Source: Actinomycetota bacterium
GTDB lineage: Bacteria; Actinomycetota; Coriobacteriia; Anaerosomatales; Anaerosomataceae
DNA length: 64,000 nt
Direction of reading: 5' to 3'
Assembly (NCBI GenBank): GCA_009668945.1
Contig: SBEH01000011.1
Coordinates: 1-64,000 of the forward strand
Positions 1-64,000 of this stretch are shown here, piece by piece (positions within the stretch are counted from its first letter, which is position 1; the number at the start of each line of letters is the position of its first letter). The position numbers and the translations under genes are program-made. A model generated the notes under the pieces. That model made no database searches and was not told the DNA's origin. It was given only the letters and a program-made list of their open reading frames with translations.

Positions 1-857
1 GTATCGCGGGGTGGGTGCTCGCCTCACGCCAACCGCTGCTGATCGAGGACCTGTCCGCCCGGACGCCCGCGGCCCGGCGGCACGGAGTCCGATCGGCGGT
101 GTGTGTGCTCATCGCGGATGACGACGGAGTTCTGGGAGTGCTGAACGTGGGTAGCCGTTCGTTCCCTGCGCGGTTCACAGAGTCGCATCTGGCGTCGATC
201 GAGGTCCTGGGAAGACAGACGGCCACGGCGCTTCGCAACGCGCGCGCGGTCGTGACCTCGCGGGAGCTCTACTTCGACACGCTCAAGGCGCTCGCGCTTG
301 CTCTGGAGACGAAGGATCCGTACTCGCGGGGAGGGACCGAGCGGGTGCTCGAGTACGCTGACGCGATCGGGCGGGTCTTCGGCCTGCGAGGCGAGGAGCG
401 CGACGCTCTGAGGATCGCCGCGCTGCTGCATGACATCGGCATGGCCGCTGCGGGCGAAGCGACGGCCACCGTCAGTCGGCCGCTCACGACGGTCGAGCGC
501 GCGCTCCTCAAGATGCATCCTCAGATCGCGGCGGAGATACTCGCCGAGGCACCGGCACTGAAGCACGTAGTGCCGATCGTGTACCACCATCATGAGTGGT
601 ACGACGGTGAAGGGTATCTCAACGGTGTGTCAGGCGAGTCTATCCCTCTAGGCGCACGGATCCTCGCCGTGGCGGATGCGTACGTGGCTATGACGTCGGA
701 CCGGCCCTACCGGTCAGCATACTCGAGCTCCGAGGCGCTCAAGGAACTGACGGACAAAGCAGGAACCCAGTTCGATCCCGCTGTCGTGGATGTCTTGCGT
801 GACATCCTGCAGGGCGGTTCGACCCGGGTTCCGGGGGGAAGCGGCGCAGGCTTCTAG
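1..857 (+). CDS. GAF / HD-GYP domain protein, 5'-truncated by window edge
   Basis: The reading frame is open to the left edge (codon phase begins at base 3), so the gene starts outside the window; the GTG at 15 is internal to a GAF-like stretch. After the GAF remnant comes an HD-GYP domain, known as a c-di-GMP phosphodiesterase fold. Visible motifs are LHDIGM (HD at about 429-434), MHP, HHHEWYDGEGYL and VADAYVAMTSDRPYR. Several family positions look altered: the early RGHSERV box reads RGGTERV, HDxGK reads HDIGM, and GYP reads GYL. Activity may therefore be reduced or lost (inference). The stop codon overlaps the stop of rpmB on the other strand. Confidence 0.85.
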   Translation, partial: IAGWVLASRQPLLIEDLSARTPAARRHGVRSAVCVLIADDDGVLGVLNVGSRSFPARFTESHLASIEVLGRQTATALRNARAVVTSRELYFDTLKALALALETKDPYSRGGTERVLEYADAIGRVFGLRGEERDALRIAALLHDIGMAAAGEATATVSRPLTTVERALLKMHPQIAAEILAEAPALKHVVPIVYHHHEWYDGEGYLNGVSGESIPLGARILAVADAYVAMTSDRPYRSAYSSSEALKELTDKAGTQFDPAVVDVLRDILQGGSTRVPGGSGAGF

Positions 858-1042
858 GCGCGGGTGACCTTGCCCGCCTTCATGCACTTCGTGCAGACAT
901 TGACCTTCTTGACCGCGCCGTCGACGACCACAGACACCTTCTGCACGTTGGGGTGGAACACGCGGTTGGTGACGCGATGAGAGTGGCTTACGTTGCGTCC
1001 CGCCGTCGGGCGCTTGCCACAGACGCTGCAGACCTTCGACAT
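854..1042 (-). CDS. rpmB: 50S ribosomal protein L28
   Basis: A 62-residue protein beginning MSKVCSVCGKRPTAGRN and ending in CTKCMKAGKVTRA, matching the usual L28 length. It carries a CxxC pair at each end (VCSVCG and VCTKC), the zinc-binding version of L28. The ATG at 1042 was chosen over the longer upstream frame because L28 proteins begin at this motif. It is the only clear minus-strand gene and is convergent with the HD-GYP gene: the four bases CTAG at 854-857 hold both stop codons. It diverges from the asp23-fakA operon. Confidence 0.95.
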   Translation of the reverse strand: MSKVCSVCGKRPTAGRNVSHSHRVTNRVFHPNVQKVSVVVDGAVKKVNVCTKCMKAGKVTRA

Positions 1043-1169
1043 GATCGGTGATCCCGTCCCTTGACCCGTTGGAGGCGGTCGCACGTACGACCGCCAGTGC
1101 TGGCAAAAGCGCGAATATGTTAGCACAGCCCGTAGCGCGGGTGGAAGCCCGCCGCACGGCCCGCAACGA

Positions 1170-1199
1170 TTCAGAGGCGGTGCGGCATTCGGCTATACT
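1170..1199 (+). promoter_or_regulatory. Candidate promoter for the asp23-fakA-fakB-recG operon
   Basis: TTCAGA (1170-1175) and TATACT (1194-1199) are separated by 18 bases and lie 59 bases before the asp23-like start. The -10 is a good match to the housekeeping consensus; the -35 matches 4 of 6. The rest of the 216-base gap between rpmB and this gene shows no other clear element. A minus-strand promoter for rpmB must also lie here but none stands out. Confidence 0.5.
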
Positions 1200-1258
1200 A
1201 CTGCGTACGTTCGCGCACCACGCTGCACCAGCGGATGCAGTCACTAGGAGGCTCGCCG

Positions 1259-1624
1259 ATGGCCGATGACGTACGGGGCACAGTCACTATCGCGAACGAT
1301 GTTCTTGCGGATATCGCCGGATTCGTTGCGCTCGAAGGATACGGGGTCGTGGGGATGGCGAGTCCGTCGCTGAGGGACGGCGTCGCACAACTGCTGTCTC
1401 GAGACAAGCTTCGCAAGGGCGTGGTGATCACCAACACCGACGAACGCAGCGTGACGGTCGATCTCTATGTCGTCGTGGAGTACGGGACGAACCTGACCAC
1501 TGTGTCGCACAACCTGTCGTCTGCGGTGCGACATGCACTCACACACAATGCGGTTGTACAGGTGTCGGAGGTGCGGGTCCATGTCCAGGGCGTGAAGCTC
1601 AGGAAGAAGTCGGAGCACGCATGA
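1259..1624 (+). CDS. Asp23/Gls24 family envelope stress protein
   Basis: A 121-residue protein of the Asp23/Gls24 (DUF322) family, beginning MADDVRGTVTIANDVLADIA, with the family's VTVDLYVVVEYG strand and conserved VRVHVQGV near the end. ATG 1259 follows AGGAGG at 1246-1251 with a 7-base gap; the longer frame from 1235 would place its start before this site. In Gram-positive genomes a short Asp23-like gene (YloU type) commonly precedes fakA, as here, where it overlaps fakA by ATGA. Members are linked to cell-envelope stress; the biochemical role is unclear. Confidence 0.9.
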   Translation: MADDVRGTVTIANDVLADIAGFVALEGYGVVGMASPSLRDGVAQLLSRDKLRKGVVITNTDERSVTVDLYVVVEYGTNLTTVSHNLSSAVRHALTHNAVVQVSEVRVHVQGVKLRKKSEHA

Positions 1625-3228
1625 CAGACGACTCCAGGCCCCTCGGGGTGGATCTGCTCACTGCCGCCGCGGGGGCGCTCAAGGCGCGAGCCGAAGAGGT
1701 CGACAGGCTGAACGTGTTTCCCGTGCCGGACGGGGATACGGGCACGAACATGTCGCTCACATTGGACGCGGTGCTCGCCGACCTTCAGAAGCTGCCGCCC
1801 GGCGCCGGCATCTCCGAGGTGTGCGCGGCGATCACACACGGTTCGCTGATGGGTGCGCGGGGAAACTCGGGCGTCATCCTGAGCCAGATGCTCCGCGGGC
1901 TGTGTGAGGTCGTCGGCCAGGCGTCGGCGGCGACCCCGGACCTGGTTGCGGCAGCGTTGGAGCGCAGCGTTCAGGTCGCATTCCAGGCGGTGCGCAAGCC
2001 TGTAGAAGGCACCATGCTGACCGTCCTCAAAGACTCCTCTACCGCCGCTACCGCCGGTGTCGCTGCGGGTCTCCCACTTGACGATCTGCTGGACGCGGTC
2101 GTGCAGGCGGCATTCGAATCGGTGCGCAGGGGGCCGGACCTGCTGCCGGTGCTCAAGGAGAACGGCGTCGTAGACGCTGGCGGCTTCGGACTCGCGATTC
2201 TCGAAGAGGGCTTCGTCGCCGCGTTCGAGGGCCACGAGTATCGAGAGCACAGCATCGAGACCGCCGAGGCCCCGCTGCAAGTTGTGCCGGTCGACGACTG
2301 GAGCGACAACGAGTATCTGTACTGCACCGAGTTCCTTCTCCACGAGGCACAGACGGACCTCGCGGCGATCAGAGAGTACGTCGCCGAGGCGGGGGGGTCC
2401 GAGCTCGTCGTGGGCGATGAGGACACCTACAAGATCCACGTCCACACGGATGAGCCGGGCAAGGTACTCGCCTGGGCGACCGCCGTGGGCGAGGTTTCCG
2501 AGGTCCACGTGAACAACATGCGCAGGCAGACGGCGGACCGTACGAAGTCGATCCGCGCGAAGGCGGCTCCATCGAAGCCGATGGGCTTCGTCGCGGTCGC
2601 CGCTGGGGCTGGCCTCGCGGCCATACTGAGCAGTCTTGGCGCCGATGTCGTGGTGAGCGGTGGTCAGACGATGAACCCCTCCACGGCGGAGCTGCTGGAT
2701 GCGGTTGGCCAGGTCGACGCTGCGTCGGTCGTCATCCTGCCCAACAACCGGAACATCATCATGGCCGCGCAGCAGGTGATAGGCGTGGCCGACCGACCAG
2801 TGGCCGTCATTCCTACCACGGCTGTACCGCAGGCATTCGCCGCGTTGCTGGCGTATGACGGGTCCGATGATCTCGAGGCTGTCGCCGAGGTGATGTCGGA
2901 GGCGGCAGCGGGTGTGAAGTCCGCTGAGGTCACCACGGCCGTGAAGAACTCGAAGGGCAAAGCGGGGACGATCAAGGCCGGAGATGTCATCGGGATCGTC
3001 GACCATGAGGTCGAGATCGTCGGCGCGGACATCGGCGAAGTGACCGAGGATGTCGTCGCAGTCATAGCCGAAGGCGGGGAGACGATCACCGTGCTAGCGG
3101 GCGAGGACTTTGATGACGCGAAGCTTGACGCGCTCGTGGAACGGCTTGCGGCCGCCCATCCCGACCTTGAGGTCGAAGGGCATCGAGGCGACCAGCCGGT
3201 GTATTCGGTGATCGTTGCGGTGGAGTAG
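1621..3228 (+). CDS. fakA: Fatty acid kinase FakA-like (DhaL + C-terminal DegV-like domain)
   Basis: A 535-residue YloV/FakA-type protein. The N-terminal DhaL (Dak phosphatase) domain holds NVFPVPDGDTGTNMSLT (Asp37, Asp39), the metal/ATP-binding box, followed by GARGNSGVILSQ and PVEGTMLTV. The C-terminal half is the conserved FakA domain that contacts the FakB partner. FakA phosphorylates FakB-bound fatty acids so that exogenous or recycled fatty acids can enter phospholipid synthesis. Its ATG overlaps the asp23-like stop, and the next gene encodes a FakB/DegV protein, so the kinase pair is encoded together. Confidence 0.92.
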   Translation: MTDDSRPLGVDLLTAAAGALKARAEEVDRLNVFPVPDGDTGTNMSLTLDAVLADLQKLPPGAGISEVCAAITHGSLMGARGNSGVILSQMLRGLCEVVGQASAATPDLVAAALERSVQVAFQAVRKPVEGTMLTVLKDSSTAATAGVAAGLPLDDLLDAVVQAAFESVRRGPDLLPVLKENGVVDAGGFGLAILEEGFVAAFEGHEYREHSIETAEAPLQVVPVDDWSDNEYLYCTEFLLHEAQTDLAAIREYVAEAGGSELVVGDEDTYKIHVHTDEPGKVLAWATAVGEVSEVHVNNMRRQTADRTKSIRAKAAPSKPMGFVAVAAGAGLAAILSSLGADVVVSGGQTMNPSTAELLDAVGQVDAASVVILPNNRNIIMAAQQVIGVADRPVAVIPTTAVPQAFAALLAYDGSDDLEAVAEVMSEAAAGVKSAEVTTAVKNSKGKAGTIKAGDVIGIVDHEVEIVGADIGEVTEDVVAVIAEGGETITVLAGEDFDDAKLDALVERLAAAHPDLEVEGHRGDQPVYSVIVAVE

Positions 3229-3247
3229 ACGAACAGGGAGGCCCGGC

Positions 3248-4093
3248 ATGCCAAGAACAGGAATCGTGTGTGACAGTACGTGCGACCTGGGTCCGGAGTG
3301 GTGCGAGCAGAACGATGTGGCGATGGTGCCGCTCAAAGTGCACTTCGATGAGGTCACCTACCTCGATTGGGTGGATCTTGCGCCCGACACGTTCTTCGAC
3401 AAGTTGGCGGCCGCGGAGACTCTCCCGAAGACGTCGCAGCCGTCTCCTGCCGAATTCGCGAAGGTCTACAGCCAGCTGGCCGAGGCCGGGTGCGAGGAGA
3501 TCGTGTCGATTCACCTCACCGCGGCGCTCTCCGGCACCATGGAGTCGGCCATGCTGGCGTCGAAGATGGTCACCGTCCCGGTTCACGTCATCAACACGCT
3601 GACCGTATCCATCGGCACGGGCCTGGCCGTGATTGCAGCTGTCAAGTCCAGGGATGCCGGCGGTGACGCTGCTGCGATCCGCGGGGTAGTCCAGCACGTC
3701 GTAGACACCGGTCGGCTGTATTTCGCCCTCGATACGCTCGACTACCTGGTCAAGGGCGGACGCGCGGGCAAGGCGCAGGGTCTGGCAGCATCCGTGCTGA
3801 ACATCAAGCCGGTGCTGACCTTCAATCGCGACGGGACTATCGAGCCGTTCAAGAAGGTTAAGGGGACGAAGAAGGCGATTGCGGAGATCGCGGCTGCAGT
3901 GGCCGCTTCCGGCCCGGGACGTCTTCACGTCGGCGTGCTCCATTCGAACGCTCCCGAGCTTGCAGCGGAACTGCTTGGCCAACTGGAAGCGCTTGGCGTA
4001 GACCACGACCACGTTCACACGAGCCTTGTGGGCGCGGTGATCGGGACGTACGCCGGCCCTCGGGCTGTCGGGGCCGCCGTATACCCGATGTGA
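3248..4093 (+). CDS. DegV family fatty-acid-binding protein (FakB-like)
   Basis: A 281-residue DegV protein: N-terminal TGIVCDSTCDL, TSQPSPAEFAKVY, IHLTAALSGTMESA and FALDTLDYLVKGGRAGKAQ are the family's lipid-binding and dimer motifs. ATG 3248 is preceded by AGGGAGG (3235-3241), which decides the start over the longer frame at 3215. FakB proteins hold a fatty acid while FakA phosphorylates its carboxylate. Adjacency to fakA supports that role; fatty-acid preference cannot be read from sequence. Confidence 0.92.
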   Translation: MPRTGIVCDSTCDLGPEWCEQNDVAMVPLKVHFDEVTYLDWVDLAPDTFFDKLAAAETLPKTSQPSPAEFAKVYSQLAEAGCEEIVSIHLTAALSGTMESAMLASKMVTVPVHVINTLTVSIGTGLAVIAAVKSRDAGGDAAAIRGVVQHVVDTGRLYFALDTLDYLVKGGRAGKAQGLAASVLNIKPVLTFNRDGTIEPFKKVKGTKKAIAEIAAAVAASGPGRLHVGVLHSNAPELAAELLGQLEALGVDHDHVHTSLVGAVIGTYAGPRAVGAAVYPM

Positions 4094-4097
4094 CGCC

Positions 4098-6212
4098 GTG
4101 ACGCCGCTGACCGAGGCAGTCTCGCAACGCGCCACGAATTCAGCGCGCACCGCCGAGGCGGTGACCTGCGTGCGACTGGTGGACACTCGCCGGGCAGCCG
4201 CTCTGGCGAAGCTCGGCATCTCGAGTGTGGGCGACCTGCTGCGGCACTACCCGTTCAGGTACCTGGACCTCACCGAGACATCGGATCTCCGCACTGTCCC
4301 TGTCGGCGCGGACGCCACGGTGGTGGGGCGGGTGCACGAGATCAAGGTGAAACACCCTCGTCCCCGTCTGACCATCACCGAGGTCGCAATCGTCGACGGA
4401 ACGGGTGCGCTCGTCGGCGTCTGGTTCAACCAGCCGTACATGGAGCAGCGGTTCGCGGTGGGCGACAGGGTGGCGTTCGCCGGAACCGTGCTATTCGACT
4501 TCGGACTGAAGCAGATGCGAAGTCCGTTCGTCGAGCGCCTGGACGACGAGCGCCGCGGTCCGGGACTCGCGCGCATACTGCCGGTGCATCGGGCAACAGA
4601 GGGACTGTCGACGAACTGGGTACGGCGTCTTGTGACCGAAGCGCTCGAGTATGCAGGTGACGTCCCGGATCCGCTGCCGGCCGCAATACGCAGCAGGCGC
4701 GGCCTGGTGCCGCTGTCGGCCGCTCTGCGGGGTATCCACTGGCCGGAGACGATGGACGATGCGTCCGAGTCTCGCCGGCGTCTGGCCTACGACGAGCTGC
4801 TGGCGATCCAGCTGGCGATGGCGCAGCGTCGCCATCACGCCACCATGGAGACACCCGGCCACGCGCATGACATCTCGGGTGCGCGGCTGGCTGCGCTCCG
4901 CTCGGCGCTGCCGTTCGAACTGACGGCCGATCAAGTGCGCGCTGTCGGGGACATCCTTGACGACATGGCCACGGTGCATCCGATGAACCGCATGCTGCTG
5001 GGCGATGTAGGGACAGGCAAGACCGCGGTAGCCGCGCACGCGATGGCGGCGTGCGCGGACTCGTCCACGCAAGCTGCGATGATGGCGCCGACGGAAGTGC
5101 TGGCAGCCCAGTACTCTCGGGCTGTAGGCCCGCTGCTCGACGAGGCAGGAATCAGGTGGCGTCTGCTGTCCGGGTCGACGAAATCGGGTGAGCGCAAGGA
5201 GATTCTGAGCGGTCTGGCGGACGGATCGGTCCAGGTTGCGTTCGGCACCCATGCGCTTATCCAGGAGTCGGTGTCCTTCGACCACTTGAGCCTGGCGATC
5301 GTGGACGAGCAGCACCGCTTCGGCGTGGAACAACGCCTCGCACTGCGTGGCAAGGGCGAGGGTATCGACTTGCTTGTGATGACGGCGACACCGATTCCGC
5401 GCAGCCTGGCGCTAACGGCGTACGGGGACCTGGAGACCTCCTACTTGCGCCAGCGTCCGGGTGGACGGGGAGCGGAACACGTCTCCACGCGGCTTGTGCC
5501 GATGAGCGGGCGCGCCGAGGCCTATGCGGCGGTGCGGCGGGCGGTCGCGGAGCGGAATCAAGCCTACGTGGTGTGTGCGCTCGTCGACGAGAGCGATGCC
5601 ACTCAGGCCAGGGCGGCGACTGCGGAGGCCAAACGTTTTCAGCAGAAGGTCTTCGCAGACCTGCGCGTCGGGTTGCTGACGGGCCAGATGGCGCCGGCCG
5701 AGAAGGTGGCGGCGATGGACCTGTTCCGTGCAGGAGAGACCGACGTGCTGGTAGCGACGACGGTCGTAGAGGTCGGCGTGGATGTACCGAACGCAACGGT
5801 GATGATCGTGGAGGATGCGGAGCGTTTCGGGCTCGCACAACTCCACCAGCTCAGGGGGAGGGTCGGTCGTGGAGATGCCCCTGGTGAGGTCCTGCTCTTC
5901 GCGGATCCCAAGACAGCGGACGGCCGTGCCAGGATGGATGCGATCACGACGACGAACGACGGGTTCGAGCTTGCGGAGTACGACCTTCAGCTTCGCGGTG
6001 AAGGGGACGTGCTCGGCGAGCGTCAGAGCGGGATTCCCGGGCTTCGGCTCGCGTCGTTGGCGCGCGACCAGGATCTCCTGGATGCGAGCCGGGCAGACGC
6101 GCTCGCACTCGTTGCGGCAGACCCGGGACTGCTCGCGCCGGAACACGCGCCGCTCCGGGAGGATGCCGTTCGGGGCGCAGGCGCGGCGTGGGAGTGGGTG
6201 AGTTCGGGATGA
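4098..6212 (+). CDS. recG: ATP-dependent DNA helicase RecG
   Basis: A 704-residue superfamily 2 helicase that remodels stalled forks and Holliday junctions. An N-terminal wedge/OB domain precedes the motor. Walker A is LLGDVGTGKTAVA (about residue 300), motif II is the RecG-typical DEQHRFG, motif III is TATPIPRSLAL and motif VI is QLRGRVGRG. GTG 4098 begins 4 bases after degV. About 20 residues precede the first recognisable RecG segment, so a slightly later start is possible. Its stop overlaps rsmD (ATGA). Confidence 0.95.
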   Translation: MTPLTEAVSQRATNSARTAEAVTCVRLVDTRRAAALAKLGISSVGDLLRHYPFRYLDLTETSDLRTVPVGADATVVGRVHEIKVKHPRPRLTITEVAIVDGTGALVGVWFNQPYMEQRFAVGDRVAFAGTVLFDFGLKQMRSPFVERLDDERRGPGLARILPVHRATEGLSTNWVRRLVTEALEYAGDVPDPLPAAIRSRRGLVPLSAALRGIHWPETMDDASESRRRLAYDELLAIQLAMAQRRHHATMETPGHAHDISGARLAALRSALPFELTADQVRAVGDILDDMATVHPMNRMLLGDVGTGKTAVAAHAMAACADSSTQAAMMAPTEVLAAQYSRAVGPLLDEAGIRWRLLSGSTKSGERKEILSGLADGSVQVAFGTHALIQESVSFDHLSLAIVDEQHRFGVEQRLALRGKGEGIDLLVMTATPIPRSLALTAYGDLETSYLRQRPGGRGAEHVSTRLVPMSGRAEAYAAVRRAVAERNQAYVVCALVDESDATQARAATAEAKRFQQKVFADLRVGLLTGQMAPAEKVAAMDLFRAGETDVLVATTVVEVGVDVPNATVMIVEDAERFGLAQLHQLRGRVGRGDAPGEVLLFADPKTADGRARMDAITTTNDGFELAEYDLQLRGEGDVLGERQSGIPGLRLASLARDQDLLDASRADALALVAADPGLLAPEHAPLREDAVRGAGAAWEWVSSG

Positions 6213-6775
6213 GGATCGTCGCGGGGAAGTGGGGCGGAAGACGGATAGTGGCGCCTGCCGGTCGGGAGACGCGACCGACCGCGGACCGGACGCGCGAAGC
6301 GATGTTCTCGAGCATTCTCGCGATGCTAGGCTCGCTCGCTGAAGTGCACGTGGCAGACGTGTACGCCGGCAGCGGCGCGCTCGGACTCGAGGCGCTTTCC
6401 CGGGGGGCCGCCTCGTGTACGTTCGTAGAATCGGAGGACGAAGCACTGCGGGTGATCAGGAGGAACGCTGAGGAACTGGGAGTCGGGCCCGGGGAGGCGC
6501 GTTTCGTGCGTGCCGCGCTAGGACATTCACGGCCGCGCCTGCTGTGGGTCGAGCCGGTGTCGTTGCTTCTTGCGGACCCTCCTTATAGGATAGACGCGGC
6601 CGAATTCGGCCAGGTTCTGGCAGGTCTCGCCAGCGGAGGATTCCTCAAGACCGGCGCGCTGGTGGTGTACGAGCACGGTGCATCGACCGAAGCGCGATGG
6701 CCCGCGGGATTCGCGGAACGCAGCGTTCGCCGCTACGGGGATTCGGCGGTCTCGTTCGCGACATACGAAGGGTGA
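6209..6775 (+). CDS. rsmD: 16S rRNA (guanine(966)-N2)-methyltransferase RsmD
   Basis: A 188-residue class I SAM methyltransferase starting MRIVAGKWGGRRI, the RsmD signature. The SAM-binding loop is VADVYAGSGALGLEALSRGA and the catalytic motif is LLADPPYR (DPPY). ATG 6209 overlaps the recG stop; the extra 7 codons of the longer frame lie inside recG. The order recG-rsmD-coaD is common in Gram-positive bacteria. Confidence 0.95.
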   Translation: MRIVAGKWGGRRIVAPAGRETRPTADRTREAMFSSILAMLGSLAEVHVADVYAGSGALGLEALSRGAASCTFVESEDEALRVIRRNAEELGVGPGEARFVRAALGHSRPRLLWVEPVSLLLADPPYRIDAAEFGQVLAGLASGGFLKTGALVVYEHGASTEARWPAGFAERSVRRYGDSAVSFATYEG

Positions 6776-6784
6776 GGTCACGAG

Positions 6785-7276
6785 GTGAATCGCGCGATGT
6801 GTCCGGGCACGTTCGACCCGGTCACCAACGGCCACCTGGACGTCATCGAACGGGCCTCGATGCTCTTCGGCGAAGTCGTCGTCGCAGTAGCCTTGAGCCC
6901 GGACAAAGGGGGCGGCCCGCTGTTCGGTGTCGAGGAGCGGGTGGCATTCATCGAAGAGGCGGTATCCGGTCTTTCGAACGTGACGGTACAACCGTTTGAC
7001 GGACTTCTTGTAGAATGCGCACAGGAGATCGATGCGAAGGTCATAATCAAGGGCCTTCGCGCCGTGACGGACTTTGAGCGTGAATTCCAGATGGCGCAGC
7101 TGAACTACCGTCTCGACAAGACCGTGGAGACCATGTTCATCATGTCCATTCCGGAGTACGCGTACCTGAGTTCGTCGGCAGTGAAAGAGATCGCCCGCCA
7201 CGGCGGGTCGGTGAAGGGGCTCGTACCAGACGCAGTATGCGAGGCTTTGGCCGCGCGGTTGCACCAGGCCCGCTAG
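6785..7276 (+). CDS. coaD: Phosphopantetheine adenylyltransferase
   Basis: A 163-residue nucleotidyltransferase catalysing the fourth step of coenzyme A synthesis. The nucleotide-binding T/HxGH motif reads PGTFDPVTNGHLD, and the C-terminal YLSSSAVKEIARHGG matches the family's ISSTxVRE motif. GTG 6785 lies 9 bases after rsmD; ATG 6797 is possible but would remove residues normally present before PGTFDP. Cytoplasmic; supplies the cofactor used by the fatty-acid genes downstream. Confidence 0.95.
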   Translation: MNRAMCPGTFDPVTNGHLDVIERASMLFGEVVVAVALSPDKGGGPLFGVEERVAFIEEAVSGLSNVTVQPFDGLLVECAQEIDAKVIIKGLRAVTDFEREFQMAQLNYRLDKTVETMFIMSIPEYAYLSSSAVKEIARHGGSVKGLVPDAVCEALAARLHQAR

Positions 7277-7287
7277 GGAGGTTGAGC

Positions 7288-7749
7288 ATGGACATCTTGG
7301 CGCTGATCGACCGTATCGAGGAGCTCATCGACAGCGGCCGAAACGTGCCGTTCTCCGGCAACAAGGTCGTGGATCCGGAGAAGGTGTACGAACTCATCGA
7401 CGAGATCCGGGCCCAGTTCCCCGACGAGCTCAAGCAGGCGCGATGGATCGTGAAGGAGCGCCAGGAGATGCTCGAGGAGGCGGAGAAAGAAGCAAACCGG
7501 GTCCTCGAGGAAGCCAAAGCGCGCGCCGAGTCCATCGCTTCCGAGCAGGAGATCGTCAGGCTCGCCGAGCAGCAGCGGGCTGACATCCTCGACGACGCCC
7601 GAGCGCGTGAGCGCGAGATCCGGCTGGGTGCAGAGGACTATGCTGACGAGATGCTGGCGAACCTCGAGGTCAATCTCGGCAAGCTGCTCACCGCCGTCCA
7701 GCGCGGGCGCGACCGGCTTCAGGGCAAGGTTGCACAGCGCACCCAGTGA
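7288..7749 (+). CDS. Coiled-coil protein, DivIVA/SepIVA-like
   Basis: A 153-residue protein, almost entirely charged helix: a short N-terminal globular part (MDILALIDRIEELIDSG, VDPEKVYELIDEIRAQFPDEL) then long Glu/Arg/Ala-rich coiled coil to about residue 145. ATG 7288 follows AGGGAGG; the longer frame from 7237 overlaps coaD. In mycobacteria a gene of similar size and character, SepIVA (DivIVA family, division and polar growth), sits next to the DUF177 gene and rnc. Similar context here suggests a cell-division or envelope scaffold, but this is inference. Confidence 0.75.
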   Translation: MDILALIDRIEELIDSGRNVPFSGNKVVDPEKVYELIDEIRAQFPDELKQARWIVKERQEMLEEAEKEANRVLEEAKARAESIASEQEIVRLAEQQRADILDDARAREREIRLGAEDYADEMLANLEVNLGKLLTAVQRGRDRLQGKVAQRTQ

Positions 7750-8285
7750 TGGAGCCCTTCCAGCTGCTCATCGACGTCCGTGAGATCTTCGAAGATCTCG
7801 GGGGCACTGTCGCGCTCGACCTGAGTGTGGAGCTTCCGGACATCATGCTGGGCTCCGAGACGTTCGCCCCCACACGTGATGCCCGCGTTCAGGCGTCGGT
7901 GACCAATACTGGAGCCGGGATCGTCGTATCGGGAACGGTCGACGCCGAGTTCAGGGCGACTTGCGCGCGGTGTCTGCGGGAGTTCCCGCTTCCGATCACA
8001 AGCCTGCTGGAGGCGTTCTACGTAGCCGAAGGTGACGCCGACGAGTTGCCCGAGGAGCAGGAGGTCGGCTTCATCACCGAGGGTTCGGTCGACCTCATGG
8101 AGCAGGTGCTCTCATCGCTTGCCCTGGATCTGCCGTTCGCCCCGTTGCACGCCGAGGACTGTCCCGGCATCTGCCCCACGTGCGGCAAGGACCTCACCGA
8201 GGGTTTCTGCGCGTGTGGGCCCGCAGGTTCGGACTCACCGTTCGCCGGGCTGAAGGGGCTGTTCGAGAATGACGAGGGTGTGTGA
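7749..8285 (+). CDS. DUF177 / YceD family protein
   Basis: A 178-residue DUF177 protein, the family encoded directly before rpmF in many bacteria and implicated in 23S rRNA accumulation or large-subunit assembly. Visible are CARCLREFPLP (CxxC) in the middle and a C-terminal CPGICPTCGKDLTEGFCAC cluster. ATG 7749 forms a TGATG overlap with the previous stop; GTG 7746 directly before it is an alternative. A promoter-like element lies between it and rpmF. Confidence 0.88.
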   Translation: MEPFQLLIDVREIFEDLGGTVALDLSVELPDIMLGSETFAPTRDARVQASVTNTGAGIVVSGTVDAEFRATCARCLREFPLPITSLLEAFYVAEGDADELPEEQEVGFITEGSVDLMEQVLSSLALDLPFAPLHAEDCPGICPTCGKDLTEGFCACGPAGSDSPFAGLKGLFENDEGV

Positions 8286-8302
8286 GCCGACGTCCGGCGG
8301 TC

Positions 8303-8333
8303 TTGCGTCGTGCATTCGGGCGTGTGCTATCAT
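8303..8333 (+). promoter_or_regulatory. Candidate promoter for rpmF
   Basis: TTGCGT (8303-8308) and TATCAT (8328-8333), 19 bases apart, with TGC immediately before the -10 (extended -10 form). It lies in the 135-base gap before rpmF. The spacer is longer than optimal, so confidence rests on the extended -10. Confidence 0.4.
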
Positions 8334-8420
8334 GTCGGCTTGCGCCGGGGGCCCTCGGCCACATGATCACATGCGGTGAAGGCGAAGCCGACGCCGTTCC
8401 GAAGGGAGTACGAGCAAGTC

Positions 8421-8597
8421 ATGGCGGTACCCAAGAGGAAGACCACCCGGGCAGTCAGGGACGCTCGCCGGTCCACACACCGTGTCGAGGCACCCTCGCG
8501 CTCGCTGTGTCCGCAGTGCCACCAGCCGAAACTGCCGCACCGGGTGTGCCCCGAATGCGGGTACTATGACGGCAGGGAAGTCATCGACACCGAGTAG
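8421..8597 (+). CDS. rpmF: 50S ribosomal protein L32
   Basis: A 58-residue protein starting MAVPKRKTTRAVRDARR, the L32 hallmark, with two CxxC pairs (LCPQC and VCPEC) forming the zinc-binding version. The ATG at 8421 is set by this universal N-terminus; the purine-rich GAAGGGAG lies about 12 bases upstream. A perfect GC hairpin follows the stop at once. In many bacteria rpmF is followed by plsX; here two acyl-CoA-type genes intervene. Confidence 0.95.
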   Translation: MAVPKRKTTRAVRDARRSTHRVEAPSRSLCPQCHQPKLPHRVCPECGYYDGREVIDTE

Positions 8598-8601
8598 TGC
8601 C

Positions 8602-8626
8602 AGCGGCGCCGGGATCCGGCGCCGCT
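8602..8626 (+). terminator. GC hairpin after rpmF
   Basis: AGCGGCGCCGG (8602-8612), a 3-base loop and CCGGCGCCGCT (8616-8626) form a perfect 11-bp stem starting 5 bases after the rpmF stop. No U tract follows. It probably ends or attenuates the rpmF transcript and argues against the next gene starting at 8597. Confidence 0.65.
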
Positions 8627-8662
8627 TCTGCTGTCAGGACCGCGGCTACGAGGAGGACGCTG

Positions 8663-10756
8663 TTGCTGGAGGAGTTCTTCGCTCCCCGCAGCATCGCGGT
8701 CGTCGGAGCGTCGCGCGACCCGGAGAAGGTCGGGTACGCCGTCCTCGAGAACCTCATCGGTGGTGGGTTTCCGGGCGCCCTGTATCCGGTCAACCCGAAG
8801 GCGGAGGAGATACTCGGCCGCACATGCTACGCCTCCGTGTCGGAGATTCCCGAGCGCGTGGACCTCGCAGTGGTGGTCGTACCGGCTGCCGCCTGCCGGG
8901 AAGTGATCGAGGAATGCGGGCGTGTCGGAGTGCGTGCGGCCGTCGTGATATCCGCGGGGTTCCGTGAGGCGGGTCCGGCCGGACAGGCGCTCGAACGGGA
9001 GCTCGTTCAGTCGGCGCGCGAGAGCGGCATGCGCATCCTCGGACCGAACTGCCTCGGGCTGATAGCGACTCGAACGAAGGTCAACGCATCGTTCGCTCCG
9101 TTCATGCCGGCGCCGGGCAAGATATCGTTCCTCTCGCAGTCTGGCGCCCTCGGTACCGCCATCCTGGATTGGGCTGCTGACGAAGGCATCGGACTGGGCC
9201 ACTTCGTGAGCCTCGGCAACAAGTCCGACATCACCGAGGTCGACCTGGTAGAGGCGTGGGGACAGGACCCGGAGACGGGTGTCGTCGTCGGGTATCTGGA
9301 GGCGGTCGCGGACGGGCGTTCTTTCGTCCGGGCGGTCGGGTCTTTGGTGCGCAGAGTGCCGTTCATCGCATTGACGGCGGGAAGTTCCGATGCCGGCGCG
9401 CGGGCGGTGTCCTCGCACACGGGCAGTCTCGCTGGCTCTCGTGCGGCGTATGACGCCGCGTTCCGGAAGGCCGGCGTCGTGCGGGCGCACACAGTGGAGG
9501 AGTTGTTCGACCTGGCGGAAGGGTTCGCACGGCAGCCGCTGCCGCGTCGTGGCGGCACGGTGATCGTGACGAACGCCGGCGGGCCGGCGATTCTGGCCAC
9601 CGACGCGTGCGATGAGTACGGCGTGGAGTTGGCGTCGCTTTCTACGGAAACCACGCGTGCGCTGCAGGAGGTGCTTCCGGCGGCAGCCTCGGTCTACAAC
9701 CCGGTGGACATCCTAGGCGATGCACCCGCCGAGCGGTATGCGGAGGCGCTCCGGCTCGTGCTCGCGGATCCCGCTACAGCTTCCGCCATCGTGATCCTCA
9801 CTCCGCAGGCGACGACCGAAGCCGAAGCCGTGGCACGCGCGATTGCGGAGGAGACCGAGCGGTCCGGTGTCACGACCCTCGCGGTGTTCATGGGTGCCGC
9901 CAGTGTGTCGGCGGCCGTGGTGGTGCTCAAGCAGCAAGGCATTCCGGAGTACGCATTCCCCGAGAGGGCCGTGGCGACGCTCTCGGCGATGACGAAGTAC
10001 CGCGACTTCCTGGACCGGCCGATCTCGCCGCCGCCGGAGGTGGCCATCGACCGCGAGGTCGTTCGGGCCGCCATAGACCATGCGCGCCAGGCGCGACGCA
10101 CCTTCATCACCGAGTCCTCCGCGCAGAGGATCGCCGAGGCGTGTGGCATTCCGAGTCCGCGGTCGGGTCTTGCGCGCGACCTCGGCGCCGTGCGAGTCAT
10201 CGCTGCCGAGGTCGGGTACCCGGTCGCGCTGAAGATCGCCAGCCCGGACATCTTGCACAAGTCGGATGTCGGCGGGATCGAGCTCGACCTGCCGGACGCG
10301 GATGCGGCGGAGGCCGCCTACGAGCGCATCATGGGACGAGTCCAGCAGCGGATGCCCGACGCTCGCATCTGGGGCGTGACAGTCCAGCAGCAGCTGCCCC
10401 CGGGACGCGAGGTGATCATCGGTGCGAACCGGGACCCGAACTTCGGGCCGATCGTCATGTTCGGCCTGGGCGGCATCTACGTGGAGATACTCAAGGACGT
10501 CACGTTCCGCTTGTGCCCGGTCACCCTGGTGGAGGCCAGGGAGATGATCAGCGAAATCCGGGCCGCCGGTCTGCTGCGCGGGGCCAGAGGCGCTCCGCCC
10601 GCCGACGTCGAGGCCGTAGCCGATGTGATCTGCCGCGTCTCCGCGCTTGTCTCGGAGTTCGAGGAGATCACCGAGCTTGACATCAATCCGCTAGTCGTCG
10701 GCGACAGGGGCCAGGGCGCCGTAGCGGCGGACGTCCGCATAGGAATCGGAGGCTAA
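8663..10756 (+). CDS. ADP-forming acetyl/acyl-CoA synthetase (fused alpha-beta)
   Basis: A 697-residue protein with the full single-chain layout of ADP-forming acyl-CoA ligases. It has an N-terminal CoA-binding Rossmann domain (IAVVGASRDPEKVGYAVLENL), succinyl-CoA-ligase-like domains with the phospho-His segment SSHTGSLAGS, and a C-terminal ATP-grasp domain (from about FITESSAQRIAEACGIP, with LKIASPDILHKSDVGGI). Known members convert acyl-CoA + ADP + Pi to acid + ATP + CoA, an energy-yielding step in anaerobes. TTG 8663 is chosen because AGGAGG (8651-8656) sits 6 bases before it; GTG 8597 would read through the hairpin. The substrate acid is unknown. Confidence 0.88.
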   Translation: MLEEFFAPRSIAVVGASRDPEKVGYAVLENLIGGGFPGALYPVNPKAEEILGRTCYASVSEIPERVDLAVVVVPAAACREVIEECGRVGVRAAVVISAGFREAGPAGQALERELVQSARESGMRILGPNCLGLIATRTKVNASFAPFMPAPGKISFLSQSGALGTAILDWAADEGIGLGHFVSLGNKSDITEVDLVEAWGQDPETGVVVGYLEAVADGRSFVRAVGSLVRRVPFIALTAGSSDAGARAVSSHTGSLAGSRAAYDAAFRKAGVVRAHTVEELFDLAEGFARQPLPRRGGTVIVTNAGGPAILATDACDEYGVELASLSTETTRALQEVLPAAASVYNPVDILGDAPAERYAEALRLVLADPATASAIVILTPQATTEAEAVARAIAEETERSGVTTLAVFMGAASVSAAVVVLKQQGIPEYAFPERAVATLSAMTKYRDFLDRPISPPPEVAIDREVVRAAIDHARQARRTFITESSAQRIAEACGIPSPRSGLARDLGAVRVIAAEVGYPVALKIASPDILHKSDVGGIELDLPDADAAEAAYERIMGRVQQRMPDARIWGVTVQQQLPPGREVIIGANRDPNFGPIVMFGLGGIYVEILKDVTFRLCPVTLVEAREMISEIRAAGLLRGARGAPPADVEAVADVICRVSALVSEFEEITELDINPLVVGDRGQGAVAADVRIGIGG

Positions 10757-10758
10757 GC

Positions 10759-11826
10759 ATGCGCACGATCCTCGTCACCTCCACGAAGCCCTACACGGGC
10801 AAGAGCGGCATCTGCGTCGCTCTGATCGGGTACCTGGCGTCATCCGGGCTTGATGTGGGGTACTTCAAGCCCTACGGGACGATGCCGACGGTCGACGGCG
10901 GCGTCACGACCGACGAGGACGCCACGTACTTGAACCGGATCCTGGCGCGCCCTTCCGAGCTGGAGGACGTGTGCCCGGTGGTTCGTACACAGTCCTTCAT
11001 CGCGCGCGTACTCTCCGGAGGCGACGCGCCAGGCGTTGCAGAAGTGCGCGCCGCGTTCGACCGATGCTCGCGCGACAGAGACCTCATGGTGGTCGAGGGA
11101 CCCACCGAGCCCGCGCAGGGCGCGTGTGCGGGCCTGACGGCGCCCACGATCGCTGAGATGCTCGACGCGCGAGTGCTGCTCGTGGATCGGCCGCGCGCGA
11201 CCGACCTGCCGGAGGATGCGCTGTGGGTGGCGTCGCAGATGGGCGGGCGTCTTGGCGGGCTGGTGCTCAACGGGGTCGATGAGTCACGAATACAGGTGGT
11301 TCGCGAACAGGTCGTGCCGTATCTGGAGAACCGCGGAGTGCCCGTACTTGGCGTGATCGCACGGGACCCCGCGCTGAGTTCCATCACTGTCGCCGAGATC
11401 GTCGAGACGCTCGGGGGCACCGTGCTGACCGCGCACGACAGGGTCTCGGACGTGGTCGAGACATTCATGGTTGGAGCGATGGGCCAGGAGAAGGCGTTGC
11501 GCTTCTTCCGGCGCAAGGAGAACAAGGCTGTCATCACCGGCGGGGACAGGGCCGACGTGCAGCTGGCGGCGCTCGAGACGAGCACTCGGTGTATCGTGCT
11601 CACAGGTGGCCAACCACCGGGCGCAGCCGTGATGTCGAGGGCCGAGGAGCTCGGAGTGCCGATGGTGCTAGTGGAAACGGACACGCTCACCGCCGTGGAG
11701 CGCATGGATACCCTCTTAGGGCGCGTACACCTTCACGACCCGGTGAAAGCCGCGAGGATGAGAGAGATGTTCGAGCAGGCCGTGGATCTTCGTAGACTCG
11801 ATTCGTCGTTCGGACTGTCGGCGTGA
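10759..11826 (+). CDS. Phosphotransacetylase-N-terminal-like ATPase (BioD-like + DRTGG domain)
   Basis: A 355-residue protein with an N-terminal P-loop of the dethiobiotin-synthetase/CobB type (ILVTSTKPYTGKSGICVAL), the partner segment VVEGPTEP, and a C-terminal DRTGG-like domain (KAVITGGDRADVQLAALE). This is the regulatory N-terminal module of long Pta enzymes, here without the catalytic phosphotransacetylase domain. ATG 10759 follows GGAGG by a few bases and the synthetase stop by 2. Encoded with the acyl-CoA synthetase, it may regulate acetyl-CoA/acetyl-phosphate metabolism; this is inferred from context only. Confidence 0.8.
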   Translation: MRTILVTSTKPYTGKSGICVALIGYLASSGLDVGYFKPYGTMPTVDGGVTTDEDATYLNRILARPSELEDVCPVVRTQSFIARVLSGGDAPGVAEVRAAFDRCSRDRDLMVVEGPTEPAQGACAGLTAPTIAEMLDARVLLVDRPRATDLPEDALWVASQMGGRLGGLVLNGVDESRIQVVREQVVPYLENRGVPVLGVIARDPALSSITVAEIVETLGGTVLTAHDRVSDVVETFMVGAMGQEKALRFFRRKENKAVITGGDRADVQLAALETSTRCIVLTGGQPPGAAVMSRAEELGVPMVLVETDTLTAVERMDTLLGRVHLHDPVKAARMREMFEQAVDLRRLDSSFGLSA

Positions 11827-11846
11827 GAGAGGGCGGGTGGACGGGT

Positions 11847-12887
11847 GTGGATGAGGTCGTCGTCGCGGTCGACGCCATGGGCGGGGACCATGCGCCCGCA
11901 GTCGTCCTTGGAGGCGTTCGTGCGGCATTGGAGTCGGACCGGTCTTTGAGGGTGCTACTCGTCGGACCGGAGGAAGTAGTCGGGTCCTTCGCGCACGACC
12001 GTTGCGAACCGGTCATCGCGGGCGAGGTCATCGGGATGGCCGAGCATCCCGCTCTGGCTGTCAAGACGAAGAAGGACTCCTCCATCGTCGTTGGGTGCCG
12101 ACTGATCAAGGACGGACGGGCCGAAGGGTTCTTCAGTGCGGGAAGCACGGGTGCGTGCATGGCCGCCGCTACTCTCTTCATGGGCAGGATAAGAGGGATC
12201 GGAAGACCGGCTATCGCGGCGGTCATCCCGGCCGCGGAGCGTCTGACCGTCCTGCTGGACGTGGGTGCCAACGCGGACGTGAAGCCCGGGATGCTCGTGC
12301 AGTTCGCGATGATGGGAGCAGCGTACTCACAGGTGGTGTTGGGCGTTGAGTCGCCCTCGATCGGCCTGCTGAACATCGGAACCGAGGACACGAAGGGCTC
12401 GCAGCTCGCGCAGGAGGCGCATGCCATGCTTGCGGCCGGGATGCCGGGCTTCGCCGGGAACGTCGAGGGGAGGGACGTGCCCGCCGGGACGGTCGACGTG
12501 ATCGTCACAGACGGGTTCACCGGGAACGTGACTCTGAAGGCCCTGGAGGGTCTGGCGAAGGTACTCTTCGCCGAGATCAAAGGGGCGCTCAGTCAGAGCC
12601 TGCCGAACCGGCTGGCGGCGTCCGTGGTCGCACCCGCGATCCGGGAGCTCAAGGCCAAGCTGGACCCCGATGCCTACGGCGGGGCTCCGCTGCTTGGAGT
12701 GGACGGGGTGTGCATCATCGGTCACGGTGGGTCCGGCCCGGAGGCTGTCGCCAACGGCATCGCGGTGACCGCGAAGGCGATTCGTGGACGGCTTACCGAG
12801 CGCATCGCCGCGACAGTTGGCGACGTCGCGTCGCCGGGCATCCGGCAGGCTGGGTCATTGCCGCTCGTGCCGAAACGTGTACACTAG
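11847..12887 (+). CDS. plsX: Phosphate acyltransferase PlsX
   Basis: PlsX makes acyl-phosphate from acyl-ACP for phospholipid synthesis. The family start VAVDAMGGDHAP is present, followed by FFSAGSTGACMAAA, LLDVGANADVKP, GLLNIGTEDTKGS and VTDGFTGNVTLKALEG. GTG 11847 gives a family-like N-terminus and is preceded by GGGTGG; GTG 11823, overlapping the previous stop, would add 8 residues and cannot be excluded. PlsX links the FakA/FakB route and the FAS II genes that follow. Confidence 0.92.
   Translation: MDEVVVAVDAMGGDHAPAVVLGGVRAALESDRSLRVLLVGPEEVVGSFAHDRCEPVIAGEVIGMAEHPALAVKTKKDSSIVVGCRLIKDGRAEGFFSAGSTGACMAAATLFMGRIRGIGRPAIAAVIPAAERLTVLLDVGANADVKPGMLVQFAMMGAAYSQVVLGVESPSIGLLNIGTEDTKGSQLAQEAHAMLAAGMPGFAGNVEGRDVPAGTVDVIVTDGFTGNVTLKALEGLAKVLFAEIKGALSQSLPNRLAASVVAPAIRELKAKLDPDAYGGAPLLGVDGVCIIGHGGSGPEAVANGIAVTAKAIRGRLTERIAATVGDVASPGIRQAGSLPLVPKRVH
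12858..12885 (+). promoter_or_regulatory. Candidate promoter for fabH
   Basis: TTGCCG (12858-12863) and TACACT (12880-12885), spacer 16 bases, at the very end of plsX. The 62-base gap before fabH starts just after it and contains a small GCGCT-GAG-AGCGC hairpin. No inverted repeat resembling a known fatty-acid regulator operator was recognised. Confidence 0.4.
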
Positions 12888-12949
12888 CCGGACACTGACG
12901 TGCGTCGGGCGCTGAGAGCGCGGCGCTGACACTAGGGACACATCAGCGC

Positions 12950-13942
12950 ATGCCATACGCCACGATCACGGGAGTCGGCGCCTATCTCCCGAAGCGCGTG
13001 CTCACCAACCGCGACCTCGAAGCGATGGTGGACACCTCCGACGAATGGATCATCACGCGCACGGGGATCCGAGAGCGGCGGATCGTCGACGAAGCGGAGT
13101 CGACATCCACCCTCGGGGCTGCGGCCGCACGTGCTGCACTCAAAGACGCCGGGCTGAAGGCGAAGGACCTCGACCTGCTCGTCGTAGGCACCACGAGCCC
13201 GGACCACATATTCCCCTCAACGGGCGCCCTGATCCAGCGACTCATCGGGGCCCGATGCCCGGCAGTCGACGTCATGGCTGCGTGCACGAGTTTCGTGTAC
13301 GCGCTCCAGCACGCTACGTCAGCGGTAGAGAGCGGACGCGCTTCGCGGGTGCTGGTGGTTGGCGCGGATGCGCTGACAAGGTACGTCGACTTCACCGACC
13401 GCACCACGTGCGTTCTGTTCGGAGACGGCGCGGGAGCAGTAGTGCTCGAAGCGGCCGATGAACCCGGCGTGCTCGGAATCGACCTTGGAACGGACGGCAC
13501 CGGCTCGGACGTCCTGACGATAAAGGCAGGCGGCTCGGCATTCCCTTGCACGGCCGAGCGGCTGGATGGGCGGGAGCAGTATCTCCGCATGTCCGGCAGC
13601 GAAGTATTCAAGTTCGCCGTGCGTGTGATCCCTGAGACCACACTGCGGGCGCTTGCAGCATCGAATCTGAGCATAGATGACGTGGACTGGCTGGTTCCGC
13701 ACCAGGCGAATCAGCGGATTCTGGACACCGTGGAGCAGCGGCTCGGCATCCCGCACAACCGTGTGTTCTCGAATATCGCGAGCGTCGGGAACACGTCGTC
13801 GGCGTCGATACCGCTTGCACTCAACGACCTGTATACTGACGGCCAACTTCACCCCGGTGACATCCTTGTGCTCGTGGGATTCGGAGCCGGGCTGACATGG
13901 GGAGCTGCGATCGTCCGGTGGACGAAGGGGAGCGCCGAATGA
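12950..13942 (+). CDS. fabH: 3-oxoacyl-ACP synthase III
   Basis: A 330-residue KAS III enzyme that starts fatty-acid synthesis by condensing acyl-CoA with malonyl-ACP. The catalytic triad is visible: Cys in VMAACTSFVYAL, His in VPHQANQRI and Asn in ASVGNTSSASIPLAL. The N-terminal ITGVGAYLPKRVLTN and SDEWIITRTGIRERR are typical. It heads the fab cluster and overlaps the next gene (ATGA). Starter-unit choice (acetyl versus branched) cannot be read safely. Confidence 0.95.
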   Translation: MPYATITGVGAYLPKRVLTNRDLEAMVDTSDEWIITRTGIRERRIVDEAESTSTLGAAAARAALKDAGLKAKDLDLLVVGTTSPDHIFPSTGALIQRLIGARCPAVDVMAACTSFVYALQHATSAVESGRASRVLVVGADALTRYVDFTDRTTCVLFGDGAGAVVLEAADEPGVLGIDLGTDGTGSDVLTIKAGGSAFPCTAERLDGREQYLRMSGSEVFKFAVRVIPETTLRALAASNLSIDDVDWLVPHQANQRILDTVEQRLGIPHNRVFSNIASVGNTSSASIPLALNDLYTDGQLHPGDILVLVGFGAGLTWGAAIVRWTKGSAE

Positions 13943-14886
13943 GCCTCAAGACACGACTCACCACGCTTCTCGGGATCGAGCACCCGATCATCCAAGGCGG
14001 GATGGCCTGGACGGCGACCGCTGAGCTTGCAGGGGCTGTCAGCAACGCGGGTGGTCTCGGGATCATAGGGGCCGGGCATATGCCGACGGACCTCCTCCGT
14101 GAACAGATCCGCAACACGAAGGCCATCACGGACAAGCCATTCGGAGTGAACCTCATGCTCCTGACGCCGCACATCGACGAGCTCGTGCAGATGGTGCTGG
14201 ACGAATACGTGCCGATGGTCACCACCGGGGCAGGCAATCCCGGCAAGTACATGACCGCGCTCAAGGATGTCGGGGTCAAGGTCGTACCGATCGTTCCGTC
14301 AGTGGCACTGGCCAAGCGGATGGAGTCGATCGGCGCGGACGCGCTCATCGGTGAGGGCATGGAGGCGGGCGGGCACATCGGCGACCTGACCACGATGGTG
14401 CTGACGCCGCAGCTCGTCGATGCCGTGGATGTTCCGGTCGTGGCGGCGGGCGGCATCGCCGACGGCAGGGGAATAGCGGCCGCGTTCGCACTCGGCGCCG
14501 AAGGAGTTCAGGTCGGGACGCGATTCATGTGTGCCGAGGAGTGCACGATCCACCCCGCCGTCAAGGAGGAGATCCTCAAGGCCAAGGACCGCGATACCGT
14601 AGTGACGGGCCGGTCGACGGGCCATCCGGTAAGGGTCATCAAGAACAAGCTTGCGCGTCAGATCATGGAACTGGATCGGGACAACAAGCCGGAGGAGATC
14701 GAGGCGCTGGGAACCGGCAAGCTCGCGCTCGCGATGCGCCAGGGCGATGTGGATATGGGCAGCGTCATGGCCGGTCAGGCGTCGGCGATGGTGGACACGA
14801 TCGAGCCGGCGGCAGCGATCATCGCGGCGATGGTCGCCGAGGCGGAGTCGGTCATGAAGTCCATGCCCGGCCACGTGGGCTCGTGA
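13939..14886 (+). CDS. fabK: Enoyl-ACP reductase II / nitronate monooxygenase family (FabK-like)
   Basis: A 315-residue FMN-dependent TIM-barrel enzyme. Motifs are IEHPIIQGGMAW, SNAGGLGIIGAGHM, GVNLMLLTP, GMEAGGHIG (conserved His) and VVAAGGIADGRGI with GVQVGTRF. FabK reduces enoyl-ACP in the last step of elongation. No FabI-type gene is present in this fab cluster, which fits this being the enoyl reductase. ATG 13939 overlaps the fabH stop. Confidence 0.9.
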   Translation: MSLKTRLTTLLGIEHPIIQGGMAWTATAELAGAVSNAGGLGIIGAGHMPTDLLREQIRNTKAITDKPFGVNLMLLTPHIDELVQMVLDEYVPMVTTGAGNPGKYMTALKDVGVKVVPIVPSVALAKRMESIGADALIGEGMEAGGHIGDLTTMVLTPQLVDAVDVPVVAAGGIADGRGIAAAFALGAEGVQVGTRFMCAEECTIHPAVKEEILKAKDRDTVVTGRSTGHPVRVIKNKLARQIMELDRDNKPEEIEALGTGKLALAMRQGDVDMGSVMAGQASAMVDTIEPAAAIIAAMVAEAESVMKSMPGHVGS

Positions 14887-15809
14887 CGGGGTCTGGCGTG
14901 GTCGCATTCGTCTTCCCGGGGCAAGGATCCCAGCGTGTGGGGATGCTCGATGCCTTCGAGAGCGATGCGGAGGCGCAGCGGCTCCTGGGGACTGCCGAGG
15001 CGTTGTCGGGTCTCGACCTTCGGGCCATTGCCGCCGAAGGACCCGAATCTGCGCTCGCTGACACGCGAGCTGCGCAGCCGCTGCTGTACGTAGCGGATCT
15101 TGCGTGGGCACGCTCGCTTGCGAGCGAGGGGTTGGTAACCGGGGCCGTGGCAGGTCACAGCCTGGGCGAGTTGGCGGCGCTGGCGTTCGCGGGGGTATTC
15201 TCGGCGGAAGCCGGACTCGAGCTCGTCGTAAGCCGCGGACGGCTGATGGCCGAGGCGGCAGCGGAGGCTCCCGGGACGATGTCGGCGGTACTCGGCATGG
15301 ATGGCGATGCAGTACGCGAGCTGCTGGTGGACACGCCGGGAGTCTGGGTGGCGAACGACAACAGTCCCGGACAGATCGTGATATCGGGCACCCACGACGG
15401 AGTCGAGCGTGCAACGATGGCGCTCACATCGGCCGGGGCGCGGAAGATCATTCCGCTTTCGGTGGCCGGGCCGTTCCACTCGCCCCTGATGCAAGCCGCT
15501 TGTGCCGCGTTCGGGGAGCTTCTGGATGAGGCGGAGTTCGCCGACGCCGCGATACCGGTGCTGCAGAACACCGATCCCGCGCCGGCTCGGAGCGGCGCCC
15601 TGATCAGACAGCGGCTGGCCGGCCAGATGGTCTCCCCGGTCCGCTGGACCGAAACGATGTACTCTCTGCGCGATGTGGGAGTGAACACACTGGTGGAGGC
15701 CGGTCCGGGAGCTGTGCTCACGGGTCTGGCTCGACGGGTAGAAGGACTCACGTCGGTCTCTGCCGAGAGCGACGGCATAGCCCGCGTGATGGAGGTGGCG
15801 TGTTCATGA
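14883..15809 (+). CDS. fabD: Malonyl-CoA:ACP transacylase
   Basis: A 308-residue acyltransferase loading malonate onto ACP. The substrate loop is VAFVFPGQGSQRVGM, the nucleophile elbow AGHSLGELAAL and the second catalytic His lies in VAGPFHSPLM. GTG 14883 forms a GTGA overlap with fabK; GTG 14898 would give the shorter, equally family-like start MVAFVFPGQG. The upstream part of the open frame lies inside fabK and is spurious. Confidence 0.95.
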   Translation: MTGSGVVAFVFPGQGSQRVGMLDAFESDAEAQRLLGTAEALSGLDLRAIAAEGPESALADTRAAQPLLYVADLAWARSLASEGLVTGAVAGHSLGELAALAFAGVFSAEAGLELVVSRGRLMAEAAAEAPGTMSAVLGMDGDAVRELLVDTPGVWVANDNSPGQIVISGTHDGVERATMALTSAGARKIIPLSVAGPFHSPLMQAACAAFGELLDEAEFADAAIPVLQNTDPAPARSGALIRQRLAGQMVSPVRWTETMYSLRDVGVNTLVEAGPGAVLTGLARRVEGLTSVSAESDGIARVMEVACS

Positions 15810-16555
15810 GTCGGCTTGACGGACGTGTGGCACTGGTAACGGGAGCGTCACGTGGCATCGGAGCCGCGATCGCACAGCGCCTCGCTGCCGAGGGGGCGTC
15901 GGTGGCCGTCAACTACGCCGGTCGCGCGGATGCGGCCGCAGAGGTCGTCGGTCGGATCGAGGCGGCCGGTGGACGCGCGCAGGCGTTCCAGGCGGATGTG
16001 AGCGATTCTGCCGCATGTGCCGCGCTGGTGGAATCGGTGGTGGAGGCATTCGGCGGGCTGGACATCCTCGTGAACAACGCCGGCATCACGCGCGACGGCC
16101 TGCTGGTGCGGATGTCCGACGAGGACTGGGACGCCGTGATCTCGACGAACCTCTCGGGGGCGTTCTACGCGACACGCGCTGCAGGGAAGGTCATGATGAA
16201 GGCCCGCAAGGGCTCCATCGTGACGATCGCGTCGGTCGTGGGCCTTGTCGGCAACGCCGGCCAGGTGAACTACGCCGCCGCCAAGGCCGGGCTGGTAGGC
16301 ATGATGAAGTCCGTGGCGCGGGAGCTGGCGTCGCGAAACGTCCGTGCGAACGTGATCGCTCCCGGGTTCATCTCCACCGAGATGACGGATGCGCTCCCGG
16401 ACGTGGCGCGCGAGGCGGCGTCTTCGGCGATAGCGCTCGGCAGGTTCGGGACACCGGAGGACGTCGCTGCTGCCGTGGCGTTCCTGGCAAGCGATGACGC
16501 GTCGTACATCACCGGTCAGGTCATTGCCGTAGACGGCGGCATGACGTTCGTGTAG
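15806..16555 (+). CDS. fabG: 3-oxoacyl-ACP reductase
   Basis: A 249-residue short-chain dehydrogenase: TGASRGIG cofactor loop, NNAGITRDGLL, and the catalytic Ser, Tyr, Lys in IASVVGLVG and YAAAKAGL. The C-terminal YITGQVIAVDGGM is the FabG ending. ATG 15806 has GGAGG at 15791-15795, 10 bases upstream, and overlaps the fabD stop by 4 bases. It performs the NADPH-dependent first reduction of the FAS II cycle. Confidence 0.95.
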   Translation: MSRLDGRVALVTGASRGIGAAIAQRLAAEGASVAVNYAGRADAAAEVVGRIEAAGGRAQAFQADVSDSAACAALVESVVEAFGGLDILVNNAGITRDGLLVRMSDEDWDAVISTNLSGAFYATRAAGKVMMKARKGSIVTIASVVGLVGNAGQVNYAAAKAGLVGMMKSVARELASRNVRANVIAPGFISTEMTDALPDVAREAASSAIALGRFGTPEDVAAAVAFLASDDASYITGQVIAVDGGMTFV

Positions 16556-16594
16556 ATCGGACTGCACCGCCATCAGAGGAAGGAGGTGTTTCGT

Positions 16595-16837
16595 ATGGAG
16601 CACGAGGAGATCTTCGCCAAGGTGAAGGAAGTGATCGTCGAGCAGCTCTCGGTCGAGGAAGACGACGTGACCGCTGACGCTTCGTTCTTCGACGACCTCG
16701 GCGCGGACTCGCTCGACATCGTCGAACTCGTCATGGCGCTCGAGGACTCGTTCGGCATCTCCATCCCGGATGAGGATGCCGAATCGATCAAGACGGTCGG
16801 CGATGCTGTCGAGTACATCGCGTCCAACATGGAGTAG
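16595..16837 (+). CDS. acpP: Acyl carrier protein
   Basis: An 80-residue acidic helical protein with the phosphopantetheine attachment motif [15 protein letters not shown] (Ser of DSL). ATG 16595 sits 8 bases after AGGAGG (16581-16586), one of the strongest ribosome-binding sites here, as expected for a very abundant protein. It is the shared carrier for the products of the surrounding genes. Confidence 0.96.
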
Positions 16838-16862
16838 CGCGGTCAGCTACAGACCGCTTATG

Positions 16863-16896
16863 GGGCGGCGTCACGATTCGACGAGTGGCGCCGCCC
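16863..16896 (+). terminator. GC hairpin after acpP
   Basis: GGGCGGCGTCAC and GTGGCGCCGCCC (ending 16896) pair over 12 positions with one G-T wobble and a 10-base loop. No U tract follows. Its position just after acpP suggests partial termination or 3'-end protection, giving more acpP mRNA than distal message (inference). Confidence 0.5.
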
Positions 16897-16920
16897 TCAA
16901 ACCGGATACGAGGTTCTAAG

Positions 16921-17880
16921 GTGGACATGCCGTCGCTGAAGATAGGCTCGCGAATTAGTCGCCTCCCGATCGTCCAAGGGGGCATGGCCGTGCGTATCTC
17001 GTTGTCGCCTTTGGCGGCGGCTGTTGCGAACGCCGGCGGCGTAGGCGTCATCGCGGGATCCGGGCTGAGTGCAGACGAGCTCACCTCGGAAGTCCGCGCG
17101 GCGAGGGCCGCCACGACCGGTGTGCTCGGCGTGAACATCATGGTCGCGGTGCGCGCGTTCAAGGAACTCGTGCACGCCGCGATCGCGGCGGGAGCCGACC
17201 TGATCATCGCCGGTGCCGGCTTTTCCCGAGACGTGTTCAGCTGGTGCAAGGACGCCGGTGTCGAGTGCGTGCCGATCGTGGGGTCTGCACGAGTAGCCGC
17301 GCTTTCGCAGCGCTTCGGGGCTTCGGCCGTGGTCGTGGAGGGTGTGGATGCCGGGGGACACCTCGGCACGGACCGGCACGTCGACGACCTGCTGCCGGAG
17401 ATACTTGATGCCGTCGACATCCCGGTCATCGCGGCGGGCGGTATCGCGACGGGTGCCGACATCAAGCGGATGCTCGATGCCGGAGCCGCCGGCGTCCAGA
17501 TGGGCTCCCGGTTCGCTGCGACGCGAGAGTCCTCGGCGTCGGACGCGTTCAAGGCGATGTACGTGGCGGCCACCGAGGACGACATCATACTCACGAAGAG
17601 CCCAGTCGGACTTCCCGGGCGCGCCATCGTCAACCGGCTGACCACTCGGATCGCGGCCGGTGACTATCCTAAGATCGAGCGGTGCCGTTCGTGCCTCAAA
17701 GACTGCGGCAAGGAGTACTGCATCATCGACGTGCTCGAACGGGCACAGCGCGGTGACGTGACGTCCGGACTGGTGTTCGCGGGAACGTCGGCCGCGCACG
17801 TCCACGAAGTGCCCGCCGCCGCCGAGTTGATGGAGCGTCTCGTAGCCGAGTGGCGTGTGGCGGAAGAGGGGGCGGCCTGA
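16921..17880 (+). CDS. Second FabK/nitronate monooxygenase paralogue with C-terminal Cys cluster
   Basis: A 319-residue FMN TIM-barrel protein of the same superfamily as the fabK gene 3 kb upstream ([25 protein letters not shown] with His147, [20 protein letters not shown]). Unlike that protein it has a cluster Cys255, Cys258, Cys262, Cys267 ([13 protein letters not shown], nucleotides 17683-17721), which could hold a metal or Fe-S centre. GTG 16921 is placed by GAGG 7 bases upstream. It may be a second enoyl reductase or a related flavin oxidoreductase; its position before fabF favours a lipid role. Confidence 0.85.
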
Positions 17881-19112
17881 TGAGGCGAGTGGTCATCACG
17901 GGACTGGGTGCCGTATCACCAGTGGGAGTCGGCGTTCCGGCGATATGGGAGTCTGTCACCGCCGGCAGGAGCGGTATCGGCCCTGTGACGCTGTTCGACG
18001 CATCGGAATACCCGACACGATTCGCGGGGTGCGTTGACGACTGGGACCCGACACCTTGGATCGACGTCAAGGAAGCACGCCGGATGGCGAGGTTCCAGCA
18101 GTTCGCCGTCGCCGCGGCCGAGATGGCTGTCGAGGACTCCGGTCTGGTGATCGACGAGTCCAACGCCGAACGGGTCGGCGTCATCGTGGGCAGCGGTATC
18201 GGCGGGCTGCAAACGATGGAAGAACAGAAGGACGTTCTCGACGAGAAGGGCCCTGGACGGGTAAGCCCGTTCCTGGTACCCATGATGATCGTCGACCTTG
18301 CTGCCGGACACATCTCGATACGCTTCGGCGCGAAGGGCATCAACTACGCCCCCGTGTCCGCATGCGCGACCGGCAACCATTCGATAGGCGAGGCGGGCGA
18401 GGCCATCAAGCGCGGTGACGCGGACGTCATCATCGCCGGCGGTTTCGACTGCGGTGTCACGCCGCTCGGCCTTGCGGGCTTCTGCGCGGCCCGCTCGCTG
18501 TCCACCCGGAACGACGACCCGCAGGGAGCATCGCGTCCCTTCGATGCCGACCGGGACGGGTTCGTGATGGGTGAGGGCGGCGGCATCCTCATCCTTGAGG
18601 AGCTCGCTCACGCGAAGGCCCGGGGTGCCCGCATATACGGCGAGCTGGCCGGGTACGGCGCGAGCGGGGACGCCTACCACCTGACGGCGCCGGCGCCCGA
18701 CGGGAACGGCGCTCGCAGGGCGATGCGGCAGGCACTCGAGCGTGCCGGCATGAATCCCGAGGGTATCGGATACATCAACGCGCACGGAACGTCGACCGAA
18801 CTCGGCGATGCGGCGGAGACCGGCGCGGTCAAGGCCGTCTTCGGTGCCGACGCGCCGCCGGTCTCATCGACGAAGTCGATGACCGGCCACCTGCTCGGCG
18901 GAGCAGGTGCGCTCGAAGCGGTCATCTGCGCGAAAGTGCTCGCAGAGGGCGTGCTGCCGCCGACGATCAACTACGTCACACCGGACCCCGCATGCGACCT
19001 CGACTACGTGCCGAACCAGGCGCGGGAGGCTGCTGTGGACGCGGTCATGAGCAACTCGTTCGGCTTCGGAGGCCACAACGCCACGCTGATCGTGTCGCGC
19101 GTGAGGGACTGA
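17880..19112 (+). CDS. fabF: 3-oxoacyl-ACP synthase II
   Basis: A 410-residue KAS II condensing enzyme for chain elongation. The Cys-His-His triad is visible in [25 protein letters not shown] and [16 protein letters not shown], and the C-terminus has [15 protein letters not shown] 17880 overlaps the previous stop as TGATG. Its own stop overlaps rnc in the same way. Confidence 0.96.
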
Positions 19113-19834
19113 TGCTCGTGGACGAGTCGCGGCTTGCACGCGCCGAAGAGGCGCTCGGTCACGCCTTCCGCGACCGGAGTCTTCTGACGACCGCGCTCAC
19201 ACACCCGTCGTACGCCGCGGAACACGTTGACGCCGACACCTACGACCGGATGGAGTTCCTCGGCGACGCAGTGGTCGGCTTCGTCGTTTCCGAGTACCTC
19301 TACACAGCCTATCCGCACTCACCCGAAGGCGAGCTTACGTTGCGCAAGCACTTCGCGGTAGCGGGGCAGTCGCTTGCCGAATCGGGGGAGCGGTTGGGGT
19401 TGGCCGACTTCGTGCTCATGGGGGCAGGCGCGGAAGCGGCCGGAGACCGGCGCCGCGCCTCTGTGCTCGAGAACACCGTCGAAGCCGTGATCGGAGCCTT
19501 GTTCCTTGATGCCGGCATCGACGCGGCGCGTTCGTTCATCGTGCGGGTGCTTGGATGGCGGCTCGACGCGCCACACGTACCCGACATCGACAGCAAGGGC
19601 ACGTTGCAGCAGTGGACGCAGGCCGAAGACGGCAGCCTTCCTGAGTATCGCATCACCGCGGTCGAGGGACCCGTGCACGAGCGTACGTTCACAGCCGAGG
19701 TGTCGGTCGGCGGAGTGGTGCTTGGGTCGGGGAGCGGCGCCACCAAACAGGCCGCCGAGAAGGCCGCTGCCGCGGTGGCACTGGGCTTCCTCGGCGGCAG
19801 GTCGGAGACGGCCGGGGACGCTTCGGCCGGGTAG
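19112..19834 (+). CDS. rnc: Ribonuclease III
   Basis: A 240-residue double-strand-specific RNase for rRNA and mRNA processing. The signature RMEFLGDAVVGFVVSEYLY carries the catalytic acidic residues, the second acidic site lies in LENTVEAVIGALFLD, and a C-terminal double-stranded-RNA-binding domain ends in GSGATKQAAEKAAAAVAL. ATG 19112 forms TGATG with the fabF stop; the long upstream frame lies inside fabF. The order acpP-fabF-rnc-smc-ftsY matches many Gram-positive genomes. Confidence 0.96.
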   Translation: MLVDESRLARAEEALGHAFRDRSLLTTALTHPSYAAEHVDADTYDRMEFLGDAVVGFVVSEYLYTAYPHSPEGELTLRKHFAVAGQSLAESGERLGLADFVLMGAGAEAAGDRRRASVLENTVEAVIGALFLDAGIDAARSFIVRVLGWRLDAPHVPDIDSKGTLQQWTQAEDGSLPEYRITAVEGPVHERTFTAEVSVGGVVLGSGSGATKQAAEKAAAAVALGFLGGRSETAGDASAG

Positions 19835-19941
19835 CTAGACGCTCCTTCGGGCCGTCGGGCCTGTGATAGGATACTGAATCGTCGCGTCCGGAATCCTCCC
19901 GGCCAGATCCGTTGCCGAGTCCCAGCGAAGAGGGCCCGCAC

Positions 19942-22900
19942 TTGTACCTGAAGTCACTGACCCTGAAGGGGTTCAAGTCGTTCGCGGATCGGAGCCGTCT
20001 CAGCCTCGAGCCCGGTGTCACCGTGGTCGTCGGGCCCAACGGGTCCGGGAAATCGAACATCTCCGACGCCATCCTGTGGGTCCTCGGCGAGCAGTCCGCC
20101 AAAGCGCTCCGTGGGAACTCGATGGAGGACGTGGTTTTCGCGGGCTCGTCGGCGCGTCAGGCCGTGGGCATCGCGGAGGTCGACCTTGTGCTTGACAACC
20201 GGGCGGGAACGCTGCCGCTCGAGTTCTCCGAGGTCACCATCACCCGGCGCATGTTCCGCAACGGCGAGAGCGAGTACCTGCTCAATCAGACGCCGTGCCG
20301 ACTGCTGGACGTCCAGGAGCTGCTGCACGATACGGGTCTTGGACGCGACACGCACTCGATCATCAGCCAGGGTCGCATCGACGAGATACTGAACTCCAGA
20401 CCGGAGGAGCGTCGTGCGCTCATCGAAGAAGCGGCCGGCGTTCTCAAGCACAAGAAGCGCAAGGACCGGGCGGTGCGGAAGCTCGCGTCCATGGATGTGC
20501 ATCTTGATCGCATCCGGGACGTGCTCACCGAGGTCGATCGCCAGCTCAAGCCGCTCCAGCGGCAGGCCGACAAGGCGCAGGAATACCGGGGGATCGAAGG
20601 TGAGCTTCGCGACCTGGAGGTCGCACTCGCTGTCGGTGACCTGCGCGTTCTGCAGGCGTCCTGGGATGCCCTCGACAAGCGCGAGCGCGAGCAGGATGCC
20701 GAGATCGACCTTGCGCGGTACCGACTCGGCGAATCGGAGCGCGAACTGTCGAAGTTCCAGGCGCTGCTGGAGGAGAAGGGCCTGTTCGTCGGCGATCTGT
20801 CAGAGCAGCGCAGACGCCTCCAGTCGGTCCTCGAACGCACGAACTCCGGTCTGTTGCTGCTCGAGGAGAAGGGGAAGAACCTCGTCGAGCGGCTGTCGGA
20901 GATGCGGCAGAAGATGCACCAGAGTGAGACCCGCCTGGAGGGACGCTCGCGGGAGCTGGAGCAGATCGTCGAGGAGCGTGCGGTCACCGAGGCGAAGATC
21001 CAGGCGCTCTACACGCAACTCGCAGAACTCCGCCGCGAGGGCGAGACCGTCAAGAAGGACCGGCTCTCGGCGGATGAGTCGCTTTCCACGGTCATGTCCG
21101 AAGCCCGTCGCACCCGCCGCGACGTCGATGATGCCCGGGCAGAGCTAGCCGAGATCCAGCAGGCTCTCGCGGCGTATGTGGTGGAGTCGGACGTGCTGAC
21201 GGCACGCGCAAAGGCGGTCCGGGATCAGCGCACGGCGCTCATGCAGACGCTCTCGTCCCGGCGTACGAGACTCGAGCAGCTGGCGCACAAGCTTGAGCAC
21301 GCACGCAAGGAGGCGGGCCTTGCCGCCTCCGACGTGGACAAGCGCGTGCGGCTCACCGAATCGCGCCGCGCGGCCCTGGAGCGCGTGCGCATGGAACTCG
21401 GAGACGCGCGAGCGCAGGTGCGCGGGCTGGAGGAAGTCGATCGGGCGTTCGAAGGTGCGTCGCCGGCGTTGGCGTGGCTTCTTGCACGCGAGCACGAGCT
21501 GCCCGGCGTCCTCGGCCCGGTGACCGACCACATCACGGTGCCCGAGGAGTACGAGGGCATCGTCGAGCGCATCCTGGGGTCCGAGATCTTCTGCGTACTG
21601 CTGAAGCATTCGTCGGATGTTGCTCGCACGGTTGCCGTTCTCGAGGAGTACGGCGCGTCGGACTTCTCGCTCATCCCCGTGGATGCGTCGAGCAACGCAC
21701 GGCTGCCAAAGGACGGGCCAGGCATCCGGCTGGTCGACGTCATCGAGTGTGACGCCGACATCAAGAACGCTCTCGAAGCGCTTGTCGGGGATGTCCGTGT
21801 GGTGGATTCCCTCGAGGATGCGCTGCCGGCGTCCAGCGGTCCCTGGAGGCTTGCCACCCGGGCAGGTCACACGGTGTGGCCCTCGGGAAGGGTGCGGGTA
21901 GGCCCGAGCCTTGAGGACGACGCTGGCGTACTCGCACGGCGCCGCGCCCTGGTCGACCTGAGGGAGAAGGTCGACTCGCTCGACTCGGAGGTCGGCGAAG
22001 CTGAAGCGCTGGCTGTGGAGGCGTCCGAAGCGCTCGGTGCCGCTCAGCAAGACGCCCTGGAGATCGAGCAGCGCATCGCCACACTCACCGGTGAGAGCGC
22101 GTCGTTGAGCGAAGATGCCGGCAGACTCGAGCAATCCATCACCGAGACCGACACCGAGGCTGCTGCAATCGACCTGCGACTCCGGCAGATCGAAGAGAAG
22201 ACGATCAAGAACAGTCCGCAGCAGCGCCTGCTGACCGATCGGATCGAGCACGGGCTCGCGCAGATCGAGGAGCTCGAGGACGCCACCATCTCGAAGCGCG
22301 AGGAGCGCGACGTGCGGTTCCGTGAGGAGTCCGAGGTGGCGAACCGCCTTTCGGCCTGTCAAGTCGAGATTGCGGCAGTCTCCGAGCGCGAGGTCCACCT
22401 GAAGAGGCGCTTTGCTGCCCTGACGGCCGAAAGCGGAGAATTGAAGCACGCCGTCGTGCAGTCCACCCTCACGGCCGAGTCCCTCGAGGAGATCAGGCTG
22501 CGCCTGCAGCCCCTGCACGATCTCTACTCCGACCTGCTCGAGCGTGCGGAGCATTGGGCTGAACGGCTTCGCGACCGCGCGAGGTTCGAACAGGCGGACT
22601 CGGAGTCGCTACGCCAGACGATCCACGACGGTCAGGACGGCGTGCGCACCGCGCAAGCCGCGGTCGAGACGGCGACCTCAGCCATGGGGGACGTGCGGGT
22701 GGAGAAGGCGGGACTGGAGGTCCAGGTCACCGCGGCGGTCAAGCGCATCGTCGAGGACCTCGGCGTTCCTATCGAGCGCGCGCTCGACATCCCCGCGGTG
22801 GAAGATCGTGAGGCCGCAGCCGAGCGTGCACACAAGTTGCGGAAGCGCATCGCGAACCTCGGTCCGGTGAACCCGGTGGCGGTCGAGGAGTTCCAGGGTC

Positions 22901-23478
22901 TGAGCGATCGCAGGGAGTTCATGCAGTCCCAGGTGGACGACCTGCAGTCCAGCCGCAAGGCGCTGCAGAAGGTCATCTCGGCGATCGACCGCAAAGTCCG
23001 CGATCGTTTCACGGAGACGTTCGAGCTGGTCGATGGCCATTTCCAAGACGTATTCGCCATCCTGTTCCCCGGTGGTCACGCGCATCTGAGCATGACGGAG
23101 CCGGATAATCCCGACGAGACCGGAGTCGAAGTCATCGCGCAGCCAAGGGGCAAGCGACTTCAGAAGATGACGCTACTGTCGGGAGGGGAGAAGTCGCTCA
23201 CGGCGCTTGCGCTTCTCTTCGCCGTGTACCGCACGCGCCCGTGCCCCTTCTACATCCTCGACGAGGTCGAGGCGGCGCTTGACGACACGAACCTACGGCG
23301 GTTCATAGGGTTCGTGGATACCCTGAGGGGCCACACCCAGTTCGTCATCGTGACGCATCAGCGCCGGACGATGGAGATGGCCGACGTGCTCTACGGCGTG
23401 TCGATGCAGGCAGACGGAGTGAGCAAGGTCGTCAGCCAGAAGGTGGAGCATGCGCCGCGGGAGGCGCGCGGTCAGTGA
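19942..23478 (+). CDS. smc: Chromosome segregation protein SMC
   Basis: A 1178-residue condensin ATPase of normal length. Walker A is VVGPNGSGKSN near residue 32, long coiled coils flank a central hinge (about residues 490-650), and the C-terminal head has LLSGGEKSLTALALLFA and FYILDEVEAALDDTN. TTG 19942 gives the usual MYLKSLTLKGFKSF start with AGGG 7 bases upstream; TTG 19912 would add ten atypical residues. In the 107-base gap before it a TGATAGGAT extended -10-like element (-10 at 19867-19872) lacks a good -35. Confidence 0.96.
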   Translation: MYLKSLTLKGFKSFADRSRLSLEPGVTVVVGPNGSGKSNISDAILWVLGEQSAKALRGNSMEDVVFAGSSARQAVGIAEVDLVLDNRAGTLPLEFSEVTITRRMFRNGESEYLLNQTPCRLLDVQELLHDTGLGRDTHSIISQGRIDEILNSRPEERRALIEEAAGVLKHKKRKDRAVRKLASMDVHLDRIRDVLTEVDRQLKPLQRQADKAQEYRGIEGELRDLEVALAVGDLRVLQASWDALDKREREQDAEIDLARYRLGESERELSKFQALLEEKGLFVGDLSEQRRRLQSVLERTNSGLLLLEEKGKNLVERLSEMRQKMHQSETRLEGRSRELEQIVEERAVTEAKIQALYTQLAELRREGETVKKDRLSADESLSTVMSEARRTRRDVDDARAELAEIQQALAAYVVESDVLTARAKAVRDQRTALMQTLSSRRTRLEQLAHKLEHARKEAGLAASDVDKRVRLTESRRAALERVRMELGDARAQVRGLEEVDRAFEGASPALAWLLAREHELPGVLGPVTDHITVPEEYEGIVERILGSEIFCVLLKHSSDVARTVAVLEEYGASDFSLIPVDASSNARLPKDGPGIRLVDVIECDADIKNALEALVGDVRVVDSLEDALPASSGPWRLATRAGHTVWPSGRVRVGPSLEDDAGVLARRRALVDLREKVDSLDSEVGEAEALAVEASEALGAAQQDALEIEQRIATLTGESASLSEDAGRLEQSITETDTEAAAIDLRLRQIEEKTIKNSPQQRLLTDRIEHGLAQIEELEDATISKREERDVRFREESEVANRLSACQVEIAAVSEREVHLKRRFAALTAESGELKHAVVQSTLTAESLEEIRLRLQPLHDLYSDLLERAEHWAERLRDRARFEQADSESLRQTIHDGQDGVRTAQAAVETATSAMGDVRVEKAGLEVQVTAAVKRIVEDLGVPIERALDIPAVEDREAAAERAHKLRKRIANLGPVNPVAVEEFQGLSDRREFMQSQVDDLQSSRKALQKVISAIDRKVRDRFTETFELVDGHFQDVFAILFPGGHAHLSMTEPDNPDETGVEVIAQPRGKRLQKMTLLSGGEKSLTALALLFAVYRTRPCPFYILDEVEAALDDTNLRRFIGFVDTLRGHTQFVIVTHQRRTMEMADVLYGVSMQADGVSKVVSQKVEHAPREARGQ

Positions 23479-24392
23479 CCGATCCGTGGTACAGGCGTCT
23501 CGGCGAGGGTCTGTCCAAGACCCGTGGGGAGCTGCGAGGCCACCTGAACGTTCTGCTGCGCAAGGGCCCCGACCTCGATCAAGCCTTCTGGGAGGACCTC
23601 GAGGACGCTCTGCTGCAGGCCGACATGGGCGCCTTGGCGACCTCGGAGATGGTGGACCGGCTTCGTGACCTTGCCGCGAGGGAAGCGCTACCGGACGCCG
23701 AGGCCGTGATCGATCGCATCCAATCCGAGATTGCGGCGGAGGTCGCTTCGGACCGCCCCGATCCGTTCGGCGCACCGCCTGTGACCGTCCTGGTGGTTGG
23801 CGTCAACGGCACCGGGAAGACCACGAGCGTCGGCAAGTTGGCCAAGAGCCTCTCCGAGGCCGGGAATCGGGTGGTGATCGGTTCTGGGGACACGTTCCGT
23901 GCCGCTGCCATCGAGCAGCTGCGGGTGTGGGCGGAGCGCGCGGATGTACCCGTGGTCGAGCGCCCCCATGGGTCCGATCCGGCGGCCGTTGTCTTCGACA
24001 CGCTGGAAGCGGCGAAGCAGCGCGGGGCGGACACGGTGCTCATTGACACCGCGGGCAGGCTGCACACGTCCGCGGACCTGATGCTCGAACTGGCGAAGGT
24101 CAAGCGGATCGCGGAGAGGGAAAGCCCGTTCCCTGTCCGCGTGGTCTTGGTGATGGACGCCACGACCGGGCAGAACGGTCTGGTTCAGGCTCGTGAGTTC
24201 GACCGCGCGCTAGGGCTGGACGGCATCGTGCTGACGAAGCTCGACGGGACCGCGCGAGGCGGGATCGTGGTGGCGGTCGCGCGCGAGCTCGGCGTGCCGA
24301 TCGTGCGGATAGGTGTCGGCGAGGGTGCCGATGATCTGGAGCCCTTCGACCCAGGGGCGTTTGCCCAGGCGATCGTCGGCAGGAAGCCCTGA
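23475..24392 (+). CDS. ftsY: Signal recognition particle receptor FtsY
   Basis: A 305-residue SRP GTPase with N and G domains only; the acidic A domain is essentially absent, as in many Gram-positive FtsY. G-domain motifs are VVGVNGTGKTTSVGKL (G1), SGDTFRAAAIEQL, DTAGRLHTS (G3), TKLDGTARGG (G4) and GVGEGADDLEPFD. GTG 23475 overlaps the smc stop. It docks ribosome-nascent-chain-SRP complexes to the membrane; Ffh is encoded 600 bases downstream. Confidence 0.95.
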   Translation: MTDPWYRRLGEGLSKTRGELRGHLNVLLRKGPDLDQAFWEDLEDALLQADMGALATSEMVDRLRDLAAREALPDAEAVIDRIQSEIAAEVASDRPDPFGAPPVTVLVVGVNGTGKTTSVGKLAKSLSEAGNRVVIGSGDTFRAAAIEQLRVWAERADVPVVERPHGSDPAAVVFDTLEAAKQRGADTVLIDTAGRLHTSADLMLELAKVKRIAERESPFPVRVVLVMDATTGQNGLVQAREFDRALGLDGIVLTKLDGTARGGIVVAVARELGVPIVRIGVGEGADDLEPFDPGAFAQAIVGRKP

Positions 24393-24398
24393 GCGCCG

Positions 24399-24944
24399 GT
24401 GAAGGCGCAGGGCTTGGTAGTGTGGCATCCGAAGGACCGCCGGTACTTCCCACTCGCGGCGATGCTGACGTTCGTTCTCGCGACCGCCGTGACCCTGCTC
24501 TACGTCGTCTTCAGTGTGATGGCCGTGGACGGAGACTCGATGGAGCCGGCGCTTCATGACCGCGAGCGCATACTCGTGACGAAGGGATACGCTGACCCCG
24601 CGCGCGGAGACATCATCGCGTTTGCGGCGGTCGACGAGTCGGACTCCGTCGTGAAGGTCCTGAAGCGAGTGATCGCAGTCGAGGGCGATACCGTGGAAGT
24701 CGTCGGCGATGTAGCGTATGTGAACGGCTCGATGTCGACCGTCGCCCCGAGAGCGAGAATAGGCGAGCGCGCGGGAAGGATCGGTCCCCTCATCGTTCCC
24801 AGGGGTCATGTGTACGTGCTCGGTGACAATCGGCCTTACTCGCTGGACAGCCGATTCTTCGGCGCGGTGCCCCTGGACTCTGTGATCGGCAAGGGGATAT
24901 ACGTCATTCTGCCGCTTGCGCGGATACGAGACATTGACGAGTAG
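24399..24944 (+). CDS. lepB: Signal peptidase I (first copy)
   Basis: A 181-residue type I signal peptidase with one N-terminal membrane segment (LAAMLTFVLATAVTLLYVVF). The catalytic Ser lies in VDGDSMEPAL and the Lys in VLKRVIAVEGD; GDNRPYSLDSRFFGAV is the conserved box E. It lies between ftsY and ffh, so all three secretion functions are clustered. A second copy lies 4 kb downstream. GTG 24399 is 6 bases after ftsY. Confidence 0.93.
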   Translation: MKAQGLVVWHPKDRRYFPLAAMLTFVLATAVTLLYVVFSVMAVDGDSMEPALHDRERILVTKGYADPARGDIIAFAAVDESDSVVKVLKRVIAVEGDTVEVVGDVAYVNGSMSTVAPRARIGERAGRIGPLIVPRGHVYVLGDNRPYSLDSRFFGAVPLDSVIGKGIYVILPLARIRDIDE

Positions 24945-24992
24945 GCTGCACGCTCCGTAGGGTGTAGTACCCGCAAGTTCACTGGAGGCGCT

Positions 24993-26342
24993 GTGTTCGA
25001 GAACCTCTCCGATCGCCTGCAGGCGGTCTTCGCCAAGCTCACCAGTCGAGGCGTCCTCTCCGAGGCCGACGTCGACGCCGCCATGCGCGAGGTGCGCATG
25101 GCACTTCTGGAAGCGGACGTGAACTTCAAGACCGTGAAGGAGTTCGTCGCACGCGTGCGCGAGCGGGCGGTCGGTCAGGAGGTCATGAAGAGCCTGACCC
25201 CCGGGCAGATGGTTGTGAAGATCGTCCTCGAGGAACTCACCGCTTTGATGGGAACATCCGAGTCCCGGCTTGTCTTCTCGGGACGTCTGCCCGCGGTGGT
25301 GATGCTCGTCGGCCTACAGGGCTCTGGCAAGACGACCGTCGCCGCCAAGCTCGCGAACCTGCTTCGGAAGCAGGGGAAGAGCCCGCTTCTCGTAGCGTGT
25401 GACGTGTACCGCCCGGCCGCCATCGACCAGCTTGAGGCCCTCGGTTCGCAGCTCGGCATCCCCGTGTACCGTGGCGAGGCGACCGATGTCGTCGCGATCG
25501 CAGAGGCTGGTGTCAAGGACGCGATCGCTCGAATGCGCGATGTCGTGATAGTCGACACCGCCGGGCGCCTGCATGTCGACGAGGAGATGATGGCGGAGGC
25601 GGCTGCCCTGAAGGCAGCGCTCCGTCCTGACCAGGTGCTGATGGTGATCGACGCCATGACCGGCCAAGACGCCGTCAACGCAGCGACAGCATTCGCGGAG
25701 CGTGTCGACTTCGACGGCGTGATCGTCTCGAAGCTCGACGGTGACGCGCGCGGCGGAGCGGCACTCTCGGTCCGGGCAGTCACCGGGCGGCCGATCAAGT
25801 TTGCAGGTGTGGGCGAGAAGCTCGACGCCCTGGAGCCGTTTCATCCCGAACGGATGGCGAAGCGGATCCTCGGGATGGGAGATGTGGTGTCACTCATCGA
25901 GAAGGCGCAAGACGCCCTCGATGAGGCGTCGGCTGCCGAAATGGACGCGCGGCTCCGCGCAGGCGCGTTCACTCTGGACGACTTCCTTTCGCAACTGCAG
26001 CAGGTGCGAAAGATGGGACCTCTCTCCGAAATCGTGAAGATGCTGCCCGGGGCGGGGAAGCTGCCGGCCGATGCGAAGATCGACGAAGGGGCCCTCACCC
26101 GGACCGAGGCGATCATCCGCTCGATGACTCATGCGGAGAGGTCCAAGCCGGGAGTGATCAACGGTTCGCGGCGCGAACGCATCGCATCCGGGGCCGGAGT
26201 CCGGGTGTACGACGTCAACCAACTGCTGAAGCAGTTCGCCCAGACGCAGAAGATGATCAAGCAGATGCAGACCCTGGAGAAGCAGGGAAAACGCGCACGT
26301 CGACGTCTCGGTCTGCCGGGCATGCCGGGGCCGTTCGGGTAA
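24993..26342 (+). CDS. ffh: Signal recognition particle protein Ffh
   Basis: A 449-residue SRP54 homologue: N domain, G domain (LVGLQGSGKTTVAAKLA, DVYRPAAIDQL, VDTAGRLHVDEEM, SKLDGDARGGAALS) and a Met-rich M domain that binds signal sequences and 4.5S RNA (SGAGVRVYDVNQLLKQFAQTQKMIKQMQ). GTG 24993 follows GGAGG with a short 4-base gap. No 4.5S RNA gene was recognised in the window. Confidence 0.96.
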   Translation: MFENLSDRLQAVFAKLTSRGVLSEADVDAAMREVRMALLEADVNFKTVKEFVARVRERAVGQEVMKSLTPGQMVVKIVLEELTALMGTSESRLVFSGRLPAVVMLVGLQGSGKTTVAAKLANLLRKQGKSPLLVACDVYRPAAIDQLEALGSQLGIPVYRGEATDVVAIAEAGVKDAIARMRDVVIVDTAGRLHVDEEMMAEAAALKAALRPDQVLMVIDAMTGQDAVNAATAFAERVDFDGVIVSKLDGDARGGAALSVRAVTGRPIKFAGVGEKLDALEPFHPERMAKRILGMGDVVSLIEKAQDALDEASAAEMDARLRAGAFTLDDFLSQLQQVRKMGPLSEIVKMLPGAGKLPADAKIDEGALTRTEAIIRSMTHAERSKPGVINGSRRERIASGAGVRVYDVNQLLKQFAQTQKMIKQMQTLEKQGKRARRRLGLPGMPGPFG

Positions 26343-26376
26343 GACCGCGCGTGCGGCCTGCGTGCTCACCGGCCTT

Positions 26377-26405
26377 TTGACCCCCAGGTGACGTTCTCGT
26401 ATTAT
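26377..26405 (+). promoter_or_regulatory. Strong candidate promoter for rpsP-rimM-trmD
   Basis: TTGACC and TATTAT (-10 at 26400-26405) are about 17 bases apart and directly follow ffh, 61 bases before rpsP. The -35 region reads TTTTGACCCCCA, closely resembling the promoter before rimP at 47681. This is among the best housekeeping-type promoters in the window. Confidence 0.7.
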
Positions 26406-26465
26406 TAGTCGCTGCTCTTGCTCAGGAGTGGCCGCGCTGCGGCCACCTACACGGAGGTGAAGGTT

Positions 26466-26972
26466 TTGGCAGTCAAGATCCGCCTTGCACGCGCAGGCGC
26501 GAAGAAGGCCCCGTTCTACCGAGTCGTAGCCGCCGACTCGCGTGCTCCGCGTGACGGCCGGTTCATCGAGATCCTCGGGCGATACAACCCGCGCACAGAC
26601 CCGTCGACGATCGAACTCGACCTCGAGAAGGTCGATGCGTGGCTCGCGAAGGGTGCTCTCCCGACCGAGACGGTGGCGAAGCTGATCGCTGCGGCTAAGG
26701 ACCCCGGTGCCAAGGCCCCGGCGAGAGAGGCGGCACTCTCGAAGAAGGCCCAGGCCAAGGCAGTTGCCGACGCCAAGGCCGCCGAAGAGGCGGCCGCGGC
26801 CCCCGAGAAGGCGCCGGTGGCCGAGGATGCCCCCGCGGAGGAGTCGCCCGATGTGCAGGCGGAAGAGGTCGCTGAGACCGCGGAGCCCGAGGAAGCTCAC
26901 GCAGTCGAGACCGAGCAGCCTGAGGAGGCGCCGGCCGCTGCGGAGGAAGTCTCGGAGGAAGCGGCCGAGTGA
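26466..26972 (+). CDS. rpsP: 30S ribosomal protein S16 with long acidic tail
   Basis: The first 80 residues are a normal S16 ([47 protein letters not shown]). TTG 26466 follows GGAGG (26453-26457) by 8 bases and gives the family N-terminus; the longer frame from 26418 is not S16-like. Residues from about 85 to 168 form an Ala/Glu/Pro-rich acidic tail that doubles the normal length. Such tails are known on some actinobacterial S16 proteins; function is unclear. The stop overlaps khpA. Confidence 0.94.
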
Positions 26973-27223
26973 CCGTGAAGAACGCTGCTGACACCGACGC
27001 TATGGTTCGCTACCTCGTCACCTCCCTCGTGGAGCATCCCGAAGGCGTGCGTATCGAGAAGCGAGATGGGGCGGAAGCGACCGCCTACGAGGTGACGGTC
27101 CACCCGGATGACACGGGCAAGGTGATAGGGCGCCAGGGCCGCGTCATCAAGGCGATCCGCGTTCTTGTCCGCGCTGCCGCTTCGGCAAACGAGACGGACG
27201 CGACGGTCGAAATCGTCGGCTGA
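26969..27223 (+). CDS. khpA: KH domain RNA-binding protein KhpA
   Basis: An 84-residue single KH-domain protein (YlqC family) with the GxxG loop in [18 protein letters not shown] 26969 overlaps the rpsP stop. The rpsP-khpA-rimM-trmD order is conserved in Gram-positive bacteria. KhpA pairs with KhpB in several species and influences cell elongation and RNA levels; no khpB is in this window. Confidence 0.93.
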
Positions 27224-27227
27224 CGCG

Positions 27228-27740
27228 ATGGGTGCACCTTACCATCGGCTCGGCCGCATCGTCAGAACACACGGACTGGAAGGCGAGGTGTACGTCGCTA
27301 GCTGCGGCGACCTCGCCTCCTCCGTCGAGAAGGATGTCTGGGTGGTTCCACCCTCGGCCGACGGAGCGGTAGCCCGACGGATGACGGACGTGAGACCGAC
27401 TCCGCGCGGCACGCTCCTCAAGATTGCAGGCGTAGAGACCGTAGCGGGAGCCCACGAGCTGGTGGGCCGCTGGCTGCTCGCCCGGGGTGAGGGGCCGCCG
27501 TGGGAGACCACGGGAGACTCGCCGATCGGCGTGCGCGTTCGGGACGCAGAACGAGGCGAGATCGGGTCGATCACGGACGTGATCGTCACGGGAGCCAACG
27601 ACGTCTACGTCGTCGAGGGAGGGCCGTTCGGGCAGGTGCTAGTGCCGGTGATCGAAGAGGTCGTCATCGGGATGACGAAGGACGGGACGACGCTCGAGGT
27701 CCGACTGCTCCCCGGCTTGATCGATGAGGGCACGTCATGA
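27228..27740 (+). CDS. rimM: Ribosome maturation factor RimM
   Basis: A 170-residue protein with the N-terminal RimM domain (LGRIVRTHGLEGEVYV) and a C-terminal PRC-barrel-like domain (GESPIGVRVRDAERGEIGSITDV, VYVVEGGPFGQVLVPVIEEVV). It assists maturation of the 30S head through S19. ATG 27228 was chosen because RimM proteins begin shortly before LGRI; the longer frame lies in khpA. It overlaps trmD by ATGA. Confidence 0.92.
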   Translation: MGAPYHRLGRIVRTHGLEGEVYVASCGDLASSVEKDVWVVPPSADGAVARRMTDVRPTPRGTLLKIAGVETVAGAHELVGRWLLARGEGPPWETTGDSPIGVRVRDAERGEIGSITDVIVTGANDVYVVEGGPFGQVLVPVIEEVVIGMTKDGTTLEVRLLPGLIDEGTS

Positions 27741-28471
27741 GGATCGACATCATCACGGTGCTGCCGTCGCTGTTCTCCCCGGTGCTCGAGGCGTCGGTCA
27801 TCGGGCGTGCTCTTGCGTCTGGGGTGCTCGAGATCGTCGTGCACGACCTTAGGGACTGGGCGAGTGACAAGCATCGCACGACGGATGACTACCCGTTCGG
27901 CGGGGGCCCCGGCATGGTGATGAAGCCGGAGCCGGTCCTGCAGGCCGTACAAGACGTGCTCGGGAAGAGCTCGACGGAAGCGACCGTAGTGGTGCTGTCT
28001 CCCCAGGGCCGGCGTTTGGACCAGGAGCTGGTGAGGGAGCTGGCTGCCCGACCGCGGCTCGTGATGATCTGCGGCCGCTACGAGGGTTTCGACGAGCGCA
28101 TCCTGTCGTGCGCGGACGTGGAGGTATCGGTCGGCGACTACGTCCTCACTGGCGGTGAGCTGCCGGCGCTAGTGCTGGTCGACGCTGTTTCGCGGCTGCA
28201 GCCCGGCGTGCTCGGGCACGAGGAATCGGCCGCCGACGAGTCATTCAGCGACGGGCTGTTGGAGTATCCTCAGTACACGCGTCCCTCGTCCTACGCCGGG
28301 ATGGATGTGCCGGAAGTCCTCACGAGCGGGGACCACGCGCGCATCGCGGCGTGGCGCCGGCGCGAGTCTGTTCGCAGGACTGCCGAGCGGCGTCCGGACC
28401 TGATCGAACACGCCGACCTCACGGAAGAGGAGAGGGCGTTCGCCGGGAGAGTCATCGATGGAGACGAATAG
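27737..28471 (+). CDS. trmD: tRNA (guanine(37)-N1)-methyltransferase TrmD
   Basis: A 244-residue SPOUT (trefoil-knot) methyltransferase forming m1G37, which prevents frameshifting. Typical motifs are MRIDIITVLPSLF, DYPFGGGPGMVMKPEP, VVVLSPQGRRLDQ, MICGRYEGFDER and SVGDYVLTGGELPALV. Translationally coupled to rimM through ATGA. Confidence 0.96.
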   Translation: MRIDIITVLPSLFSPVLEASVIGRALASGVLEIVVHDLRDWASDKHRTTDDYPFGGGPGMVMKPEPVLQAVQDVLGKSSTEATVVVLSPQGRRLDQELVRELAARPRLVMICGRYEGFDERILSCADVEVSVGDYVLTGGELPALVLVDAVSRLQPGVLGHEESAADESFSDGLLEYPQYTRPSSYAGMDVPEVLTSGDHARIAAWRRRESVRRTAERRPDLIEHADLTEEERAFAGRVIDGDE

Positions 28472-28478
28472 GAGCACC

Positions 28479-29108
28479 GTGACAGACGAGACATTCCGCG
28501 ACGCGCCAGACGACGATGAGACCCCGCTCGATGAGTACGGTGTCGAAGACGACCTCGAAGACTACGATGATGACGAGCCCGAGACCCCGATGTCCTTCGC
28601 CCGATGGCTGGGCGAGCTCGTGGTCATGGTTGGGCTCGCGTTCCTGCTTGCGAGTGGCATCCGCGCGTTCGTGATCCAGCCGTACGTCGTACCGAGCGGC
28701 TCGATGATCCCGACCATCGAGATCCAGGACCGCGTCCTCGCGAACAAGTTCGTCTACAGATTCGGCGATCCGGAGCCCGGGGACATCGTCGTTCTGGACG
28801 ACCCCACAGGCACGGTTCCCACGCTCATCAAACGCGTCATCGCCACCGGGGGCCAGACGGTCGATCTGCAGGACGGCGCGGTTGTGGTAGACGGTGTGAT
28901 CCTCGACGAGCCGTACACGCACGGTCTTCCGAGCGAGCCGATGGCCATACAGATGCCCTACACCGTACCCGTAGGAAGCGTCTGGCTGATGGGCGACAAC
29001 CGCACCAACAGCGCGGACTCACGGGTGTTCGGGGCTGTGCCGCTTGCCGATGTGAAGGGCGAGGCGGTCTTCAGGTTCTGGCCGCTTGACCGGCTTGGCG
29101 GCCTGTAG
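28479..29108 (+). CDS. lepB: Signal peptidase I (second copy)
   Basis: A type I signal peptidase with a very acidic cytoplasmic N-terminus (Asp/Glu-rich, about 35 residues), one membrane segment (LGELVVMVGLAFLLASGI), catalytic Ser in VPSGSMIPTI and Lys in LIKRVIATGG, and GDNRTNSADSRVFGAV. GTG 28479 has AGGAG 4 bases upstream and avoids trmD; ATG 28458, overlapping trmD by 14 bases, is an alternative giving 216 residues. The trmD-lepB-rplS arrangement suggests co-regulation with ribosome genes. Confidence 0.93.
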   Translation: MTDETFRDAPDDDETPLDEYGVEDDLEDYDDDEPETPMSFARWLGELVVMVGLAFLLASGIRAFVIQPYVVPSGSMIPTIEIQDRVLANKFVYRFGDPEPGDIVVLDDPTGTVPTLIKRVIATGGQTVDLQDGAVVVDGVILDEPYTHGLPSEPMAIQMPYTVPVGSVWLMGDNRTNSADSRVFGAVPLADVKGEAVFRFWPLDRLGGL

Positions 29109-29148
29109 GGCCGCGCCGACAGCGCCGCACTTCCCCAGAAACGACGCG

Positions 29149-29177
29149 TTGCCTGGCCGGGAAGCCTAAGATATACT
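29149..29177 (+). promoter_or_regulatory. Strong candidate promoter for rplS
   Basis: TTGCCT (29149-29154) and TATACT (29172-29177), spacer exactly 17 bases, 58 bases before rplS. With the terminator at 29601 this makes rplS a probable single-gene unit. Confidence 0.7.
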
Positions 29178-29235
29178 GTCCACTCGTGCCTCCCGGCACC
29201 CTTCGGATAGACCTCGGATCGAACAGGGACTCGTG

Positions 29236-29577
29236 ATGGACAAGATTCGCGCAATCGAGCAGCAGCAGCTGCGTGACACCATTCCGGCGTTCGGCGTCGG
29301 CGACACCGTCAAGGTGATGTACAAGGTCGTCGAGGGCAACCGCGAGCGTGTGCAGCCGTTCCAGGGCATCGTCATACGCCGACATGGCTCGGGCAACCGC
29401 GAGACGTTCACCGTGCGCAAGGTGTCCTTCGCGGTAGGCGTGGAGCGCACGTTTCCCGTGCATTCCCCGAAGATCGTCAATCTCGAGGTGGTCTCGCGCG
29501 GGAAGGTGCGCCGGGCGAAGCTGTACTACCTACGCGACAAAGTCGGCAAGGCCGCCCGCGTCAAGGAACTTCGGTAG
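29236..29577 (+). CDS. rplS: 50S ribosomal protein L19
   Basis: A 113-residue L19 of normal length ([54 protein letters not shown]). ATG 29236 follows AGGGA; GTG 29233 directly before it is the alternative. L19 lies at the subunit interface. It has its own promoter and a terminator hairpin. Confidence 0.96.
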
Positions 29578-29600
29578 CGACACTCCGCCAATCGCTCAAG

Positions 29601-29633
29601 ACGGCCCCGGGTCATTCGCCCCGGGGCCGTTTG
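29601..29633 (+). terminator. Intrinsic terminator after rplS
   Basis: ACGGCCCCGGG (29601-29611) pairs perfectly with CCCGGGGCCGT (29620-29630), an 11-bp stem with an 8-base loop, followed by TTTG. It has the best hairpin-plus-U form of those in the first half of the window. Confidence 0.8.
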
Positions 29634-29645
29634 CGTGGGTAGCGC

Positions 29646-29651
29646 TAGACT
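29646..29651 (+). promoter_or_regulatory. -10 element placing rnhB on a leaderless transcript
   Basis: TAGACT at 29646-29651 is followed by six bases and then the rnhB ATG at 29658, so transcription would start at or next to the start codon. No ribosome-binding site precedes the ATG. The -35 region overlaps the rplS terminator and has no consensus match. Confidence 0.5.
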
Positions 29652-29657
29652 GAACCT

Positions 29658-30431
29658 ATGAGAGGGAGAACTGTAGCCGACATCCGCTCCGCGCTCGAGG
29701 CATGCGCCGCCGAGGACGTGGCGTCCCTCACGGCCGAGTTCGCCGGCGATTCGCGCGCAGGCGTCGCCTCGGCCGTCGAACGCGCAAGGAGGAGAGCCGG
29801 CCGGCATGCGGCGGAGCTGACCCGGCTGGAGTCTCTCGCGGCCATCGAACGGCGCATGAACGACGAGGGGCTTGTCGTCGCGGGGGTCGATGAGGTCGGA
29901 AGGGGAGCACTCGCCGGCCCCGTCACCGCCGGCGCGTGCGTCTTCGAGGGCGACATCGTGCTCGAGGGGCTGACCGATTCCAAGAAGCTATCGGCCTCCC
30001 GGAGAAGCAGCCTCAACATCGGCATCCTCGGAGTAGCGACCGCCACGTGCGTCGCTCACTCCTCGGCTGCGGAAATCGATGCCGTGGGCATCGCGGCGGC
30101 TACGGCGCTCGCTATGCGGCGCGCCGTAGCGGGGCTCGGCATCGACGTGGATCACATCCTGGTGGATGGGCATCCTGTGAGCCTCGGCAGGCCCTCGACA
30201 TCCATCATCAGGGGTGACGCCACCGTGCGAGCGATAGCGGCGGCCGCGATCGTTGCCAAGGTGGCGCGTGACGCTCTCATGGTGGAACTGGACGCGGAGT
30301 ACCCCGGATACGGACTTGCCGCGAACAAGGGCTACGGGAGCGCGGATCATCTCGAGGCTATCGCGCGGATCGGTCCGTGTCCCATCCACCGCCGCTCCTT
30401 CGGTCCGTGCAATCAGCCGTCTCTGTTCTAG
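29658..30431 (+). CDS. rnhB: Ribonuclease HII
   Basis: A 257-residue enzyme that removes ribonucleotides from DNA. The catalytic motif is AGVDEVGRGALAGPV, then LTDSKKLSASRR, VDGHP and AAIVAKVARD. About 70 residues precede the motif, resembling the N-terminal extension of the Bacillus-type RNase HII. Gene start 29658 is supported by that extension and by the -10 six bases upstream. The ending PCNQPSLF is typical. Confidence 0.94.
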   Translation: MRGRTVADIRSALEACAAEDVASLTAEFAGDSRAGVASAVERARRRAGRHAAELTRLESLAAIERRMNDEGLVVAGVDEVGRGALAGPVTAGACVFEGDIVLEGLTDSKKLSASRRSSLNIGILGVATATCVAHSSAAEIDAVGIAAATALAMRRAVAGLGIDVDHILVDGHPVSLGRPSTSIIRGDATVRAIAAAAIVAKVARDALMVELDAEYPGYGLAANKGYGSADHLEAIARIGPCPIHRRSFGPCNQPSLF

Positions 30432-30507
30432 GGCAACTCGCGCTGAAATCCGGTTAGGAACGGGTTTCACTGCGCGTGCGACGCTCTCCCGCGACGAAGG
30501 GAGCGTC

Positions 30508-30870
30508 ATGGACAGATCGACGATCGGAGCGCGTGGCGAGGACGCCGCAGCCGGGTATCTCGAGCGCTGCGGGATGCAGGTGATCGATCGCAATTGGAGG
30601 GACGGGCGCGGAGAACTCGATATCGTCGCAATCGACGGCGAGACGCTGGTCATCTGCGAGGTGAAGACCCGCGCGTCAGAGTCGAAGGGCACACCCGAGG
30701 ACGCGGTCTCTCCCGCGAAACAGAAGCGCCTTGTGCGATTGGCGCGTTCGTACATGGCCTCAGCCGGGATCGGATCGACGAACGTGCGATTCGATGCGAT
30801 CACGATTCGCGTCCTATCTGATGACCGGGCGCTCTTGCGGCATCACCGCGCGGCCTTCGAGGCCGAGTAG
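30508..30870 (+). CDS. UPF0102 family nuclease-fold protein YraN
   Basis: A 120-residue protein of the YraN family: GARGEDAAAGYLERCG, RNWRDGRGELDIVAID and CEVKTRASESKGTPEDAV carry the Glu/Asp and ExK residues of a restriction-endonuclease-like fold. ATG 30508 follows GAAGGGAG. The family commonly sits between rnhB and comM/dprA, as here. Function is not established. Confidence 0.92.
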   Translation: MDRSTIGARGEDAAAGYLERCGMQVIDRNWRDGRGELDIVAIDGETLVICEVKTRASESKGTPEDAVSPAKQKRLVRLARSYMASAGIGSTNVRFDAITIRVLSDDRALLRHHRAAFEAE

Positions 30871-30872
30871 CC

Positions 30873-32333
30873 GTGCAGGCGACAGTACCGACCGGCACTC
30901 TCGTGGGCGTGGACGCGGTTCCTGTCGAGGTGCAGGCGGATGTGTCCGCGGGTCTACCGCTGTTCGGAATCGTCGGTCTCGCGGACGCGGCGGTGATGGA
31001 AGCGCGCGACCGGGTGAGGGCGGCGCTTAGGTCCTCGGGGTACGACTTCCCCAATGCGCGGGTGATCGTGAACCTCGCGCCGGCGCCCCTACGGAAGCAC
31101 GGGACCGGTTTCGACCTGCCGATCGCGCTGGCGGTGCTGTGCGCAACCGGACAGCTGCCGACGGAGACGTTCTCGAACGTCTCGGCGGTAGGTGAGCTTG
31201 GCTTGGACGGAAGCGTCAGGTCCGTACCCGGGATGCTCGCGCACGCCGTCGCGGCAAACGGACGCGGAATGGACCTGCTGGGTCCTGCAGCCGCGGCCGA
31301 CGTCGTCGGTGCCGTTCCGGAACTCCGCTATCGTCCCGTCGATTCCATCGGGGCCGTACGTGCGGGCCTGCCCGGGCGTCGGTCACACACGAGTGACGCG
31401 CCCGCTGCGGACGTCCAGGCGGACGTCGATCTCGCAGACATCGCCGGGCACGAGACAGCCAAGCGGTGCTTGGAAATCGCCGCAGCTGGAGGGCACAACC
31501 TTCTGCTGGTCGGTCCACCCGGATCGGGGAAGACGATGCTCGCCCGCGCGATGTGCGGTCTTCTGCCGCCGCTCACGCCGAACGAGCGCCTCGAGGCGGC
31601 CCTCGTCCAGTCCGTCGCCGGAAGGGATCCGAGGGCGAGCCTCGCGGGAGTCCGACCGTTTCGCGCGCCACACCACTCGTGTAGCATCGCGGGGCTGGTA
31701 GGCGGCGGCACACCTCCGCTGCCGGGCGAGATCAGTCTGGCGCATACCGGGGTCCTGTTCCTGGACGAGTTCCCGGAGTTCGGCCCTGCAACGCTGCAGT
31801 CGTTGCGTCAGCCTCTGGAAGAGGGCGCGGTGACGCTCGTCCGCGCATGCGGCGTGGTGCGGTATCCGTCGAGAGTCACGCTCGTCGCGGCGATGAACCC
31901 TTGCCGGTGCGGATACCAGGGCGACCCTGCACGTTCGTGCAGCTGCAGTTCACCAATGATCGCCCAGTACAAGGCACGTATTGGCGGACCGCTCTATGAC
32001 AGGATGGATCTCTCCATCCGGGTGGACCGGATCGATCCGTCACTACTCATCGACGAAATCGCTTCACCCTCGTCGACTGAGGCGGCGCGCGCCCGCGTGC
32101 TCGCGGCGCGGGAGTTCGGTCGCTCTCGTCCACCCGTCGGGGTGAGAGCATCTCTGACTCGAAGCGCCAGGCACCTGCTCGAAGCTGGTGCGCGGGGAGC
32201 CAGCCTCTCCGGAAGAGCGGTCACGCGCCTGCTGGGGGTCGCGCGCACGATCGCGGACATGTCCGCTTCCGCGCGTGTCGAGGAGGAGCACGTAGGCGAG
32301 GCGCTGGGCTATCGGGCATGGGAGTACCAGTGA
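30873..32333 (+). CDS. comM: YifB/ComM family Mg-chelatase-like AAA+ ATPase
   Basis: A 486-residue protein with an N-terminal ChlI/Lon-like domain (VDAVPVEVQADVSAGLPLFGIVGL), then an AAA+ core with LLLVGPPGSGKTMLARAM (Walker A), VLFLDEFPEF (Walker B) and a Cys set in PCRCGYQGDPARSCSC. ComM acts as a branch-migration helicase in natural transformation in some Gram-negative bacteria. dprA follows with a GTGA overlap, supporting a role in DNA uptake or recombination. Confidence 0.93.
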   Translation: MQATVPTGTLVGVDAVPVEVQADVSAGLPLFGIVGLADAAVMEARDRVRAALRSSGYDFPNARVIVNLAPAPLRKHGTGFDLPIALAVLCATGQLPTETFSNVSAVGELGLDGSVRSVPGMLAHAVAANGRGMDLLGPAAAADVVGAVPELRYRPVDSIGAVRAGLPGRRSHTSDAPAADVQADVDLADIAGHETAKRCLEIAAAGGHNLLLVGPPGSGKTMLARAMCGLLPPLTPNERLEAALVQSVAGRDPRASLAGVRPFRAPHHSCSIAGLVGGGTPPLPGEISLAHTGVLFLDEFPEFGPATLQSLRQPLEEGAVTLVRACGVVRYPSRVTLVAAMNPCRCGYQGDPARSCSCSSPMIAQYKARIGGPLYDRMDLSIRVDRIDPSLLIDEIASPSSTEAARARVLAAREFGRSRPPVGVRASLTRSARHLLEAGARGASLSGRAVTRLLGVARTIADMSASARVEEEHVGEALGYRAWEYQ

Positions 32334-33172
32334 CCCATCGCCGCTTCATCCTCCGCCTGGGCTCGGCAGAGTACCCTGCGCAGTTGGCCGACTCACCCGA
32401 CCCTCCGAAGGTGCTGTTCGGAATCGGGGATCCTGGCGCACTGGTGCCCGGGCTCGCGGTGGTCGGCGCGAGGAGGGCGACGCCCTACGGTCTCCGCGCG
32501 ACACGCATGCTTGCGGGCTGGGCGGCCGGAACCGGCATCTGCGTCATCTCCGGTGCTGCGATCGGTTGCGATCGTGAGGCGCATCTGGCGGCACTTGACG
32601 CGAATGGGCCCACCGTGGCCGTACTCGGATGCGGGCCGGACGTGGACTACCCTCGCCGTTCGGCAGAGGTGCTTGAGGAACTGAGATCCAGCCACGCGGT
32701 TGTCTCGGAATGTCCGTTCGGTCAGGAGCCGCTTCGCTTCGCGTTCGCCCGTAGGAACAGGATCATCGCCGGTCTTGCCTCGGCGGTGCTGGTCGTGGAG
32801 GCAGGTCTTCCGAGTGGTACGTTCAGCACCGCGGACGCCGCGCTTGATGCCGGGCGGGACGTGCTCGCGGTGCCCGGATCGATATTCTCCCCGGAGTCTA
32901 GGGGATCGAACCGCCTGATCCGGCAGGGCGCCTCGATCATCAATGACGTCGCGGACCTGGCCAGCACGCTCGGTGTCGAAGGTAGGGTAGTCAAGCCGCT
33001 TCCGGTGGCCGGGGACGCGGTCATCCGCGCGCTCGACGCCGATGCCATGCGACCGGACGATCTCGCCCGCGCGCTGGGCCTCGATATCGTCCAGATGGCG
33101 CGTACGCTGGGCGCGCTGGAGGCAAGGGGGCATATTGCGCGTTACGCGGACGGGAGGTACGGAGTGAAGTAG
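32330..33172 (+). CDS. dprA: DNA processing protein DprA
   Basis: A 280-residue RecA/RecF-loader family protein that binds incoming single-stranded DNA. The Rossmann-like core shows VVGARRATPYGLR, SGAAIGCDREAHLAAL, VLGCGPDVDYP, ARRNRIIAGLA and PGSIFSPESRGSNRLI; a short C-terminal winged-helix-like region follows. GTG 32330 has GGGAG just upstream and a 4-base overlap with comM; ATG 32318 is the alternative. The usual N-terminal helical domain is short. Confidence 0.93.
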   Translation: MTHRRFILRLGSAEYPAQLADSPDPPKVLFGIGDPGALVPGLAVVGARRATPYGLRATRMLAGWAAGTGICVISGAAIGCDREAHLAALDANGPTVAVLGCGPDVDYPRRSAEVLEELRSSHAVVSECPFGQEPLRFAFARRNRIIAGLASAVLVVEAGLPSGTFSTADAALDAGRDVLAVPGSIFSPESRGSNRLIRQGASIINDVADLASTLGVEGRVVKPLPVAGDAVIRALDADAMRPDDLARALGLDIVQMARTLGALEARGHIARYADGRYGVK

Positions 33173-33190
33173 GGACTACCTCCTGTGCCG

Positions 33191-33196
33191 TACAAT
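33191..33196 (+). promoter_or_regulatory. -10 element placing trmFO on a leaderless transcript
   Basis: TACAAT at 33191-33196 is followed by exactly six bases and ATG 33203, the same geometry as at rnhB. No Shine-Dalgarno sequence precedes this ATG. The -35 region (about 33168) is poor. Confidence 0.5.
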
Positions 33197-33202
33197 CGCG
33201 GC

Positions 33203-34567
33203 ATGAATACGGATGCACGCGCGAACGAGGTGACCGTCATAGGGGCCGGGCTTGCGGGCTCCGAGGCGGCCTGGCAACTAGCTTCGCGTGGCATACCCGT
33301 TCGTCTGCTCGAGATGCGTCCTGCGAGGATGGGTCCCGCGCACCACACGGCCGAGGTCGCCGAGCTCGTGTGCTCCAACTCCTTGAAGAGCTTGGACCCC
33401 TCCACAGCCGCCGGCCAGCTCAAGCGGGAGCTCTCGGCGTTGGGGTCACTGATCCTGTCGGTTGCGCGTGACGCCGCGGTCCCGGCGGGCGCTGCGCTCG
33501 CGGTCGACCGGGCGGCGTTCTCACGCGGAGTCTCCCACGCGTTGGACGAAAGCCCGTTCATCGAGATTCTGCGCGAAGAGGCCGTGGAGATTCCGGCGGG
33601 GGAAGTCATCATAGCCGCCGGCCCGCTCGTGAGCGACGCCCTCGAGACGGCGCTTTCCGCGCTCATCGGCCCGGACCGGCTGGCGTTCTACGACGCGGCA
33701 GCCCCGATCATCGATGCCGCGACGATAGACCACAGCCGCGTCTTTGCCGCTTCGCGCTGGGAGAAGGGGGAGGGTGCAGACTACCTGAACTGCCCGCTCG
33801 ATCGGGTCCGGTACGAGCTGATCGTCCAAGAGCTGCAGACAGCCCAGCGCGCGACCGCCAAGGACTTCGAGCGCCACGAGCTCTTCCAGGCATGCCAGCC
33901 GGTGGAGGAGATAGCGCGAAGCGGACTGGATGCGCTGCGGTATGGCGCGCTCAAGCCGGTTGGACTCACTGACCCAGCAACGGGCAAGCGTCCCTGGGCC
34001 GTGGCGCAGCTGCGACCGGAGGGCCGCGACTGCGGGGCGTACAATCTGGTCGGGTTCCAGACGAACCTGACCTTCGGCGAGCAGCGCCGGATCATCCACA
34101 TGATTCCCGGACTCGAGGATGCGGAGATCGTGCGCTACGGAGTGATGCACAAGAACACCTTCATCGATGCACCGCGGCTGCTGACCGAAGGACTCGCCCT
34201 GAGGGAACACCGTCGCATCCGGGTTGCAGGTCAGATATCGGGAACGGAAGGCTACCTTGAGGCCGCGGCTACAGGGGTCGTTGCCGCGCTCGACGTTTGG
34301 ACCACTCGAACGGGCGCGCCACAACCGCACTTCCCGAGAGAGAGCGTCCTCGGCGCCTTGATCGGGTACTGCACGGACCCCCAGACAAGGCCGTACCAAC
34401 CCATGCACGTCAACTTCGGGTTGGTGCCCCCGCTTGAGGGCCGGGGCCTGGGGAAACGTGAGAGGTACGCCGCGTACGCGGACCGCGCGCAGCGAGCGAT
34501 GGATGATGCACTCGCCGATCGCCCGGACCTCGCGATACCAGCGCCTTTCCATCCGGCGGCATCGTGA
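33203..34567 (+). CDS. trmFO: Methylenetetrahydrofolate-tRNA-(uracil-5)-methyltransferase TrmFO
   Basis: A 454-residue folate/FAD-dependent enzyme forming m5U54 in tRNA. The FAD-binding motif is VTVIGAGLAGSEAAWQLASR, followed by PAHHTAEVAELVCSNS, EGYLEAAATGVVAA and PMHVNFGLVPPLEG. ATG 33203 is preferred over GTG 33185 because the -10 lies directly before it. The trmFO-xerC order is the Firmicutes arrangement. Confidence 0.95.
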   Translation: MNTDARANEVTVIGAGLAGSEAAWQLASRGIPVRLLEMRPARMGPAHHTAEVAELVCSNSLKSLDPSTAAGQLKRELSALGSLILSVARDAAVPAGAALAVDRAAFSRGVSHALDESPFIEILREEAVEIPAGEVIIAAGPLVSDALETALSALIGPDRLAFYDAAAPIIDAATIDHSRVFAASRWEKGEGADYLNCPLDRVRYELIVQELQTAQRATAKDFERHELFQACQPVEEIARSGLDALRYGALKPVGLTDPATGKRPWAVAQLRPEGRDCGAYNLVGFQTNLTFGEQRRIIHMIPGLEDAEIVRYGVMHKNTFIDAPRLLTEGLALREHRRIRVAGQISGTEGYLEAAATGVVAALDVWTTRTGAPQPHFPRESVLGALIGYCTDPQTRPYQPMHVNFGLVPPLEGRGLGKRERYAAYADRAQRAMDDALADRPDLAIPAPFHPAAS

Positions 34568-35466
34568 TCGACCGTCCAACATCCGATGCGCTCGTCGACG
34601 AGTTCATCCGCCATCTGGCGGTCGAGCGAAACCTCTCCCGGAACACACTGAGAGCCTACTCGGGCGATCTCTCGGGGTTCTTGACGTGGGCGTCGCGCGA
34701 GGGCGTACACGTCCTCGACGCCGATCATCGGCGGCTGAGACGGTATCTGGGGGAGCTTGACCAGGCACGCTACGCCCGACGTACAGTGGCGCGCCGGTTG
34801 GCGTCCGTGCGGGCGTTCTACCGGTATCTCGTGACGAGGGGCTACTTGCCCGGCAGCCCTGCGGCGGTCCTCGCGACACCGAAGCTTCCGAGGCAGCTCC
34901 CGACGATCGCACCCGCGCAGCTGCTGGAACAGCTGATCGACACTCCGGATCCGGGAACCCCGGCGGGTCTGCGGGATCGGGCGATACTGGAACTGCTCTA
35001 CGCAACGGGCGTCCGCGTGTCGGAACTGTCCGGCATGGACCTCGGAGACGCGGACTTGAACGGCGGCACGCTACGGGTCATGGGAAAAGGCTCCCGCGAG
35101 CGCATCGTTCCGATGCATGCCGTGGCGATCAGGCGTCTGCGCGAGTACTTGGCCTCAGGTCGCCCGATGCTTGTAGGCTCAGGGTCGGGATCGGCGTTCT
35201 TCTTGAACCGCACCGGCACGCGGCTGACCGACGGCGGCGTGCGACGGATGCTGGCGCGGCACCTGGCGGTCATGGGGGCCGAGTCGCAGCTCACTCCACA
35301 CGCGCTTCGGCATACGTTCGCGACGCACCTCCTCGAAGGCGGGGCCGATCTTCGGACGGTTCAGGAGCTTCTCGGTCACGTTGCGTTGTCGACGACCCAA
35401 ATCTATACTCACGTGAGTACGAAACACCTGCGTGACGTACACAAAGGGGCACATCCACGGGCCTGA
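34564..35466 (+). CDS. xerC: Site-specific tyrosine recombinase XerC
   Basis: A 300-residue tyrosine recombinase with the N-terminal SAM-like core-binding domain (FIRHLAVERNLSRNTLRAYSG). All catalytic residues are visible: Arg in ATGVRVSELSG, Lys in GKGSRERIVP, His/Arg in LTPHALRHTFATHL, His in LGHVALSTTQ and Tyr in IYTHVS. It resolves chromosome dimers at dif. It is not the integrase of the distant cassette array: length, context and motifs are those of XerC, and no IntI-specific insert was seen. GTG 34564 overlaps trmFO. Confidence 0.94.
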   Translation: MIDRPTSDALVDEFIRHLAVERNLSRNTLRAYSGDLSGFLTWASREGVHVLDADHRRLRRYLGELDQARYARRTVARRLASVRAFYRYLVTRGYLPGSPAAVLATPKLPRQLPTIAPAQLLEQLIDTPDPGTPAGLRDRAILELLYATGVRVSELSGMDLGDADLNGGTLRVMGKGSRERIVPMHAVAIRRLREYLASGRPMLVGSGSGSAFFLNRTGTRLTDGGVRRMLARHLAVMGAESQLTPHALRHTFATHLLEGGADLRTVQELLGHVALSTTQIYTHVSTKHLRDVHKGAHPRA

Positions 35467-35481
35467 CGGAGGCCACGCCGA

Positions 35482-36270
35482 ATGAGATCCGAACCCAGGA
35501 CGGACCTGTCCGCCGCATGGGCTGCATTCAAGGAATCCGGCGACCCTGAGGCTCGTGAGAGCCTTATTCTGTCGTACTCGCCGCTTGTGAAGTATGTCGC
35601 GGGCCGTCTGTCATCGAGCCTGCCGCAAACGGTCGACACCGCCGACTTGATCTCCTACGGCGTGTTCGGGCTGATCGACGCCATCGAGAAGTTTGACACC
35701 GCGCGCGGGATCAAGTTCGAGACATACGCGATCGCACGCATCAAGGGCGCCATCATCGACGAACTCCGCGCGATGGACTGGGTCCCGAGATCCGTTCGTG
35801 CGAGAGCCCGCGAGTTCGAGACCGCGTATGTCTGCCTTGAGAACAAGTTGAAGAGGGTGCCTGACGACTCAGAAGTCGCCGCGGAGATGGGCGTATCTAC
35901 ACGGGAGCTGCGGTCGATCCTGGCGAGACTCTCGTACGCTTCTGTCATCTCGTTCGAGGAGATGTGGGCTGGACCTGAGCGTGACGAGCATCAGGACCCG
36001 CTCGGAACGATCGCGGACGAGCGTGCCGAGGACCCTGTCGACGTGTTCGAGAGCGCGGAGATCAAGGAGATACTCGCGGGCGCGATCGACCGGCTTCCGG
36101 AGCGGGAGAAGACCGTGATCGCGCTCTACTACTACGAGGGACTGACCCTTAAGGAGATCGGGACCGTCCTGGGTGTCACCGAGTCCAGGGTGAGCCAACT
36201 GCACACGAAGGCAGTTCTCCGCTTGCGAGCGCGTCTGCATGCCGCGCAGGGGTTCGTACCGGCGACGTAG
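35482..36270 (+). CDS. FliA/WhiG/SigD family sigma factor (sigma-28)
   Basis: A 262-residue group 3 sigma factor with region 2 (LVKYVAGRLSSSLPQTVDTADLI, YAIARIKGAIIDELR), region 3 (PRSVRARAREFE, PDDSEVAAEMGVST) and region 4 helix-turn-helix (GLTLKEIGTVLGVTESRVSQL). ATG 35482 has GGAGG upstream. In Bacillus the homologous sigD lies just upstream of rpsB at the end of a motility operon. The same synteny holds here, but no flagellar or chemotaxis gene is in the window, so motility versus developmental role is open. Confidence 0.92.
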   Translation: MRSEPRTDLSAAWAAFKESGDPEARESLILSYSPLVKYVAGRLSSSLPQTVDTADLISYGVFGLIDAIEKFDTARGIKFETYAIARIKGAIIDELRAMDWVPRSVRARAREFETAYVCLENKLKRVPDDSEVAAEMGVSTRELRSILARLSYASVISFEEMWAGPERDEHQDPLGTIADERAEDPVDVFESAEIKEILAGAIDRLPEREKTVIALYYYEGLTLKEIGTVLGVTESRVSQLHTKAVLRLRARLHAAQGFVPAT

Positions 36271-36313
36271 AATACACTGACGGTACTCAGCGACCACACC
36301 AGGAGGGAGCAAC

Positions 36314-36913
36314 GTGGCCGGGAAGCGGATTCTCGTGGTCGAAGACACCGAGCTTCTGAGACGGATGTACCGCGACCGTTTGTCACAAGACGGCTATCAG
36401 GTCTCGGAGGCGGCCGACGGCCTCGCTGCGTTGAGCCTGCTTCGTGATGAGTCATTCGATGTGATTCTCCTCGACCTCATCATGCCGCGCATGGGCGGAA
36501 TCCAGGTCTTGGAGGCTGTGAGGAAGGATCCGCGCACTCAGTCCATCCCCGTGATCGTGCTCACCAACCTCGGTGAGGAATCAACCATCGAGCAGGCCGT
36601 TTCTCTCGGTGCCGTGGACTACCTGATCAAGAACGAGACGAGACCGGCAGACGTGTCGGACAAGGTGGGGATGGTACTCGAGGCGTACTCGGTCACGACC
36701 GAGGGGGCGGACACGTTCACGGTCTACCCTGACCCCTCGAGGGGCGACGTGGACGCGCTCGTGCACCACGCGGACCTCAAGCGCCGCCTGTGGTGTCCGG
36801 CCTGCGAGAACGAACTGGCTCTCGAGATGGTGCCGGACGCCAAGCGCGCGGGCTGGTACAGCGCACGCTTCATATGCCCGACGTGCGGGCGCACGTTCTC
36901 GGGTTCGGCCTAG
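36314..36913 (+). CDS. Response-regulator receiver protein with C-terminal zinc ribbon
   Basis: A 199-residue protein. Residues 1-125 form a receiver domain (KRILVVEDTELL, phosphorylated Asp54 in ILLDLIMPRMGG, Thr84, Lys106 in YLIKNE). The rest is an unusual output region with CPAC (161-164) and CPTC (188-191), about 23 residues apart, a probable zinc ribbon. There is no DNA-binding helix-turn-helix. GTG 36314 follows AGGAGGGAG. No histidine kinase is adjacent. The output target is unknown. Confidence 0.9.
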   Translation: MAGKRILVVEDTELLRRMYRDRLSQDGYQVSEAADGLAALSLLRDESFDVILLDLIMPRMGGIQVLEAVRKDPRTQSIPVIVLTNLGEESTIEQAVSLGAVDYLIKNETRPADVSDKVGMVLEAYSVTTEGADTFTVYPDPSRGDVDALVHHADLKRRLWCPACENELALEMVPDAKRAGWYSARFICPTCGRTFSGSA

Positions 36914-36948
36914 CCGCCCGGCAAACAACACCCACGACGGGGACTTCC

Positions 36949-36977
36949 TGGGCATGCGCGCCCGGCTGTGGTATCCT
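36949..36977 (+). promoter_or_regulatory. Candidate promoter for rpsB-tsf
   Basis: TGGGCA (36949-36954) and TATCCT (36972-36977), spacer 17, with TGG directly before the -10. It leaves a leader of about 105 bases before rpsB in which no known S2-binding structure was recognised. Confidence 0.5.
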
Positions 36978-37088
36978 ACGCCCCGCTCTTATCACACACG
37001 CCCGTGGATCCCGCGCGTGGTGCCGGATGCGTCCGGTCGCAGCGGGAGATGAAGCCGGCGGAGGAAGAACCGAGAAGGAGGCACCACT

Positions 37089-37925
37089 GTGTCCGTATCC
37101 ATGAAGAACCTGCTCGAGGCTGGCGTGCACTTCGGTCATCAGACCAGGCGCTGGAACCCGAAGATGAAGCCGTACATCTTCACCGAGCGCAACGGCATCT
37201 ACATCCTGAACTTGCAGCGCACGCTCCGAGAGGTCGAGACCACGTACAAGTTCGTCCGTGAGATCACCGCGCGTGGCGGCACGGTGCTCCTGGTGGGCAC
37301 CAAGAAGCAGGCTCAGGACCCAATCCGCTCCGAGGCGGAGCGCTCCGGACAACCGTACGTGAACCAGCGCTGGCTCGGCGGCATGCTCACGAACTTCGTC
37401 ACGATCCGGGCGAGGCTCAAGCGGATGGCCGAGCTCGAGAACCTCGAGGAGTCCGGCGCGATGGCTCAACTTCCCAAGAAGGAAGCGATCCTGCTTCGTC
37501 GTGAACTCGAGAAGCTGGAGCGGGACCTGACTGGCGTTCGCGAGATGTCTGACCTGCCGAAGGCCGTCTTCGTCGTGGACACCAAGCGCGAGGCCATCGC
37601 CGTCAAGGAGGCACGCCGGCTCGGCATTCCGCTGATCGGCCTTGTCGACACGAACGCCGACCCCGATGAGGTCGACTACGTCATCCCCGGCAACGACGAC
37701 GCCATCCGGTCGGTCGCGCTCATCTGCCGCGTGATCGCGGACGCCGCGCTCGACGGACGCCGCGCTGCGGGACTCACGACGCCCGACGAGGTCGCGGAGG
37801 CACTCGAGGTCGCGGCCGAACTCGAGGTCGAGCCCGCCGAGGAGACCGCCGACGTGCCCACGGCCGAGGTCGAGGCGGAGGATCCGATCGACGACGAGGA
37901 CGCGGAAGCCGACGACGGCGAGTAG
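37089..37925 (+). CDS. rpsB: 30S ribosomal protein S2
   Basis: A 278-residue S2 ([58 protein letters not shown]) with a C-terminal acidic tail of about 45 residues rich in Glu, Asp and Ala. GTG 37089 is 6 bases after AAGGAGG (37076-37082). It heads the conserved rpsB-tsf-pyrH-frr block. Confidence 0.96.
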
Positions 37926-37989
37926 CCGCGACCGCATTGTACGATCCAGCGATGAATCCGGCGTATCGCGTGCCGGTGGAAGAGGACCC

Positions 37990-38904
37990 ATGGAAATCAC
38001 CGCTGCAATGGTGAAGGAACTCCGGGAGACGACCGGAGCCGGGATGATGGACTGCAAGAAGGCACTAATCGAGGCAGACGGCGACATCGCCGCCGCTGTA
38101 GACGTGCTTCGCACGAAGGGTCTTGCCGACCTGGCAAAGAAGGCGGGACGCGCCACCAACGAGGGCGTGATCGGCGGTGCGGTCAGCTCCGACGCCAGCT
38201 GCGGAGCGGTCTTGGAGGTCAACTGCGAGACAGACTTCGTTGCCCGCAACCAGAACTTCAAGGACCTCGTGATTGAGCTCGCGAACGAGATCGTGAGCGG
38301 CTCTCCCACCGATGTCGGCGCACTGATGTCGCAGGTGTACTCTCCGCGGCCCGAGCTCACGGTAGAACAGCGCCTCGGCGAGGCGGTGAGCAAGCTTGGC
38401 GAGAACATGGGTGTCGCGCGCTTCGTGCGATACGACCTTTCAACGCCTGCAGGCTGTATCGCGGTGTACATCCACGGTGTAGGCAACATCGGCGTTCTCG
38501 TGGAAGTGAGCGCACCCTCGGCGGAGGCGGCGGGCAGCCCGGCAGCGCTCGGTTTCGCCAAGGACGCGGCGATGCAGATCGCTGCTGCCGCGCCGATCGC
38601 CGTGAGGCGCGAAGAAGTGGCTTCCGAGGTCGTCGAGCATGAGATGGGCATCTACAAGGCGCAGGCTGCCGAAACCGGGAAGCCCGAGCCGATCCAGCAG
38701 AAGATCGCCGAGGGCCGCCTCGACAAGTTCTTCAAGGAGTTCTGTCTGCTCGAGCAGGCGTTCGTGAAGAACCCCGACGTCACCGTCAAGCAACAGGCGG
38801 CGCAAGCCTCCAAGGAAGCCGGTGGTGAGCTCGATGTCGTGCGTTTCGAACGGATGGTTCTCGGCGAAACGAACCCGGCGCCGAAGGAATCCTGCGGCTG
38901 CTAG
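37990..38904 (+). CDS. tsf: Elongation factor Ts
   Basis: A 304-residue nucleotide-exchange factor for EF-Tu. The N-terminal UBA-like part reads ITAAMVKELRETTGAGMMDCKKAL and the core has EVNCETDFVARN, the EF-Tu-contacting segment. ATG 37990 follows AGAGG. A strong hairpin follows the stop, suggesting that rpsB-tsf end as a unit with partial read-through into pyrH. Confidence 0.96.
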   Translation: MEITAAMVKELRETTGAGMMDCKKALIEADGDIAAAVDVLRTKGLADLAKKAGRATNEGVIGGAVSSDASCGAVLEVNCETDFVARNQNFKDLVIELANEIVSGSPTDVGALMSQVYSPRPELTVEQRLGEAVSKLGENMGVARFVRYDLSTPAGCIAVYIHGVGNIGVLVEVSAPSAEAAGSPAALGFAKDAAMQIAAAAPIAVRREEVASEVVEHEMGIYKAQAAETGKPEPIQQKIAEGRLDKFFKEFCLLEQAFVKNPDVTVKQQAAQASKEAGGELDVVRFERMVLGETNPAPKESCGC

Positions 38905-40292
<1,388 letters not shown>

Positions 40293-40299
40293 CCCCCGG

Positions 40300-41076
40300 A
40301 TGCCGCCTACACGTGATTCGCTCGAAGCCTTCTTCACCACACGGACCGACCGGGACTTGCTCACCCGGCTCGATCTGTCGGCCGTACCCGCCCATGTCGC
40401 GGTCATCATGGACGGAAACGGCCGCTGGGCGGCCAAGCGTGGCGTACCGCGGATACTCGGGCACCGTGCAGGCGCAAAGGCCATTCGTGAGTCGATAGCC
40501 GCGTGCATCGAGCTCGGCATAGCCTACCTCACGATCTACTCCTTCTCGAGCGAGAACTGGCGGAGGTCCGCCGAAGAAGTCGGCGGACTGATGAATCTGT
40601 TCATCGAGGTCCTCGACGCCGAGATCGGCAATCTCATGCAGCAGGGCGTGCGCGTGAGAGTGATCGGGAGCGAAGAGGGCATGCCTTCCGCGACCATGCA
40701 GGCATTCAGGCGCACCGAACAGCGCACGGCCGGAAACCAGGAGCTGACACTACTTGTCGCACTCAACTACGGCGGGCGTATGGAGATCACCGACGCCGCG
40801 AGGGCCATCGCGCGCGGCGTGGCCGACGGCAGTGTCGATCCCGCCTCCGTCACGGAGGAGACGATCGGCGAGCATCTGTACACCGCAGGTATCCCCGACC
40901 CGGATCTGGTGATCCGCACGAGCGGGGAGATGCGGATTTCGAACTTCCTCCTGTGGCAAGTCGCCTACTCGGAGATCTGGGTGACATCCACGCTTTGGCC
41001 CGACTTCAAGCGGGGCGACTTGCTGCGAGCAGTGGTGGAGTACCAGAGGCGCTCGCGCAGGTTCGGTGGCCGCTAG
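40300..41076 (+). CDS. uppS: Isoprenyl (undecaprenyl) diphosphate synthase
   Basis: A 258-residue cis-prenyltransferase. Catalytic Asp lies in VAVIMDGNGRWA, then GHRAGAKAIRE, YSFSSENWRR and the C-terminal PDPDLVIRTSGEMRISNFLLWQVAYSEIW in overlapping parts. It makes the C55 lipid carrier for peptidoglycan. ATG 40300 lies 7 bases after frr. Confidence 0.95.
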   Translation: MPPTRDSLEAFFTTRTDRDLLTRLDLSAVPAHVAVIMDGNGRWAAKRGVPRILGHRAGAKAIRESIAACIELGIAYLTIYSFSSENWRRSAEEVGGLMNLFIEVLDAEIGNLMQQGVRVRVIGSEEGMPSATMQAFRRTEQRTAGNQELTLLVALNYGGRMEITDAARAIARGVADGSVDPASVTEETIGEHLYTAGIPDPDLVIRTSGEMRISNFLLWQVAYSEIWVTSTLWPDFKRGDLLRAVVEYQRRSRRFGGR

Positions 41077-41888
41077 TGGCTTCCGCCCTCCGTGACTTCA
41101 TGGTAAGGACGTCGACCGCGCTGCTACTGGGCGCGATCATGCTTGTCGCACTCTCTCTCGGCGGAGTCTGGGCGCTCGCCGTTGTCACAGCGGCTATCGC
41201 CGCCCTCGCCACAACCGAGTTCTACGCTCTGGTCCGTCGCGAACGGAGATTGCCGAGCGAGCTCGTGGGACTCACCGCCGTGGTCGCGATGCCGTTCGCC
41301 GCCGCTGCGTACGGCGCGATCGGCCTCACGGCCACTGTCGGCATCCTCGTGATCAGCGCGTTCTTCTGGCACGTGATGATCCGACAGGTCCGCCTGACGG
41401 AGACGGGTGTCACACTGTTCGGAGCCGTGTATGTCGGGTTCACCCTTGCGCATCTCGTTCTGATCCGCGAGTACGACAACGGCGTGTGGTATGCGTTCGT
41501 CATGCTCCTGAGCGTATGGGTGAACGACTCGTTCGCCTATATCGCGGGATCTTGGCTGGGCAAACACAAGATGGCGCCCCGCATCTCGCCGAAGAAGTCC
41601 TGGGAGGGCTTCGTGGCGGGCTCAGCGGGGACCGTAGCCGTCTGGGTGACTGCAGGCCGACTGCCCGGAGTGGATGTGTCCGCGGGTTGGCTTGCGGCCA
41701 TCGGCATCGCCGCCTCGGTGGCGGCTGTCATCGGTGACCTGTCCGAGTCGCGTATCAAGCGTGAGGTGGGCGTGAAGGACTCGGGTACACTGCTGCCCGG
41801 TCACGGGGGATATCTCGACCGCTTCGACAGCCTGATCATGGTCGCGATCGTCACGCACTACATGCTATTCGCTGCGGGTGTCCGATGA
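41076..41888 (+). CDS. cdsA: Phosphatidate cytidylyltransferase
   Basis: A 270-residue polytopic membrane protein (seven or eight hydrophobic segments) making CDP-diacylglycerol. The family signature SRIKREVGVKDSGTLLPGHGG, then YLDRFDSL, is complete near the C-terminus. GTG 41076 shares one base with the uppS stop; much of the longer open frame lies inside uppS. Overlaps dxr by ATGA. Confidence 0.94.
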   Translation: MASALRDFMVRTSTALLLGAIMLVALSLGGVWALAVVTAAIAALATTEFYALVRRERRLPSELVGLTAVVAMPFAAAAYGAIGLTATVGILVISAFFWHVMIRQVRLTETGVTLFGAVYVGFTLAHLVLIREYDNGVWYAFVMLLSVWVNDSFAYIAGSWLGKHKMAPRISPKKSWEGFVAGSAGTVAVWVTAGRLPGVDVSAGWLAAIGIAASVAAVIGDLSESRIKREVGVKDSGTLLPGHGGYLDRFDSLIMVAIVTHYMLFAAGVR

Positions 41889-43024
41889 GTCGCCTGCGCG
41901 TAGCAGTGCTCGGCTCGACCGGCTCCATCGGCCGACAGGCGCTGGATGTGGCGGCGCGGTTCCCCGAGCGCGTCGAAGTCGTCGCTCTTGCGGCGCACTC
42001 CAGCGGCACCGCTCTCATGGATCAGGCGCGCCGCTTCGGCGTGTCGCGTCTGGCGCTCGGCGACTACGACGCCGCCGAGCGCGCAACCGCTGACTGCGGA
42101 TCATTCGTTGCCGGAGGGCCTGAGGCGCTGGAGGAGATCGCCAGCGAGTGTGGCGCTGATCTCGTTCTCAACGCCCTGGTCGGCGCGGCCGGCTTGCGCA
42201 TCTCCATCGCCGCCCTCCGTTCCGGTGCCCGTCTGGCCCTCGCCAACAAGGAGTCGCTGGTTGTCGGTGGCGATCTCGTGACCGCTCTAGGGCTTGACCG
42301 CATCATCCCCGTGGACAGCGAGCACTCGGCTATCTTCCAGTGCCTAGCCGGCGAACCCGCCTCGGCGGTATCCCGGATCTGGCTAACGGCATCCGGCGGC
42401 CCGTTCCGCGGATGGGACCCCGAGCGGCTGGCGGAAGTGAGCGTCGAGGAGGCTCTCGCACATCCTCGATGGACCATGGGGCCGAAGATCACCGTCGACT
42501 CGGCCACGCTCATGAACAAGGGGCTCGAAGCGATCGAGGCGCATCATCTCTTCGGCGTCGGATACGACAACATCAGCGTCGTCGTACATCCCCAGTCGTG
42601 CGTGCACTCTATGGTCGAATTCGCGGACGGTTCCGTGAAGGCCCATCTGGGCGCAACGGACATGCGCGTGCCCATCCAGTACGCGTTCAGCCATCCCGAG
42701 CGCTGGGGCGCGCCGGTGCCGCCGGTGGACTTCCTGTCGATCGGGTCGCTTGAGTTCGAGGCGCCGGATCTCGAGACGTTCCCGAGCCTGCGCCTCGCGT
42801 TCGACGCGGGGCGCGCCGGTGGCACCGCGCCAGCGGTACTGAATGCGGCGAACGAGGTCGCAGTCGCATCGTTCCTGGACAGGCGTTGCGCGCTTGACGC
42901 CATCCCGCAGACCGTGGAGCGCGTGCTTTGCGCACACACGGTCGTCCCCGCGGACTCGATCGAGACGGTCGAGGCCGCGGATGACTGGGCACGGAGAGAA
43001 GCTCTGCGCGTTCTGGTCTCATGA
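41885..43024 (+). CDS. dxr: 1-deoxy-D-xylulose 5-phosphate reductoisomerase
   Basis: A 379-residue NADPH enzyme committing to the MEP isoprenoid pathway. The cofactor loop is VAVLGSTGSIGRQALDV; the metal/substrate motifs are ANKESLVVGG, PVDSEHSAIFQCL, LTASGGPFRG and TVDSATLMNKGLEAIEAHHL. With ispG two genes later and uppS upstream it forms an isoprenoid/lipid-carrier group. Confidence 0.96.
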   Translation: MSRLRVAVLGSTGSIGRQALDVAARFPERVEVVALAAHSSGTALMDQARRFGVSRLALGDYDAAERATADCGSFVAGGPEALEEIASECGADLVLNALVGAAGLRISIAALRSGARLALANKESLVVGGDLVTALGLDRIIPVDSEHSAIFQCLAGEPASAVSRIWLTASGGPFRGWDPERLAEVSVEEALAHPRWTMGPKITVDSATLMNKGLEAIEAHHLFGVGYDNISVVVHPQSCVHSMVEFADGSVKAHLGATDMRVPIQYAFSHPERWGAPVPPVDFLSIGSLEFEAPDLETFPSLRLAFDAGRAGGTAPAVLNAANEVAVASFLDRRCALDAIPQTVERVLCAHTVVPADSIETVEAADDWARREALRVLVS

Positions 43025-43026
43025 TG

Positions 43027-43051
43027 GCTCGGCGATTGCTCATCGCCGAGC
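43027..43051 (+). terminator. GC hairpin after dxr
   Basis: GCTCGGCGAT (43027-43036), a 5-base loop and ATCGCCGAGC (43042-43051) form a perfect 10-bp stem two bases after the dxr stop. No U tract follows, so it may be an mRNA-stability element or weak terminator before rseP. Confidence 0.5.
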
Positions 43052-43079
43052 AGCTTCAGCTGTGTGGACAGGAGATTGC

Positions 43080-44336
43080 ATGACCGGATCGCTCGGAGCG
43101 GTCGAGACGGCCCTTTGGGGGATACTGACGTTCTCCATCCTCGTGGTGCTCCACGAGCTGGGGCACTTCCTGGCTGCACGCGCCTTCAAGGTGAAGGTGC
43201 ATGAGTTCATGGTGGGTCTTCCAGGACCTGCGATCCGCCTCCACACGAAGTCGATGGACTGGGGTGTCACGGCGGTACCCTTGGGCGGGTATGTCCGGAT
43301 CGCCGGGATGGAGCCGGGAGCCGAGGACCCGCTCCTCGGCCGCGCACTGCTGGCGGTGCGCGATGCCGGCCCGCTCGCCGTGGCCGACCTGTCACGCGAA
43401 CTCGGCATCACGGAGGAGCGAGCCGGGGATATCATGACGTCTTTGACGGAGTGGAAGGCCGTCGAGCCCGACGTCGACGAGCGCTTCGGACTGGCCGTTG
43501 ATGGCGACGTAGCAGCGCTGGACGAGGGCGGGCTCGTCGACGCAGCGCGGAGGACCACGTATCGCGGTCAGTCGACTGCGAGGCGTGTGGCGATACTGAG
43601 CATGGGCATCATCACGAACCTCTTGGTCGCCATCCTTACGTTCACGTTGGTCCTGTCGATATGGGGCTACTACGACGCCACCACGACCATTGCCGCGGTG
43701 GGGGAGGACTCGGCGGCCGAACAGGCGGGCATCAAGGCCGGCGACGTACTGATATCGCTTGACGGCAAGCAGATCGCCACGTGGAACGACTTCCAGATGA
43801 TGATGGAGACTACCGATTCGGGCCAAGCCGTCACGGTCACGATCTCCCGCGATGGGGAGCAGGCCGACATCAGGGTCGTCCTCGGCGAGAAGGAGGGTCA
43901 CGGCTTCATGGGCGTCGGACCCGAAACCGTCGCCGTCCATCCGACCGTGGCGCAGGCGCTCGGCGAAAGCCTTAGCTACGTTGGTATCGTCCTCAAGACG
44001 ATACTGCGCCTGTTCGACCCGAACACGTTTCCCGGCACCGTCAAGAGCCTCACCGGCGTCGTCGGCGTCTCTGTTATGGCACGAGAAGCAGCGGCTGCCG
44101 GCGCACTCGCGTACGCGGGTCTGGTGGCGATGCTGTCACTGTCGCTCGGCATGATGAACCTGCTGCCCATCCCGCCGTTGGACGGGGGGAAGATCGCGCT
44201 CGAGATCGTGGAACGCGTCCTCGGACGTCCGCTACCGCGCAATGTCACGCTCGGCTTCAGTGCGGTTGGCGCAGTGCTACTGTTCTCGCTGATCGGGTAC
44301 GTGATGTATTTGGACATCGTCCGCTACGCGGTCTAG
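43080..44336 (+). CDS. rseP: RseP/RasP-type site-2 protease with inserted helical domain
   Basis: A 418-residue membrane zinc protease: HELGH at residues 25-29 in the first membrane segment, a PDZ domain (about 203-280, ending near GHGFMGVGPE) and the third motif NLLPIPPLDGGKIA. ATG 43080 follows AGGAG. Unusually, residues about 84-158 (nucleotides 43329-43554) form a non-membrane insert whose sequence (LAVADLSRELGITEERAGDIMTSL in parts) resembles a winged-helix. Site-2 proteases cleave anti-sigma factors or signal-peptide remnants; the substrate here is unknown. Confidence 0.93.
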   Translation: MTGSLGAVETALWGILTFSILVVLHELGHFLAARAFKVKVHEFMVGLPGPAIRLHTKSMDWGVTAVPLGGYVRIAGMEPGAEDPLLGRALLAVRDAGPLAVADLSRELGITEERAGDIMTSLTEWKAVEPDVDERFGLAVDGDVAALDEGGLVDAARRTTYRGQSTARRVAILSMGIITNLLVAILTFTLVLSIWGYYDATTTIAAVGEDSAAEQAGIKAGDVLISLDGKQIATWNDFQMMMETTDSGQAVTVTISRDGEQADIRVVLGEKEGHGFMGVGPETVAVHPTVAQALGESLSYVGIVLKTILRLFDPNTFPGTVKSLTGVVGVSVMAREAAAAGALAYAGLVAMLSLSLGMMNLLPIPPLDGGKIALEIVERVLGRPLPRNVTLGFSAVGAVLLFSLIGYVMYLDIVRYAV

Positions 44337-44345
44337 GGGGCATGC

Positions 44346-45398
44346 GTGGTACAGCGGCGCGAATCGAGTTCCGTGCTCGTCGGCGGCGTGCAGATCGGGG
44401 GCGGGGCGCTGATCGTCGTGCAGTCCATGACGAACACCGACACCCGCAACGCCGATGACACTCTCGCGCAGATCCGCAGGCTGGCCGAGGCCGGGTGCGA
44501 GATCGTGCGCGTAGCTATCCCGCACGCAGACGCGATGGAAGGCTTCGCCCGGGTCTGCGAGCAGAGCCCGCTGCCCGTAGTGGCTGACATCCACTTCGAC
44601 TACCGGCTTGCCGTCGAGGCCGCTCGTTGCGGGGCTGCGAAGCTCCGCATCAACCCCGGGAACATCGGGGACCTGGCGCGCGTGGACGCCGTCATCGATG
44701 CGGCGGGGGAGGCGGGCATCCCCATCCGCATCGGCGTGAACGCCGGTAGCCTCGCCGCCGAGTACGCGGACGCGGACCTGCCGCTCGCGGACAAGCTTGC
44801 GGCGAGCGCGCGATCGTTTTGCGGCCACTTCGAGTCGCGAGGGTTCACAGACATCGTCGTGTCGGCGAAGGCGTCTTCCGTCGGCGCGACCGTTGACGCG
44901 TACCGCATGCTCGCGGCCGAGCTGCCGTACCCGCTGCACATCGGCATCACCGAGGCAGGGACGTCGCTGGCCGGTACCGTGAAATCCGCGGTAGGGCTGG
45001 GAGTGCTGCTCTCCGAGGGCATCGGCGACACACTCCGGGTGTCGCTCACCGCTCCTCCGGAGGAGGAGGTCGCCGTCGCGTGGCAGATCCTCGCGGCGCT
45101 GGATTTGAGACGGCGTGGACCGGAGCTCATCTCATGCCCGACGTGCGGGCGATGCGAGGTCGATCTCGTTCCGATCGCGGCCGAGGTAGAGCGGCGCCTG
45201 AAGGCGTCGACGGCCAACGTGAAAGTCGCGGTGATGGGCTGCGCGGTCAACGGCCCGGGTGAGGCCCGCGAGGCCGATGTGGGCGTCGCCGCCGGGAAGG
45301 GCGTCGGGCTGCTCTTCCGCCATGGAGAGCCGGTACGCAAGGTGCCCGAGGCTGAGATCGTCTCCGCGCTCTTCGAGGAGATCGACCGGCTCTCCTAG
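44346..45398 (+). CDS. ispG: 4-hydroxy-3-methylbut-2-en-1-yl diphosphate synthase
   Basis: A 350-residue [4Fe-4S] enzyme of the MEP pathway (GcpE). N-terminal ALIVVQSMTNTDTRNADDTL starts the TIM barrel; the cluster ligands lie in SCPTCGRCEVD and MGCAVNGPGEAREAD. GTG 44346 follows a G-rich site. It lies directly after rseP, as in many bacteria. Confidence 0.96.
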   Translation: MVQRRESSSVLVGGVQIGGGALIVVQSMTNTDTRNADDTLAQIRRLAEAGCEIVRVAIPHADAMEGFARVCEQSPLPVVADIHFDYRLAVEAARCGAAKLRINPGNIGDLARVDAVIDAAGEAGIPIRIGVNAGSLAAEYADADLPLADKLAASARSFCGHFESRGFTDIVVSAKASSVGATVDAYRMLAAELPYPLHIGITEAGTSLAGTVKSAVGLGVLLSEGIGDTLRVSLTAPPEEEVAVAWQILAALDLRRRGPELISCPTCGRCEVDLVPIAAEVERRLKASTANVKVAVMGCAVNGPGEAREADVGVAAGKGVGLLFRHGEPVRKVPEAEIVSALFEEIDRLS

Positions 45399-45492
45399 TA
45401 GACCGCGCGGTCCCGGAGCGATGTTCCCGCGCCTGGTGCTGGGGTATCCTGTGTCAGTGACCAGGGTTCCGTCCGATTCAGGGAGGCGAACG

Positions 45493-45882
45493 ATGTCCGA
45501 GAAGGTCAGGATCGCGATCGTTGGCGGGGGGCGCACCGGCGCGCCGCTTCTGGAGGCACTCAGCGGTCTGCCGTACATCGAGGTCATAGGTGTCGCGGAC
45601 AAGGACGCGGGAAGCACGGGGGCTCGTTTCGCGCAGGACCACGGCATCTTCTACACGGAAAACGCCAGTGTGCTCGGCGCGAAGGCCGCCGAGATCGACC
45701 TCATCATCGAAGTGAGCGGCGATCCTTCGGTCAAGCCGGCACTCAAGGAGGCATTCCGGGCTCAAGGGAACATGGAAACGATCATCGTGCACGACCTTGT
45801 CGCCAGACTGCTCATGACGCTGGCGACCTCGTCAAGCGAGCTAGCCCCCAGCATGCACCCCGACGACCGCGGAATCGGCTAG
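45493..45882 (+). CDS. Small Rossmann-fold oxidoreductase-like protein
   Basis: A 129-residue stand-alone Rossmann domain: VRIAIVGGGRTGAPLLEAL, VIGVADKDAGSTGARFAQDHG and DLIIEVSGDPSV are nucleotide-binding and core strands resembling the N-terminal part of homoserine/DapB-type dehydrogenases. No catalytic domain follows. ATG 45493 is 7 bases after GGGAGG. It sits between ispG and proS without an obvious partner. Similar modules occur attached to signalling proteins in other bacteria; its role here is unknown. Confidence 0.75.
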   Translation: MSEKVRIAIVGGGRTGAPLLEALSGLPYIEVIGVADKDAGSTGARFAQDHGIFYTENASVLGAKAAEIDLIIEVSGDPSVKPALKEAFRAQGNMETIIVHDLVARLLMTLATSSSELAPSMHPDDRGIG

Positions 45883-45920
45883 GATCACCGCCCGCATTCG
45901 ATATCGGCCTTAGGAGTCGC

Positions 45921-47654
45921 ATGTCCGTCGCTCTGAAGATGTCCTCGCTGTACGCTCCCACCCTCAAGGAGGAACCCGCCGAAGCCGAGGTCGCGTCGCA
46001 CCGGCTTCTTCTGCGAGCAGCCATGATGCGAAAGGCCGCCGCGGGCATCTACACGTTTCTTCCGCTCGGGCAACGCTCGCTTCGCAAGGTGCAGCAGATC
46101 GTGCGCGAGGAAATGGACTCGATCGGCAGCCAGGAGATGCTGATGCCCGTGGTGCAGCCGGCCGAGCTGTGGCGGGAATCCGGGCGCTGGGACGTCTACG
46201 GCCCGGAACTCGCTCGGCTCAAGGACCGCCAGGGGCGCGAATTCTGCCTCGGACCCACGCACGAGGAGATCATCACCGCCACGGTACGTGACGAGCTTAG
46301 GTCGTACCGTGAGCTGCCCGTGTCGCTATACCAGATCCACACGAAGTTCCGAGATGAGATGCGCCCGCGCTTCGGCCTGCTTCGCGGACGCGAGTTCATC
46401 ATGAAGGACGCATACTCCTTCCACGCCTCACAGGAGTCACTCCAGGAACACTATGAGGCCATGGCGGGCGCATACGGCCGCATCTGCGACCGTCTGGGGC
46501 TCGTGTGGCGACCGGTGGAGGCCGACTCGGGCCAGATCGGCGGGAAGGTGACCACCGAGTTCATGGCGCTTGCCGAGAGCGGGGAGGCGGCTCTGGTGTA
46601 CTGCGAGTGCGGCTACGCCGCGAATGTCGAAGCAGCTGAAGCCGTGCTGCCCTACGTCCCGCGCGGCAAGACGTCGGTACCGTTGGAGAAGGTCCACACA
46701 CCGTCGGTCCTGACTATCGCCGAACTCGCCTCGTTCCTCGGCGTGGACCCGCGCCAGACCGTCAAGACGATGGCGTTGCGGACAGCCGACGGGAAGCTTG
46801 CCTTCTTGTCGATTCCGGGCGACCGGGAACTCAACCCGCTGAAGGCCGACCACTTGCTGCCCGGCGCCGAACTCCTCGAGGAGACGGACTTCCCCAAGTT
46901 CGGCATCCATCGTGGCTTCCTGGGCCCGTCCGGTGCCCCCGAAGGTACCTTCATCATCGCCGACCGCACGCTCAAGGCGGAGTTGGCGTGGATCGTCGGC
47001 GCGAACGAGCCCGACTACCACCTGACCGGCGCGCTGCCCGGTCGGGACTTCGCAGTGGATGTGTGGGCAGATCTTGTGACGGCGGAACCGGGCGACCCCT
47101 GCCCTACATGTTCCTCGCCGCTGATGGCAGCGCGCGGCATCGAGGTATCGCAGGTGTTCCAGCTCGGCACGAAGTACTCGAAGGCCATGCACGCGACGTA
47201 CACCGATGAGTCCGGCGCGGAGCATCCCTTCCTCATGGGCTGCTACGGCGTGGGCATCACGCGTTCCCTCGCCGCGGTGATCGAGCAGCACAACGACGAG
47301 GCGGGCATCGTGTGGCCGATGAGCGTCGCGCCGGCGGAGGTCGCCGTCTTGCCGCTTGCTGTCGGCGATAGCGAGGTCTACCCCGCGGCCGAGGCGCTCT
47401 GGAGTGAGCTCGCCGCGCGCGGCATCGAGTGTGTCATCGACGACCGCGACGAGCGTGCCGGCGTGAAGTTCGCCGACGCGGACCTGATCGGCTGGCCGTA
47501 CCAGGCCGTGGTGGGGAAGAAGGGTCTTGCCGACGGCACCATCGAGGTCAAGTGCCGCGCAACGGGGGAGAGATCGCACGTTGCGGTCTCCGACGCCGTG
47601 GCCCATCTGTGCGGCCTGATTGAGGCCGAGAGGTCCCGTTTCGCCGCACGCTAG
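45921..47654 (+). CDS. proS: Prolyl-tRNA synthetase (bacterial type)
   Basis: A 577-residue class II synthetase with the bacterial ProS layout: motif 1 near MRKAAAGIYTFLPLGQRSL, motif 2 FRDEMRPRFGLLRGREFIMKD in parts, an inserted YbaK-like editing domain (about residues 220-385) and motif 3 GCYGVGITRSLAA, followed by the anticodon-binding domain. ATG 45921 follows AGGAG. No T-box leader is seen in the short upstream gap. Confidence 0.96.
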   Translation: MSVALKMSSLYAPTLKEEPAEAEVASHRLLLRAAMMRKAAAGIYTFLPLGQRSLRKVQQIVREEMDSIGSQEMLMPVVQPAELWRESGRWDVYGPELARLKDRQGREFCLGPTHEEIITATVRDELRSYRELPVSLYQIHTKFRDEMRPRFGLLRGREFIMKDAYSFHASQESLQEHYEAMAGAYGRICDRLGLVWRPVEADSGQIGGKVTTEFMALAESGEAALVYCECGYAANVEAAEAVLPYVPRGKTSVPLEKVHTPSVLTIAELASFLGVDPRQTVKTMALRTADGKLAFLSIPGDRELNPLKADHLLPGAELLEETDFPKFGIHRGFLGPSGAPEGTFIIADRTLKAELAWIVGANEPDYHLTGALPGRDFAVDVWADLVTAEPGDPCPTCSSPLMAARGIEVSQVFQLGTKYSKAMHATYTDESGAEHPFLMGCYGVGITRSLAAVIEQHNDEAGIVWPMSVAPAEVAVLPLAVGDSEVYPAAEALWSELAARGIECVIDDRDERAGVKFADADLIGWPYQAVVGKKGLADGTIEVKCRATGERSHVAVSDAVAHLCGLIEAERSRFAAR

Positions 47655-47680
47655 GACCACGTGAGGCCGCGTCCGTTCCT

Positions 47681-47708
47681 TTGACCCCCACCTGCGCTGT
47701 GCTACAAT
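47681..47708 (+). promoter_or_regulatory. Strong promoter for the rimP-nusA-infB operon
   Basis: TTGACC (47681-47686) and TACAAT (47703-47708), spacer 16, with TGC before the -10. The -35 region TTTGACCCCCA is nearly the same as that of the rpsP promoter. It gives a leader of about 70 bases with an attenuator-like hairpin. Confidence 0.75.
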
Positions 47709-47736
47709 CCCTGCGAACGACAAACGTCCCGTGTGA

Positions 47737-47765
47737 GAAGTGGGCTTACCCCCGCTTCTTTTGTT
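47737..47765 (+). terminator. Attenuator-like hairpin in the rimP leader
   Basis: GAAGTGGG (47737-47744) pairs with CCCGCTTC (47751-47758), one G-T wobble and a 6-base loop, followed directly by TTTTGTT (47759-47765). This is a complete intrinsic-terminator form located between promoter and the rimP ribosome-binding site, so it should stop part of the transcripts. It is well placed for feedback by NusA, encoded second in the operon (inference). Confidence 0.7.
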
Positions 47766-47783
47766 CTGGAAGGAGGTTCGGGC

Positions 47784-48266
47784 ATGACGGTTTCACTCGC
47801 CGAGGAGCTCATCGTGCTGCTCGAGCCTATCGCCGCTTCCAACGGGCTGGACCTCGTGACCGTCGAGGTCGTCGGCGGCGCGCGCAGCCGAATCGTGCGC
47901 GTCTTCTTGGACCGTGATGGTGGCATCGATATCGACACGATCACCGACGCCAACGCATGGATCTCGGACGCGCTCGATGGGGTCGAGCGGCTCGCCGGCC
48001 CGTTCACGCTCGAGGTCTCCTCGCCGGGCATCGAACGCGTCCTGCGCAAGCCGTCGGATTTCGAACGCTTCGCAGGAAGGTCCGTGCACGTGCACCTCGC
48101 GCGCCCCGTGGAGGGACGCTCACGCTTCTTCGGTCGCCTCGTCGGGCTTGAGGGCGAGGATCTCATCGTCGAAATCGACGGACAGGAACGCCGCGTGCCC
48201 TTCGCCGAGGTTGAGAAGGCGCGCTTGAAGGCCGACTTCGGCGAAGTTGCTGGAAGGAACGGGTAG
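47784..48266 (+). CDS. rimP: Ribosome maturation factor RimP
   Basis: A 160-residue 30S assembly factor. Recognisable motifs are LDLVTVEVVGGARSRIVRVFLD, DITDTITDANAWISDALD-like middle and LEVSSPGIERVLRKPSDFERF. ATG 47784 follows AAGGAGG, overriding the longer frame from 47733. It opens the conserved rimP-nusA-ylxR-infB-rbfA operon. Confidence 0.94.
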   Translation: MTVSLAEELIVLLEPIAASNGLDLVTVEVVGGARSRIVRVFLDRDGGIDIDTITDANAWISDALDGVERLAGPFTLEVSSPGIERVLRKPSDFERFAGRSVHVHLARPVEGRSRFFGRLVGLEGEDLIVEIDGQERRVPFAEVEKARLKADFGEVAGRNG

Positions 48267-48269
48267 CAG

Positions 48270-49415
48270 ATGGATTCCGAGCACATCAACCTGATGGACG
48301 CTCTGCGCGAACTCTCGCGCGAGAAGAACATCGACGTGGACGTCATGCTGGAGCGGCTCGAGCAGCAGCTTGGCCTGACCTACCAGCGCATACTCGACAC
48401 CGAGAACCAGTGCTCCGTGAAGATCGATCGTGAGTCCGGGCGGATCTACGTGTACGAGCTCGTGCCGGTGGGCGGCACGGAGGAAGAGCCCGTGTTCGAG
48501 GCCCGCGATGTCACGCCTTCGGATATCTCGCGGTACGCCGCGACCGCGGCGAAGCAGGTCATCACCCAGTCGATCCGTGAAGCAGAGCGCGAGCAGATCT
48601 TCGAGGAGTACGCGGACCGCATCGGCGACAGCATCACCGGCACGGTGCAGCAGTCGGATTCGCGCTACACGCTCGTGAAGATCCGCGAGGGTGTGGAGGC
48701 GCTCCTGCCTTCGGCCGAGCAGCCGGGCAACGAGCGATACGAGCACAACCAGCGCCTGAAGGCCCTGATCATCGACGTGCGGAAGACCGCGAACGAGCCC
48801 TCGATCGTGGTGTCGCGCACCCATCCGAACCTCTTGAAGCGCCTCTTCGAGCTCGAGGTGCCCGAGATCTACGACGGGATCGTCGAGATCAAGAGCGTGG
48901 CTCGCGAGCCCGGACTCCGCTCCAAAGTCGCCGTGTCTTCCCGCGAACCCGGCCTAGACCCCGTGGGAGCCTGCGTCGGCCCCAAGGGCAGCCGTGTCCG
49001 AATGGTCGTCGCCGAACTCCGTGGCGAGCGCATAGACGTCGTCCCCTGGTCCGACGATGCCGCCACCTTCGTCGGCAACGCGCTCTCGCCGGCCAAGGTC
49101 GCACGCGTGCTCATCTCGGAAGACGAGCACACCGCGACGGTGATCGTGCCAGACGACCAACTCTCCCTGGCCATCGGCAAGGAAGGTCAGAATGCGCGTC
49201 TCGCGGCCAAGCTTACCGGCTGGCGCATCGACATCAAGAGCCAGGTCCAGGCCGTTACGGCGGGGATCTCCTCGGCGGGTGAGAGCATGGAGACGCATGC
49301 AGACGAAGGCGACGGCCGTTGCGCCGCTGTGACCAGCTCGGGTATCCGATGCCGCAACCAGGCACGCCCGGGCAGCCGCTACTGCGGCGTGCACGAGAAG
49401 GAGGGCGCGAACTAG
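48270..49415 (+). CDS. nusA: Transcription factor NusA with zinc-knuckle-like C-terminal tail
   Basis: A 381-residue NusA: N-terminal RNA-polymerase-binding domain, S1 domain (about 110-180), two KH domains ([18 protein letters not shown] and [19 protein letters not shown]). It regulates pausing, termination and antitermination. After the KH domains there is an extra tail with Cys351, Cys361, Cys372 and His375 (nucleotides 49320-49394), resembling a small zinc-binding motif. The acidic C-terminal repeats of proteobacterial NusA are absent, which is normal for Gram-positives; the tail is not. Confidence 0.95.
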
Positions 49416-49419
49416 GCTG

Positions 49420-49725
49420 ATGGCAACGCGCAAGACGCCACAGCGGACGTGCGTGGCCTGTCGTCGTCAGGGCGACAAGCGCGACTTCGTGCGTTTCGTA
49501 CGGTCCGCCGACGGGGAGACGCACGTCGATCTCTCCGGCAAGTCAAGCGGCCGCGGTGCGTCGGTATGCGCGGATCAAGCCTGTTTCGAGGCTGCGGCAA
49601 GCAAGAAGCGGCTCGCTCCTGCGTTGCGAGCTAGTCTGACCGAGGAAGACATCGAGAGACTGCGATACGAATTCGAGGAGGCACTCCGTGCGCGGAGCAT
49701 CGCCGACTCGCCAACTGGACGGTGA
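49420..49725 (+). CDS. ylxR: YlxR / DUF448 family protein
   Basis: A 101-residue Ylx[23 protein letters not shown], then [16 protein letters not shown]. The family lies between nusA and infB in Gram-positive bacteria, may bind RNA and has been connected with RNase P and gene regulation. The neighbouring ylxQ (L7Ae-like) seen in Bacillus is missing. Its stop overlaps infB (GTGA). Confidence 0.93.
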
Positions 49726-52160
49726 CACGAGATATGCCCGCTATGCGCGTTCATGAACTGGCCAAGGAGTTCGGGATGAGCTCGAAGGAGCTCATCGACC
49801 ACCTCACTCGCCTGAAGATCCCTGCGAAGAATCACGCGTCGACGCTTGTTGAAGCGTACGTCGACAAGATCCGCAAGGACCTTCACGACGTCATCGAGGA
49901 GCGTCAGGCGGAGCTTGAGGCCGAGCGGCTTGCCGCGGAAGCTGCCGCGGCGAAGCTCGAGGCGGAGAGGAAGGCGGAGCGAGAAGCGGCGGAGGCCAAG
50001 CGCGTCGCGGAGGAGAACGCCCGTCGGGCCGAAGAGGACGCCGCACGCAAGGCCGAGGAGGAGGCGCGGGCCAAGGCGGACGCCGAACAGCGCGCGCGCG
50101 AGGAGGCCGAGCATGCCCGTCGCGAGGCCGAGGAAGCCCAACGCCGCGAAGCCGAGCAGCGCGCAGCGGAAGACCGTGCGCTCCTCGCCGAGCAAGCGGC
50201 GAAGGACGAGGCCGCGGAAGCCGATCGTTACCGCCAGATGGCCAGGGACGCAGAAGCCGCCCAGCAGCACACACCCGGCAGCGTGCTTACCGAGGCCGCC
50301 AAGATGGTGCAGAGCGACACCGACCGCCGGAAGAGGAAGCCGAAGAAGCCCACAGGTAAGCGCGAGGCCCCCGCTCACCCGCACATCACCGCCGACGAGA
50401 AGCCGCTGGTCGCGGCGACGGCCGTCACGCTTCCGGTCAACTCGACCGTCGCTCAATTCGCCGACGCCGTCTCCGTCACCCCTGGCGAGGTCATCAAGCG
50501 CCTCATGATGCTCGGCGACATACACACGCTCAATCAGCCGATGAGCCGCGATGTCATGGAGATCCTCGCGGAAGACCTCGGCATCGAGGTCCAGATCGTG
50601 TCGCCCGAAGAGGAGACCGGGTTCGTCTTCGTGGACAGTCCCGAGGATCTCAAGTCCCGTCCGCCGGTAGTGACGGTGATGGGGCACGTCGATCACGGTA
50701 AGACCTCACTTCTCGACGCCATCCGCGAAACCGGGGTCGCTGCTACCGAGGCCGGTGGCATCACGCAGCATATCGGCGCGTCGGTCGTGCACCGCAGCGG
50801 CAAGCAGATAACCTTCATCGACACGCCCGGTCACGAAGCGTTCACCGCCATGCGTGCTCGCGGCGCCAATATCACCGATGTCGTCATCCTTGTGGTCGCC
50901 GCCGACGACGGCGTCATGCCGCAGACGGTCGAGGCCATCCACCACGCGAAGGCGGCGGGTGTGCCGATCATCGTGGCCGTCAACAAGATCGACAAGGACG
51001 GCGCCAACCCCGAGCAGGTCAAGCAGATGCTGACCGAGCACGAGATCGTTCCGGAGGACTGGGGCGGATCGAACATCTTCGTGAACGTCTCGGCCAAGAA
51101 GCGCATCAACATCGAGGAACTCCTCGAGATGGTGCTCTTGCAGTCCGAGGTCCTCGAGCTCAAGGCGAACCCCGACACGCATGCGAGCGGTGTCGTCATC
51201 GAAGCGAAGCTGGACAAGGGCCGCGGTCCGGTTGCCACCGTGCTCGTGCAGCGCGGCACGTTACGCCCAGGCGACGCACTCGTCGCAGGCACCAGCCACG
51301 GCCGCGTGCGGGCGCTGGTCGACCCCCTCGGAGAGACCGTGGAGTCGGCTTCTCCCGCCGATCCGGTCGAGGTGCTCGGCCTGTCGAGTGTTCCTTCGGC
51401 CGGCGACGAGTTCCGCGTCTTCGCCGACGAGCGCGACGCACGCGACCTCGCCGAGGAGCGCGCTTTGAAGCAGCGCCTGCTCGCGCACGAGAAGAAGAGC
51501 CACGTGACCCTCGACGACTTGTTCTCTCGCATCCAGCACGGCGAGATCAAGGACCTCAACCTAGTCGTCAAGGCAGACGTTCAGGGCTCGATCGAGGCCT
51601 TGAAGGACGCGCTCGACAAGATGCCTCAGGACGAGGTGCACATCAACGTCATCCACTCGGGCGTCGGCGGGATATCCGAGAGCGACGTGATGCTCGCAAG
51701 CGCCTCGGACGCCATCGTCATCGGCTTCAACGTCCGCCCGCTGCCCGTGGCACGCGATCTAGCCGAGAAGGAGAAGGTGGACATGCGGATGTACCGCGTG
51801 ATCTACCAGGCCATCGAGGAGATCAATGCGGCCCGCGTGGGTATGCTGGCGCCGTCTGTCGAGGAGCACGAGACTGCGCACATCGAGATTCGGGACCTCT
51901 TCAAGGTGCCGAAGGTCGGCGTCATCGCGGGGTGTTTCGTCCAGGAGGGCGAGGTCAGCCGCGACGACCGCGTGCGCATCGTGCGCGACGGGACGATCAT
52001 CTTCGACGGCAAGATCCACTCGCTGAGACGCTTCAAGGAAGACGTGAAGTCGGTCAAGCAGGGCTACGAGTGCGGTATCGGCATCGAGGACTTCCAGGAC
52101 GTGAAGGTCGGGGATGTCATCGAGTCGTACAAGACCGTTGAGGTCGCCCGCGAGGAGTAG
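49722..52160 (+). CDS. infB: Translation initiation factor IF-2
   Basis: An 812-residue IF-2. The IF2N domain begins MRVHELAKEFGMSSKELIDHL; residues about 60-190 are a long Ala/Glu/Arg-rich charged helix; a second IF2N-like segment precedes the G domain with VTVMGHVDHGKTSLLDA (G1), DTPGHEAFTAM (G3) and VNKIDKDG (G4). GTG 49722 overlaps ylxR; ATG 49734 or 49743 are close alternatives. It places initiator tRNA on the ribosome. Confidence 0.95.
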   Translation: MTRDMPAMRVHELAKEFGMSSKELIDHLTRLKIPAKNHASTLVEAYVDKIRKDLHDVIEERQAELEAERLAAEAAAAKLEAERKAEREAAEAKRVAEENARRAEEDAARKAEEEARAKADAEQRAREEAEHARREAEEAQRREAEQRAAEDRALLAEQAAKDEAAEADRYRQMARDAEAAQQHTPGSVLTEAAKMVQSDTDRRKRKPKKPTGKREAPAHPHITADEKPLVAATAVTLPVNSTVAQFADAVSVTPGEVIKRLMMLGDIHTLNQPMSRDVMEILAEDLGIEVQIVSPEEETGFVFVDSPEDLKSRPPVVTVMGHVDHGKTSLLDAIRETGVAATEAGGITQHIGASVVHRSGKQITFIDTPGHEAFTAMRARGANITDVVILVVAADDGVMPQTVEAIHHAKAAGVPIIVAVNKIDKDGANPEQVKQMLTEHEIVPEDWGGSNIFVNVSAKKRINIEELLEMVLLQSEVLELKANPDTHASGVVIEAKLDKGRGPVATVLVQRGTLRPGDALVAGTSHGRVRALVDPLGETVESASPADPVEVLGLSSVPSAGDEFRVFADERDARDLAEERALKQRLLAHEKKSHVTLDDLFSRIQHGEIKDLNLVVKADVQGSIEALKDALDKMPQDEVHINVIHSGVGGISESDVMLASASDAIVIGFNVRPLPVARDLAEKEKVDMRMYRVIYQAIEEINAARVGMLAPSVEEHETAHIEIRDLFKVPKVGVIAGCFVQEGEVSRDDRVRIVRDGTIIFDGKIHSLRRFKEDVKSVKQGYECGIGIEDFQDVKVGDVIESYKTVEVAREE

Positions 52161-52165
52161 CGCCC

Positions 52166-52528
52166 ATGAAGAGCACGCCGCGCACACGCAAGCTCGGGGA
52201 AACGGTCCGGGAAGCGCTCGCGGAGGTCCTGCGCGAGGACGTGTCTGACCCGCGGCTCGACTTCGTCACCGTGACCTCGGTGCAGGTGAGCGCGGACCTG
52301 CACTTCGCAGACGTGTACGTCACCACGCACGGCGACGAGACGCGCTACCAGGCGCTCCTCGATGGGATGCGCTCTGCCGACGGGCGGATCCGCTCCGGGC
52401 TCGCGCGTCGAGTGAAGATGCGTTTCACGCCCGAGCTCCGCTATCACCTCGACTCCTCGGTGGACGAGGGCATGCGCATCTACGAAGCGCTCAAGGACGT
52501 ACCTCCGACCCTGACGGACGGGGAGTGA
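52166..52528 (+). CDS. rbfA: Ribosome-binding factor A
   Basis: A 120-residue KH-type 30S maturation factor (RTRKLGETVREALAEVL, VSDPRLDFVTVTSVQVSADL, FTPELRYHLDSSVDEGMRI). It starts 6 bases after infB and overlaps the next gene by GTGA, the conserved infB-rbfA-nrnA order. Confidence 0.95.
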   Translation: MKSTPRTRKLGETVREALAEVLREDVSDPRLDFVTVTSVQVSADLHFADVYVTTHGDETRYQALLDGMRSADGRIRSGLARRVKMRFTPELRYHLDSSVDEGMRIYEALKDVPPTLTDGE

Positions 52529-53505
52529 CGGACGTGGACACGCGCGAGTCGCTGCACGAGATCGCGCGCGTACTGCGCTCGGCCTCGCATGTGGTGATAG
52601 GCTCGCACGTCGATCCTGACGGCGACGCGATCGGCTCGTCCCTCGGCCTCGCGCTCGCACTCGACGTGCTCGGCATCCCGAATACGGTCCTGCTCGCGTC
52701 AGGCGACGCCTGCCCGGTGACGTACGAGTTCCTGCCGGGAAGCGCGCGCATGCTCGCCGAGGCCCCGCTACCAGCCGAGTACGTCTTCGTCGCGCTCGAT
52801 AGCCCCGACGCGAGCCGCCTCGGTCGAGCTACCGATGCCGCGGCATCCGCCACTGCCCTCGTGATGATCGACCATCATCCTGACGCGAAGGCGGCTGGAT
52901 CCCTCAACCTGCTCGATGCCGTCGCTGCGGCCACAGGCGTGCTCGTATGGCGCCTTCTCGAGGCGCTAGGCGTCCGTCCGGACTCCGACATGGCTACTTG
53001 CCTGTATGCCGCGCTACTGACCGACACGGGCCGGTTCAGCTACTCCAATACCACTCCCGACACCCTTCGGTTGGCCGCCGAGATGGTCGATGCGGGCGCA
53101 CATCCGCACGACATCTACACGAAGGTCTACGAGACCCGCTCTGCGGGCGCACAGCAGCTCGTGGGTCGCACGCTCGAGCGCGTGACGCTCGCCAATCACG
53201 GCCGCGTGGCGTACTCGTGGATCGACGAGAGCGACTTCGCGATCACGGGCGCGCTTCCCGAGGAGGCCGAGAACCTCATCGACTTCGTGCGCGCGCTGGG
53301 GGGCGTGGACGCCGTCGCGCTCGCCAAGGTGAACGCCGACACAGTCCGCTGCAGCTTGCGGGCGAAGACCGACATCGACGTCGGCGCGTTGGCCAGGGCG
53401 TTCGGCGGGGGAGGGCACCGTGCCGCCGCAGGCTTCACTTACGCCGGAGACCTCGATGGTCTCCTGCAGGTACTACTGCCGATGCTGCCGGGTGGTACCG
53501 AATGA
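52525..53505 (+). CDS. nrnA: DHH family phosphoesterase, NrnA-like (oligoribonuclease / pAp phosphatase)
   Basis: A 326-residue DHH-DHHA1 phosphoesterase. Metal-binding motifs are SHVDPDGDAIGSSLGLA, VALDSPD, MIDHHPDAK and TDTGRFSYSNTT; the substrate-binding GGGGHRAAAGF ends the DHHA1 domain. Known homologues degrade nanoRNAs, pAp and, in some species, c-di-nucleotide products. GTG 52525 overlaps rbfA and the stop overlaps truB. Confidence 0.92.
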   Translation: MTDVDTRESLHEIARVLRSASHVVIGSHVDPDGDAIGSSLGLALALDVLGIPNTVLLASGDACPVTYEFLPGSARMLAEAPLPAEYVFVALDSPDASRLGRATDAAASATALVMIDHHPDAKAAGSLNLLDAVAAATGVLVWRLLEALGVRPDSDMATCLYAALLTDTGRFSYSNTTPDTLRLAAEMVDAGAHPHDIYTKVYETRSAGAQQLVGRTLERVTLANHGRVAYSWIDESDFAITGALPEEAENLIDFVRALGGVDAVALAKVNADTVRCSLRAKTDIDVGALARAFGGGGHRAAAGFTYAGDLDGLLQVLLPMLPGGTE

Positions 53506-54419
53506 GGCCGGCGCGGGGGGCGACGGACCTTGCAGGCGTGCTGCTGATCGACAAGCCACCGGGCCTCACGAGCCACGACGTCGTCGCGCGGATCCGCCGC
53601 GCCACAGGGGAGCGTCGAGTGGGCCATGCCGGCACGCTGGACCCCATGGCCACTGGCCTGCTCCTTGTCCTTGTCGGCCGCGCTACGAGGCTCGAGCAGT
53701 ACCTCGTGGGACACGACAAGTCCTACGAGGCCCGCATCGTCTTCGGCACGGCGACCGACACCCACGACGCCGAAGGGCAGGTCACGGACACCGCGCCCGT
53801 GCCCGAAGGCGTGCGCGACCCCAGTTACGCGCGTGACGCCCTGCGCCGAATGCTCGGCGAGCAGGAGCAGGTACCGCCGGCCTACTCGGCGATAAAGCGC
53901 GGAGGCGTCGCCGCGCACCGGCTTGCCAGAGCGGGAGAGCCGCCCGTCCTCGACTCTCGGCTGATCACCGTCTACGGGGCCGAGCTCACCGCGATCGATG
54001 CCGACGCCGGCGCGTGGGACGTCCGCCTGGACGTCTCGAAGGGCACGTACGTGCGCTCGATCGCCCGCGATCTTGGGCGGGCGTGCGGCACCGTGGCGCA
54101 CCTGGGAGCGCTCCGGCGCACGCGTGTCGGATCCGCAGACGTAGTGGCCGCGCACCCGCTGGCGGTGGCCGAAGAGGTGTGCCAGACGGGCGCTGCGAAC
54201 ACTCTCTTCGTCGATCCGGTTCCGCTGCTCGAACTCCCGGTCCTCGAGGCGGATCCGGCGTCGGTGCGCGACGGGCACCCGATTGGGGCTGCGGGCTCAC
54301 AGGTGGCTGAAGGCGCCCGGGTAGTGCTCGCCGACAACGATCTGCTCCTTGGTGTCTACCGTCGCGCAGGTGACACACTTCTCTGTGAGACCCTCATGGT
54401 GCCGGGGGTTGCGCGATGA
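53502..54419 (+). CDS. truB: tRNA pseudouridine(55) synthase TruB
   Basis: A 305-residue pseudouridine synthase. LLIDKPPGLTSHDVVARIRR is followed by the catalytic motif GHAGTLDPMATGLLLVLVG (Asp), QVPPAYSAIKRGGVAAHRLAR and SKGTYVRSIARDLG. ATG 53502 overlaps nrnA by ATGA; the longer open frame lies within nrnA. The C-terminal PUA-like part is short. Confidence 0.95.
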   Translation: MRPARGATDLAGVLLIDKPPGLTSHDVVARIRRATGERRVGHAGTLDPMATGLLLVLVGRATRLEQYLVGHDKSYEARIVFGTATDTHDAEGQVTDTAPVPEGVRDPSYARDALRRMLGEQEQVPPAYSAIKRGGVAAHRLARAGEPPVLDSRLITVYGAELTAIDADAGAWDVRLDVSKGTYVRSIARDLGRACGTVAHLGALRRTRVGSADVVAAHPLAVAEEVCQTGAANTLFVDPVPLLELPVLEADPASVRDGHPIGAAGSQVAEGARVVLADNDLLLGVYRRAGDTLLCETLMVPGVAR

Positions 54420-55345
54420 CGACTGTGATGACCCACAGCGCGGGAGTGCACGAGATGGGGCCCGCGGTCATCGCGATCGGCGTCTTCGACGGGGTCCACG
54501 TCGGCCACCAGGCGCTTGTGGCCGACACTATCGCACTCGCAAGGCAGAAGGACGTCGCGTCGTGCGTGCTGACGTTCGACCGCGATCCAGACCAGATAGT
54601 CACGCCTGACCACGCAGCTCCCCAGCTCACGAGCCTCGAGGACAAGATTGCGCTTCTCTCGGTGGTGGGACCGGATGCGATCCTCATCGTGCCATTCGAC
54701 GAGTGGACCGCCTCGCTCACGCCGGATGATTTCGTCTTCGACGTGCTGCTCGACGCGTCCGAGCCGGTCGCGTGCATGGTGGGCTACGACTTCCGCTTCG
54801 GCACGCACGCTTCGGGCGATGCCGAAACGTTGCGGCATCTGGGCGCCATTCACGGCTTTGCGGTGACCACGCATCCCCTCATCCAGCACGGGGGAACGCC
54901 AGTGACCTCCACACGCATAAGGGAGCTCGTCTCGGCTGGCGAGGTGGCCGAGGCCGCCGAGCTGCTGGGACGGCCGCACCGCTTGCGCGGCGACGTGGTT
55001 CGCGGCCAGGGCGTCGGGCGCTCGCTCGGAGCGCCGACCGCGAACCTGCACGTCGACGCGCGGTTCGCGCTTCCCGCATCGGGCGTGTACGCGGGCTGGG
55101 CAGCGACGACTGCGGGCCGCTACCCGGCGGCGATTTCCGTCGGCGTGCCGCCGATGTTCCCGGACGCTACGTGTGATCTCGAGGTGCATCTCATCGGGTT
55201 CGACGGTGAGCTGTATGGCACGGAACTCCTCGTGGAGTTCGGCTCGCGCCTTCGGGACATGCAGCGGTTCGATAGCGTGGACGACCTCATGAAGGCGATC
55301 GCCGAGGACATCGCGCGTGCCGCCGAACTCGCCGCCGGAGGCTGA
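54416..55345 (+). CDS. ribF: Bifunctional riboflavin kinase / FAD synthetase
   Basis: A 309-residue RibF. The N-terminal adenylyltransferase has [16 protein letters not shown] and [13 protein letters not shown]; the C-terminal riboflavin kinase has [16 protein letters not shown] and the family's NIG-type segment replaced by [12 protein letters not shown], then [10 protein letters not shown]-like [14 protein letters not shown]. It provides FMN/FAD, needed by the FabK and TrmFO enzymes here. ATGA overlap with truB. Confidence 0.93.
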
Positions 55346-55378
55346 TGCGCTCCCCGGATGGCGATTCGGCGCTTATGC

Positions 55379-55387
55379 TGCTATACT
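55379..55387 (+). promoter_or_regulatory. Extended -10 promoter candidate for rpsO-pnp
   Basis: TGC-TATACT (55379-55387) lies 95 bases before rpsO. The -35 position reads TGGCGA, a weak match, but the extended -10 can compensate. The 136-base ribF-rpsO gap has no other clear element. Confidence 0.5.
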
Positions 55388-55481
55388 GCGCGAGTTGTCC
55401 TGCCGACCCGCACCCTGGACTAGCGACTCACCGACGCTTGTCTCGGCTGCGGGCGACTACTCAAGAAAGGTGAACAAGAAT

Positions 55482-55751
55482 ATGGCGCTCCAGAAAGACG
55501 TGAAGACGTCGATCATCGCCGACCATGCCCGTTCCGAGGGCGACACCGGCTCCGCGGAAGTCCAGATCGCGCTTCTCAGCCAGCGCATCCGCGATCTCAC
55601 CGAGCACCTGCGCACCCACCAGCACGACCACCACTGCCGCCGCGGGCTCCTGAAGCTCGTCGGCCAGCGCCGCAGGCTGCTCAACTACCTCAAGAAGAAC
55701 GACATCGAGCGGTATCGCGCGATCGTCGCGAAGCTCGGACTCCGCAACTAG
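55482..55751 (+). CDS. rpsO: 30S ribosomal protein S15
   Basis: An 89-residue S15 ([56 protein letters not shown]). ATG 55482 is preceded by AAAGGTG. The upstream open frame to 55317 lies in the leader and in ribF and is not S15-like. The rpsO-hairpin-pnp arrangement matches that of many bacteria. Confidence 0.96.
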
Positions 55752-55765
55752 CAGCGGGTTCCGTG

Positions 55766-55793
55766 TGAAGGCGGGGATGCCCCCGCCTTCACT
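55766..55793 (+). terminator. rpsO-pnp intergenic hairpin
   Basis: GTGAAGGCGGGG (55766-55777) and CCCCGCCTTCAC (55782-55793) form a perfect 12-bp stem with a 4-base loop. No U tract follows. In Escherichia coli the equivalent intercistronic region carries a terminator and RNase III processing sites that control pnp; a similar role is inferred. Confidence 0.7.
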
Positions 55794-55817
55794 GACGTAT
55801 GGGGCAGGAGGCCCCGC

Positions 55818-58040
55818 ATGATGAGGCTCGCGCCAAGGGGGCGCGTGCCGGAGAAGAGGAAGAGGATGGGAAAGTTAACTGAGAGCTTCGAGCTGTACGG
55901 CAAGGAGTACACGCTCGAGACCGGCGAGCTGGCCAAGCAGGCCGGCGGCGCCGTTCTGGTCCGCCAGGGCGACAGCGTCGTGCTGGTCACCGCAACCGCG
56001 AGCAAGGAAGCGAAGGACCTCGATTTCTTCCCGCTGACGGTGGACTTCGAGGAGCGCATGTACGCCGCGGGTCGCCTGCCCGGCGGGTTCATCAAGCGTG
56101 AGACGCGCCCGAGCGAGAAGGCCACGCTCACCGCACGCATGATCGACCGGCCGATCCGCTCGGCGTTCGCGGACGGGTTCCGCAACGACGTGCAGATCAT
56201 CGCCACCGTGCTTTCCGCCGACCAGGAGCACCAGGTCGACGTGATCTCCATCATGGGCGCCTCGGCGGCGCTGATGGCGGCAGGCATCCCGTTCGAGGGC
56301 CCGCTCGCCGGCGTGCGCATCTGCCGCGACGAGTTCGGCGAGTTCCTCGTGAACCCGACGTTCCAGGAGGCGGAGTCCTCGGACTTGGACCTGGTCGTCG
56401 CGGGCAGCCGTGACGCGATCTACATGGTCGAGGCCGGGGCGAACGAGGTGACCGAGGAGGACATGCTCGCCGCGCTCACGTTTGCGCAGCAGGCCATCGG
56501 CGAGTTCTGCGCCGTGCAGGAGAAGTTCCTCGCGCAGGTGGACGTCACGCCCATGAGCGTTCTGTTCGACGAGCCCGCCGCCGACCTCCGCGAGCGCATC
56601 TTCGCCGCGGGCGCCGAGCGGATGCGTGCGGCGCTGCACAATCCCGACAAGCATGCACGGATGGACGCTGTGGCTGCCGTCAAGGACGAGCTGAAGGCCG
56701 AGCTCGACGAGGCGGAGCCCAACGCCAGCGCCAAGCACGTGAAGGCGCTGCTGAAAGCTCTCGAGAAGAAGACGATGCGCGACATGGTCCTGGACGAGGG
56801 CGAGCGCGCCGACGGCCGCAAGGCGGATGAGATCCGCCCGATCACGTGCGTGGTGGACTACCTGCCGCGAGCCCACGGAACCGGGCTGTTCACGCGCGGA
56901 CAGACCCAGGTCCTGTCAGTGCTCACGCTCGGCATGCTCAACGAGTGGCAGCGCATCGACACCATCGATGTGTCCGAGGGCAAGCGCTACATCCACCACT
57001 ACAACTTCCCGCCGTTCTCAACCGGCGAGACCGGGTTCATGCGCGGGCCGAAGCGCCGCGACATCGGCCACGGCGCACTCGCCGAGCGCGCCCTGCTGCC
57101 GGTGGTCCCCGCGGAGGAGGAGTTCCCGTACACGATCCGCATCGTGTCCGAGGTGCTCGAATCCAACGGATCGTCCTCGATGGGCTCGGTCTGCGGCTCG
57201 ACGATGTCGCTCATGGACGCCGGCGTGCCGATCAAGGCTCCGGTTTCCGGTATCGCGATGGGGCTTATCAAGGAAGGCGACCGCTACGCGGTGCTCTCCG
57301 ACATACAGGGCCTCGAGGACTTCCTGGGCGACATGGACTTCAAGGTGGCGGGCACGCCCGAGGGCATCACCGCTCTGCAGATGGACAACAAGGCCAAGGG
57401 CCTGTCACTCGAGATCCTTTCGGCGGCGCTCGGCCAGGCCAAGGCCGGACGTGCGCACATCCTCGGCAAGATGCTCGAGGTGATTCCCGAGCCGCGGGCC
57501 GACCTGAAGGAATACGCGCCGCGCATCATCACCATCAAGATCCCTACGGACAAGATCCGCGACGTCATCGGCCCTGGCGGCAAGGTCATCAAGGGCCTCG
57601 TGGAGGAGACCGGCGCCGAGATCGACGTGAACGACGACGGCACGATCTACGTGGCAGCGCGCGATGCGCGTGGCGCCGAGGCGGTGGACCGCATCAAGGC
57701 GATCGTCCGCGAGGTGGAGCCGGGCGAGAAGTACCACGGCCGCGTCGTGTCGATCCAGCCGTTCGGCGCGTTCATCGAGCTCATCCCGGGCAAGGACGGC
57801 CTGCTCCACATCTCCAAGATGGCCAAGGGCCGCATCGCGCACGTGGAAGACGTCCTGAACATCGGCGACGAGGTGGATGTCGTCGTTCAGGAGATCGACG
57901 ACCGCGGCAAGGTCTCGCTCGACCTGATCGAGAAGTTCGACGTGCCGGAGGGTGCCGAGGCTCCGCCACGCGGTCCGCGACCCGAGGGACGCGGCGACCA
58001 CCGTGGTGGAGACGACCGCAAGCCCCGACGCCGCCACTAG
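55818..58040 (+). CDS. pnp: Polyribonucleotide nucleotidyltransferase (PNPase)
   Basis: A 740-residue phosphorolytic 3'-5' exoribonuclease: two RNase PH-like domains (RPIRSAFADGFRNDVQII; GSVCGSTMSLMDAGVPI), a helical linker, a KH domain (IRDVIGPGGKVIKGLVEETG) and an S1 domain (YHGRVVSIQPFGAFIELIPG), then a Pro/Arg/Gly-rich tail. ATG 55818 has AGGAGG 6 bases upstream; ATG 55866, also purine-led, would give the more usual N-terminus. The AGGAG of the first site lies in the loop of GGGGC-AGGAG-GCCCC (55801-55815). Confidence 0.95.
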   Translation: MMRLAPRGRVPEKRKRMGKLTESFELYGKEYTLETGELAKQAGGAVLVRQGDSVVLVTATASKEAKDLDFFPLTVDFEERMYAAGRLPGGFIKRETRPSEKATLTARMIDRPIRSAFADGFRNDVQIIATVLSADQEHQVDVISIMGASAALMAAGIPFEGPLAGVRICRDEFGEFLVNPTFQEAESSDLDLVVAGSRDAIYMVEAGANEVTEEDMLAALTFAQQAIGEFCAVQEKFLAQVDVTPMSVLFDEPAADLRERIFAAGAERMRAALHNPDKHARMDAVAAVKDELKAELDEAEPNASAKHVKALLKALEKKTMRDMVLDEGERADGRKADEIRPITCVVDYLPRAHGTGLFTRGQTQVLSVLTLGMLNEWQRIDTIDVSEGKRYIHHYNFPPFSTGETGFMRGPKRRDIGHGALAERALLPVVPAEEEFPYTIRIVSEVLESNGSSSMGSVCGSTMSLMDAGVPIKAPVSGIAMGLIKEGDRYAVLSDIQGLEDFLGDMDFKVAGTPEGITALQMDNKAKGLSLEILSAALGQAKAGRAHILGKMLEVIPEPRADLKEYAPRIITIKIPTDKIRDVIGPGGKVIKGLVEETGAEIDVNDDGTIYVAARDARGAEAVDRIKAIVREVEPGEKYHGRVVSIQPFGAFIELIPGKDGLLHISKMAKGRIAHVEDVLNIGDEVDVVVQEIDDRGKVSLDLIEKFDVPEGAEAPPRGPRPEGRGDHRGGDDRKPRRRH

Positions 58041-58058
58041 TACACAACGCAAACAACT

Positions 58059-58093
58059 GACGGCCCGGGTGCGCACACGCGCCTCGGGCCGTC
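58059..58093 (+). terminator. Terminator hairpin after pnp
   Basis: GACGGCCCG (58059-58067) pairs perfectly with CGGGCCGTC (58085-58093), with further pairing of GCGC segments in the loop. It ends 26 bases before the M16 peptidase gene. No long U tract. Confidence 0.65.
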
Positions 58094-58118
58094 CGTGCTC
58101 AGACACGAGGAGCGACGC

Positions 58119-59369
58119 ATGACGTTCTACGAGAAGACGGTGCTGGACGACGGCCTGACCATCCTCACCGAGGAAATGGACACCGTTCGTTCGGTGGCGA
58201 TCGGCATCTGGTGCGCCATCGGCAGCCGAGACGAGTCCTCGTCTGAGGCGGGCATGTCCCACTTCATGGAGCACATGATGTTCAAGGGCACGCCCACACG
58301 CTCGGCCGTCGAGATATCGGAGGCCTTCGACCGCCTGGGCGCCGAGCTCAACGCGTACACGAGCAAGGAGTGCACATGCTACTACGCCCGCATCCTCGAC
58401 CAACACGCTGGGGATGCGATGGAGATCCTCTCGGACATGGTCGTGAACTCGTCGTTCACCCAGGAGTCGTGTGAGTCTGAGCGTGAAGTCGTCCTCGAGG
58501 AGATCTCACGCTACGAGGACCAGCCCGACGAGCAGGTCCACGAGCTGCTCGCCGAGACGCTCATGCCCGAGCACCCGCTTGGGCTGCCGGTCATCGGTCG
58601 CAAGGAGACGGTGAGCGGGTTCGACCACGACGCTGCTGCGGCATTCCACGCCTCGCACTACCGCAGCGGGAACATCGTGGTGACCGCCGCGGGCGCGCTC
58701 AAGCATGACGATATCGTCGCGATGGTGCGTGAGCGCCTCGCGCTTACAGAAGGTCCTCGTACGAGCCGGGTGCACGCAGTTCCCACGACCGAACCGCGCC
58801 TTCAGGTCGTCACCAAAGAGACCGAGCAGGCGCACATCTGTTGGGGTGTGACGGCGTGCTCGGCGCAGGACCCCGCGCGCTTCACGCTGTCCGTCCTCGA
58901 CGGCGTGCTCGGCCGCGGCATGGCTTCGCGTCTGTTCCAGGAGATCCGCGAGAAGCGCGGGCTAGCGTACGCGGTGTACTCGTACCCGGCGCTTTACCAG
59001 GACACCGGACAGTTCGCGATCTACGCCGGCACTCGTCCCGACAACGCCGTCGCCGTCATCCAGCTCATCCGCGATGAGGTCGCGAAGATCGCCGATTCGG
59101 GGATCACCGCCGATGAACTCGACCGCGTCCGCGAGTCCATCAAGGGCCAGATGATTCTCGGCCTCGAGAGCACGCGAAGCCGCATGTCGCGTCTCGGGTC
59201 TTCCGAAGTCACACACAGCGAACTGCTTTCGCTTGATGAGATCGTTGAGCGCTTCGAGGCCGTGACCCGCGAGGACGTGCATGCCATGGCCCAGAAGCTC
59301 TTCGACGGCAACCACGCACTCGCCATCATCGCGCCATTCGGGGAAGATGCCGTACAACACCTGCTGTGA
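58119..59369 (+). CDS. M16 family (pitrilysin-like) zinc peptidase
   Basis: A 416-residue M16 peptidase. The inverted zinc motif HFMEHMMFKGT (HxxEH) sits near residue 55 and the distal Glu follows in ESEREVVLEEI; the second half has REKRGLAYAVYSYPALYQD, the paired-domain signature. ATG 58119 follows GAGGAG. In Bacillus the homologue (MlpA) also follows pnp. No signal peptide is seen, so cytoplasmic; substrates unknown. Confidence 0.93.
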   Translation: MTFYEKTVLDDGLTILTEEMDTVRSVAIGIWCAIGSRDESSSEAGMSHFMEHMMFKGTPTRSAVEISEAFDRLGAELNAYTSKECTCYYARILDQHAGDAMEILSDMVVNSSFTQESCESEREVVLEEISRYEDQPDEQVHELLAETLMPEHPLGLPVIGRKETVSGFDHDAAAAFHASHYRSGNIVVTAAGALKHDDIVAMVRERLALTEGPRTSRVHAVPTTEPRLQVVTKETEQAHICWGVTACSAQDPARFTLSVLDGVLGRGMASRLFQEIREKRGLAYAVYSYPALYQDTGQFAIYAGTRPDNAVAVIQLIRDEVAKIADSGITADELDRVRESIKGQMILGLESTRSRMSRLGSSEVTHSELLSLDEIVERFEAVTREDVHAMAQKLFDGNHALAIIAPFGEDAVQHLL

Positions 59370-59393
59370 TGCGCTCGTAGGGAGGGCCGAGTG

Positions 59394-60173
59394 ATGATCA
59401 GGGTTCTCGTGAGCGGCGCCGCCGGCCGGATGGGCCGGGAGGTCGTACGCGCGGTGCTTGCCGAAGATGACCTCGAACTCGTCGCAGCCGTCGATCCCGT
59501 GCACGCGGGGGAGGCGCTCGGTGAAGGGTCCGATCTGACGGTGGGCGACGACCTCGCCTCCGCGATCACCGAAACGACGCCGGACGTGATGGTGGACTTC
59601 ACGCACCCGGGCGCGGTGGCGGGCAACATCCGCATCGCGCTCGCTGCCGGCGTGGACTGCGTGATCGGCACCACCGGTATTCCCGCCGACACGCTTGACG
59701 CGCTTGCCTCCGACGCGCCTGACGGCACGTGTCTCTTCGTGGCGCCCAACTTCGCGATTGGCGCGGTGCTCATGATGCGCTTCGCCGCCGAGGCCGCGCG
59801 CTTTCTGCCGCACGTTGAAGTCATCGAGCTTCACCACGACCGCAAGGCCGACGCACCCTCCGGTACAGCGCTGCGCACCGCCTCGCTCATCGCGGACGCC
59901 CGCGCGAGCGTGCCCCCCGCGCCGGGTCGCGAGACCGAGGTCGCCGAAGGCGCTCGCGGCGCGCTGGTGGACGGCGTGACGGTCCACTCCGTGCGGCTGC
60001 CCGGCCTGGTGGCGCACCAGGAGGTGCTCTTCGGCGGGCAAGGGCAGACGCTGTCGCTCCGCCACGACTCCATCGACCGCACGAGCTTCATGCCCGGCGT
60101 GGTCCTGGCTGTTCGGAGTGTAGGCGGCCGCTCTGGACTCATCGTCGGCCTCGAGAACCTGATGGGCCAGTAG
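59394..60173 (+). CDS. dapB: 4-hydroxy-tetrahydrodipicolinate reductase
   Basis: A 259-residue NAD(P)H reductase of diaminopimelate/lysine synthesis. VLVSGAAGRMGREVVRAV binds cofactor, VDFTHPGAV and GTTGIP follow, and the catalytic segment ELHHDRKADAPSGTALRTA carries His-His and Lys. ATG 59394 is 7 bases after AGGGAGGG (59379-59386); GTG 59391 is the alternative. No dapA is adjacent. Confidence 0.95.
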   Translation: MIRVLVSGAAGRMGREVVRAVLAEDDLELVAAVDPVHAGEALGEGSDLTVGDDLASAITETTPDVMVDFTHPGAVAGNIRIALAAGVDCVIGTTGIPADTLDALASDAPDGTCLFVAPNFAIGAVLMMRFAAEAARFLPHVEVIELHHDRKADAPSGTALRTASLIADARASVPPAPGRETEVAEGARGALVDGVTVHSVRLPGLVAHQEVLFGGQGQTLSLRHDSIDRTSFMPGVVLAVRSVGGRSGLIVGLENLMGQ

Positions 60174-60177
60174 CGGC

Positions 60178-61395
60178 GTGACCGAGCGTCCCGTCATCGT
60201 CATGAAGTTCGGCGGCACGTCGGTCGCCACGCCAGAAGGGCGCTGCGCGATCGCCAGCCGCGTGACCGAGGCCCTCGAGCTCGGCAAGGCTCCAGTGGTC
60301 GTGGTTTCGGCGATGGGCCGCAAGGGCGCGCCGTACGCCACCGACACGCTGCTCGGACTCGTTGCCGACCTTCCCGCCGACGCGCGCGAGCGCGACCTGC
60401 TCGCCTCCAGCGGCGAGGTGATCTCCGCCGTGGTCGTGGCGCACGAACTCCGCGCTGCTGGCATAGACGCCTGCGCAATGACCGGCGCCGAAGCCGGCAT
60501 CGGCACCGATGGTGCGCACGAAGACGCGTCTGTGACCGACATCTACCCAGCATCGCTTCTGGATGCGATCGCCGCCGGCCAGGTGCCGGTCGTGGCGGGC
60601 TTCCAGGGTGTGGCGCCTGACGGGAGCATCACGACCCTCGGTCGCGGCGGAAGCGACACCACCGCCTGCGCTCTGGGTGTAGCGCTCGAGGCTGAGGCCG
60701 TGGAGATCTACACCGACGTGGACGGCGTGATGACCGCAGACCCGCGCACATGCGACGGCGCGGCCGTGCTCGACGTGATAGGCGCCGACGAGCTCTTCCA
60801 GATGGCCGCACACGGCTCGCGTGTGGTACACACGCCGGCAGCCGAACTTGCGCTGGCGAGCGGGCTTGCGGTGCGTGTGCGCAACACGTACACCGACCAT
60901 CCCGGCACCACGGTGGCCGACATCGCATCGTACCGTCCGGCGAGCGTGGCGACCGCTGTGTCGCACGCCACCGGCATCGCACGCGTGCGCGTGACGCTTC
61001 CCGCCGAGGAGGGGAGTGTCGACCACATGGCCGCACAGGCTCGCGTGTACCGGGCGATGGCCGACGCCGGCGTCTCGCTCGACATGTTCACGCCGGCGGG
61101 CGAGTCGCTGCTGTTCACGGTACCCGAGAGCGCCGTAGCCGAGGCGCGTCGGGTGCTCGACGGTCTCGGCCTTGACGCCGAGGCCCGCGAGAATCTGGCG
61201 AAGGTCACACTCGTGGGAGCGGGGATGCACGGGGTTCCCGGCGTTGTGGCTCGCATTGCCGAGGCGCTCGACGAGGCCGGCGTCCGTGTGTTGCAGACAG
61301 CCGACAGCCACACGACGATCTCGGTGCTTGTCCCCGCCGAGGATGCCGACCGCGCGGTAGGGGCACTACATGAGGGTTTCGGGCTCGGGGGGTAG
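60178..61395 (+). CDS. lysC: Aspartate kinase
   Basis: A 405-residue aspartokinase: VMKFGGTSVATPEG (kinase motif), ASSGEVISA, LGRGGSDTTACALGVAL and EIYTDVDGVMTADPR, then two ACT domains (from about residue 262; second with LVGAGMHGVPGVVARI) that bind the allosteric amino acid. GTG 60178 lies 4 bases after dapB. It is the last chromosomal core gene before the cassette array; its end is complete and of normal length, so the array did not truncate it. Confidence 0.95.
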   Translation: MTERPVIVMKFGGTSVATPEGRCAIASRVTEALELGKAPVVVVSAMGRKGAPYATDTLLGLVADLPADARERDLLASSGEVISAVVVAHELRAAGIDACAMTGAEAGIGTDGAHEDASVTDIYPASLLDAIAAGQVPVVAGFQGVAPDGSITTLGRGGSDTTACALGVALEAEAVEIYTDVDGVMTADPRTCDGAAVLDVIGADELFQMAAHGSRVVHTPAAELALASGLAVRVRNTYTDHPGTTVADIASYRPASVATAVSHATGIARVRVTLPAEEGSVDHMAAQARVYRAMADAGVSLDMFTPAGESLLFTVPESAVAEARRVLDGLGLDAEARENLAKVTLVGAGMHGVPGVVARIAEALDEAGVRVLQTADSHTTISVLVPAEDADRAVGALHEGFGLGG

Positions 61396-61529
61396 GGCCG
61401 CGGGTTCACTTCCGACTTATGCAGACTGCGCATGTCCGAGTGATATGCTCGAATGCAGGAACCTGCGCCGGGCGTATCCGGAACGCGAATACGTTCGTGT
61501 ACGGGGGATTGCGGTCTGGATACTAGGTG
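61396..61529 (+). other. Boundary segment between lysC and cassette array, possible attI
   Basis: These 134 bases end in the simple core GTTAGGC (61529-61535), where the first cassette begins after the G. No R'' box or pairing left arm precedes it, so it is not an attC; this is the position an attI site would occupy. No integrase gene and no clear gene fit here. Weak promoter-like words (for example TACTAG at 61521-61526) could serve the first cassette but are not convincing. Confidence 0.4.
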
Positions 61530-61575
61530 TTAGGCCCAGCGAAAGTGGGGCACCCCTGGTGGAGGTCGATGCAGC

Positions 61576-61800
61576 ATGAAGCAGTTCACCGCCACGTATA
61601 CCTCGAAGGACGCCGTCTCTCTGCACTGCCGCGGCTGCTCTGACGTGGTCGCGGAGGCGTCCGCGGGCAAGACGACTCAAGACTTCGACGCCGTCGACTA
61701 CAACGATGCAGTTGAAAGGCTCGTGGCGATGGGGTTTCCGGAGGAGCATGTCCGGATCTTCTTCTGCGTTGAGCATGCGCCAGACGCGCCGGATGCGTAG
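61576..61800 (+). CDS. Cassette 1 protein, unrecognised, 74 residues
   Basis: ATG 61576 follows GGAGG (61561-61565) by 10 bases and the frame ends just before attC1, the classic single-gene cassette layout. The protein is small and acidic, with a CRGC motif at about residues 18-21 (SLHCRGCSDVV) and a lone Cys near the end (RIFFCVEHAP). DAVERLVAMGFPEEHVR suggests a helical segment. I do not recognise a family. It is the first cassette, so would be the best expressed if an external promoter reads into the array. Confidence 0.75.
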   Translation: MKQFTATYTSKDAVSLHCRGCSDVVAEASAGKTTQDFDAVDYNDAVERLVAMGFPEEHVRIFFCVEHAPDAPDA

Positions 61801-61810
61801 GCGGTCGCGG

Positions 61811-61896
61811 GCCTAACAAGGGCATCGAGCAGAACGCCAGAAGGTAGACTGACCTGAGAGCGTGAGTGCGTCTGCTCATGCCCAAAGACGTTAGCG
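61811..61896 (+). other. attC: attC site 1
   Basis: R'' GCCTAAC (61811-61817) and R' GTTAGCG (61890-61896). L'' GGGCATCGAGCAGA pairs with TCTGCTCATGCCC near 61870-61883, leaving one extra C in L'' (an unpaired G on the bottom strand), the mark that orients recombination. R'' matches the 5' end of cassette 1, whereas R' TTAGCG belongs to cassette 2. Confidence 0.88.
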
Positions 61897-62317
61897 CGAT
61901 ACCGCGACACCTTCGGTGATGAGGTTTCCGCACGTCTCCCTCGGCTCGAATCCTTCGGCCTACCCGGCACGCGGTCGGACCTGAACGCGGCACCCCGGCA
62001 GGGAAAGCGCGCACGTTCGAGTCATCGCCCTAATCCCGTCGGCTGCGGCGCGCTGACCCTGGCAACCTGATCGGCCTCTTGCTCCCTGCGCGCCTGACCC
62101 GCAGGCATGGAAACGAAGGTGCTGGTCTTCGGTGCGCGCAGATTGTCGTCGAGAGTGTGTAGCCGGAGTCACCTTCGGGTCCGTCTTGCCGCACCCGCTT
62201 CCGTGACCACCTCGCCTGATGATCGTGAACTACTGCGCTAACAAGCGCATCCACACCGACGCGCCCGGCCGCTCGGTTATGCTGTAAGCGAGTGGCGCGC
62301 GGGTGATGCGCAACACG
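61891..62317 (+). mobile_element. Cassette 2, 427 bp, no convincing gene
   Basis: This cassette has the same length as cassettes 3 and 4 and is clearly related to them by point changes without net length change. The + strand shows only a 21-codon frame (61919-61984) without a proper ribosome-binding site. The minus strand has a 74-codon frame (62030-62254, GTG start inside its own attC, no ribosome-binding site), about 54 of 74 residues identical to the copy in cassettes 3/4. It may be non-coding, or carry an antisense gene or RNA. Confidence 0.8.
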
Positions 62318-62323
62318 TTAGCG
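62236..62323 (+). other. attC: attC site 2
   Basis: R'' CGCTAAC (62236-62242), R' GTTAGCG (62317-62323). L'' GCGCATCCAC pairs with GTGATGCGC, again with one extra C in L''. The central region contains GCGCCCGGCCGCTCGG and CTGTAAGCGAGTGGCGCGC, giving additional pairing in the terminal structure. Confidence 0.88.
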
Positions 62324-62744
62324 TGAATCCCGGGAGTCGGTGGAGATGAGGTTTCCGCGCGTCCTCCTCGGCTCGAATCCTTCGGCCTACCCGGCACGCG
62401 GTCGGACCTGAACGCTGCGCCCTGGCATTCAAAGCGCGCACGTTCGAGTCATCGCCCTATTCCCGTCGGCCGCGGCGCGCTTGCCATCGCCACCTGATCG
62501 GCCACTCGCTCCCTGCGCGCCTGACCCGCAGGCATGGAAACGAAGGTTCGCCTCTGTGGTGCGCGCAGAGTGTCGTCGAGAGTGTGTAGCCGGAGTCGCC
62601 TTCGGGTTCGTCTTGCTGCATGCGCTTACGTGACCACCTCGCCTGGGACTCGTGGCTCATCACGCTAACAAGCGCATCCACACCGACGCGCCCGGCCGCT
62701 CGGTTATGCTGTAAGCGAGTGGCGCGCGGGTGATGCGCAACACG
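62318..62744 (+). mobile_element. Cassette 3, 427 bp, no convincing gene
   Basis: Starts TTAGCGTGA, matching the reverse complement of its R'' flank CACGCTAAC over 9 bases. It contains a 21-codon + strand frame (62346-62411) and a 74-codon minus-strand frame (62457-62681, GTG start inside the attC). Neither has a good ribosome-binding site. It appears identical to cassette 4 apart from a few bases in the attC end. Confidence 0.8.
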
Positions 62745-62750
62745 TTAGCG
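62663..62750 (+). other. attC: attC site 3
   Basis: R'' CGCTAAC (62663-62669), R' GTTAGCG (62744-62750), with the same arms, extra C in L'' and central region as attC2; the two sites appear identical between their R boxes. Confidence 0.88.
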
Positions 62751-63171
62751 TGAATCCCGGGAGTCGGTGGAGATGAGGTTTCCGCGCGTCCTCCTCGGCT
62801 CGAATCCTTCGGCCTACCCGGCACGCGGTCGGACCTGAACGCTGCGCCCTGGCATTCAAAGCGCGCACGTTCGAGTCATCGCCCTATTCCCGTCGGCCGC
62901 GGCGCGCTTGCCATCGCCACCTGATCGGCCACTCGCTCCCTGCGCGCCTGACCCGCAGGCATGGAAACGAAGGTTCGCCTCTGTGGTGCGCGCAGAGTGT
63001 CGTCGAGAGTGTGTAGCCGGAGTCGCCTTCGGGTTCGTCTTGCTGCATGCGCTTACGTGACCACCTCGCCTGGGACTCGTGGCTCATCACGCTAACAAGC
63101 GCATCCACACCGACGCGCCCGGCCGCTCGGTTATGCTGTAAGCGAGCGGCGCGCGGGTGATGCGCCAGACG
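62745..63171 (+). mobile_element. Cassette 4, 427 bp, near-duplicate of cassette 3
   Basis: Repeats cassette 3 including the small + frame (62773-62838) and the minus-strand frame (62884-63108, same 74-residue translation). Differences are confined to the last part of the attC (a T to C change at 63157-region and changes just before R'). The near identity indicates a recent duplication. Confidence 0.8.
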
Positions 63172-63177
63172 TTAGGC
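63090..63177 (+). other. attC: attC site 4
   Basis: R'' CGCTAAC (63090-63096), R' GTTAGGC (63171-63177). Arms as in attC2/3 but with about three substitutions in the right half (GCGCCAGAC in place of GCGCAACAC). R' changes to TTAGGC because it belongs to cassette 5. Confidence 0.88.
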
Positions 63178-63195
63178 CCACGATTTGAGGTCGGG

Positions 63196-63903
63196 TTGAG
63201 GCGAGAGTTCAGAGGTGCAACCTGCGCATACTGCGGCGAGCGCACCTGCACCACTGACGATCATGTCTTCGCGCGAGGCTTCTTCTTGGAGGAGCATCGT
63301 GTGAATCTGCCCAAGGTGCCGGCATGCGATGAATGCAACGGCCGGAAGTCACACCTCGAGCACTACGCGACGACCATTCTCCCTTTCGGCGGACGTCACG
63401 CCGCTGCAATCGACAACCTGCGCACTCTGGTGCCGCCGCGTCTAGAGAAGAACGCCAGACTTCATCGGGATATCGTCGCGAACATGAGGCGTGCATGGGC
63501 CCAGCACGGCTCGTTCGTTCTGCCCACGGCCAGCGTGCCAGTTGACGGTGAGCGAATTCACGAGCTCTTTCGTTTCGTGGGCCGTGGGCTGGTTTCGTAC
63601 GAGTTCGGCGTGACTCTGAAGCCCTCGGATCTAGTCGAGGTGACCACACTGACTGCGCAAGGGATGGAGCTGTTCGAGACCCAGTTCTTCGGTCCGCACG
63701 TTAGCAGCGTCCGTCATGTGGATCTCGGCGCCGGAACCGTTGTGTACGAGGGGCTGCAGGCTCAGGACATGCCTGAGGCGACCGTATGGAGAATCCAGAT
63801 GTACGGGGGCATGTGGATGCTTTCTGATTCGACCCCTCCGGAAGCGAACGGATCGCTGCTTGGAATCATGACGGGTCCTGAGGGGATGGATGGCGGGGCC
63901 TAA
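63196..63903 (+). CDS. Cassette 5 HNH-like endonuclease-fold protein
   Basis: A 235-residue protein whose N-terminal 55 residues hold an HNH-type pattern: Cys10/Cys13 (CAYCGE), Asp22-His23 (DDHVFARGFF), Cys44/Cys47 followed by Asn48 (VPACDECNGRKS) and Glu55. TTG 63196 is chosen because GAGG lies 5 bases upstream and it is inside the cassette; GTG 63157 would start in the preceding attC. The last 170 residues are unrecognised. The TAA stop (63901-63903) lies inside the attC5 R'' box. HNH proteins occur as solitary nucleases and in defence systems; no partner is encoded here. Confidence 0.8.
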   Translation: MRREFRGATCAYCGERTCTTDDHVFARGFFLEEHRVNLPKVPACDECNGRKSHLEHYATTILPFGGRHAAAIDNLRTLVPPRLEKNARLHRDIVANMRRAWAQHGSFVLPTASVPVDGERIHELFRFVGRGLVSYEFGVTLKPSDLVEVTTLTAQGMELFETQFFGPHVSSVRHVDLGAGTVVYEGLQAQDMPEATVWRIQMYGGMWMLSDSTPPEANGSLLGIMTGPEGMDGGA

Positions 63904-63984
63904 CAAGTGCTTCCAGCTGGCGCGGCAGGCGCTATCGTGTGATGCAGACGCTTCGGCGCGCAGCTGAAGCACCGGACGTTAGGC
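63898..63984 (+). other. attC: attC site 5
   Basis: R'' GCCTAAC (63898-63904), R' GTTAGGC (63978-63984). L'' TGCTTCCAGCTG pairs with CAGCTGAAGCA near 63961-63971, with one extra C in L''. Its arms differ from attC1 and from attC2-4, so at least three attC types are present. After R' the sixth cassette begins and runs off the window. Confidence 0.88.
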
Positions 63985-64000
63985 GTGGAATCGCTGGGGG

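What the first reader, a model, noticed from the sequence alone, without database searches (positions are those of the whole stretch)
61529..64000. Integron cassette array in a core-chromosome actinobacterial-like context, no integrase in view
Five attC sites with canonical R''/R' boxes and pairing L arms delimit cassettes of 361, 427, 427, 427 and 807 bases directly after lysC. Integrons are best known from Proteobacteria and a few other phyla and are rarely reported from Actinobacteria-like genomes, if the host placement is right. The absence of an integrase on the attI side is unusual; it may be lost, lie beyond the right edge, or act from elsewhere in the genome.
Basis: partly seen in the sequence, partly recalled or inferred. 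Interest (0 to 1): 0.92.

Follow-up and report, generated by a model that had tools for sequence, protein, structure and literature searches.

The report
Integron array with distant integrase
In this uncultured actinobacterium a row of mobile gene cassettes sits between two lysine-synthesis genes behind its own docking site, while the enzyme that should insert the cassettes is encoded elsewhere in the genome beside a second, nearly identical docking site; related bacteria repeat this one-enzyme, several-docks layout.

Summary
A covariance model built only from other genomes finds exactly the five attC sites in the 64-kb window (E 6e-17 to 3e-13) and nothing else. All seven cassettes readable on the contig have a 5' heptamer complementary to their own R'' box. 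The site at 61529 is an attI, not an attC. An intact IntI lies on another contig (C21), followed by an attI whose 25-bp core matches the window's at 24 of 25 positions. The host is class Coriobacteriia (Actinomycetota). Integrons are routine in its order (46 of 69 genomes) but rare in the phylum (16 of 396).

The missing integrase is not an edge effect: three relatives carry lysC-attI-array-dapA closed inside contigs of 261 to 400 kb with no intI, and two of them have intI elsewhere. Attachment-site searches found 24 attI-headed arrays without a neighbouring intI in 16 genomes of the order.

Best reading: one integrase serves several attI-headed arrays in trans. The anatomy is shown; the in-trans action is inferred. 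This is a new variant of a known kind. The main rival is relic arrays whose own integrases were lost.

The parts
60178..61395 (+). lysC (aspartate kinase), left chromosomal border of the array; dapA is the right border, on contig C7
   Evidence: dapA on C7 after an array tail, Pfam DHDPS E 2.9e-86
61416..61429 (+). upstream repeat element of attI (CTTATGCAGACTGC), about 20 nt after the lysC stop
   Evidence: same element at the same place downstream of intI and of lysC in relatives
61509..61533 (+). attI simple site TTGCGGTCTGGATACTAGGTGTTAG, crossover at the G of GTT (61529)
   Evidence: 24 of 25 identical to the site 117 bp after intI on C21; best hit in the array contig of a sequence model that left out this genome, 11.7 bits, E 0.024 in 59 kb
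61529..61889 (+). cassette 1, 361 bp; ORF 61576-61800 (74 aa, weak UBA/TS-N match)
61811..61896 (+). attC 1
61890..62316 (+). cassette 2, 427 bp, apparently ORF-less
62236..62323 (+). attC 2
62317..62743 (+). cassette 3, 427 bp, paralogue of cassette 2 (372 of 427 identical)
62663..62750 (+). attC 3
62744..63170 (+). cassette 4, 427 bp, 424 of 427 identical to cassette 3
63090..63177 (+). attC 4
63171..63977 (+). cassette 5, 807 bp; ORF ending at 63903 with two CxxC pairs (HNH-like by eye, no Pfam match)
63898..63984 (+). attC 5
63978..64000 (+). start of cassette 6 (ion-channel ORF), which continues to C24:64909; a seventh cassette follows

Best explanation
The feature is an integrase-less integron cassette array headed by its own attI, inserted between lysC and dapA. 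The genome's only integron integrase is encoded on another contig (C21). It reads toward a second attI that heads another array, the 'inverted' layout also known from Treponema. The proposed mechanism is that IntI, made from the C21 locus, recombines circular cassettes (folded bottom-strand attC) into either attI, so one integrase feeds several chromosomal arrays in trans. Shown: attC anatomy, the attI pair, an intact IntI, the borders, and recurrence in relatives. Inferred: that IntI uses the lysC attI, and that this site arose by copying of an attI.
For: An independent attC model hits exactly the five sites. Cassette ends match their own R'' in 7 of 7. IntI scores 471.7 bits against TIGR02249 with a cut-off of 265 and aligns with 31 relatives, catalytic residues and IntI-specific region conserved. 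Exactly two copies of the attI core within 3 mismatches exist in the genome, one after intI and one after lysC. Both loci carry the upstream repeat plus the simple site at similar spacing. lysC-attI-array-dapA is closed on 371-, 261- and 400-kb contigs in G001, G002 and G005 with no trace of intI, while G002 and G005 have intI elsewhere. The sequence model R2, trained on intI-adjacent attIs of other genomes, finds sites away from intI; 16 of about 19 testable ones are followed within 3 kb by a same-strand attC, where I estimate about 2% by chance. A second attI subtype heads seven further such arrays, each with an exact R'' complement. The cassettes after lysC in this genome have no counterpart in the lysC arrays of the three relatives although the site is conserved.
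Against: No recombination was measured. In G002 and G005 the lysC attI belongs to a subtype unlike the attI beside their intI, and in G002 the attC spacer differs by locus (lysC array CCCG, intI array AAG), which could point to a different or former integrase. G001 has 38 attC matches but no intI was found. No cassette was found shared between two closed arrays of one genome. The spacer between the two attI elements shows no significant homology between C21 and C24 (228 of 1000 shuffles as good). The own genome is a draft, and its array contigs are not joined.
Confidence: 0.68

Rival explanations
1. Relic: the lysC array was once a complete integron with its own intI, later deleted; it is a degraded CALIN and is no longer fed.
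For: [quoted passage not shown] G016 keeps only a 41-aa intI remnant with a stop. G045 has three truncated intI 3' ends, each followed by an attI. The lysC attI subtype of G001, G002 and G005 was not seen beside any intI read here.
Against: No intI trace at E 0.01 in any lysC interval or satellite locus, apart from one marginal recombinase-like hit at a site without attCs, while truncated copies in G045 are easily found. The upstream repeat starts about 20 nt after the lysC stop, leaving no room for an intI remnant. The own lysC attI core matches the resident intI's attI (24 of 25). The cassettes of this genome's lysC array are not found in the other lysC arrays.
Confidence: 0.2
2. Assembly break: intI or a further attI module lies in the unassembled part between C24 and C7, so the array is an ordinary integron whose integrase sits mid-array.
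For: The own genome is a draft of 32 contigs; C24, C9, C2, C4, C7, C20 and C21 break inside arrays.
Against: The one intI found is a complete gene with its own attI and a chromosomal left flank on C21. Three relatives have the interval closed without intI. The genome is 99% complete with a single IntI.
Confidence: 0.07
3. Off-target insertion: cassettes entered a chance genomic site (attG) after lysC and not a dedicated attI.
For: Cassette insertion at attG or secondary sites by a distant IntI is a known route (PMC8618304, PMC12901181, PMC12444791).
Against: The head carries a 25-bp core 24 of 25 identical to the intI-adjacent attI plus the upstream repeat at the usual spacing; the position is conserved in four genomes of two genera.
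Confidence: 0.05

Closest known systems
CALIN (cluster of attC sites lacking an integron integrase), for example Xanthomonas CALINs away from ilvD
   Same: At least two attCs without an adjacent intI, at conserved chromosomal positions in genomes that may keep intI elsewhere (PMC12444791).
   Different: Here the array is headed by a recognisable attI of the resident type; the passages I read on CALINs describe none.
Treponema-type inverted chromosomal integron
   Same: The integrase of this genome is transcribed toward attI, in the direction of the cassettes (PMC3607928). The order's IntIs fall in a supported group with Spirochaetes, Chlorobi, Planctomycetes and Neomarinimicrobiota.
   Different: Treponema is described with one attI per integron; here further attI-headed arrays lie away from intI.
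Delta-attI-type cassettes of class 1 and 2 integrons
   Same: More than one attI-derived site served by one integrase (PMC12901181).
   Different: Those are attI-derived sites standing in for attC inside one mobile array; here whole sites head separate chromosomal arrays.
attG insertion sites
   Same: Cassettes placed away from the integron by IntI acting in trans.
   Different: attG sites diverge strongly from att sites; this one is a conserved attI.

Membership tests
Integron gene-cassette array | Several attC sites with R''/R' and L''/L' pairing, same orientation | tested here: met
   Independent model R3, five of five; bottom-strand folds
Integron gene-cassette array | Cassette 5' heptamer complementary to its own R'' box | tested here: met
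   7 of 7 cassettes
Complete integron | intI adjacent to attI | tested here: not met
   No intI in the window or in the closed lysC-dapA intervals of three relatives; met at C21 instead
Complete integron | attI at the head of the array | tested here: met
   61416-61533
Complete integron | Cassette promoter Pc | tested here: inconclusive
   No sigma-70-like match; a TATGCT hexamer at 61444-61449 recurs in related sites, by eye only
CALIN | At least two attCs without an integrase nearby | tested here: met
   Seven attCs on C24, intI on C21
CALIN | Degraded remnant of an integron (proposed origin) | tested here: inconclusive
   No remnant of intI, but activity could not be tested
Inverted (Treponema-type) integron | intI transcribed toward attI | tested here: met
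   For the C21 locus and relatives
In-trans satellite array | Resident IntI recombines cassettes at this attI | not testable with these tools
   Needs a recombination assay or a strain series

The most novel reading that the evidence does not exclude
attI itself behaves as a spreading unit in this order of Coriobacteriia: short attI modules are copied to new intergenic sites and found several cassette arrays per chromosome, all fed by one integrase (a distributed integron). One attI subtype (CGCAGWCTGC..GGGTTA) was found only at such satellite arrays.
Probability: 0.4. Interest if true: 0.8.

Novelty: new variant of a known kind. Interest (0 to 1): 0.62.

Why it matters
Integrons are described as one integrase with one attI and one array, and arrays without an integrase are usually taken as relics or off-target insertions. 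Here many integrase-less arrays carry their own attI, so they may be live. That would change how CALINs are read. It would also show that attI, which current finders do not search outside class 1 integrons (PMC9024848), is worth searching genome-wide. Complete integrons, which that 2022 survey reported as lacking in Actinobacteria, are routine in one order of Coriobacteriia. Whether one integrase can run several arrays becomes directly testable.

Tried and rejected
Rfam gathering search: no hit in the window. The strict attI pattern missed most relatives; a profile was needed. Homology of the own genome's two attI regions beyond the two elements was tested and not supported. Cassettes shared between closed arrays of one genome were sought and not found. 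Coding of the 427-bp cassettes was tested: differences fall evenly on the three codon positions of the only ORF (11, 11, 11), so the ORF is not credible. The 427-bp cassette has no match in the other 69 genomes searched. A sigma-70 promoter was sought before cassette 1 and not found. Literature searches for 'multiple attI', 'second attI', 'two attI' and 'integron' with 'OPB41' gave no description of this layout; the library holds open-licence papers only. Model R1 contains the window's own attCs, so R3 was built without them. The careful IntI tree did not finish, so only the quick tree is used.

Full report
WHAT IS THERE. The window is C24:1-64000 of a 1.92-Mb draft genome (99% complete, 32 contigs). 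After lysC (60178-61395) the sequence holds an attI and five cassettes, and the contig continues to 65829 with two more attCs. Cassette lengths 361, 427, 427, 427 and 807 are exact. A covariance model of attC built only from other genomes (R3) finds the five sites at E 6e-17 to 3e-13 and nothing else in 64 kb up to E = 5. Bottom strands fold into attC hairpins with an unpaired spacer and extrahelical bases. Each of seven cassettes starts with a heptamer that is the exact complement of its own R'' box, as expected of units that have been circles.

THE HEAD IS AN attI. The core at 61529 has no attC partner upstream. Its left side, TTGCGGTCTGGATACTAGGTGTTAG, recurs once in the genome within three mismatches: 117 bp after the stop of an intact integron integrase on contig C21. 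The two 25-mers differ at one base and the flanks are not similar. At both places a second element, CTTAYRCAGACTGC, stands about 20 nt after the stop of the preceding gene and about 80 nt before the simple site. The same two-element structure follows intI in many relatives. A sequence model trained on attIs of other genomes gives the window site 11.7 bits, the best hit in the array contig.

THE INTEGRASE. IntI on C21 scores 471.7 bits (cut-off 265), has an unbroken frame, and aligns with 31 integrases of the order with the catalytic residues and the IntI-specific region conserved. It reads toward its attI, in the cassette direction, the inverted layout known from Treponema (PMC3607928). In a quick tree the order's integrases fall in a supported group with those of Spirochaetes, Chlorobi, Planctomycetes, Omnitrophota and Neomarinimicrobiota; that group holds nine of ten loci scored as inverted and none of those scored as classical. 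The careful tree did not finish.

THE HOST. Contig lengths tie two family members to public records, a Coriobacteriia bacterium (JAUSBY010000008.1) and Actinobacteria bacterium UBA2184 (DCVQ01000001.1). IntI is above cut-off in 46 of 69 genomes of the order (own genome included) and in none of 30 genomes of the class outside the order. Across the phylum it is in 16 of 396 genomes. IntegronFinder 2.0 reported no complete integron in Actinobacteria (PMC9024848), while a 2021 review lists Actinobacteriota among phyla with integrons (PMC8618304).

THE BORDERS. On contig C7 an array tail is followed by dapA. In most of the family dapA follows lysC directly. In G001, G002 and G005 the same interval is opened by 13.4, 12.1 and 3.1 kb, closed on contigs of 371, 261 and 400 kb, with attI after lysC, attCs, and no trace of intI. 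G002 and G005 have intI on other contigs; G001 has none that could be found. Thus the absence of intI beside the array is not due to the window edge.

HOW GENERAL. R2, trained on intI-adjacent attIs without the own genome, was run over 70 genomes. Setting aside sites beside intI and sites at contig ends, 16 of about 19 sites are followed within 3 kb by a same-strand attC; from about 15 attCs per strand in 2 Mb I expect about 2%. A second subtype, CGCAGWCYGC..AATT..GGGTTA, seen at the three relatives' lysC sites, turned up at five more places, four of them followed by attCs whose R'' is the exact complement of the core. Together with the window this makes 24 attI-headed arrays without a neighbouring intI in 16 genomes; 11 of these genomes have intI elsewhere (one with an in-frame stop). 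G017 has one intI and at least five such arrays. A few of these sites have about 1 kb or less upstream (G026 C201, G032 C19, G062 C89), so a hidden intI cannot be excluded there. In G045 three tandem attIs follow truncated intI 3' ends, which shows one way a free attI can arise.

HOW IT WORKS, MOST LIKELY. Shown: cassettes, attI pair, integrase, borders, recurrence. Inferred: IntI from C21 inserts circular cassettes at the lysC attI in trans. Supporting but indirect: the core at lysC matches the resident integrase's attI; this genome's lysC cassettes are absent from the relatives' lysC arrays while the site persists; and the first cassette after the lysC attI in G002 and G005 resembles the first cassette after the intI attI in G015 (about 71% identity). 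Against: in G002 the lysC and intI arrays have different attC spacers, and in G002 and G005 the lysC attI subtype differs from the intI-adjacent one.

COMPARISON. By the usual definition the array is a CALIN. Xanthomonas has CALINs at fixed places apart from intI, and such arrays can be mobilised in trans (PMC12444791). The proposed origins of CALINs are off-target insertion, loss of intI and rearrangement (PMC8618304). What differs is a recognisable attI at the head, repeated across an order. I found no description of this in the held papers, which are open-licence only.

VERDICT. A real integron array, ordinary in its cassettes, in a lineage where integrons are routine, but with a layout (one integrase, several attI-headed arrays) that I did not find described. 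New variant of a known kind; the in-trans mechanism is likely, not proven.

Noticed in passing
window 61890-63170: Three tandem 427-bp cassettes without a credible ORF (cassettes 3 and 4 identical but for 3 bases, cassette 2 is 87% identical); part of a fourth copy starts contig C2; no match in the other 69 genomes searched.
   Followed up: partly
L100 (G045 C32) 8144-13200, minus strand: Three tandem truncated intI 3' ends with broken frames, each followed by an attI, on the contig that also holds the full intI: a possible duplication route for attI.
   Followed up: partly
L206 (G000 C8) 51-76, minus strand: A third attI-like site in the own genome (ACCCAGACTGTACAATCCTT|GTTAG), running off the contig end.
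   Followed up: partly
L094 and L096 (G002): attC sites read near the head of the lysC array carry CTAACCCG after R'', those of the intI array CTAACAAG (one CTAACAGG): spacer type goes with the locus.
   Followed up: no
window 61444-61449: TATGCT hexamer between the two attI elements; similar ATATGC or TATGCT strings stand before several satellite attIs, a possible cassette promoter.
   Followed up: no
window 61576-61800: Cassette 1 ORF of 74 aa matches Pfam UBA/TS-N at E 3e-5, odd for a bacterial cassette.
   Followed up: no
L093, L196, L198 (G001): 38 attC matches in several arrays but no integron integrase found in a 98% complete genome.
   Followed up: partly

What the first reader, a model, noticed from the sequence alone, without database searches (positions are those of the whole stretch)
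61891..63171. Triplicated 427-bp cassette: one diverged copy followed by two nearly identical ones
Three neighbouring cassettes have exactly the same length and align without net indels. Two look essentially identical and one is diverged. Keeping length constant while bases change suggests selection on the unit, and the array position suggests repeated capture or duplication of the same cassette.
Basis: seen in the sequence. Interest (0 to 1): 0.75.

Follow-up and report, generated by a model that had tools for sequence, protein, structure and literature searches.

The report
Tripled gene-less integron cassette
The repeats are three neighbouring copies of one integron gene cassette that seems to carry no gene, sitting in a chain of captured genes in a little-known actinobacterium; tripled gene-less cassettes are already known from Vibrio, but the way this chain is laid out is unusual.

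Summary
Three 427-bp units (61891-62317, 62318-62744, 62745-63171) lie head to tail. B and C differ at 3 bases, A and B at 55, with no net indel. Each unit is an integron gene cassette: its limits fall on the G^TT cut of attC sites, and the attC hairpin is supported by covariation and by a model that also finds attC beside named relatives' integrases. The genome encodes one integron integrase. The array starts at an attI-like site directly after lysC with no integrase beside it; three relatives carry attC arrays in the same lysC-dapA gap. The cassette body shows no coding signal, no excess RNA folding and no relative in any collection searched. Paralogous non-coding cassettes are known from Vibrio (PMC1382264), so the finding is a new member of a known kind. 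Selection on length is only partly supported: the central 301 bp is gap-free with 31 changes, but the two ends could hide compensating indels. Two leads go further: the integrase-less attI platform, and a strand-specific TANNNT hexamer in 98 of 111 attC loops of this lineage against 15 of 39 attC mostly from outside it.

The parts
61417..61429 (+). attI accessory motif TTATGCAGACTGC, 21 bases between it and the lysC stop; same motif (TTACACAGACTGC) lies 3' of intI in own and related genomes
61515..61533 (+). attI core TCTGGATACTAGGTGTTAG, cut G61529^T61530; no integrase gene adjacent
61530..61890 (+). first cassette; ORF 61576-61800 (74 aa; weak UBA/TS-N Pfam match, E 3.3e-5)
61812..61896 (+). 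attC of the first cassette (77.2 bits); loop hexamer TAGACT 61845-61850
61891..62317 (+). cassette A, 427 bp, diverged copy, no convincing gene
62237..62323 (+). attC of A (80.4 bits), identical to that of B over the cassette's last 82 bp; loop hexamer TATGCT 62278-62283; bottom strand folds with z -2.64
62318..62744 (+). cassette B, 427 bp, no convincing gene
62664..62750 (+). attC of B (80.4 bits); loop hexamer TATGCT 62705-62710
62745..63171 (+). cassette C, 427 bp, 3 changes from B, all in attC
63091..63177 (+). attC of C (81.6 bits); loop hexamer TATGCT 63132-63137
63172..63978 (+). next cassette; ORF 63196-63903 (235 aa; HNH-nuclease-like by eye, recalled motif, no Pfam match)
63899..63984 (+). 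attC of that cassette (79.2 bits); loop hexamer TATCGT 63933-63938
60178..61395 (+). lysC-like gene (named from recall; its orthologues in relatives are followed by the dapA-like gene), 5' neighbour of the array; the dapA-like gene is the 3' neighbour on contig C7 (4137-5027)

Best explanation
The feature is three consecutive copies of one gene-less integron cassette inside the cassette array of a chromosomal integron of an uncultured actinomycetote. Shown by sequence: three units bounded by attC G^TT cut points, an integrase gene in the genome, an attI-like site at the head of the array, no coding signal in the units. Inferred: the integrase, made from its gene at another locus, works in trans on this array. 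An old duplication gave A and the B lineage, a recent one gave B and C; both are either integrase moves of the cassette or unequal recombination between identical attC sites. Also inferred, and weaker: the cassette acts as a regulatory or spacer module like the gene-less cassettes of Vibrio (promoter or short transcript) and not as a gene, each copy adding an attC whose loop carries a TANNNT (-10-like) hexamer pointing at the next cassette.
For: Unit limits at the G^TT of attC sites. attC consensus hairpin with 9 of 15 pairs showing double-sided changes in 12 sites. The model built from these finds 34 attC in the genome at E<=0.1 and attC downstream of intI in named relatives not used to build it. 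One IntI at 471.7 bits (cut-off 265) on C21, 89% identical to that of UBA6100. attI motif 3' of intI repeated after lysC. Of 31 delimited cassette units only A, B and C share bodies; all other matches among them are confined to the attC ends. No coding signal: substitutions by phase 17/18/20, GC phase spread 0.03 (A) and 0.11 (B) against at least 0.14 in every 345-nt window of five other genes, no frame with an excess of synonymous changes, no Pfam match for four short ORFs of the units.
Against: No recombination or expression data. No sigma-70-type promoter found in 61380-64000. The integrase contig (C21) and this array (C24) are not joined in the assembly, so action in trans is inferred. The strict Vibrio criterion 'no ORF over 150 bp' is not met (50 codons on +, 74 on -), although high GC makes such frames common. 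No second genome carries the cassette in the searches made, so functional constraint rests on one pair of sequences. A crude control found no TANNNT enrichment upstream of other genes of this lineage (27 of 68 regions, shuffles mean 28.5), which weakens the -10 reading.
Confidence: 0.85

Rival explanations
1. The cassette encodes a structured regulatory RNA, like the integron-borne sRNA-Xcc1; constant length reflects RNA structure.
For: Clustered changes and a gap-free centre; sRNA cassettes exist (PMC8876359, passages).
Against: Folding no better than shuffles on either strand (z for A: 0.01 and 0.72, for B: -0.17 and -1.33); consensus fold of A+B no better than column shuffles (z -0.52 and -0.23); only 2-3 compensated pairs in the body fold; no Rfam match over threshold.
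Confidence: 0.15
2. A decayed protein-coding cassette: the gene has been lost to frameshifts and the copies drift.
For: Most other cassettes in the genome carry an ORF over most of their length; an ATG lies near the expected start at about position 29 of the unit (by eye).
Against: No phase signal is left in A or B; no Pfam match; no relative of the body in the searches made; the centre has kept length and blocks of 29-56 bp with 0-2 changes, odd for a free-drifting relic.
Confidence: 0.2
3. A short protein is encoded (74-aa frame on the minus strand or the 44/50-aa frames on plus).
For: The same frame is open in A and B.
Against: 23 codons changed, only 3 synonymous, in the longest shared minus frame; its GTG start lies inside attC; no Pfam match.
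Confidence: 0.05
4. The B/C duplication is an assembly artefact.
For: B and C differ at only 3 bases; a contig (C2) starts inside the same repeat, so the assembler met an ambiguity here.
Against: An invented repeat would not readily give three changes confined to C's attC; the assembly is 99.26% complete and 0.16% contaminated; A is clearly distinct.
Confidence: 0.07

Closest known systems
Paralogous non-coding (ORF-less) cassettes of Vibrio chromosomal integrons (PMC1382264; passages read)
   Same: Gene-less units bounded by recombination sites, several copies in one array, 84-88% identity between paralogs, similarity over the whole length; gene conversion or purifying selection proposed there.
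   Different: Here tandem, in an actinomycetote, with body divergence but identical attC between A and B; no homolog found in other species, whereas in Vibrio sp. DAT722 17 of 25 had relatives.
Gene-less promoter cassettes (Vibrio, PMC11014356, abstract, outline and passages read; Treponema, PMC6557892, abstract and outline read)
   Same: Cassettes without genes inside arrays; promoter role shown there by reporter assay.
   Different: No promoter was predicted here; PMC11014356 has a section headed that such promoters cannot be identified in silico.
Chromosomal integron with intI transcribed towards attI (Treponema type, PMC3607928, passages read)
   Same: attI lies 3' of intI, integrase and cassettes in the same direction.
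   Different: Different phylum; extra attI copy after lysC without an integrase.
CALIN, clusters of attC lacking an integrase (IntegronFinder 2.0, PMC9024848, passages read)
   Same: The lysC-dapA arrays of relatives have attC sites and no integrase in the interval.
   Different: Has an attI-like head at a fixed chromosomal place in two genera; [quoted passage not shown]

Membership tests
Integron gene cassette / chromosomal integron | attC sites: R''/R' cores and folded hairpin at each unit end | tested here: met
   bottom strand of one attC folds with z -2.64
Integron gene cassette / chromosomal integron | integron integrase gene in the genome | tested here: met
   TIGR02249 471.7 bits over cut-off 265
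Integron gene cassette / chromosomal integron | attI site at the head of the array | tested here: met
   sequence conservation with intI-linked attI of relatives; activity not tested
Integron gene cassette / chromosomal integron | IntI-catalysed excision and insertion | not testable with these tools
   needs a recombination assay
Non-coding cassette as defined for Vibrio (PMC1382264) | no ORF longer than 150 bp | tested here: not met
   50-codon + frame and 74-codon - frame; the rule was set for Vibrio, the units here have 65-66% GC
Non-coding cassette as defined for Vibrio (PMC1382264) | homologous copies conserved over their whole length without a synonymous-site pattern | tested here: met
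Non-coding cassette as defined for Vibrio (PMC1382264) | no BLASTX match in public proteins | not tested
   no such database here; Pfam only
CALIN | two or more attC without a nearby integrase | tested here: inconclusive
   met in L194 (6 attC) and L195 (9 attC), L196 has 1; in the window's own genome the lysC-dapA interval is split over contigs, so an integrase inside the gap is not excluded, though the only one found is on C21
Structured non-coding RNA | folding beyond shuffled sequence, or covariation | tested here: not met

The most novel reading that the evidence does not exclude
In this actinomycetote lineage attC is not only a recombination site but also a promoter piece: its loop carries a -10-like hexamer (commonest TAGACT and TAGGCT) on the sense strand, so every cassette is expressed wherever it lands. 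That would free arrays from the integrase-linked promoter and allow integrase-less attI platforms inside housekeeping operons (lysC-dapA). Tandem gene-less cassettes would then be stacked promoter or spacer modules for the gene behind them.
Probability: 0.25. Interest if true: 0.75.

Novelty: new member of a known kind. Interest (0 to 1): 0.4.

Why it matters
The repeat itself extends paralogous gene-less cassettes, described in Vibrio, to a phylum in which a survey of complete genomes found no complete integron (PMC9024848, passages); here 22 of 27 genomes of the family have an integrase over the cut-off. The context raises two testable questions: whether an integron can keep a second attI in a housekeeping gene cluster and load it in trans, and whether attC loops can carry promoter elements that make cassettes self-expressing.

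Tried and rejected
Relatives of the cassette: family (27 genomes; whole 427-bp unit; matches outside the own genome only in attC), order (69; body only; one other genome, a 21-bp match taken as chance), phylum sample (396; body only; 14 other genomes with matches of 22-65 bases at E 3e-5 to 9e-4, taken as chance), viral contigs (3 exact patterns), genome contigs (one 20-base exact pattern), plasmids (4 weak matches, 8% of the query), phages (none). Exact patterns would miss diverged copies; metagenome contigs could not be scanned.

Structured RNA, tRNA, coding frames and sigma-70 promoters were tested and not supported. Dropped before counts: of 133 attC matches 12 duplicates and then 10 outside 78-106 nt, leaving the 111 (one search kept 111 with limits 70-140 nt); of 51 matches 12 (duplicates or outside 70-140 nt), leaving the 39. 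One source locus of that second set (L086) is titled Actinomycetota, and the set was found with a model trained on this genome. In the first set, loci were chosen by me (52 sources), and include several overlapping loci of one genome. A first regular-expression attC search missed most sites and was replaced by the covariance model. A translation in a wrong frame was discarded. Cassette limits were set by script; a few on C9 and C20 do not end at a GTT and are unreliable.

Full report
Observation. The three units are there and more than chance: Tandem Repeats Finder reports period 427 with 2.9 copies and score 2211. A (61891-62317) and B (62318-62744) differ at 55 of 427 positions, B and C (62745-63171) at 3. 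The 55 A/B changes all lie in the first 345 bp; the last 82 bp, part of the attC, are identical. The changes are clustered: blocks 6-27 and 328-345 differ at 13 of 21 and 11 of 17 positions, while blocks of 38, 29 and 17 bp have none. In each of six scoring schemes a gapped alignment scores higher, with gaps only near the ends, but the gain over the whole cassette is reached in 41-70 of 400 random-letter controls in the four schemes tested. So the centre keeps its length by point changes, and the ends are undecided.

What it is. The limits of the units fall on G^TT in sites of the form CTAAC...GTTAG. Twelve such sites from this and other contigs of the genome align with a consensus hairpin in which 9 of 15 pairs show double-sided changes. 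A covariance model built from them finds 34 sites in the genome at E<=0.1 on seven contigs, five sense-strand sites in the window and sites downstream of intI in named relatives that were not used for building. The genome has one integron integrase over the curated cut-off (C21:252099-253040); the nearest named ones are 89% identical (UBA6100 and isolate 7-NCT_026). The units are integron gene cassettes.

Head of the array. Relatives' integrons carry an attI-like module 3' of intI: an accessory motif like TTACACAGACTGC and a core like CTGGATACTAGTTGTTAG; not every relative shows both at the mismatch limits used. The window has both after the lysC stop (61417-61429 and 61515-61533) without an integrase gene beside them. 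In the own genome two cores and one integrase are found. Of 27 family genomes, 19 have the dapA-like gene within 1.5 kb after lysC; 4 (own, G014, G022, G025) have attC there instead; 2 (G018, G026) have other sequence; in 1 (G023) the contig ends; in 1 (G024) no close lysC was listed. In G025, G022 and G014 dapA lies 13.2, 12.1 and 3.1 kb beyond lysC, with 6, 9 and 1 attC between and no integrase match in the stretch. G025 has no integrase at the threshold. By eye, the three relatives have the accessory motif and a changed core after lysC; at 6 mismatches the core itself is found only in the own genome. In the own genome the dapA side is contig C7, where attC sites run up to 3814 and dapA starts at 4137. 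A further attI core with accessory motif and no integrase in the 9 kb read is on G026 C7.

What the unit does. No gene is visible: GC by codon phase spreads 0.03 (A) and 0.11 (B) against a minimum of 0.14 in windows of five other genes; substitutions fall evenly on the three phases; shared open frames have few synonymous changes; Pfam finds nothing in four short ORFs. RNA folding is not beyond shuffles and the two-sequence consensus fold is ordinary. Gene-less cassettes with several copies in one array are described from Vibrio (PMC1382264, passages), and 29 gene-less Vibrio cassettes were tested, most having promoter activity (PMC11014356, abstract and passages). The best guess is therefore a regulatory or spacer module; this step is inference.

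How the copies arose. B and C are a recent duplication: identical bodies, three changes in C's attC. A is old by its body yet shares its attC with B exactly; at the body's rate 82 unchanged positions are unlikely, so A's attC was probably exchanged with B's by recombination (inference). C2:1-55 matches the same attC end at 100% and leads into a different cassette (GIY-YIG type), so the site, and perhaps the cassette, also occurs away from the tandem.

A further pattern. In 98 of 111 distinct attC of the lineage set the loop contains TANNNT on the sense strand, against a mean of 12 to 17 in shuffles and 32 on the other strand. After clustering at 85, 75 and 70% identity it is 58 of 71, 32 of 40 and 18 of 23. 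In attC of integrons found mostly outside the phylum it is 15 of 39, with a shuffle mean of 12.8. The commonest forms are TAGACT and TAGGCT, no -35-like block is seen upstream, and a crude control upstream of 68 other genes shows no enrichment. That actinobacterial -10 boxes read TANNNT is recalled. In Vibrio a promoter bridging an attC was localised, with its -35 in attC (PMC2945992, passages). The listings of searches showed no paper on a -10 element in attC loops; those searches are narrow.

Verdict. The finding is real and ordinary in kind: a new member of the gene-less paralogous cassettes, in a lineage where integrons are little described. The integrase-less attI platform and the loop hexamer are the parts worth following.

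Noticed in passing
61417-61533; L194, L195, L196; L158 (attI core at 2501 on the minus strand): attI-like sites heading attC arrays without an adjacent integrase; in four genomes of two genera the array lies between lysC and dapA.
   Followed up: partly
61845-61850, 62278-62283, 62705-62710, 63132-63137, 63933-63938 and 98 of 111 attC (A2): A sense-strand TANNNT hexamer, most often TAGACT or TAGGCT, in the attC loop of this lineage, not enriched in 39 attC from mostly other phyla.
   Followed up: partly
L017:11938-13230: intI is transcribed towards attI, as in Treponema integrons, not away from it.
   Followed up: no
The genome search family: 22 of 27 genomes of the family have an integron integrase over the cut-off, though a survey of complete genomes reports no complete integron in Actinobacteria (PMC9024848).
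   Followed up: partly
L015:78-647, 798-4307; L014:4006-4818: Other cassettes carry a GIY-YIG protein, a 1169-aa DEAD-box helicase with zinc ribbon and DUF559, and an ion channel.
   Followed up: no
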